From a virus: DNA of 28,871 nucleotides. The stretch lies in the IMG/VR virus record IMGVR_UViG_3300017714_000110, positions 1-28,871 of that record. One strand, given 5' to 3'. Shown here piece by piece: positions 1 to 28,871 of this stretch; position 1 is the first letter of the stretch, and each line of letters begins with the position of its first letter. The notes beneath the pieces are model-generated. The model searched no databases, was not told the origin of the DNA, and was given only the letters and a program-made list of their open reading frames with translations. A program made the translations under genes and the position numbers.

Positions 1-28
1 ACCCAACTGTAAAAAATTAAAATAACTA

Positions 29-43
29 ATATTTATAAATAAA
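29..43 (+). promoter_or_regulatory. Candidate T4-type late promoter (ATATTTATAAATAAA)
   Basis: The 15-mer contains TATAAATA at 34-41, identical to the T4 late-promoter -10 octamer, and a 12-bp palindrome TATTTATAAATA. The exact 15-mer recurs at 12148 and 24185, each time just upstream of a gene. With T4 spacing, transcription would begin near 47, at or just after the ATG at 44, so the first mRNA would be leaderless or the geometry differs here. Confidence 0.5.
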
Positions 44-394
44 ATGAAGACATCAGCATTAAAAACAATTATTAAAGAAGCAGTAAAGGAAGCGATTCAA
101 GAAGAATTGAAGGAAATTTTACTGGAAGCTGTTAAAACTCCAAAAGTTATATCACAAGTACCAGTTGCACCTGTAGTTGAAAATTATACCCCACCAACTC
201 CACCGCAACCTGTAATGTCAGCTGAGGATAAAAGAACAGCATACAAGAATATATTAGGGGATACAAATATGGCTTTAAATAGTAGTAATGTCCAATCATT
301 CCAACCTCAAGCAGGAATGGATGTAGCTAATGGAACATTACCAGCAGGAGAAGTAGATATGTCTCAAATAATGGGATTAATGAATAATAAATAA
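44..394 (+). CDS. Small helical protein upstream of gp25, function unknown
   Basis: This 116-residue protein is not recognised. Residues 1-30 form a strongly amphipathic helix rich in Lys, Glu, Ile and Leu (it starts MKTSALKTIIKEA), followed by a Pro/Val-rich linker (about 35-57) and a low-complexity C-terminal half ending in MGLMNNK. The N-terminus resembles the short leader peptides of proteins encoded after position 17500 (IIKEA and LLEA motifs), so it may be a virion component processed or targeted in the same way; this is inference. Its stop overlaps the gp25 start by one base (TAATG), which suggests translational coupling with the baseplate genes. The next internal Met is at residue 58 and would remove the helix, so the first ATG is preferred. 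Confidence 0.6.
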   Translation: MKTSALKTIIKEAVKEAIQEELKEILLEAVKTPKVISQVPVAPVVENYTPPTPPQPVMSAEDKRTAYKNILGDTNMALNSSNVQSFQPQAGMDVANGTLPAGEVDMSQIMGLMNNK

Positions 395-801
395 TGGCAA
401 GAATAATACAAAATAAATGGCCTATAGATCTACAACCTAGTAGAGCTATTGGTTTTGGTTTCCCTTTAAATGGGGATGCTGTTTTTGTGCCTACATATTA
501 TACTAGAGATCAAATTAAAGCTAATATGGTTAATTATTTGTTAACCAATAAAGGAGAAAGAGTATTTAAGCCAAGTTTTGGAGCTGATTTAAGAAATTTA
601 TTATTTGAAAATATGCAAGATATATCAAATGATGATTTAAAAAATACAATCCAAGATGATATAGCACTTTATTTCCCTAATGTAATGATTAAAGAAATAA
701 AATTTAACAATCTACCAGATGAAAACACAGTTAATTTTACATTAGTATACCAAATTGTAAATTTTGGGGTAGATGATGAAATTAATATATTACTACAATA
801 A
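394..801 (+). CDS. 25: Baseplate wedge / sheath initiator, gp25-like
   Basis: This 135-residue protein matches the GPW/gp25 family in length (T4 gp25 is about 130 residues) and in pattern. It has an N-terminal segment ending in a hydrophobic/Gly stretch (AIGFGFPLN), a helix leading to LLTNKGERVFKPSFGADL at about residues 49-66, and a C-terminal beta region (NTVNFTLVYQIVN). The family sits in the baseplate wedge and nucleates sheath polymerisation around the tail tube. The gene lies directly before a gp6-like gene, the same 25-6 order as in T4, and overlaps both neighbours by one base (TAATG on each side). Recognition rests on the sequence pattern and the gene order together. Confidence 0.93.
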   Translation: MARIIQNKWPIDLQPSRAIGFGFPLNGDAVFVPTYYTRDQIKANMVNYLLTNKGERVFKPSFGADLRNLLFENMQDISNDDLKNTIQDDIALYFPNVMIKEIKFNNLPDENTVNFTLVYQIVNFGVDDEINILLQ

Positions 802-2663
802 TGAGTAAATTAAATAGAGACATACGATATATAAATAGAGATTTTAGTACTCTAAGGGAAAATTTAATACAATATTCTAAAACATATTTCCCAAATACTT
901 ATAATGATTTTTCAGAAACATCAACTGGAATGTTATTTATGGAAATGTCTGCATATGTGGGGGATGTGTTATCTTTTTATTTAGATAACCAAATCCAAGA
1001 AACTTTTATACAAAAAGCAAGACAAACTACAAATTTATATTCTTTAGCTTACTCTATGGGGTATGTCCCTAAAGTAACAACTGTAGCATCTGTAGAATTA
1101 GACTTTTACCAACAAGTACCTTCAAAATTAAGTGCAAGTGTTTATGTACCTGATTATGATTATGCTGTAGTAATTCCAGAAAATACACAAATCTCTTCAA
1201 ATGTAGATTCTTCAATGAATTTTATAATAGAAGATGCAGTAGATTTCCAATCATCAAGTTCATTAGATTTAACTGAAGAATCAATATATCAAATATCAGG
1301 AGTCAATCCTACCTATTTTTTATTAAAAAAGAAAAGAAAAGCAATATCTGCTACTGTTAAGTCACAAAATTTTGTATTTAACGCTTCTAAAAAATTCGAT
1401 ACTAGAGATCTTAAGGCTGGGAATATTATAGGTGTATTAGATGTAATTGATAGTAATGGCAATGTCTGGTATGAAGTTCCTAATTTAGCGCAAGAAAACG
1501 TATTTAATTCAATTAGAAACACAAACACAAACGATCCTAACTACTCAATAGATACAGAAGTACCTTATTTATTAGAATTAAAATCAGTACAAAGAAGATT
1601 TGTTACAAGATTTTTAAATGAAAATACATTACAACTTCAATTTGGGGCTGGTAGCACTAGAAATATAGATGAAGAAATAGTTCCAAATCCAGATAATGTT
1701 GGTTTAGGATTACCTTTTGAAAAAACTAAATTAACAACAGCATTTTCTCCTTTAAATTTTGTTTATACTAACACTTATGGTATTGCTCCTTATAATACAA
1801 CTTTAACTGTAAGGTATTTAGTTGGGGGAGGGGCATCAGCAAATGTAGAAGCGGGAGTATTAACGGCAGTAGATGATACAAATATAAAATTTATCAACCC
1901 AGATTTATCAGATACAACATTAGCAAATCAAATCTTCAAATCTATAGCTTCTAATAATGTTAAGGCAGCAGATGGTGGGATGGATGGAGATACTATAGAA
2001 GAAATAAGACAAAATTCACTAGGTAATTTCCAAAACCAATTAAGAACTGTTACTCCACAAGATTATTTAGTTCGATCTTTATCAATGCCTTCTAATTTAG
2101 GAGTAGTTGCTAAAGCTCATGTTCAACCTTGTAAAGTAGGTGAGTATGAAGCTGGTACTTTACCATCTGTTTTAGATTTATATATTTTAACTTATGATAT
2201 AAATAAAAAATTAAGAACAGCATCTGACATCTTAAAAAGAAATTTACAAACATATCTATCAGAGTATAGAATGATAAATGATTCTATTAACATAAAAGAT
2301 GCTTATATTATTAATATAGGGGTAAATTTTGAAATAATAGTTAGACCTAATTATAATAATGCAGAAACTATAACTAAATGTATAAATTCATTAACCACAT
2401 TTTTCGAAATAGATAAATGGCAAATTAATGAGCCTATTATGATGAAAGATATTTCAATTCTTTTAGATAAGGTAGAAGGAGTGCAAACAGTAAATAATAT
2501 AGAAATTGTAAACCTAGCAGGAGAAAGTTTAGGTTATAGTAAATTTTCATATGACGTTAATGGATCTACTATAGACAGTGTATTATACCCATCAATAGAT
2601 CCAATGGTTTTTGAAGTTAAGAATCCAACAGAAGATATTAGAGGTAGAGTAGTACCAATATAA
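801..2663 (+). CDS. 6: Baseplate wedge protein, gp6-like (Baseplate J family)
   Basis: At 620 residues this is close to T4 gp6 (about 660). The N-terminus (RDIRYINRDFSTLRENLIQY) and the following STGMLFMEMSAYVGDVLSFYLD stretch match the start of gp6-type proteins. The central signature DTIEEIRQNSLGNFQNQLRT followed by VTPQDYLVRSLSMPS (about residues 395-435) is typical of the gp6/Baseplate_J family, where it forms the ring-building wedge core. The C-terminal 150 residues carry alternating beta segments (IINIGVNFEIIVRPNYN; INEPIMMKDISILLDKVEGV), as expected for the dimerising end. It begins on the last base of the gp25 gene. In T4, gp6 forms the inner ring of the baseplate together with gp25 and gp53, and the same role is likely here. 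Confidence 0.93.
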   Translation: MSKLNRDIRYINRDFSTLRENLIQYSKTYFPNTYNDFSETSTGMLFMEMSAYVGDVLSFYLDNQIQETFIQKARQTTNLYSLAYSMGYVPKVTTVASVELDFYQQVPSKLSASVYVPDYDYAVVIPENTQISSNVDSSMNFIIEDAVDFQSSSSLDLTEESIYQISGVNPTYFLLKKKRKAISATVKSQNFVFNASKKFDTRDLKAGNIIGVLDVIDSNGNVWYEVPNLAQENVFNSIRNTNTNDPNYSIDTEVPYLLELKSVQRRFVTRFLNENTLQLQFGAGSTRNIDEEIVPNPDNVGLGLPFEKTKLTTAFSPLNFVYTNTYGIAPYNTTLTVRYLVGGGASANVEAGVLTAVDDTNIKFINPDLSDTTLANQIFKSIASNNVKAADGGMDGDTIEEIRQNSLGNFQNQLRTVTPQDYLVRSLSMPSNLGVVAKAHVQPCKVGEYEAGTLPSVLDLYILTYDINKKLRTASDILKRNLQTYLSEYRMINDSINIKDAYIINIGVNFEIIVRPNYNNAETITKCINSLTTFFEIDKWQINEPIMMKDISILLDKVEGVQTVNNIEIVNLAGESLGYSKFSYDVNGSTIDSVLYPSIDPMVFEVKNPTEDIRGRVVPI

Positions 2664-2672
2664 AAAAGAATT

Positions 2673-4112
2673 ATGGCAATATATAAAATTTTCCCAACAA
2701 AAGACGCTTCCCTTTACTCTCAGTTTCCATCACAAAATACTGGGCTTGATGAGATTTTAGATATGTCTACTCAAGTTAAAGAAGGTCATGGTCAAACAAA
2801 TAGATCATTAATCCAATTTTCAACCACAGAAGTAGTTGATACTATAGATAATCTTGTAGGGAGTGGAACATCATTTATTAATGGTACAATATTGCCAATT
2901 TTTAGTACAAATGGTGGAGTACCACTTTCAGGAACACCTGGAACATATAATAATGTTGTAATAAATGGAATAAGCAGTAAAGCTAAAAATGCTTTAGCTA
3001 CCGTGATAGTTGATGGTTCGGGAGAAATTACAAGTGCCACAATTACTAACACAGGATCATTTTACCAAAAGGGAGAATTATTAAAAATATCTTCTGGAAA
3101 ATTAGGAGTAAATTCACTTCAAACAGATACTACAGTAGGACTAAAATACCCAGATTTAGATTATGGGGCATCATTAAAAATGTCAGCAGCAGTTGTTAGT
3201 GGATTAAGTCAAAACAGTACAATAGAAGTATTTCCTATATCATCTAGTTGGGATATGGGAACAGGAAGATTTTATGATGAACCAAAAACAGTAAATGGTT
3301 GTAGTTGGATTTTTTCTGACTACTCAGGATCAACAGAATGGCAAACACAACCATTTCCAGTAGGTACTCCTTATGCAACTGCATCATTTTCATCAAGTAT
3401 GGAAGGTGGAGGAAATTGGTATTATGCTGATCCATCAGGTGTAGATTATAAATTTAAACAATTGTTTTCATATGGTAATAGTATTGATATTGATATTGAT
3501 ATTCAAAGATCAATTAATCAACAATACCTATATGAGCAAGATTCTACAACAGGACAAAAGAATGATGGATTTATTGTAAAACAAACAGGTAGTCAAGAAT
3601 TTTTAAATAATGTTAATACACAAGCAACATTTAGATATTTTTCAATAGATACAAATACTATATATCCCCCTATGTTAGAGATAAAGTGGGATGATTATAA
3701 TTTTAATACAGGTTCATCAGATAACACAATATTAAAACAAGCAGAAGCATTTGTATCTGTTTATAATAATGCCGGAACTTATTACTCTGGAAGTATTGCT
3801 AGATTTAGGTTAGCAGGAATACCAAAATACCCAGATGTAGTATTCCAAACGGCATCATTATATACAACAAATTTTTATTTACCACCCCAAACATCATATT
3901 ATTCTATAAAAGACACAGATACTAATGAGGTTATTATTAATTTTGATGAAAAATATACTAAAATAAGTGCAGATTCAACATCAAATTATTTTGATGTATA
4001 TATGAATGGTTTAGAACCTGAAAGATATTATACTATTCTTATTAAAACAACAATAGATGGTTCTACAAAAATATTCGATGAAGATATAATGTTTAAAGTA
4101 ATAAATGGGTAA
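2673..4112 (+). CDS. Virion structural protein with DNRLRE-like fold and inserted beta module
   Basis: This 479-residue protein starts 9 bp after the gp6-like gene and is probably a baseplate or fibre-attachment component. Residues 1-50 (KDASLYSQFP, RSLIQFS) and about 160-215 (ASLKMSA, IEVFPISSSWDMGTGRF) look like the two halves of a DNRLRE-type beta-sandwich domain. Between them, residues about 85-150 hold a separate module of the pattern TYNNV ... ALATVIVDGSGEIT ... ITNTGSFY ... GELLKI, also found in two other structural proteins of the window. Residues 425-479 look like a further beta domain (ERYYTILIKTTIDG). A hexamer tandem repeat at 3482-3504 encodes the DIDIDI stretch. The next gene overlaps by one base. 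The DNRLRE assignment is by eye and moderate. Confidence 0.75.
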   Translation: MAIYKIFPTKDASLYSQFPSQNTGLDEILDMSTQVKEGHGQTNRSLIQFSTTEVVDTIDNLVGSGTSFINGTILPIFSTNGGVPLSGTPGTYNNVVINGISSKAKNALATVIVDGSGEITSATITNTGSFYQKGELLKISSGKLGVNSLQTDTTVGLKYPDLDYGASLKMSAAVVSGLSQNSTIEVFPISSSWDMGTGRFYDEPKTVNGCSWIFSDYSGSTEWQTQPFPVGTPYATASFSSSMEGGGNWYYADPSGVDYKFKQLFSYGNSIDIDIDIQRSINQQYLYEQDSTTGQKNDGFIVKQTGSQEFLNNVNTQATFRYFSIDTNTIYPPMLEIKWDDYNFNTGSSDNTILKQAEAFVSVYNNAGTYYSGSIARFRLAGIPKYPDVVFQTASLYTTNFYLPPQTSYYSIKDTDTNEVIINFDEKYTKISADSTSNYFDVYMNGLEPERYYTILIKTTIDGSTKIFDEDIMFKVING

Positions 4113-4609
4113 TGCAATACGATAATTCAACAAATAATAACGCACCTAATTCTAATGCACTCCCTAATGCACCTTTAGATGATACTCAATTAAATAAATC
4201 TACAGATGAAAATACAGAAGTAACTTTAATTAGAACGGGATATAATAGAGAGTCATTTAGATCTACATTTGATACAGAATTTAAAGAATTAGGTGTAGCT
4301 GAGCAAGATTTAAGTTTTTTTGATCCTAACTTGGCTTCCGTAGAAGATTTTTTTAACATATACAACAATTTGTTTTTTATTATTCCTAAATATGGAGAAA
4401 TAAATTCACATGAATATTTAATTAAAGAAAGTAGTGATTATATAGATTATAAAGCAAATCAGGAAGAAATCCAGGCTTTATTAGATGAAATAGCAGAATT
4501 AAGAGAAACAAACTTACAACTCCAGGTAGATATGGCAAGTATATTAGGTGCAAAACAAGAAATTGATAGAGCAATTGAAGATGCAAGAGAAGTTGAATCA
4601 GGAACATAA
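4112..4609 (+). CDS. Small coiled-coil structural protein, unknown
   Basis: This 165-residue protein is not recognised. It has an Asn-rich disordered N-terminus (residues 1-35), a central acidic and aromatic part (SFFDPNLASVEDFFNIYNNL) and a C-terminal coiled coil (about 110-160) with Leu/Ile/Ala heptads. It starts inside the stop codon of the preceding structural gene (GGTAATG) and lies immediately before the giant tail gene. It is therefore most likely a baseplate or fibre-connector protein, perhaps trimeric through the coiled coil. No enzymatic motif is visible. Confidence 0.65.
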   Translation: MQYDNSTNNNAPNSNALPNAPLDDTQLNKSTDENTEVTLIRTGYNRESFRSTFDTEFKELGVAEQDLSFFDPNLASVEDFFNIYNNLFFIIPKYGEINSHEYLIKESSDYIDYKANQEEIQALLDEIAELRETNLQLQVDMASILGAKQEIDRAIEDAREVESGT

Positions 4610-4631
4610 TCATAAAGTAAAATAACAAAAG

Positions 4632-7600
4632 ATGACAGAAATACCAGTATCTTCTTCTATGCAACAAATTAATCCTTCATTATTATTTAATGATGGGTTT
4701 GAGTTAGAAAATAGTTCTTTAATACCTAATGAAGACTATTCAGGGTCTTTTACTCCTGGGATAAATCAAATTGAATTTTATGTTTATGATTCTCAAAAAA
4801 GTATCCAATATTCAGATTATAACTTTTTAGATTATCAAATAACTCAAAATACTACACCTGATGCTAATCCTGTAGGGGCAAATACGGAGCAATTAGCTAA
4901 CCCAGTTGTAGGTAATTCTACTACAGACGTAGTAAATATAAACCCTGAAGAAGATATATATAATGCTGGTTATAGTAATGGAGTGTTATATGGGGTTTAT
5001 AATTTTATAAATAATCAACTAAGTTCATCTATAGATAATAAATATTTCATATCAGAAATATCAGGAGATAGAACAGAAATTAGAATAAAATCTAATTATA
5101 TTACCCCAACTCAAATGAAGTCTTCATATATTTCATTTGAAAATACTCTTAATACTCCTAAATATTTCGATGAATTTTATATAACATTTGGTGAAAATGA
5201 ATACCATATTGGTGTTAATAGTCAATATGATGCTGGTTTAAATACAAACACAGCAAATACTGAAGCTGATAAAACACCAGGTGAACCTTCAATTCTAATT
5301 AAGTTATTTGATCCACTTCCATCTAGATATCAAGTATTAAATGAGTTATATGTTGTTACAAAAACAGCAGAAACTCAAGTATATGAAGTAGATTTTGTTG
5401 AAGATTTAAGTGTAATAAGTGATACAATTGCTTTAAAAGGTCCTAATATAAATTTAGACATTAAAGATTTTGTAAATAACTCAACAACTTATAAAAATAA
5501 AAATGAATTATTAAATACTGAATCTAGCGGATCTAAAGATCAATTTTTAAGTATTTTAGATCAAAAAGGTATAAAATTAACTCCTAATTACTCAACTTCA
5601 TCATTTGACCAATTCGTTAATTTTTCATCAGCAAAAGAAAGAACTAAAAACTTTTATACAAAAGTATCTAGAATACAGTCATATGAAAATGATATTGCTG
5701 CTATTAATCCTATAACAGGATCGAACCCAACACCTCAAATTTCACAAAGTATAGCAGGTTTATACACTAAAATTGAAGAAGAAATAAGATCTTTTGATGG
5801 TTGGGATTATTATTTGTACTATAATACAGCCTCTGATTCTTATCCAAAAGATTTAGCAATAAGTAATGATTTTCCATTTCCCTTATTAAACACAGGAAGT
5901 ACTGAAGTATTAGAATGGCTAGGTAGTGATGTAGAAAATAGTCAATATTATGGAGGGGTTTTATTATCAGCTTCATTATATGATAATAATAATCAAAATT
6001 ATTTATATTATACTATTCCTACATTTATAACAGAGCAAAATAATAATGATAATTATGTAGATTTTGTAAATATGGTTGGTCAATCATTTGATGAACTTTG
6101 GCTGTATACAAAAACTATAACAAATAAATTAAATACTACTAATGTTTTAGATGAAGGTGTTCCTTTATCATTAGCAGATGATGTAATTACATCTTTAGGG
6201 TATACAGGATTTGGTAATAATTATAATAATCAAGATAACTTTATAGGGTTAGCAGGTAATGATGATGGGGTTTATGTTCCACCAACAGGAAGTGAATTAA
6301 TAAACCATTATATAGCTATTAATAATGGTGAAATAGTTAATTATTGGGATCCTAATTATTCATGGGCAGATTATGTTGAACAATTAATAACAAAAGGGTT
6401 TCCATATCCAATAGATGATGTAAGTAAAGAAATATTTAAACGTCTTTACCATAATATGTCTTATCTTGTAAAGAAAAAAGGTACAGTAGCTGGGTTAAGA
6501 CAATTAATTAATATTTGGGGTATTCCAAATACTATTTTAAGAATAAATGAATTTGGAGGTAAAAATAAAGACCAAACAGATGATTATGATTTATGGTATG
6601 AAAGATATAGTTATGCTTACTCCCCAGTAGCTAATTCATATAGAGCAAGTGCATCAGCTATAGTTCCATGGATGCCTTTAGAAAGAAATAGAATAGCAGA
6701 TGCAGGAGCTTATGTAGTTCCTGATGGTGTAGCTCTTAGGTTTAAAACAACAGGTTACCCATCATCTTCATTTGCTGGAAGTTTTGATAAACAAACCATA
6801 GCAGCAAAAAAATCAAATGGGTTAGATGATAAAGAATTTGATTGGGGGATAACACTTAATTATACAGGATCTACATCAGGCTCATATTCAGGTTCATCAA
6901 ATAGTGATTATAGAGATTGGGCAGAAATGCAATTTTATATATCAGGAGCAGCTGCGGATGGAGGTAATGCTATTTCAGATCCAATTTACTTACCATTTTA
7001 CAATAAAGATTGGTGGTCTGTTATCTTACAAAGAAATGAACACGTAGCTTATACTAACAATTCAAATAGAGTAACATATACTTTATATGTTAAAAATAAA
7101 ATATATAATGGGTGGGATGGAAATAGTTTAGGATTTGAAGGATCAGCTAGTTTAGATTCTTTTGATGTTAGTGGGGGTGGATTATATGGAACAGGATTAT
7201 ATGGAACAGCTTTATATGGTGCCCAAATATCTGGATCTTTAAATTATGCTTGGAATAAATTTGGTACAAATGCTAATGATGGGGTTTATATTGGGGGTAG
7301 AATAAATGGAACAGAAGTAGGAGGATTAACAACAAATTTAGCTGGTCAAGCATTTTCTGGATCATTTCAAGAATTTAGATACTATTCACATGATATAAGT
7401 GAATCTGTATTTAATGATTTTGTAATGAATCCTGAGTCAATTGAAGGTAATGCATCAGTAGGAAATGAAAGTTCATTTGATATAGTAAATTTTAGAGCAC
7501 CTTTAGGAAATGAATTAGAAAGTTTATTTACTTCTTCTCTTCTTATAAAGCATAATGAAGTAATTCCTTCACTACATCCTGCAGTTACAGCATCGTCTGA

Positions 7601-10600
7601 TTTATTAATAACAGGATCATTTGTAGATCCTGCTACAAATATAACTTCATCAGATTATAAAATAGTTTATGAAGCAAATACAGTAACAAGAACATATAGT
7701 AATACAAATACAGAAACTTACTTTTTAGATCAACCAGCAGTAGGATTTAGAAATAGAATTACAAATAAAATACAAAATACTAAAGATTTAAATTTTGGAA
7801 CAGTATTATCAGGGCAAGTTAGTATTGAAAAAGATCCATTTATTAGTCAAAGTTATACTGAAAATTTAAATCAATTAGAAGTTGCTTTTTCACCCCAAGA
7901 TGAAATAAATGATGATATAATACAGTCTTTAGGATATGGTGCAATACAAGAAGTATTAGCAGATCCAAGATTTAGATCATCATCAGATAGTTACTACCCT
8001 GAGTTAAGAGATATAGCAAAAGAATATTTTCAAAAATATGAAGGTAGTAATGTGTACGATTATTTAAGATTAATTAAATATTTTGATGATTCACTATTTA
8101 AAGCGATCAAAAACTATGTACCAGCTCGTACTAGTGTGTCTACAGGTATTGTAATACATCAAAATATGTTAGAGCGCAATAGGTATCGAGAACCACAAGT
8201 TGATTCATATACTACGCAATCTTATGGGATAACAAATATACCTCTAACAACACAAAATTTAGAACTAACAGGTAGTATTGAATTACATGAAATAACAGGT
8301 AGTACAGGGGGTAGTTTAAATAAATATAATATAACAGGTTCCCAATTAGGTTACTATGGGTTTACTAGAAATGGTGGAAATGCAACTGTTCAACCTTTAG
8401 AAGCTAGATCATTGCATACTACTCCATCTATAAATGATATGGGTACAGCAACTTCACCTAATGGTAACATTTATGGTGAAATAAATAATTCATTCCCTAC
8501 AGAATACAACTCAGCAAATCCTGTAGTAACTCCATATTTTAAAACTTTAAAACCTATTAAAACAGGATTTTCAATATGGTTAGATACTAATGTGATAACA
8601 CCGGTTAATGTTATGATTTCTTCATCATTAAGAGGTGAAATATTTAATCATGAATTTTCTAATGCTTTTAATGGATCTACAGTAATAACATCTCCTTTAG
8701 ATATTACACCAGATGAAACTATAGCATTTTATGCTTATAACCCATCTAATCTATCATCATTATTTTTACAAAATTATGTTGTTAAAACACATGATTATGA
8801 AACACCAAATAATCCAATAACACTTCTTCCATTAGGAGACATTTCATCATCAGCTGATCCATCAGATCAAGCTTATATTGAATATAATCAAACACAAGTA
8901 GGATTATTAGGTGAAGTTATAGATAATCAAGAAGAATTTTATGATGGAGAATTTAGTGGTAGTACACTTAATGTGGGTCAATTTTATAATACTCAATATA
9001 ATCCTTACTTAAGAGTAAATAAAGACAGTATAGCAAATGATAGAGCAGTTAACTTACCAGTAGTTGATTTTACAAGTGGAACTACTCAAATAAATCCAAG
9101 ATTAAAACAAGGTGTAAGTTTGGTAACATCTTTATTTCCAGGTGCATTAAGTACTGGTGTAACAACAGCAGCAGGATTTACGTTTCCAACAACATTTACT
9201 AATGTTCCTATTACAATTACATCTGGAACAGTTACAGGAACTATATTAGCTACAGTTAAAATCTGTAGCCTAATTGGGAATTCATATGTATGCGAACTTA
9301 CGATTACAAATACACCACCTCCTTATATAACTGTAGGAACAACACTCCAAATTCCAGCAAACACAATGACTGGGGTTACTAGTGATGTTGATATGCAAGT
9401 AACAGATTCTTCTTTGAATCAATTTAGTAGTATAACTGCTAATGGTTTTACAGTTACAAATACAGCTAATAGTTATTATATATTTCTAGCTGGTCAACCT
9501 TCAAATTTATTAAATGGTAGAAAATATAATATATCATTTGAAGTTTCAAATTATAGTGGAGGTGGTGTAATAGGTCTTTCAACAAAAGATTCAACAGGAA
9601 TATATAATTTATTTACATTAGGAGCTCCAAATACAACATATGGAATTTATTCTGCTTCATTCCAAACAGCATTTATACCAAATGGCCCAGAAACATTAGC
9701 AGCAAGAGTATCAGTATCCCCTGGATTTGGAGGAATTATTACTGATTTTAATATTTCACCTAATTATGCAGGTGATTCTTGGTGGGATGATGTTTATGCA
9801 GATATTTACTTAAACCCATTACAGCAAGATCAATGGCAAATTCAAAATACACAAAGTATTATATTTGATAATTCTGATTACAGCCCATTAAACAATAATG
9901 TTAATTTAAATAGAAGTAGTAGTACTAGGTTATTATTATCATATAATGATGAACAATATCAACCTGAAAACTTTCAAAATGTTGTTACTTACTCATTAAA
10001 TAATACTAGTGAGTCAATGTTTGCTGATGTACCAGATAGTAATTATACACAACTAGCAAGTATAAATCCTAGATATAATGGATCTAGAATAACAAGTTTA
10101 GATTACAATAATTTCACTCCATCAGGTACTATAGGTATAGTAGATTCTTTACCAGTTCAACCATTTAATAAAAGACAAAGATTACCTTATCAATCTACAG
10201 TAGCTCAAAAGTTTATAAATGGAGTTTCAAAATCCGCAGTAACAGGTTTAGATTCTTGGGAAGGAGATAATTCTTATGGAAAAACAGCAGTAATTAATAA
10301 AAATCCTGCTTACATAGCTCATTTCCAAGATTCATTTGAACAATATAATTATTGGGATTCATATGAATATAATATTGATTCTGTTATTTTTATTCCAACA
10401 GAAAGTATAGCATCAAAAAATTATATACCTGATAGTATAGGGATAGATGGTACTAACTTTAATAAAAAATTAATGTCATCTGTATTTGAACCTGGTAGAA
10501 AAATGGGGATTAGTTATGACCAACAACAATTTTTATATAAAAATATTATAAATAATTCACAATCTATTATAAACTATAACAATTTAACACCAAAAGTAGG

Positions 10601-12122
10601 ATTAGGAAGTAGTATAGATATAGGTGGTGGTTCTACTAAATTTAAAATTATAAATGGAAATGCAGCAAGTAGATTAGATCTTGCAGTATCATGGTCATAT
10701 AATTACCAATCTCAAGCTACAGGATCAGGTAATGTGCCACCAGCTGCATCACCAGGAAATCCATATATTCAATTAAAAGCTCAATTAAATACAATAAAAG
10801 ATTATGCTCAACCCGGAAACCCTTCAGTAACAAGTGCAGGATTTTTATTAAGTGGTAGCCGATCTAGTAGGCTTGACTATGCTAGAACTCAAGGTGGATA
10901 TATTAGTAGGGGGGGATTAAATGAAACTTATTTAGAAATATATGGACCTCAATTAGCAAATTTCCACACATTTAATTGCGCAGTATCTGGAGGGTGGTCA
11001 GCACCTGAAGCCCAATGTTATTCTAACCCCTACTTAGTTAGATTTGCTAATAATAATGGAAGTAAATTCCCTGCTTGGGTAGCAAAAGCAAATAAAAGGG
11101 ATGCACAAAGTTATTATAACTTTACTCCATCAGGTTCTTTAATGCCCGGGTATGAAGATACTGGTACACCTTATTTAATACAAAGAGGAGATGTTATTAG
11201 AGCTGAAGGTACAATTCAAACAGGTGAAGATAGTGATGGAGAAAGTTTAGTTAGAGTTGAAGAAAGAGGATTTATTGAAGATTTTACAGTAATGGATGTT
11301 CAAGATTATTACTACTCAGCTTCTATGGAATTAGCACAGTTAATGACTGGGAATGATGGAGGTAGTAATGCTAGTTCAACATTTGGAGAAGTTGGTACTT
11401 TGTATAATACAAGTGGAAATTCAATTGCATCCCAAAATATATCAGCTACTAATGCAATTGGATTTGAAAAACCCATAGGAACTGGAGGGGCTACAGTAAG
11501 ATTTGTTTCAGATGGTAGTACTATTACTGAAGCTTATATTAATTATGGAGGTGTTTCGACATTTGCTGCTTCAAATCCCAATTATGCAGTTGGTCAAACA
11601 TACACATTTGCGGCAAATACCTTAAACACCCCAGGAGGTGGTTTAGGAGTATCACAAGCAATTACAGTAGAAATACAAGTATGTAATATGAAAAACCATA
11701 TTGTTGTTGTTGGGGGTGTTAGTACTTTACAATCAAATACGGGATCTGATAATAATTTTGAGATTTGTACTATAAATGCTTGTAATGACCCAATTACATT
11801 TCAATGTTATAGTGCAGGAACATATGCTGTAAGATATCCTACATTTCTTAAAACAGACAGAAATCCATTAGAAGTTCTTGCAGGACTTACTGATTATCAT
11901 GTTACTAAATTTACAATTCGAAGACAATTAGAAGATGAAACATCAGTTATGGGTTATAATATAAGTCCACCTTCTGGCTCAGAGGGGGCATTTACCCCAT
12001 CTGGACCTGGATTTTTAATACCAGATGATTTAACTACAATTCAAAAGGATAATGCTTTAAATATTATTAATGATTTAAGAGCTAAAAATGCATTTCCAGG
12101 TAAAGCAGAAAATAAATCATAA
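4632..12122 (+). CDS. Giant tail/baseplate protein (2496 aa), possible gp7/gpI-like wedge fused to fibre
   Basis: This single uninterrupted 2496-residue reading frame follows the gp25/gp6 genes. Residues about 604-643 (LVKKKGTVAGLRQLINIWGI, then INEFGG) resemble the P2 gpI / T4 gp7-type wedge signature, in which KGT is followed by a helix and a short strand. Residues about 734-940 look like a LamG/concanavalin-type lectin domain ending in FQEFRYYSHDISE and FVMNP. A helical conserved-looking block spans about 1090-1190 (YDYLRLIKYFDDSLFKAIKN, then VPARTS). The remainder is long, Gly/Ser/Thr/Asn-rich and beta-type, as in fibres. Two copies of a small recurring beta module lie near residues 1519-1580 and 2280-2350, and the C-terminal 130 residues contain several Cys. 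It probably combines a wedge role with host-surface binding. The wedge assignment is inference; the structural role is firm. Confidence 0.75.
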   Translation: MTEIPVSSSMQQINPSLLFNDGFELENSSLIPNEDYSGSFTPGINQIEFYVYDSQKSIQYSDYNFLDYQITQNTTPDANPVGANTEQLANPVVGNSTTDVVNINPEEDIYNAGYSNGVLYGVYNFINNQLSSSIDNKYFISEISGDRTEIRIKSNYITPTQMKSSYISFENTLNTPKYFDEFYITFGENEYHIGVNSQYDAGLNTNTANTEADKTPGEPSILIKLFDPLPSRYQVLNELYVVTKTAETQVYEVDFVEDLSVISDTIALKGPNINLDIKDFVNNSTTYKNKNELLNTESSGSKDQFLSILDQKGIKLTPNYSTSSFDQFVNFSSAKERTKNFYTKVSRIQSYENDIAAINPITGSNPTPQISQSIAGLYTKIEEEIRSFDGWDYYLYYNTASDSYPKDLAISNDFPFPLLNTGSTEVLEWLGSDVENSQYYGGVLLSASLYDNNNQNYLYYTIPTFITEQNNNDNYVDFVNMVGQSFDELWLYTKTITNKLNTTNVLDEGVPLSLADDVITSLGYTGFGNNYNNQDNFIGLAGNDDGVYVPPTGSELINHYIAINNGEIVNYWDPNYSWADYVEQLITKGFPYPIDDVSKEIFKRLYHNMSYLVKKKGTVAGLRQLINIWGIPNTILRINEFGGKNKDQTDDYDLWYERYSYAYSPVANSYRASASAIVPWMPLERNRIADAGAYVVPDGVALRFKTTGYPSSSFAGSFDKQTIAAKKSNGLDDKEFDWGITLNYTGSTSGSYSGSSNSDYRDWAEMQFYISGAAADGGNAISDPIYLPFYNKDWWSVILQRNEHVAYTNNSNRVTYTLYVKNKIYNGWDGNSLGFEGSASLDSFDVSGGGLYGTGLYGTALYGAQISGSLNYAWNKFGTNANDGVYIGGRINGTEVGGLTTNLAGQAFSGSFQEFRYYSHDISESVFNDFVMNPESIEGNASVGNESSFDIVNFRAPLGNELESLFTSSLLIKHNEVIPSLHPAVTASSDLLITGSFVDPATNITSSDYKIVYEANTVTRTYSNTNTETYFLDQPAVGFRNRITNKIQNTKDLNFGTVLSGQVSIEKDPFISQSYTENLNQLEVAFSPQDEINDDIIQSLGYGAIQEVLADPRFRSSSDSYYPELRDIAKEYFQKYEGSNVYDYLRLIKYFDDSLFKAIKNYVPARTSVSTGIVIHQNMLERNRYREPQVDSYTTQSYGITNIPLTTQNLELTGSIELHEITGSTGGSLNKYNITGSQLGYYGFTRNGGNATVQPLEARSLHTTPSINDMGTATSPNGNIYGEINNSFPTEYNSANPVVTPYFKTLKPIKTGFSIWLDTNVITPVNVMISSSLRGEIFNHEFSNAFNGSTVITSPLDITPDETIAFYAYNPSNLSSLFLQNYVVKTHDYETPNNPITLLPLGDISSSADPSDQAYIEYNQTQVGLLGEVIDNQEEFYDGEFSGSTLNVGQFYNTQYNPYLRVNKDSIANDRAVNLPVVDFTSGTTQINPRLKQGVSLVTSLFPGALSTGVTTAAGFTFPTTFTNVPITITSGTVTGTILATVKICSLIGNSYVCELTITNTPPPYITVGTTLQIPANTMTGVTSDVDMQVTDSSLNQFSSITANGFTVTNTANSYYIFLAGQPSNLLNGRKYNISFEVSNYSGGGVIGLSTKDSTGIYNLFTLGAPNTTYGIYSASFQTAFIPNGPETLAARVSVSPGFGGIITDFNISPNYAGDSWWDDVYADIYLNPLQQDQWQIQNTQSIIFDNSDYSPLNNNVNLNRSSSTRLLLSYNDEQYQPENFQNVVTYSLNNTSESMFADVPDSNYTQLASINPRYNGSRITSLDYNNFTPSGTIGIVDSLPVQPFNKRQRLPYQSTVAQKFINGVSKSAVTGLDSWEGDNSYGKTAVINKNPAYIAHFQDSFEQYNYWDSYEYNIDSVIFIPTESIASKNYIPDSIGIDGTNFNKKLMSSVFEPGRKMGISYDQQQFLYKNIINNSQSIINYNNLTPKVGLGSSIDIGGGSTKFKIINGNAASRLDLAVSWSYNYQSQATGSGNVPPAASPGNPYIQLKAQLNTIKDYAQPGNPSVTSAGFLLSGSRSSRLDYARTQGGYISRGGLNETYLEIYGPQLANFHTFNCAVSGGWSAPEAQCYSNPYLVRFANNNGSKFPAWVAKANKRDAQSYYNFTPSGSLMPGYEDTGTPYLIQRGDVIRAEGTIQTGEDSDGESLVRVEERGFIEDFTVMDVQDYYYSASMELAQLMTGNDGGSNASSTFGEVGTLYNTSGNSIASQNISATNAIGFEKPIGTGGATVRFVSDGSTITEAYINYGGVSTFAASNPNYAVGQTYTFAANTLNTPGGGLGVSQAITVEIQVCNMKNHIVVVGGVSTLQSNTGSDNNFEICTINACNDPITFQCYSAGTYAVRYPTFLKTDRNPLEVLAGLTDYHVTKFTIRRQLEDETSVMGYNISPPSGSEGAFTPSGPGFLIPDDLTTIQKDNALNIINDLRAKNAFPGKAENKS
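7179..7223 (+). repeat. Three 15-bp in-frame tandem repeats encoding GLYGT units
   Basis: Two identical 15-bp units (GGATTATATGGAACA) are followed by one diverged unit. Together they encode GLYGT-GLYGT-ALYGA inside the LamG-like part of the giant protein. The repeat stays in frame and could expand or contract by slippage, changing a surface loop. Confidence 0.85.
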
Positions 12123-12147
12123 CTTGGAGTAAAAACAAAAAAAACGT

Positions 12148-12162
12148 ATATTTATAAATAAA
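12148..12162 (+). promoter_or_regulatory. Candidate T4-type late promoter (ATATTTATAAATAAA)
   Basis: This is an exact copy of the 15-mer at 29-43, with TATAAATA at 12153-12160. It lies in the 51-bp gap after the giant gene and 13 bp before the next ATG (12174), so T4 spacing gives a short untranslated leader. Confidence 0.6.
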
Positions 12163-12173
12163 AATATTATAAC

Positions 12174-12857
12174 ATGGGATATTTAAATAATCAAGTCATA
12201 ACCGTAGATGCTATTTTGACCAAAAAAGGAAGAGAATTATTAGCAGCCGGTGACGGATCTTTCAATATTACACAATTTGCATTATCAGATGATGAAGTGG
12301 ATTATACATTATATAATCCAAATCACCCATCAGGATCAGCTTATTATGGAGAGGCAATTGAAAATATGCCTTTATTAGAAGCATTTCCGGATGAAAATCA
12401 AATGATGAAGTATAAATTGGTAACTTTAAATAGAGGAACTCAAGTAATGCCTATCATAGCAGGTGTTCCTCCATCAATTAAAGAAGCACAATTATCACCA
12501 ATTACCATTTCCCCAAATACTTTAAATTATTTAAGTGGGACACAAACAGAACCATCAGGATATTCATTTACTCTTTCAGATGCAAGAATTGTAACAAATA
12601 ATGGATTTGTAGGTACAGGAATTGCTACTAAAGCAGCAGATAGTTTAGCTGTTCAAAATAATAACCAAACTATAACAAATGGTACTTCTACTTCATTAAC
12701 AGTAATAGGTACTTCTTGTACATTAACCCCAACGGGAAATAATGTAATATTTGGTACTGGTACTACATTATATGCTACTTTAATTGTTGTTGGATTAGAT
12801 AGTGGAGCAAGAGTTCAAATTCCAGTATTAGTAACAAGAACAACTTTTACATCTTAA
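12174..12857 (+). CDS. Structural protein in fibre cluster, unknown
   Basis: This 227-residue protein begins with a compact region (VDAILTKKGRELLAAGDGSF, then ITQFALSDDEVDY) of a type seen in far-T4 phage structural genes. From about residue 115 it continues as a Thr/Ser/Asn-rich beta region (GTSTSLTVIGTSCTLTP; ending PVLVTRTTFTS) resembling an Ig-like or fibre domain. No catalytic motif is visible. It follows a strong candidate late promoter and is the first of three tandem structural genes, so it is probably a baseplate or fibre component. The start is the first ATG after the promoter, 13 bp beyond the TATAAATA box. Confidence 0.7.
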   Translation: MGYLNNQVITVDAILTKKGRELLAAGDGSFNITQFALSDDEVDYTLYNPNHPSGSAYYGEAIENMPLLEAFPDENQMMKYKLVTLNRGTQVMPIIAGVPPSIKEAQLSPITISPNTLNYLSGTQTEPSGYSFTLSDARIVTNNGFVGTGIATKAADSLAVQNNNQTITNGTSTSLTVIGTSCTLTPTGNNVIFGTGTTLYATLIVVGLDSGARVQIPVLVTRTTFTS

Positions 12858-12870
12858 TAAATAATAAATT

Positions 12871-13947
12871 ATGGCAGATACATCAACACAAACAGTAAAA
12901 GGAGCATATGTTACTTTAACATCAGATGATAAAGTACTTACTACAGATGCTGTAACAGCAGCAATGTGGAGTGGTAATAATCCCACTTTAAAATCTTTTT
13001 ACTCAAGCTCAGTTCAAGCATCCAGTAATGCATCTCAATATTATATAACAGTTTATCAAACAGCCTCTACAGAAGTAAGTGCTGAAGTTCAGTTTGATGT
13101 AGCTTATTGTGATTCAGTTGGAAGTGGAAGTGAATTTTTAAATAACTTAGTAACAGGATCAACTCCTACAAGAACCAATTATGGTCAATATAGAAATTTA
13201 GTATTAGGTGATGAAAATGCTTCATTTATATTTGGTAATCAATCATCATCATATTTTTATGCTTTACCTATAGAAAGAGCAAGATATAAACAATCTATAT
13301 TACCTGGTACTTGGACAATGAATATATCAGGTACACAAGTTGCTAATGAATTAACTCTAACAGATGATAGTAAAGCTTCAACAACAGTAACATTTACAGA
13401 TGCTGGTAGAGTATATAATATAGTATCAGGTTCAGCAGGAGTTGTTAATCAAACAGTTAATACCAGTGGGTGGACTGAAAATTCAGGATCTTATGGTTGG
13501 GTATTACCAGATGTAGATTTATTATTATTAAATGGAGAAGCTTTAGATGGTTTAAAAGCTGATGGAGGTTTAGAATTAGCAACAAGTCGTTCATTTGATA
13601 CATTAGGTAATAATCCATTTAGAGTAATTGATGCTTTGAGAAGAGCTGGTAATCAAAATAATGATACTAAAGGATTTACTCTTAATTCTAAAGAAGATTT
13701 ATCATCTGATTTTTATTTTTGTAGAGCAAGAAATAGTGAATATAATTATTCCTCAAACCCATCATTTATATCATCATCAACTGGTGCTATAGTATTTGAT
13801 TCATTTATTGATAACCCAACAACATATATTACAACAGTTGGATTATATAATGATGCACAAGAATTATTAGCTGTAGCTAAATTATCAAGACCATTAGAAA
13901 AAGACTTTACAAAAGAACTTCTTGTAAGAGTTAAATTAGATTTTTAA
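12871..13947 (+). CDS. Structural protein, paralogue of next gene at its C-terminus
   Basis: This 358-residue protein is Ser/Thr/Asn-rich, with alternating beta strands and no enzymatic motif. Its last 100 residues (YFCRARNSEYNYSSNPS, later YITTVGLYN and LLAVAKLSRP) align clearly with the end of the following 438-residue protein (YKCVVRDNEYSYTTNPS, YVTTIGLYN, LVAVGKLSQP). The two genes therefore share a C-terminal domain, probably by duplication. The position after the giant tail gene and the composition fit a fibre, whisker or baseplate-peripheral protein. It starts 13 bp after the preceding stop, behind A/T-rich DNA with no Shine-Dalgarno sequence. Confidence 0.72.
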   Translation: MADTSTQTVKGAYVTLTSDDKVLTTDAVTAAMWSGNNPTLKSFYSSSVQASSNASQYYITVYQTASTEVSAEVQFDVAYCDSVGSGSEFLNNLVTGSTPTRTNYGQYRNLVLGDENASFIFGNQSSSYFYALPIERARYKQSILPGTWTMNISGTQVANELTLTDDSKASTTVTFTDAGRVYNIVSGSAGVVNQTVNTSGWTENSGSYGWVLPDVDLLLLNGEALDGLKADGGLELATSRSFDTLGNNPFRVIDALRRAGNQNNDTKGFTLNSKEDLSSDFYFCRARNSEYNYSSNPSFISSSTGAIVFDSFIDNPTTYITTVGLYNDAQELLAVAKLSRPLEKDFTKELLVRVKLDF

Positions 13948-13953
13948 AATGGA

Positions 13954-15270
13954 ATGGCTGTATTTAAACAATTTAATACAAATCAAGTAGTTGTAGCTCC
14001 ATTTAATGCTAATAAAAGATTTGCATATAGTGGCTATGAAGTAACAGCATCTGATGTTGGGATAGAATACTATCAAACAGTACAAGGTCCTTACAAATCA
14101 GGTTCTTACTCAACAGGGTTTACTAGTATAACAGATGGTGTATTAGTATTTAATAGTGTAAAACAGTTATATTATAGTAATTATTTAACATCATCAACTG
14201 GAGATGAAGTTTCAACATCAAGTTTATTTCCTGGTGCTTCTGAGGCTTATGATCAACAAGTTGGAATTATAACAGGTCCAAGATATGAAAATTACTTACA
14301 AACATCATTAACTCAATCTAGATATTTTTCACAATTTAATTCTCAATTTAACACTGTAGGACCATCTGTCATTTCAATTCCTTCAAAGTTATTTGGTGAA
14401 CAAATTCCACCCACTTGCTTTCAATTTGAATATACATCATCACAAAACCAAACAAGAAGTTTAGTCACAGATGATGGTGAAGGTAATCTAATGGTTACTT
14501 ATAATAGTGGAGAAGCTAGACTAGGGGTATCCGACCCAACATTACAAGAAAAAGTAGGTGATATATTTTATTCACAAGGTATAGCAGTATTTACAGGACC
14601 AGATAGTGGTTCTTTGCAAGACTTTCCAAAAAGAATGGGGCTTAGTGGTAATACTGGTTTTAATAACAATGTATATTCATCATCAATACAATTCTCATCT
14701 TCAATACAAATTAGAGAAAATCAATATAAATGTGTTGTAAGAGACAATGAATATTCATATACTACCAACCCATCAGCATTAAGACCTTTAGGGGAATTAA
14801 ATAGAACACCTAACCAATTATCAGGATCAATAGTTGTATCAAGTTTCAATGATGGAGGTTCAGTTGGGGTATATGAACTTCCTTTAATTAATAGTAGTGG
14901 TTTTGAGGGAAGTGGGGGTTCTGTAAATGTAACAATAGCATCTGATGGAACTGTATCAGATATAACAGTAGTAAATGTAGGTAAAGGATATTCCCCAAAT
15001 GACAAATATGGTATTAATTTATCATCAACAGGTGGAGTAGGAATAATTGGTTTTGAACTAACATTAGCAGATGTTACAAATTTAGGAACAGAAAATACAA
15101 ATGAAACATATTATGATTTTGCAACAGGATCATATTTTAGCCCCTATGTAACTACCATAGGACTTTATAATGAAAGCTATCAATTAGTAGCAGTAGGTAA
15201 GTTATCACAACCAATACCTATTTCATTATATGTGGATACAACATTCGTAGTTAATTTTGATACATGGTAA
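13954..15270 (+). CDS. Structural protein with inserted beta module, paralogue of previous gene
   Basis: This 438-residue protein is beta-rich and shares its C-terminal domain with the 358-residue protein encoded just upstream. The shared domain is split: the first half is at residues about 257-300 (CVVRDNEYSYTTNPS, SGSIVVSSFND) and the second half at about 395-438 (YVTTIGLYN ... KLSQP ... FVVNFDTW). Residues about 303-375 between them hold the recurring module (VNVTIASDGTVSDITVVNVG, then KGYSPND). Residues 1-250 are Ser/Tyr-rich and unrecognised. The role is probably a tail-fibre or baseplate-peripheral protein. The end overlaps the next gene by 7 bp (ATGGTAA). Confidence 0.72.
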   Translation: MAVFKQFNTNQVVVAPFNANKRFAYSGYEVTASDVGIEYYQTVQGPYKSGSYSTGFTSITDGVLVFNSVKQLYYSNYLTSSTGDEVSTSSLFPGASEAYDQQVGIITGPRYENYLQTSLTQSRYFSQFNSQFNTVGPSVISIPSKLFGEQIPPTCFQFEYTSSQNQTRSLVTDDGEGNLMVTYNSGEARLGVSDPTLQEKVGDIFYSQGIAVFTGPDSGSLQDFPKRMGLSGNTGFNNNVYSSSIQFSSSIQIRENQYKCVVRDNEYSYTTNPSALRPLGELNRTPNQLSGSIVVSSFNDGGSVGVYELPLINSSGFEGSGGSVNVTIASDGTVSDITVVNVGKGYSPNDKYGINLSSTGGVGIIGFELTLADVTNLGTENTNETYYDFATGSYFSPYVTTIGLYNESYQLVAVGKLSQPIPISLYVDTTFVVNFDTW

Positions 15271-15755
15271 ACATGCCCACAACCGCAACCTGGACACACC
15301 AGGGAAGGGTTATAACATCAATAAAGGATATGCCAGAAGGTACTTACGGATTTATATATGAAGTAATATATAAACCAACAGACGTAAGATACATTGGTAA
15401 AAAAGTGCTTTATTTTGAACGAAATAAAAGATTAGGAAAAAAAGCATTAAAAATTCTACAAGAAGAAAGATCCAAACAAGGTCTTAGAGGACGTACTCCC
15501 GCAAAACAAAAAGTAATTACTGAATCAGATTGGAAAGATTATTTTGGATCCCAAAAAGAAATACTTACATTATCCAAAAAAGATAATTCTGGTAAAAATT
15601 GGGAAAAACGCATACTACAATATGTTCCTACTAAAAAATTACTTACATATTATGAAACTAAATACTTATTTGAAAAAGGAATATTAGAAAATAAGTATAG
15701 TTCTCACATTAATGACAACATTTTAGGTAAGTTTTTTAGGAAAGACTTTGATTAG
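15264..15755 (+). CDS. GIY-YIG-like endonuclease
   Basis: This 163-residue protein carries a GIY-YIG-type start: GFIY at residues 29-32, then RYIGKK at 42-47. A basic middle region (RSKQGLRGRTPAKQK) is followed by a late helix YYETKYLFEKGILE, in which Glu131 is the candidate metal-binding Glu, and then Asn150/Asn152 near the C-terminus. The order fits the single-domain GIY-YIG fold found in T4-like phages. Family members are homing, repair or recombination nucleases that cut DNA using the Tyr pair and one metal ion. The gene overlaps the preceding structural gene, and an alternative start is Met4 (15273). It is free-standing, not intron-borne, and no recognition domain is visible, so the exact role is unclear. 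Confidence 0.65.
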   Translation: MVNMPTTATWTHQGRVITSIKDMPEGTYGFIYEVIYKPTDVRYIGKKVLYFERNKRLGKKALKILQEERSKQGLRGRTPAKQKVITESDWKDYFGSQKEILTLSKKDNSGKNWEKRILQYVPTKKLLTYYETKYLFEKGILENKYSSHINDNILGKFFRKDFD

Positions 15756-15777
15756 CAAAATATTTTTCGTATATTAC
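15748..15777 (+). promoter_or_regulatory. Possible host-type promoter before primase
   Basis: TTG at 15748-15750 and TATATTAC at 15770-15777 are 19 bp apart. This partly matches the Bacteroidota sigma pattern (TTTG, then TAnnTTTG about 19-20 bp later), but the last two bases of the -7 box do not fit. It lies where the genes change from structural to replication functions, and its edge is only 4 bp before the ATG, so the transcript would be nearly leaderless. This is a weak call. Confidence 0.25.
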
Positions 15778-15781
15778 CGTT

Positions 15782-16711
15782 ATGATAAATGAACTATTAG
15801 TTAATTTGGTAAATTCTGTACTTGGTACTGGAAAAAGAACTGCAAGAGGCAATCAAGCTTATTGTTGCCCTTTCTGCCACCATTCAAAGCCAAAATTAGA
15901 AGTTAATTTTTCTGAAAATAAAAAAGGATATAATCCATGGCATTGTTGGGTTTGTGGTAAAAAAGGTACAAGAATATCTACATTATTTAAACAGTTAAAA
16001 GCATCATCTGATAAATTTGCTGAATTGTATAAATTAGTAGCTGAAGAAAAAGAATACCAAACAGTAGAAAATAAAATAGAAGTAAAACTACCTAATGAAT
16101 TTAAACCTATTAGTAATAATTCTACAGATTTAACAGGTAAAAAAGCATGGAATTATTTAAAAAATAGAGGAATTACTATAGATGATGTGTTAAAATATAA
16201 TTTAGGATATTGTGAATATGGGAATTATAGTAATATGATTATTATTCCCTCTTATGATAATAATGGTAAATTAAACTACTTTACAGGTAGATCATTTGAA
16301 AAAGATCCATATAGAAAATATAAAAATCCTGAATCATCACGTAATATTATTCCTTTTGAATTATTCATTAATTGGGATTTACCTTTAATTTTATGTGAAG
16401 GTCCATTTGATGCTATAGCTATTAAACGAAATGCTATACCTTTATTAGGTAGTAACATACAGGGTTCTTTAATGAAAAAGATAGTGACATCAACAGTTAA
16501 AAAAATATATATAGCACTAGATTCTGATGCAATTAAAAAAGCAACCAAATATGCAGAAGAATTTATAAATGAAGGTAAGGAAGTTTACATGGTAGAACTT
16601 CAGGGGAAAGACCCTAGTGAAATGGGATTTACCGATTTTACTCAATTAATCCAAAATACCATTCCATTAACACAATATGATTTAATGGAAAAGAAATTAC
16701 AACTTATATGA
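15782..16711 (+). CDS. DNA primase (zinc finger plus Toprim)
   Basis: This 309-residue protein has the DnaG/T4 gp61 layout. A zinc finger is formed by Cys29, Cys32, Cys55 and Cys58 (CPFC, then CWVC) with a Lys-rich spacer. A Toprim domain follows, with LILCEGPFDAIAI placing Glu206 and Asp210, and IYIALDSDA placing Asp247 and Asp249, the metal-binding acidic residues. A short region near 115-170 (NYLKNRGIT, YFTGRSF) fits the N-terminal subdomain of the primase core. The enzyme makes RNA primers for lagging-strand synthesis and normally partners a DnaB-type helicase, which is not encoded in this window. At 309 residues it is slightly shorter than T4 gp61. The start is the only ATG ahead of the zinc finger. 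The stop overlaps the next gene by 4 bp. Confidence 0.88.
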   Translation: MINELLVNLVNSVLGTGKRTARGNQAYCCPFCHHSKPKLEVNFSENKKGYNPWHCWVCGKKGTRISTLFKQLKASSDKFAELYKLVAEEKEYQTVENKIEVKLPNEFKPISNNSTDLTGKKAWNYLKNRGITIDDVLKYNLGYCEYGNYSNMIIIPSYDNNGKLNYFTGRSFEKDPYRKYKNPESSRNIIPFELFINWDLPLILCEGPFDAIAIKRNAIPLLGSNIQGSLMKKIVTSTVKKIYIALDSDAIKKATKYAEEFINEGKEVYMVELQGKDPSEMGFTDFTQLIQNTIPLTQYDLMEKKLQLI

Positions 16712-17478
16712 GCAAGAAAACAATCAAAAAATCCTACAACAGGATTTTAGAAATTAGTGAAGATGCTAAACAAATTACTTTACCTGACTCTAGGTATTAT
16801 CAAAGGAATGGTGAGTATTACCCATCAATAACTTATGTTTTAAGTTGTTATCCAAAAGGAAAACACTTTCAAGATTGGTTAAAAAAGGTAGGATACTCTG
16901 CAGATTGGATTGTTAAAAAAGCAAGTGAAGAAGGAACTCAAGTACACGAAATGTGTGAGGATTATCTTAATGGTAAAGAATTAAATTTTTTACAAAATGG
17001 AATTCCAATGTATAATCCCTTAGTATGGCAAATGTTTTTACGTTTTGTTGATTTTTGGGAGACTTATAACCCAACATTAATTGAAACTGAAGTACATTTA
17101 TTTTCAGATGAAATTAGAGTAGCAGGTACTTGTGATATGGTATGTGAAATTAATGGTGAATTATGGATTATAGATTTTAAAACATCTAATCATTTACAAA
17201 CTACTTATGATTTACAAACATCTATTTATGGTAAATGTTATGAAGAATGTTTTGGTAAAAAAGCGGATCGTTATGGCATATTATGGTTAAAATCATCTAA
17301 AAGAGGGCCTAAAGAAGGTGCTATTCAAGGTAAAGGATGGGAAATGTATGAATCAAAACGCACACAAGAAGAAAATATTGATATATTTAAAACTGTAAAA
17401 AGATTATTTGATTTAGAATTTCCTAAACATAAACCTGTATTTACTGAATTTAAAACTACAGCTAAAAGAAAATTGTAA
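16708..17478 (+). CDS. PD-(D/E)XK exonuclease, RecB/Cas4-like
   Basis: This 256-residue protein contains the ordered motifs of the RecB-type nuclease superfamily: EEGTQVHEM with His80, AGTCDMV with Asp143, WIIDFKTS with Asp156 and Lys158, and a YDLQTSIYG helix with Gln170 and Tyr174. Such proteins are metal-dependent DNA exonucleases in replication-associated repair or recombination. The order and spacing leave little doubt about the fold, while strand polarity and biological partner are unknown. It overlaps the primase gene by 4 bp (ATGA), indicating co-translation and a shared role in DNA metabolism. There is no iron-sulphur Cys cluster as in Cas4. The C-terminal 50 residues are basic and may contact DNA. 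Confidence 0.85.
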   Translation: MSKKTIKKSYNRILEISEDAKQITLPDSRYYQRNGEYYPSITYVLSCYPKGKHFQDWLKKVGYSADWIVKKASEEGTQVHEMCEDYLNGKELNFLQNGIPMYNPLVWQMFLRFVDFWETYNPTLIETEVHLFSDEIRVAGTCDMVCEINGELWIIDFKTSNHLQTTYDLQTSIYGKCYEECFGKKADRYGILWLKSSKRGPKEGAIQGKGWEMYESKRTQEENIDIFKTVKRLFDLEFPKHKPVFTEFKTTAKRKL

Positions 17479-17491
17479 TATTTATAATAAA
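17478..17491 (+). promoter_or_regulatory. Variant late-promoter motif (ATATTTATAATAAA)
   Basis: This matches the 15-mer at 29-43 with one base deleted (TATAATAA in place of TATAAATA). It occupies the short gap between the nuclease stop and the kinase ATG at 17500, exactly where region 3 begins. Weaker than the three exact copies. Confidence 0.35.
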
Positions 17492-17499
17492 ATTACATT

Positions 17500-18297
17500 A
17501 TGATAAGCTTAATTAATATTCTAAAAGAAGCAGTTGATCAACCAAAAGCAATAATATTAGCTGGAGCCCCGGGAGCTGGTAAAGGTTACATTTTAAGAGG
17601 TTTAGATTTAGGTGGTATAAAAATACTAAACGTAGATGATATTTATGTCCCTTTATTAAAAAAAGCCAATGTAACATTAGATTTAAAGAATGCAACTCCT
17701 GAAGAAAGAAGTGAGCAAGCTAAACAAATGGCGGCAGCTAATAAACAATTTAAAGGAGATGTAGAAGCTACTATAGAAGGAAAAGAATCATTTATATTAG
17801 ATGGAACTGGAGCTTCATATAATTCAACAGTTAAATTAAAAAATGAATTAGAAGAAGCTGGGTATGAAGTATTTATGCTTTATGTTTATACTGATTTAGA
17901 ACGTTCATTAAGTCAAAACCAAGATAGATATGAAAAATCAGGTGGAAAAGATAGAAGTTTAGCGCCTGCAATTGTAATGCGTACTTGGAAAGGAGTAACA
18001 GATAATTTACCTAAATATGCTGAATTATTTGGTAATAATTTTGTTGCTGTAGCTAATACTTTAGATGATAGAATGCAAGATATAGATAAAATTATAAATA
18101 AATATCTTACTCCATTTAATCCTAAAGGCACAAAACCTAAAACTCCAAAAGAACAAGCTAAATCTGATGCTAGAAAAGCTAAGGATAAAGAAGAAATTCA
18201 AGCTATGTTAAGTGATGACTTTATATATGATGTAATTGAATACACTATGTCTAAAGAAGAGGCACAAATGCGAATAGGTAAATTCTTAAATTCATGA
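17500..18297 (+). CDS. P-loop kinase with leader-like N-terminus
   Basis: Residues 22-29 (GAPGAGKG) form a Walker A motif preceded by a hydrophobic strand (AIILA). The protein is of the AAA_33/zeta-toxin/polynucleotide-kinase type: NVDDIY follows as a candidate substrate-binding Asp strand, ESFILDGTGAS (around residue 90) is the next core strand, and an Arg-containing lid region (LERSLSQNQDRYE) comes after. The family phosphorylates nucleic-acid ends, nucleotides or small molecules; the substrate here is unknown. The first 11 residues, MISLINILKEA, resemble a capsid-targeting leader ending at a possible prohead-protease site. The C-terminal 60 residues are Lys/Glu-rich (KPKTPKEQAKSDARKAKDKE). 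The stop overlaps the 893-residue multi-enzyme gene by 4 bp, suggesting a joint function. Confidence 0.75.
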   Translation: MISLINILKEAVDQPKAIILAGAPGAGKGYILRGLDLGGIKILNVDDIYVPLLKKANVTLDLKNATPEERSEQAKQMAAANKQFKGDVEATIEGKESFILDGTGASYNSTVKLKNELEEAGYEVFMLYVYTDLERSLSQNQDRYEKSGGKDRSLAPAIVMRTWKGVTDNLPKYAELFGNNFVAVANTLDDRMQDIDKIINKYLTPFNPKGTKPKTPKEQAKSDARKAKDKEEIQAMLSDDFIYDVIEYTMSKEEAQMRIGKFLNS

Positions 18298-20975
18298 GTA
18301 GAGTAATAGCAGCATATGGTGGTGGTTTTAAACCCCCAACAGCTGGTCACTTTGAAATAGTAGATACAGCTTTAGAAAAATTCCCAGAAATAGATGAATT
18401 TATTATTTATGTAGGTAGTAAGGTTCGTGATGGCATAGATCAAACAGAAGCAGTTTTAGTATGGGATATATATCAAGGTTATTTAGCTAATAAAGTTAAA
18501 ATTGAACCCGTAAAATCTCCTATTGGAGATATCCTTAGATTAGCAAAAGATAATCCACAAGATACTATTTATTTTGTAATTGGTTATAGAGATGGTAGAC
18601 AGGATGATTTAGATGATGTAGATGCAAGAACAGGTAATTTAAGTGAAAAATATCCTAATATTGAAGTTAAAGTAATTCCAACTTATAACCCTAATATGAG
18701 TGGAACAAATGCTAGAAAAGCACTTGATCAATCTGAAGAAGAATTTATTCAATTTATACCTTCTAAAATAAAAGAAAAATCAGAAATTTTCCAAATATTA
18801 AGACCCCCAGTTAATGAAGATATTAAAAAAGATGTTATTGATAGCTTTGATATACAAGATACATTAGTAAAAGATGTTTGGGATGATCTTAATTTAAAAC
18901 CAGAAATAAAAGAAAAACTACTAAAAATAGCTCAAGATTTTTTTGATTCATTAGAGCTCCCAGAAGGAACAGTTTTGAAAGATATCAAACTAACAGGAAG
19001 TTTGGCTAATTTTAATTGGTCTAAATTTTCAGATGTTGATTTACATTTAGTAATTGATTTTTCACAAATTACAGATGATGAAAAATTTGCTAAGGATTAT
19101 TTTGATGCTAAGAAGAATTTATGGAATAATGCTCATGATATAAACATATTTGGTTATCCTGTAGAGGTATATGTTGAAGATATAGATGAAGCTCATACGG
19201 CATCTGGTTTATACTCAATTCTAAATGATGAATGGGTTACTATTCCTCAAAATAATAAAATTGTAATTGACAAGGATGATATTAAATCAAAAGCAGAAGA
19301 TTATTTATCTTATATTCCCCAATTAGAAAGAATGTTTAAAGATAAAGAATATGAACAGGTAGTAACAACTATAGATCAGATAAAAGAAAAAATTAGAAAC
19401 ATGAGATCATCAGGTCTTGAAAATGGAGGTTTATATAGTGTTGAAAATTTAGCTTTTAAAGTTTTAAGAAGATCAGATTTTGTAGAAGAATTAAACACAT
19501 TAAAAACAAATGCTTATGATGCTATGATGAGTTTAAATGAAAATATTTCAAAATCTCAACTAGATGCCATTGAAGTTTATGCTGATAAACTATTTTCAAA
19601 ATTAGGTATTGATATTGAGTTTACAAAACATTTTCTTGATAGATTAAATGACAAAAGAAATATAAAACCAATTTCAGTACCTGAATTAACAGGAATGTTT
19701 AAACGTTTACATAGAAAACATGGTAAGCCATTATCTAAAGTAGATGATGATTTTGATGCTGTTGTTAAAGATTTTAATAACAACATTAATATACCGTTTG
19801 CTATAAATGTAACACCTAATGATATTGATTTAGTTGCAAAAACCGTTATGAGAAAAAAAGACTTTAAAACATCAACCCCAGTAATTGCTTTAAATGAAAA
19901 TGCTACATATTCTAAAAATATAAGTGTTCAAGATAAAATAAACCAATTAACACAATATATGATTGATAAGGGTTTAAATATAGAACCATTACCATCAGTT
20001 GAATTAGTGGATGGGGATTCAGAAAATGCTAGTGACTTTTTTGGCAAAACAGCATATTATGATCCTGAAGAAAACCATATTGTATTATATACTGAAGGTA
20101 GACATCCTAAAGATATAGTTCGTTCATATGCCCATGAAATGATTCATCATATCCAAAATTTAGAAGATAGATTAGAAAATATTAGTACTACAAATACTAC
20201 TGAAGATGATAATTTAGAAAAAATTGAAAAAGAAGCATACACAGATGGTAATATTACATTTAGGAATTGGACAGATACATTAAATGAATCCATTGTAAAA
20301 GATAAAATTAAATGTGATGAATGTAGTTGGAGTTGGGATATAGTAGATGGAGGTAATGATTTATTTATGTGTCATAAATGTGGACATGATAATGAGCCTA
20401 TAAATGAAACTAAAGATTATTTTGGATTAAATAAATTTATAAAAGAAGTAGCAAAAGAAATTTTGATTTCTGAAGAAGAAGTCGTATCTTCACCATCTAT
20501 GAAATACAAAATATACTCAGATATGGATGGTGTGTTAACAGATTTTGACAAATCATTTGAAAAATATTCAGAAGGAATACCACCAAGAAATTATGAAAAG
20601 AAATTTGGAAAGGATAAATTTTGGGAATTAATTGATGGTAAAGGTAAAGTTGGATTTTGGGCGGGAATGCCTTGGATGGAAGATGGAAAACAATATTGGG
20701 ATTATATAAAAGATTATGATACTGAATTATTATCTTCCCCATCAAGATCTTCAACTTCAAGATTAGGAAAAAGATTATGGGTTAAAAATAATATGCCTGG
20801 TATAAAATTAACATTAGCTCAAGCATATGCAAAACAAAATTATGCAGCTCCAAATCATATTTTGATTGATGATAGAAAATCAAATATTGATCAATGGATA
20901 TCTCAAGGTGGTATAGGTATTTTACATACATCAGCTGCAGATACAATTCAACAACTTAAAAAATTAGGATTATGA
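18294..20975 (+). CDS. Multi-enzyme protein: NMNAT-like, pol-beta-like, metallopeptidase, zinc ribbon, HAD; possible polyprotein
   Basis: This 893-residue protein joins several unrelated domains. Residues 1-165 are NMN-adenylyltransferase-like (GGGFKPPTAGH at 9-19, MSGTNAR at 135-141; the first His of HxGH is Thr). Residues 185-410 are pol-beta-type nucleotidyltransferase-like (GS at 235-236, DVD at 247-249). Residues 440-530 (KHFLDRLNDKRN; AKTVMRKKDF) are an unassigned conserved-looking domain. Residues 570-660 are a metallopeptidase-like domain with HEMIH at 614-618 and a possible third ligand Glu647. Residues 674-698 are a zinc ribbon (Cys674, 677, 693, 696). Residues 738-893 are a HAD phosphatase (DMDGVLTDFD at 743-752, DD at 859-860). 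Tripeptides [VLI]-N-E at Glu175, 416, 535, 665 and 705, and LISE at Glu727, lie between the domains, suggesting cleavage into separate products. Domain calls are firm for the HAD and NMNAT-like parts and moderate for the others. Confidence 0.82.
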   Translation: MSRVIAAYGGGFKPPTAGHFEIVDTALEKFPEIDEFIIYVGSKVRDGIDQTEAVLVWDIYQGYLANKVKIEPVKSPIGDILRLAKDNPQDTIYFVIGYRDGRQDDLDDVDARTGNLSEKYPNIEVKVIPTYNPNMSGTNARKALDQSEEEFIQFIPSKIKEKSEIFQILRPPVNEDIKKDVIDSFDIQDTLVKDVWDDLNLKPEIKEKLLKIAQDFFDSLELPEGTVLKDIKLTGSLANFNWSKFSDVDLHLVIDFSQITDDEKFAKDYFDAKKNLWNNAHDINIFGYPVEVYVEDIDEAHTASGLYSILNDEWVTIPQNNKIVIDKDDIKSKAEDYLSYIPQLERMFKDKEYEQVVTTIDQIKEKIRNMRSSGLENGGLYSVENLAFKVLRRSDFVEELNTLKTNAYDAMMSLNENISKSQLDAIEVYADKLFSKLGIDIEFTKHFLDRLNDKRNIKPISVPELTGMFKRLHRKHGKPLSKVDDDFDAVVKDFNNNINIPFAINVTPNDIDLVAKTVMRKKDFKTSTPVIALNENATYSKNISVQDKINQLTQYMIDKGLNIEPLPSVELVDGDSENASDFFGKTAYYDPEENHIVLYTEGRHPKDIVRSYAHEMIHHIQNLEDRLENISTTNTTEDDNLEKIEKEAYTDGNITFRNWTDTLNESIVKDKIKCDECSWSWDIVDGGNDLFMCHKCGHDNEPINETKDYFGLNKFIKEVAKEILISEEEVVSSPSMKYKIYSDMDGVLTDFDKSFEKYSEGIPPRNYEKKFGKDKFWELIDGKGKVGFWAGMPWMEDGKQYWDYIKDYDTELLSSPSRSSTSRLGKRLWVKNNMPGIKLTLAQAYAKQNYAAPNHILIDDRKSNIDQWISQGGIGILHTSAADTIQQLKKLGL

Positions 20976-21202
20976 GTTCATTAAATTCATTATCAAAGGG
21001 ATATAAAGGAGGAGATGTAAAACAATCTTCTTCTCAATTAACACCTTCACCCCAACCTAGCCCTACAATTACATCTGAACAGATGATTGAAGCACAAGAA
21101 TTAGTTTCAAAAATGGATTTAAGCAAAAAGAAAAAACATCCTATTGATGTTAAAGAAAATAGACAAATTAATACTATAAATAACGGTTATAAACAAAAAT
21201 AA
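20972..21202 (+). CDS. Small basic/proline-rich protein, unknown
   Basis: This 76-residue protein is not recognised. It has a Ser/Pro/Gln-rich disordered middle (SQLTPSPQPSPTITSE), a short amphipathic helix (MIEAQELVSKMDLSKKKK) and a basic C-terminal end. It overlaps the multi-enzyme gene by 4 bp and is separated by one base from the next gene, so all three are probably translated from one transcript. No leader-like peptide is present, unlike several neighbours. A role as a virion or assembly accessory protein is possible but unsupported. Confidence 0.55.
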   Translation: MSSLNSLSKGYKGGDVKQSSSQLTPSPQPSPTITSEQMIEAQELVSKMDLSKKKKHPIDVKENRQINTINNGYKQK

Positions 21203-21203
21203 T

Positions 21204-21779
21204 ATGTCAGGAGATAATGTTTTAAAAAAAGAATTTGGTAAAAAAGATGTAACACGTCTTAGAAACCTAATGACAGGTAAACATAACCAGAAAAATGGTC
21301 AAAGTGTGGGTTATAATAAAGCAGATCAATTCCATAAAGAAGGTGATGTGTGGGAAGAAAATAACCGTACATGGACTATTAAAGATGGAATAAAACAAAA
21401 TATAACTAAATTAGATAAAGCAAAAAAATCAATTATAGTTCCATTATTTTGCCCTAAATGTAAAAAAGTAATGAATAAAGGTATGGATCCTAGTTATTAT
21501 TTAGCTGTAGATCAATGTTTTTCATGTTTTAAATCATTTGAAACACAATTAAAAGCAACAGGTTTGTGGGAAGAATGGAATAATAGAACTATTAATGGTA
21601 ATATTGATTCCTTTATAGCTTGGTATAAGGATTGGGTTATGGACACAATAAACACCTCAAATGATTCATTTGTTAGTGAACAAGGGGACGTTGAAAAATG
21701 GGTAGGAGGAGTAAATAAGAAAAAAGCATTAGAAGCTTTAAACAAAACTGTTGCAGAATGGGAAAAAGCAAGGAAATAA
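21204..21779 (+). CDS. Zinc-ribbon protein, unknown function
   Basis: This 191-residue protein has an N-terminal basic region (DVTRLRNLMTGK), a central WTIKDGIKQNITKLDKAKK segment, then a zinc ribbon formed by the pairs CPKC and CFSC around residues 88-113. The C-terminal half is Trp-rich and helical (WEEWNNRTI, FIAWYKDWVMD) and ends in VEKWVGGVNKKKALEALNK. I recognise the general type from large marine phages but know no function for it. The zinc ribbon suggests nucleic-acid or protein binding. It is one base after the preceding stop and ends just before a candidate late promoter, so it closes the transcription unit that starts near 17500. Confidence 0.7.
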   Translation: MSGDNVLKKEFGKKDVTRLRNLMTGKHNQKNGQSVGYNKADQFHKEGDVWEENNRTWTIKDGIKQNITKLDKAKKSIIVPLFCPKCKKVMNKGMDPSYYLAVDQCFSCFKSFETQLKATGLWEEWNNRTINGNIDSFIAWYKDWVMDTINTSNDSFVSEQGDVEKWVGGVNKKKALEALNKTVAEWEKARK

Positions 21780-21782
21780 TGT

Positions 21783-21797
21783 ATATTTATAAACAAA
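21783..21797 (+). promoter_or_regulatory. Variant late-promoter motif (ATATTTATAAACAAA)
   Basis: This matches 14 of the 15 bases of the motif at 29-43, with TATAAACA at 21788-21795. The ATG of the next gene is 13 bp downstream, the same spacing as for the exact copy at 12148. It fills the 29-bp gap between two genes. Confidence 0.5.
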
Positions 21798-21808
21798 AAT
21801 AAATAAAA

Positions 21809-23299
21809 ATGGATAATTTTAATCTTAATAAATATTTCAAAAACCAATATCTAGCAGAGGGTGATATAACTCCTAGTGATATTAGTCCTTATAAACTTGA
21901 AAAACACCCAGATATTAAAATCTTTGCAGATGCTCTTAGTAAAGCATTAGGTTTTGATGTTGAGCAAAGTTTAGGAAGTGGATCATATAATGGTAGAGGG
22001 GGGTATTATATTAAAATGCCACGCCGTGAAATAAGATATTGGGGTGATAATAGTATAAAAGCTGTTGAATCTGCTTTTAATGAAGCAAATAAATTATCTA
22101 AAGAGTATGATTTTGAATATCAGGGAGTAACAGATTACGAAGAAGATCCTGGTGAAAGATCATGGCCAGCTAGTATAGGTTTATTTATTAAAGAAAAAGA
22201 AAATATAGAATCTGTATTAAAAGAATACACAGACAATACATTCAAAGGATCAGAACTAATAGATGATGCTAATGAAAGAGGGCCTGATATGTTCGGTAAA
22301 CAAATATTTGCAGATCTACTACCTCAAGGGGTAGCTAGTGAAAACGATGCAATTGAAGCTTTAAAAGCTCATGATAAGAGCCCTATTAAAAATAGAATGG
22401 GCAGATATGCACCAATGTTTGTTCACGTTCAATACCATAATTTAGAGCATGAAGGTGAAAAATACCAAATGCACCAAACACAGTATTATAATGGTAATTT
22501 TAAAGACCAAGATCCTAACTTTAATCCTAGAGTAACTAAAATTACTTTACTTAAAGATGATAAGCCTTTAGGTACTATACTTGTTAAGACAGATGAGTAC
22601 GTACAAGACTTAAATAATTTACCTGGATTAGGTAAAAGAAATATGGAGGAAGGAAGTATTAATGAAATTCATTCTAAATCTAAGGAATTAGCAAATGATT
22701 ATTCTATGGGCGAATTAAAAGATCGTTTATCTCAATTATATAGAGATATGGAACAAGAAGCTGAACCAGAAGGAGGGCCAATATCTGATCAATATGCTGA
22801 TGAAATTACTTTTTATGAAGATGCAATTAGATTAAAAAAAGGTCCAAGAAAAAAAGATATGCCTTATGATGTAGCAATAGGTAAAATGACCCAAGATGAA
22901 TATGATACAATAGTATCTAAAGATGATTTTAATAAATCATCACAATTTGACAGGATGAATGAAGGAGAATGGACATATGAGTTTGGTGAATTAGATGAAA
23001 GTGCTTCCACAGAAGAAAAAAGAATTGCTTTACGTGCTATTAAAAGCATTGCTAAATATAGAGGTGTTAGTGAAGATGAAGCAAAACGTGATCTTATTAG
23101 AGCAGCTAAAGAATTAGGTGGTTTAAAAGAAGCTATAAACGATGTTAAAGAAACTATTAAATTAGGGAAAACATTAAATGAAGAACTTTGTGCTAAAGGT
23201 AAAGCATATAGAAAGAAAAGAATGGCAGCTGGTGAAAAATCATCTGCTTATTTATCTGGTCGTGCTGTTAGAGTATGTAAAGGCGATATAAAAGGATAA
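21809..23299 (+). CDS. Multi-part protein with leader-like N-terminus, candidate packaged protein
   Basis: This 496-residue protein is not recognised as a whole. It begins MDNFNLNKYFKNQYLAEGD, a short amphipathic peptide ending in LAEG like T4 capsid-targeting leaders. Residues 30-140 form a mixed alpha/beta region (GRGGYYIKMPRREIRYWGD, ASIGLFIKEKENIES). Residues 150-270 form a second one (MFGKQIFADLLPQGV, ITLLKDDKPLGTILVKTDEY). Helical stretches follow INE at Glu286 and MNE at Glu385. After LNEE at 458-459 comes a short basic C-terminal domain of pattern CAKGKAYRKKRMAAGEKSSA then AVRVCKG, a two-Cys unit common in marine phage proteins. The E-containing tripeptides are candidate prohead-protease sites, so this too may be cut into several parts. 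Start chosen at the first ATG after the promoter. Confidence 0.65.
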   Translation: MDNFNLNKYFKNQYLAEGDITPSDISPYKLEKHPDIKIFADALSKALGFDVEQSLGSGSYNGRGGYYIKMPRREIRYWGDNSIKAVESAFNEANKLSKEYDFEYQGVTDYEEDPGERSWPASIGLFIKEKENIESVLKEYTDNTFKGSELIDDANERGPDMFGKQIFADLLPQGVASENDAIEALKAHDKSPIKNRMGRYAPMFVHVQYHNLEHEGEKYQMHQTQYYNGNFKDQDPNFNPRVTKITLLKDDKPLGTILVKTDEYVQDLNNLPGLGKRNMEEGSINEIHSKSKELANDYSMGELKDRLSQLYRDMEQEAEPEGGPISDQYADEITFYEDAIRLKKGPRKKDMPYDVAIGKMTQDEYDTIVSKDDFNKSSQFDRMNEGEWTYEFGELDESASTEEKRIALRAIKSIAKYRGVSEDEAKRDLIRAAKELGGLKEAINDVKETIKLGKTLNEELCAKGKAYRKKRMAAGEKSSAYLSGRAVRVCKGDIKG

Positions 23300-23577
23300 T
23301 GATTACAGAAGATAGAGTAATAGAAATAGTCCAAGAATCCTTACGAGATTGGTTTAAAAAAGAAAATTGGGTAAGGATTAATACATCTGGCAATATATCA
23401 GGTGATTGCGGTACTATGAAAAAAGGTAAAGCTACAACAAGATGTTTACCTAAAAAAAAGGCTCAATCTTTATCTAAAGCAGAAAGAAAAGCTACGGTTG
23501 CTAAAAAAGTTAGAGGAGATAAAAAAGGCAAACAATTTGTTAAAAATACAAAAAAGGCAGAATACAAAAAGAAATAA
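23299..23577 (+). CDS. Small basic protein with conserved phage Cys/Lys domain
   Basis: This 92-residue protein is very rich in Lys and Arg. After a short helix (TEDRVIEIVQESLRDWF) it has WVRINTSGNISGDCGTMKKG, RCLPKKKAQSLSKAER and then a Lys-rich tail ending EYKKK. The CGT ... RCLP ... SLS pattern recurs in other large marine phages (an uncharacterised DUF-type domain), and the charge suggests nucleic-acid binding, perhaps to packaged DNA. It starts on the last base of the 496-residue gene, whose C-terminus also carries a two-Cys basic unit. Its start has no leader-like peptide. Confidence 0.7.
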   Translation: MITEDRVIEIVQESLRDWFKKENWVRINTSGNISGDCGTMKKGKATTRCLPKKKAQSLSKAERKATVAKKVRGDKKGKQFVKNTKKAEYKKK

Positions 23578-23578
23578 T

Positions 23579-24139
23579 ATGAGTGAATTTAATTATACAC
23601 AATACTTAGCAGAAGGTAGATTGTTTGAAGATGAACAAGATCAATTTGAAGATGATTTAGCTAAAGTAGCAAAAAGTTTATCATCTGAAATAGAAGATGA
23701 ATTAGAAGATAATAAAAAAGAACTTAATGAAGTTGCTGGTGTAGTTGGTATTTTAGGATATATTCTATTATCTAATACAGTAGCAAATATGTTGTCTAAA
23801 ATAGCAAAAAGACTATCAGCAAAATATGAATGGGGTAAAGGAGAAGAAGCTGCTAAAAAAATATATAATTTTACTCATAAAAATGAAGAAGCATTTAAAG
23901 CACCTATAAGAAGAGTAGTAGGAATATTTACTAAAAATGAAAAAAGTAAAAAAATAATTTCTGATATCTTATATGCTATTGTAATTCTTCTTATGGCAGG
24001 TCAAGCAGGAGGTAATGCTGTAGGATATATAAAAAAAGCAGGATATCTTAAAGGTGGATTATATGGATTAAAATCATTAGTTAAGGGTACAGAAGTAGCT
24101 CAAATATTAAAAGGAGTAGTACAAGATGCTGTATCCTAA
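23579..24139 (+). CDS. Small membrane-type protein with leader-like N-terminus
   Basis: This gene is 186 residues long from the ATG at 23579. That ATG is chosen because it lies one base after the previous stop and gives the leader MSEFNYTQYLAEG; an upstream in-frame ATG at 23498 would run through the basic gene. After the leader come an acidic helix (residues 14-50), a hydrophobic segment (VAGVVGILGYILLSNTVANM, about 53-72), a basic helical middle and a second hydrophobic segment (ISDILYAIVILLMAGQAGG, about 125-145), then a Gly/Lys-rich end. Two probable membrane spans plus a packaging-type leader suggest a protein carried in the virion that enters the host membrane on infection; this is inference. 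Confidence 0.65.
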   Translation: MSEFNYTQYLAEGRLFEDEQDQFEDDLAKVAKSLSSEIEDELEDNKKELNEVAGVVGILGYILLSNTVANMLSKIAKRLSAKYEWGKGEEAAKKIYNFTHKNEEAFKAPIRRVVGIFTKNEKSKKIISDILYAIVILLMAGQAGGNAVGYIKKAGYLKGGLYGLKSLVKGTEVAQILKGVVQDAVS

Positions 24140-24184
24140 AAACACCATAAAAACGCCATTCTGCGCAGTTAGAAGAAATTTCAT

Positions 24185-24199
24185 ATATTTATAAATAAA
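24185..24199 (+). promoter_or_regulatory. Candidate T4-type late promoter (ATATTTATAAATAAA)
   Basis: This is the third exact copy of the 15-mer, with TATAAATA at 24190-24197. It lies in the 84-bp gap between two genes and 26 bp before the ATG at 24224, leaving a leader of roughly 20 nt. An 8-bp palindrome (CTGCGCAG, 24161-24168) lies just upstream. Confidence 0.6.
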
Positions 24200-24223
24200 C
24201 CCAACTAAAATAAATTCAATAAA

Positions 24224-24868
24224 ATGAAAAAATCAGAATTAAAAGAAATAATCAAAGCTAACTTCTTATCAGAGGCTGAAGATTCTAAAAAAGGAAACAA
24301 GGAAGAACAAAAACGTATGGAAGGTGCTATCCGTGATGATAGAGACCATATTAAAGACCTTGAAAAAGACATTAAAGATAATGAAGCTAAATTAGCTAAA
24401 TTAAAAAAAGACGAACCTAAAGACGTTTCTGAAGAAATGAAAAAGGATGACGTTGATGAAGCCATGAGAGGTGGAGATGATGATATGGATGAAGGCATGC
24501 GTGGTAAGTATGAAGAAGATGATACAATGAGAGAAGCAGAAGAAGTAGATGTTGAAGATAATGAAGACATTAATGTTGATATTGAAGATGAAGTAAATAT
24601 TGATGATGAATCTGACAAATCAGAAATTGAAGTAGATTCTGAATTAGCAGGAGAAAGTAGTGATACAGCAGCTGTATTAGGTCTTTTAACTAAGGCACAA
24701 GAAAAAGCATCTGCTATGGGAGATGAAAAGTTAATGGATCAAATTGGAAATACAATTACTTATTATACTAGAGCACACGTTGTGGCTTCAACAAATGAAG
24801 AAATTAAAGAAGAAGTAATTAACGAAGAAGTAAATAGATTCAGAAAATTAGCTGGATTAATTAAATAA
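24224..24868 (+). CDS. Acidic prohead-core-like protein
   Basis: This 214-residue protein starts MKKSELKEIIKANFLSEAED, a leader-type helix ending in LSEA. It then runs through a charged coiled coil (about 20-65) and a very acidic stretch (about 70-140, with AEEVDVEDNEDINVDIED) to a short helical domain (about 145-185) and a C-terminus VINEEVNRFRKLAGLIK. The layout of leader, acidic core and protease-type motifs (LSEA, INEE) resembles scaffolding or prohead core proteins such as those around T4 gp22 and gp67, although no direct homology is claimed. It begins a new transcription unit after an exact late-promoter motif. Its low-complexity acidic codons produce a long Ser-rich antisense frame that is not a gene. 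Confidence 0.65.
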   Translation: MKKSELKEIIKANFLSEAEDSKKGNKEEQKRMEGAIRDDRDHIKDLEKDIKDNEAKLAKLKKDEPKDVSEEMKKDDVDEAMRGGDDDMDEGMRGKYEEDDTMREAEEVDVEDNEDINVDIEDEVNIDDESDKSEIEVDSELAGESSDTAAVLGLLTKAQEKASAMGDEKLMDQIGNTITYYTRAHVVASTNEEIKEEVINEEVNRFRKLAGLIK

Positions 24869-24874
24869 TAGTTA

Positions 24875-24888
24875 TTAATAAATAAAAT
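24875..24888 (+). promoter_or_regulatory. Second-class A/T motif (TTAATAAATAAAAT)
   Basis: This 14-mer contains AATAAATA, one base from TATAAATA. The identical 14-mer occurs at 28493, and in both places the ATG begins 9 bases after its last base. It could be a weak late promoter or a translation-start context; A/T-richness makes chance matches possible. Confidence 0.3.
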
Positions 24889-24896
24889 TTATAAAA

Positions 24897-25067
24897 ATGG
24901 ACACATTAAAATTAAAAGAACAGTTAGATGCACTTTATGAAACATTTTCAATCGAGCATAGTGGTAAATCTAAAGCGGCTCATGGTCGTGCTAGAAAAGC
25001 ATTAGGTGGAATTAAAAAACTAATTTCAGAGTATAGAAAAGCATCTGTAGCTGAGGATAAAAAATAA
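24897..25067 (+). CDS. Hc1-like (histone H1-type) DNA-binding protein
   Basis: This 56-residue protein, too short for usual ORF cut-offs, reads MDTLKLKEQLDALYETFSIE then GKSKAAHGRARKALGGIKKL and ISEYRKASVAEDKK. The pattern KAA..R.RKAL..I.K....YRK.S matches the core of bacterial histone H1-like Hc1 proteins (Chlamydia Hc1 has NKAAAQRVR and VYRKESI). Hc1 proteins bind and compact DNA; many Bacteroidota carry them. Here it may condense packaged phage DNA or affect host chromatin. The gene has a clear ATG and stop and lies 28 bp after the acidic core-like gene and 3 bp before the next gene. There is no leader peptide, although LKEQ occurs near the start. Assignment is by motif only. Confidence 0.6.
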   Translation: MDTLKLKEQLDALYETFSIEHSGKSKAAHGRARKALGGIKKLISEYRKASVAEDKK

Positions 25068-25070
25068 AAT

Positions 25071-26996
25071 ATGATCAACGAACGTAAACTTACTAAGGCT
25101 GAACTTAATAAAAGAGAAGATATTATCATGAATATGAAAGATAATAAAAGAGATTTAGTAAAAAAGTATGGTAAGGATGCAGAAGCTGTTATGTACGGAC
25201 GTGCTACTAACATGGCTAAAAAACAAACCAAAGAAATGAGAGATCCTAAAATAACAGAATTAATTAAAGATGCATTAAAAAATCCTAAAAAAGCAGATTT
25301 GAATAAAGATGGTAAGCTATCTGATTATGAAAAAACCAGAGGGGCTGCTATTGAAAAAAATATCAAAGAGGAAGATTTAGAAAGTGGTGCCCATGGTGAT
25401 CCAATAGATGCAGAATTAGATGTTACTACAGCAGCTCCAGATCATACAGAAGAAGAATCTGTATTAGGTTTAGAAGAAGATGCAACACCAAAAGGTGAAG
25501 ATTTTACTTATGATTATGAAGATATAGGTCAATTCTATTTAGAAGGTTTTAATAAACCTCACTCATTAAATAATAGTGAGTTAGAAATATTAGGTAAAAG
25601 AATTGTTAAACAATTATATAAAGGAGATATTGGTAAAGCATATGATGATTTATCAAAACATGCCAATATAAAAGAAGGAACAGATAACGAGATGGAATTA
25701 AAAGGTCGAGAAATGGTTGACTATATAATGAAAACTTGGAATTGGTCCGAAGAAAAAACACTAAAATTTCTTGCAGATAAATTTGGTAATTTAAAAGAAG
25801 ATTTAGATTTAGGCCATGAAGATAATGAACCTAGTATGATTAAAGGTGATTTATATCAAATTGGTAAGGCATCTATGAAATTATATAAAACCCTAGATCA
25901 ATTTGATGGTATGGGTGAGGTAGATTTACCTTCATGGTGGCAAAGTAAAATATTTAAGGCAAAAGAGGCTGTAGTTGGTGCTCAAGAATACCTTGATTTT
26001 GAACTTAACGAACCACAAATTGATGCTGTAGTTGACGCAAATACACGCGTTATAAACAACGACAATGTAGAAGCCATAGATAGCGTTGATATTGATGAGA
26101 CCGTTGAAGATTACATTACATCTGTGGATGATTTAACTGAAGAAAACATAACAGAAGCTATGAATATGAATAAATGGCGCCGTGCCTACAACGGAAAAGC
26201 ATTTGCTAAAAAAACAGTATATCTAACAGATTATAATAATAATAAAAAAAGATATACTATTTATTTTAAATATAAAGAAACACCTTCTAAAGATGTTGTA
26301 TCACTTAAAGAATCACATTATGGTAATCATGAAGGTAGTGGGATGGCATTTTCAATGTCTAATTTACAAAATAAACCAACATATCAATTTACATCAGATG
26401 ATAAATTTGAGTGGGATAATGAAGAAGAATTTGATGCTTGGGTAGCAGAAGGTCCTAAAGGTTTAGAAAGTTTATTAAGCTTTTTTGTAGGTGGTGGAAA
26501 TGTTGATAATGCTATTAGATCTTGGTTTGATACAGGTGTTACTGATAAAAGTAAATTAAGAATAGGACCTGCAGAATATTATCCAGATGCAGCAGTAAAT
26601 GAATCTACTTCATTAGAAGAAAATATGTCAGATGATTTATATTTTTCATTTTTAAATGATTTAAGAGATTCAGGTAAAACTAATATGTTTGGTGCTGCTC
26701 CTTATTTACAATCTGCATTTGATTTAGAAAAAAGAGAAGCTAGAGAAATATTAACTAGATGGATGAAATCATTTAGTGAAAGTATAATTGAAGGTTTACC
26801 TAAAGGATTTTGGGATAAAAAAATCGATGCCAAAGATGAAGACCAAGATGGTAAAGTAGATGAATCATATGATACATTAGTAAATAAAATCAAAAAATCA
26901 GGTAAATCAGAAAAAGCAGCAAAAGCTATTGCAGGTGCAGTAGCATCTTATAAAGCAAAAGGCGGAGGTAAAGGTCCAACAGCAAAACAAAAATAA
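25071..26996 (+). CDS. Multi-domain 641-aa protein, candidate packaged polyprotein
   Basis: Several separate units are visible. Residues 1-50 (RKLTKAELNKREDIIMNMKD; VMYGRATNMAKK) are a basic unit common in large marine phages. Residues 76-87 (DLNKDGKLSDYE) form a complete EF-hand-type calcium loop. Residues 150-243 are helical. Residues 244-314 (SMIKGDLYQIGKASMKLYK; WWQSKIFKAKEAVVGAQEYL) form a helical unit. Residues 365-505 are a beta-rich unit (KRYTIYFKYK; EFDAWVAEGPKG). Residues 518-575 are a helical unit (YFSFLNDLRDSGKTNMFGAA). After a second, incomplete EF-type loop (589-600) comes a Lys/Ala-rich tail. LKE at Glu243, LNE at Glu314, ITE at Glu362 and VNE at Glu511 fall between these units, as expected for protease sites. 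Function is unknown; a virion-internal role is inferred from the context. Confidence 0.65.
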   Translation: MINERKLTKAELNKREDIIMNMKDNKRDLVKKYGKDAEAVMYGRATNMAKKQTKEMRDPKITELIKDALKNPKKADLNKDGKLSDYEKTRGAAIEKNIKEEDLESGAHGDPIDAELDVTTAAPDHTEEESVLGLEEDATPKGEDFTYDYEDIGQFYLEGFNKPHSLNNSELEILGKRIVKQLYKGDIGKAYDDLSKHANIKEGTDNEMELKGREMVDYIMKTWNWSEEKTLKFLADKFGNLKEDLDLGHEDNEPSMIKGDLYQIGKASMKLYKTLDQFDGMGEVDLPSWWQSKIFKAKEAVVGAQEYLDFELNEPQIDAVVDANTRVINNDNVEAIDSVDIDETVEDYITSVDDLTEENITEAMNMNKWRRAYNGKAFAKKTVYLTDYNNNKKRYTIYFKYKETPSKDVVSLKESHYGNHEGSGMAFSMSNLQNKPTYQFTSDDKFEWDNEEEFDAWVAEGPKGLESLLSFFVGGGNVDNAIRSWFDTGVTDKSKLRIGPAEYYPDAAVNESTSLEENMSDDLYFSFLNDLRDSGKTNMFGAAPYLQSAFDLEKREAREILTRWMKSFSESIIEGLPKGFWDKKIDAKDEDQDGKVDESYDTLVNKIKKSGKSEKAAKAIAGAVASYKAKGGGKGPTAKQK

Positions 26997-26997
26997 T

Positions 26998-27453
26998 ATG
27001 ACAGCGGCAGAATTAAGGGAAAAAGTTAGATTACTTGTTCCAACTCTCGTTGGTAACAGAAAACAAGCTGAAGCAGCTGCTGTTGAATATGATGAATTTG
27101 CCAAATTTCCAGAACTAAAAAAAGTAATAGTTGATTTATTAACTCATGAATTTGATAATTTTATATCATCAATTGATTGGGTTGCTCCAAAACCTACTAC
27201 ATTTAGAATAAATTTAAAAAACGATTTTAATTTCTATCTAATATTTACAAGAACAAGTTGGATAGCCCAAGTTGAAGGTAAAAAATATTACTTACTTAAT
27301 TTACCAGAAGAAGAAAGAGCTATTGATGCTATTGCTCGTATTTTACGATATGGCGCTCCTGAAACAGCAGAATCTGCTGATGGGGGTTCATCTGATAGTG
27401 GGGGTGAAGAAGTAGATGTTGACATTGATGATACAACAGACATAGATATATAA
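26998..27453 (+). CDS. Small protein with acidic tail, unknown
   Basis: This 151-residue protein has a helical N-terminus (TAAELREKVRLLVPTLVG), an alpha/beta core (FRINLKNDFNFYLIFTRTSW, KKYYLLNLPEEERAIDAI) and an acidic tail (GEEVDVDIDDTTDIDI). No family is recognised. The tail resembles the acidic stretches of the 214-residue core-like protein and of the next protein (EEEVEIDVDV), possibly a shared interaction element for assembly. It follows the 641-residue gene by one base and shares one base with the next gene (TAATG), so these genes are translationally linked. Confidence 0.6.
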   Translation: MTAAELREKVRLLVPTLVGNRKQAEAAAVEYDEFAKFPELKKVIVDLLTHEFDNFISSIDWVAPKPTTFRINLKNDFNFYLIFTRTSWIAQVEGKKYYLLNLPEEERAIDAIARILRYGAPETAESADGGSSDSGGEEVDVDIDDTTDIDI

Positions 27454-28496
27454 TGGATAATATAACAAAATATTTACATAGAATAGCATATAAATTTCCT
27501 AAAGGATATCCTGATATGGATGATCCTAAGGATAAAGATATGTTATTCGAGTTAATCAAAACAATATCAGAAGCAGAAGAAGAAGTAGAAATTGATGTAG
27601 ATGTTAAAACATCAATCCCTTCTGGAGGGTCTGAAACATATAATGATACTATTAGATATGCTATATATGGTAAAGATTATAAAGATAAACCAATTCCAAA
27701 ACCCAAAAGTAAATACCCTTATAGAAATTCTACATTTAGTATAAGTGTTAATTCGGCAGATAAAGAAATGTTTGAAAAATTATACCCAGTTAAACCCCCA
27801 AAAGTAGGAAAAGAAATAGGTAGTGCTGGTTCTTTAGGTGTGGGAAATGGAGAAATTGCATTATATTGGTTATATCATTTTTCAAATAGTGCTAAAGTAA
27901 CAGAAGGTAGAGAAAAAGATGATCCGGATTTATATTTTAACAATCAGGGAGTAGAGGTTAAATCTTGGAGTACTGATAAAGGCTTACATGGTTTAGGAAG
28001 ATTTGGAGCTGATAAAGAAAATTTATCATTACTTTCACTTATATTTGGATTTAGTGCTCTAGTAAGTGTATTTGATGGTGAAAAAGGATTATCAAAAACA
28101 GTTAATCCAACTAATTTTAGAGGATTCCAACTTACGGCCGCTATGGAAAAAGTAAAAGAATTTAAAAATCTTTTAAATAAAAATAGCGATTTAGTAGATG
28201 AATATCCTTTATTTAAAAATATTAAATCTAACGTAGATAGAGTATATGATACATTAGATCTAAATGATTCAGATAGTTCTCAAGAAATGGGGAGAAAAAT
28301 GGCAATCCAACTTTTAAAACCGAAATTAGATAGAAAACCAGGAGATGGTAACCATTTAGCAAATGTAAAAGACAATGGGGAGGTTAAATTCTTTCAAATT
28401 AATTTTGATGAATTAAAAAATAGTGATGAATTGATGAAAGATTTTGAAGTAAAACAAAGTGCAATTAGAATTAATTTTGATAAAATTTGGGGTTAA
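27453..28496 (+). CDS. PD-(D/E)XK restriction-like nuclease with leader-like segment
   Basis: This 347-residue protein contains GNGEIALYWLYHF (about residues 130-142) followed by DDPDLYFNNQGVEVKSW (about 155-171), a PD...ExK core of restriction-type endonucleases with the catalytic Asp, Glu and Lys in place. Residues 30-50 read FELIKTISEAEEEVEIDVDV: a leader-like motif (ISEA) followed by an acidic stretch, so the mature protein may begin near residue 42. The C-terminal 150 residues are helical with a basic central part and end RINFDKIWG. Family nucleases cut double-stranded DNA; here a target might be host DNA or competing DNA, which is inference. The start is fused to the upstream stop (TAATG). 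Confidence 0.65.
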   Translation: MDNITKYLHRIAYKFPKGYPDMDDPKDKDMLFELIKTISEAEEEVEIDVDVKTSIPSGGSETYNDTIRYAIYGKDYKDKPIPKPKSKYPYRNSTFSISVNSADKEMFEKLYPVKPPKVGKEIGSAGSLGVGNGEIALYWLYHFSNSAKVTEGREKDDPDLYFNNQGVEVKSWSTDKGLHGLGRFGADKENLSLLSLIFGFSALVSVFDGEKGLSKTVNPTNFRGFQLTAAMEKVKEFKNLLNKNSDLVDEYPLFKNIKSNVDRVYDTLDLNDSDSSQEMGRKMAIQLLKPKLDRKPGDGNHLANVKDNGEVKFFQINFDELKNSDELMKDFEVKQSAIRINFDKIWG

Positions 28497-28506
28497 TAAA
28501 TAAAAT
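28493..28506 (+). promoter_or_regulatory. Second-class A/T motif (TTAATAAATAAAAT)
   Basis: This is identical to the 14-mer at 24875 and at the same distance from its ATG (28515). It overlaps the stop codon of the preceding gene. It may be a weak late promoter or a start-context element. Confidence 0.3.
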
Positions 28507-28514
28507 AAAACAAT

Positions 28515-28871
28515 ATGTGTAACTGCGGATGTAATACTTGTGATACTAAAAAATCAACGTTAATGTTAAATGAAAGTTTAGCGCCACGTGCTATATTGTC
28601 TGAGGGTTTAAAACACCATATAGACACTAATAAACCGCTTACTGAGCATTTATATCGTGCTGGCTCACGTGCTTACTTTGATTTATTTGCAGAAGCAAGA
28701 TCATTATATAGTAGAGGTATTTTAGAATTTACCAATGAAGATGATAAAGCTTTACTTACAGAAACTAATTTAGGTCATTTTGGAATGTTTGAAGGTAAAA
28801 AAGTACCATTAGATTTTCCTATTGAATTAAATGAACACATGGATCTTGAAGATGAATTAGCAAATATGGAA
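28515..28871 (+). CDS. Partial gene: Cys-rich N-terminus and leader motifs, unknown
   Basis: The gene runs off the end of the window after 119 codons. It begins MCNCGCNTCDTKK, a cluster of four Cys that could bind a metal. It continues with LMLNESLAPRAILSEGLKHH, containing LNE and LSEG motifs of the same type as the candidate protease sites of the upstream genes, and then a helical part (LYRAGSRAYFDLFAEARSLY) and LGHFGMFEGKKVPLDFPIELN. The order of a short N-terminal segment, paired cleavage-type motifs and a compact domain fits a processed virion protein. Its start lies 18 bp after the preceding stop, behind the second-class A/T motif. The product is not recognised. Confidence 0.6.
   Translation, partial: MCNCGCNTCDTKKSTLMLNESLAPRAILSEGLKHHIDTNKPLTEHLYRAGSRAYFDLFAEARSLYSRGILEFTNEDDKALLTETNLGHFGMFEGKKVPLDFPIELNEHMDLEDELANME

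Follow-up and report, generated by a model that had tools for sequence, protein, structure and literature searches.

The head protease gp21 of phage T4 cuts after L/I-x-E (PMC9026906), and this motif, targeting by the capsid targeting sequence (CTS) and the injection of internal proteins have been described (PMC9026906, PMC3012670). In IPIII, processing is inhibited by an Asp at CTS position 10 (PMC9026906). Each of the internal proteins IPI, IPII, IPIII and Alt is a single cargo encoded by its own gene, with a single short propeptide at the N-terminus; Alt has a further one at its C-terminus (PMC9026906, PMC3012670). The locus studied here resembles this system in the Peptidase_S77 of its relatives, in an L/I-x-E-type motif, in variable small units and in CTS-like starts, which here lie in neighboring genes, but it has many units per ORF with the motif between them, and the units lie in different genes of different relatives. 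The T4 core proteins gp22 and gp67 likewise have several gp21 sites in one protein, although their fragments mostly leave the head, whereas the pieces here look like conserved domains, one of which is an ORF elsewhere. Several head and ejection proteins of SPN3US and phiKZ are cut after x-x-E, some of them multiply, by gp245/gp175; however, 13 of the 14 sites mapped in SPN3US trim N-terminal propeptides, and the available portions of these reports do not describe a multi-cargo precursor (PMC10052503, PMC5694885). The polyvalent proteins of phages and plasmids are also multidomain, thought to be delivered to the host and frequently rearranged, but their processing has been ascribed to built-in metallopeptidase domains (PMC5512222), whereas here the head-protease motif stands at the seams and the scans gave no peptidase match. 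In the open-access literature we found the processing of single cargo proteins, but no description of a precursor that holds several cargoes and is cut by a prohead protease, nor of one that shuffles its units.

The window analyzed, a viral stretch of 28,871 nucleotides (IMG/VR record IMGVR_UViG_3300017714_000110), belongs to a T4-like phage (gp20/gp21/gp23) that probably infects marine Bacteroidetes. Its features are as follows, with the basis of each assignment in brackets.

18294 to 20975, plus strand: 893-aa protein with the same seam rule as the 641-aa protein (PHROG matches, junction analysis)
25071 to 26996, plus strand: whole ORF of the 641-aa modular protein (ORF translation and homologue alignment)
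25083 to 25370, plus strand: unit A, residues 5-100 (alignment; PHROG_12788 on residues 14-73)
25371 to 25478, plus strand: acidic linker cassette, residues 101-136, ESGAHGDPIDAELDV...GLEE (alignment, pI)
25479 to 25676, plus strand: unit B, residues 137-202, DATPKGEDFTYDYEDIGQF...NIKE (homologue matches)
25677 to 25799, plus strand: unit C', residues 203-243, ending in ...MVDYIMKTWNWSEEKTLKFLADKFGNLKE (homologue matches)
25800 to 26099, plus strand: unit D, residues 244-343, DLDLGHEDNEP..., with the conserved Glu314 inside (seam contexts)
26100 to 26156, plus strand: acidic linker, residues 344-362, with LTE and ITE at its end (alignment, pI)
26157 to 26603, plus strand: unit E, residues 363-511 (seams; separate alpha/beta model)
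26604 to 26792, plus strand: unit F, residues 512-574, LRDSGKTNMFGAAPYL...WMKSF (alignment; stand-alone ORFs elsewhere)
26793 to 26864, plus strand: unit G, residues 575-598, GLPKGFWDKKIDAKDEDQDGKVDE (alignment, seam contexts)
26865 to 26993, plus strand: unit Z, residues 599-641, basic, pI 10.2 (alignment, seam contexts)
26998 to 27453, plus strand: 151-aa neighboring gene (translation comparison)

An earlier note had taken the 641-aa protein for a chain of six or more units, basic ones among them, separated by motifs at Glu243 (LKE), Glu314 (LNE), Glu362 (ITE) and Glu511 (VNE). The motifs are where it placed them, and those at Glu243, Glu362 and Glu511 mark true seams. Glu314 does not mark one, because it is conserved within unit D in the relatives that have this unit and is followed by Pro. 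The chain consists of eight to nine units, and the seams at Glu100, Glu136, Glu202, Glu574 and Glu598 and at the invariant Glu4 had been overlooked. A basic character applies to the first unit (pI 9.4-9.9) and to the last, but not to most of the middle units, which are acidic. The Pfam scan of the protein found no family, and the PHROG scan gave a single weak match, PHROG_12788 (unknown function), on residues 14-73; neither scan found a peptidase or another recognized conflict domain, or sequence homology to the T4 internal proteins. A PDB sequence search gave no match, and no cassettes common to the 641-aa protein and other genes of the window were found at E 1e-4. The AlphaFold model of the full protein had a pLDDT of 45 and was not usable for folds.

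The scan of viral contigs for relatives of the protein returned 42 loci, some of them nearly identical, and the query stretches matched differ between relatives. When 13 distinct proteins were aligned, that of the window and 12 relatives, the middle units were found to behave as cassettes, which are inserted, lost or replaced, while unit A is conserved at one end and the basic unit Z mostly conserved at the other. Unit A, which follows a four-residue N-terminal stretch ending in the invariant Glu4 (MINE|) and contains DLNKDGKLSDYE, EF-hand-like by eye, is conserved at the start of those aligned relatives whose N-terminus is complete. Unit Z closes those aligned proteins whose C-terminus is complete, except for L012, in which a further unit follows the Z-like stretch, and L019, whose C-terminal part has no match to the window protein. 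Between them, the linker cassette 101-136 is missing from several relatives, and a similar stretch lies in a neighboring gene of L018. Unit C' is shared with Flavobacterium phage immuto, whose host is Flavobacterium sp. LMO8, and with a 157-aa protein of L043, and most relatives have another sequence at this position. L005, L006, L007, L014 and L018 have a VELPTSIIQKF-type unit as an insertion, L015 has another sequence in place of the D unit, and unit F is present, among the 13 aligned proteins, in those of the window and L003 only. The clearest case is L021-L041, in which the Glu itself marks the insertion point of a unit of about 57 residues, and the precision of this insertion is seen in the comparison of L021 with L024. 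The comparison of homologues that the earlier note had suggested thus gave the result it foresaw: the units shuffle like cassettes, and the Glu motif lies where they join. As a separate observation, Ser/Asn-rich linkers (NSNENSNDN...) adjoin some units in L004, L012 and L051 (15113-16279).

Several units also occur outside this arrangement. Unit B is found in otherwise different proteins of 192-330 aa with CTS-like starts, and no relatives of it were found in the bacterial genome collection. Unit E has dozens of residues that are invariant among relatives, and when modeled alone it gave a mixed alpha/beta structure (pLDDT 70, pTM 0.66, nine sequences), a prediction that fits an independent domain; fold searches with it, in the PDB and in the viral library, matched nothing at E <= 0.001. 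Unit F stands alone in 36 ORFs of 49-87 aa and is embedded in 15 longer ones. In 9 of its 10 distinct embedded contexts, an [LIVMF]-x-E motif (hereafter PhixE) lies no more than 15 residues upstream of the core, approximately where the stand-alone copies start; L084, L085 and L109 have unit F without a nearby upstream PhixE. The end of the unit (WM-x-S-F-x-E) is partly PhixE in stand-alone copies too, and therefore only the upstream side was counted. Records with embedded copies of unit F could not be told from those with stand-alone copies by the presence of S77. Unit F itself, a small domain without a name, occurs in at least 122 viral-contig stretches (26604-26792 in the window; loci L071-L150), and Pfam and PHROG gave no match over it in eight long ORFs that carry it. 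Exchange of genes and units is also seen between immuto and the window: the homologue of the 151-aa gene is, by our own reading of the translations, the C-terminal unit of an 841-aa modular protein in immuto, QQO92109.

PhixE stands exactly at the seam in 32 of the 35 distinct upstream junction contexts examined for seven units. For unit D, 9 of 11 such contexts end in it exactly at the seam, and immuto and L091 have none exactly at the seam before the D unit. Since the anchors of the 32/35 count were picked from the alignment, we made an independent test on clean indels of at least 20 aa in pairwise alignments of ORFs from the loci, which gave 67 independent junctions and was run over 140 P3-x-P1 classes. 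PhixE was observed at 38 of these junctions against 10.8 expected (P = 4e-14) and was the only class enriched, the next-best class (P = 0.002) losing its significance once the 140 tests are allowed for. By our own reading, the 67 junctions include some in ORFs of L052 and L162 that are of low complexity or in the wrong frame, and therefore the share among real proteins is higher. With clean indels of at least 15 aa, 80 of 236 fell within 2 aa of PhixE against 20.9 expected. A tail-protein control yielded only four indels, none at PhixE, which is too few to weigh. Breakpoints taken from BLAST ends were noisy and weakly enriched, and clean indels were used instead. At the DNA level, 48 seams comprised 27 different 9-mers, with 7 P3 codons and 11 P2 codons, while the P3 and P1 residue classes were kept; since the seam DNA varies, the constraint lies at the amino-acid level.

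The seam motif, as read from the sequences, matches both the gp21 motif and the expected cut site of the major capsid protein (MCP). At the position at which T4 gp23 is cut, the MCP N-termini of relatives read VME|E, VTE|N and VSE|A (by our own by-eye alignment to T4 gp23), and their gp22-like proteins are rich in PhixE. PF03420 (Peptidase_S77, the gp21 family) was matched in 5 of 7 related records with E about 1e-31, three of the five being near-identical, and a prohead protease is annotated in immuto. In these relatives, terminase, portal, protease, core protein and MCP lie in this order, all of them downstream of the modular gene. The record of the window stops short of the gp21/MCP module, and its gp21 is therefore deduced from the relatives, the closest of which is the L003 record (84% identity in the best segment). 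The N-terminus of the 641-aa protein, MINE| with the invariant Glu4, has only four residues and looks unlike the T4 CTS of roughly 10; neighboring genes have longer CTS-like starts, such as MKKSELKEIIKANFLSE.

We therefore consider it likely that the 641-aa protein is a modular precursor that gp21 cuts into several internal head proteins, the products of which are probably injected. The precursor would enter the core of the assembling prohead, probably through its conserved N-terminal unit, and gp21 would then cut after the Glu of PhixE at the seams to give several small proteins, which would remain with the DNA and be injected. We infer this cleavage, packaging and injection, as well as the function of each unit in the protein. 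Because cutting would part the units, they could be gained, lost or swapped without needing to fold together, and the gene could therefore evolve as an array of cassettes.

The main rival to this reading is that the protein is a component of the scaffold or core like T4 gp22 and gp67, in which gp21 cuts the same sites, the peptides leave the head and no cargo is carried. T4 gp21 does cut gp22 and gp67 into multiple fragments (PMC9026906), and the position of the modular gene close to the head cluster, the strongly acidic character of several linkers in the 641-aa protein and the abundance of PhixE in the gp22-like proteins here would all suit such a role. However, the units are conserved individually, as seen in the invariant residues and domain model of unit E and in unit F, which is its own ORF in many phages; the sister 893-aa protein has enzyme-like domains, and a scaffold that is shredded has no obvious need for swappable folded domains. 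We regard this explanation as unlikely.

It could also be supposed that the protein remains uncut as a multidomain "polyvalent" protein, the seams being flexible linkers that tolerate recombination and PhixE a habit of linkers or a recombination hot spot. Such phage proteins are known, with processing proposed through their own metallopeptidase domains (PMC5512222), but the Pfam and PHROG scans of the 641-aa protein gave no peptidase domain. A hot spot or linker habit also agrees poorly with the enrichment of the gp21-like motif alone among 140 classes, with seam DNA that varies while the P3 and P1 residue classes are kept, and with the occurrence of PhixE at the expected MCP cut site, and we hold this possibility to be decidedly improbable. 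That the motifs arose by chance, the protein being simply long and helical, with much L, K, N and E and no special architecture, is compatible with the count of [LIVM]xE in this one sequence (17 against 12.1 ± 3.0 in shuffles, P = 0.07; 2.8 per 100 residues, inside the range of the other window proteins), which we dropped as evidence because it is not significant, but is refuted by the cassette shuffling and junction statistics of the homologues and has a negligible probability.

The 893-aa protein, to which the earlier note had likened the 641-aa protein, combines several PHROG domains that are unrelated to one another with a 5'-nucleotidase unit at its C-terminus; in immuto, this unit is a separate gene. 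The 893-aa protein also gave a weak metallopeptidase-like match, DUF6782, below the cut-off. The likeness is borne out by the seam rule, which holds in the 893-aa protein and in other nearby genes too, so that a general strategy of this phage, as had been suggested, finds support at the sequence level. Whether some T4-like phages carry evolvable multi-effector polyproteins, with one head-targeted precursor giving many small injected proteins and the protease motif serving as a plug-in joint, appears to us evenly balanced.

T4 IPI is a precedent for internal proteins that block host restriction. If the cutting is true, PhixE seams in T4-like head-gene neighborhoods would allow candidate injected proteins to be read from unannotated ORFs, many of these candidates being small orphan units without a Pfam name. 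It would also suggest how such phages add to their internal proteins with no need for further promoters or targeting signals.

Other ORFs of the window and its relatives deserve mention. A Zeta-toxin-like kinase at 17500-18297 (Pfam E 4e-17) has a CTS-like start, MISLINILKE|A, and may for this reason be packaged in the head. The 214-aa protein at 24224-24868 has a CTS-like helix, MKKSELKEIIKANFLSE, at its start, and its last residues, EEVNRFRKLAGLIK, resemble those of the relatives' gp22-like proteins (...MVARFKKLAGII). In two records the S77 matches (G008, C1:111382-111720; G015, C1:80951-81286) are contained in longer open frames, of 688 and 588 aa, respectively, and the protease may therefore be fused to something else. 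In L015, a 343-aa ORF (15371-16402) has a second CTS-like sequence, MENFDLKKYLAEGKLLNE, at residues 89-108, which suggests, from its sequence, a former gene that has been fused.
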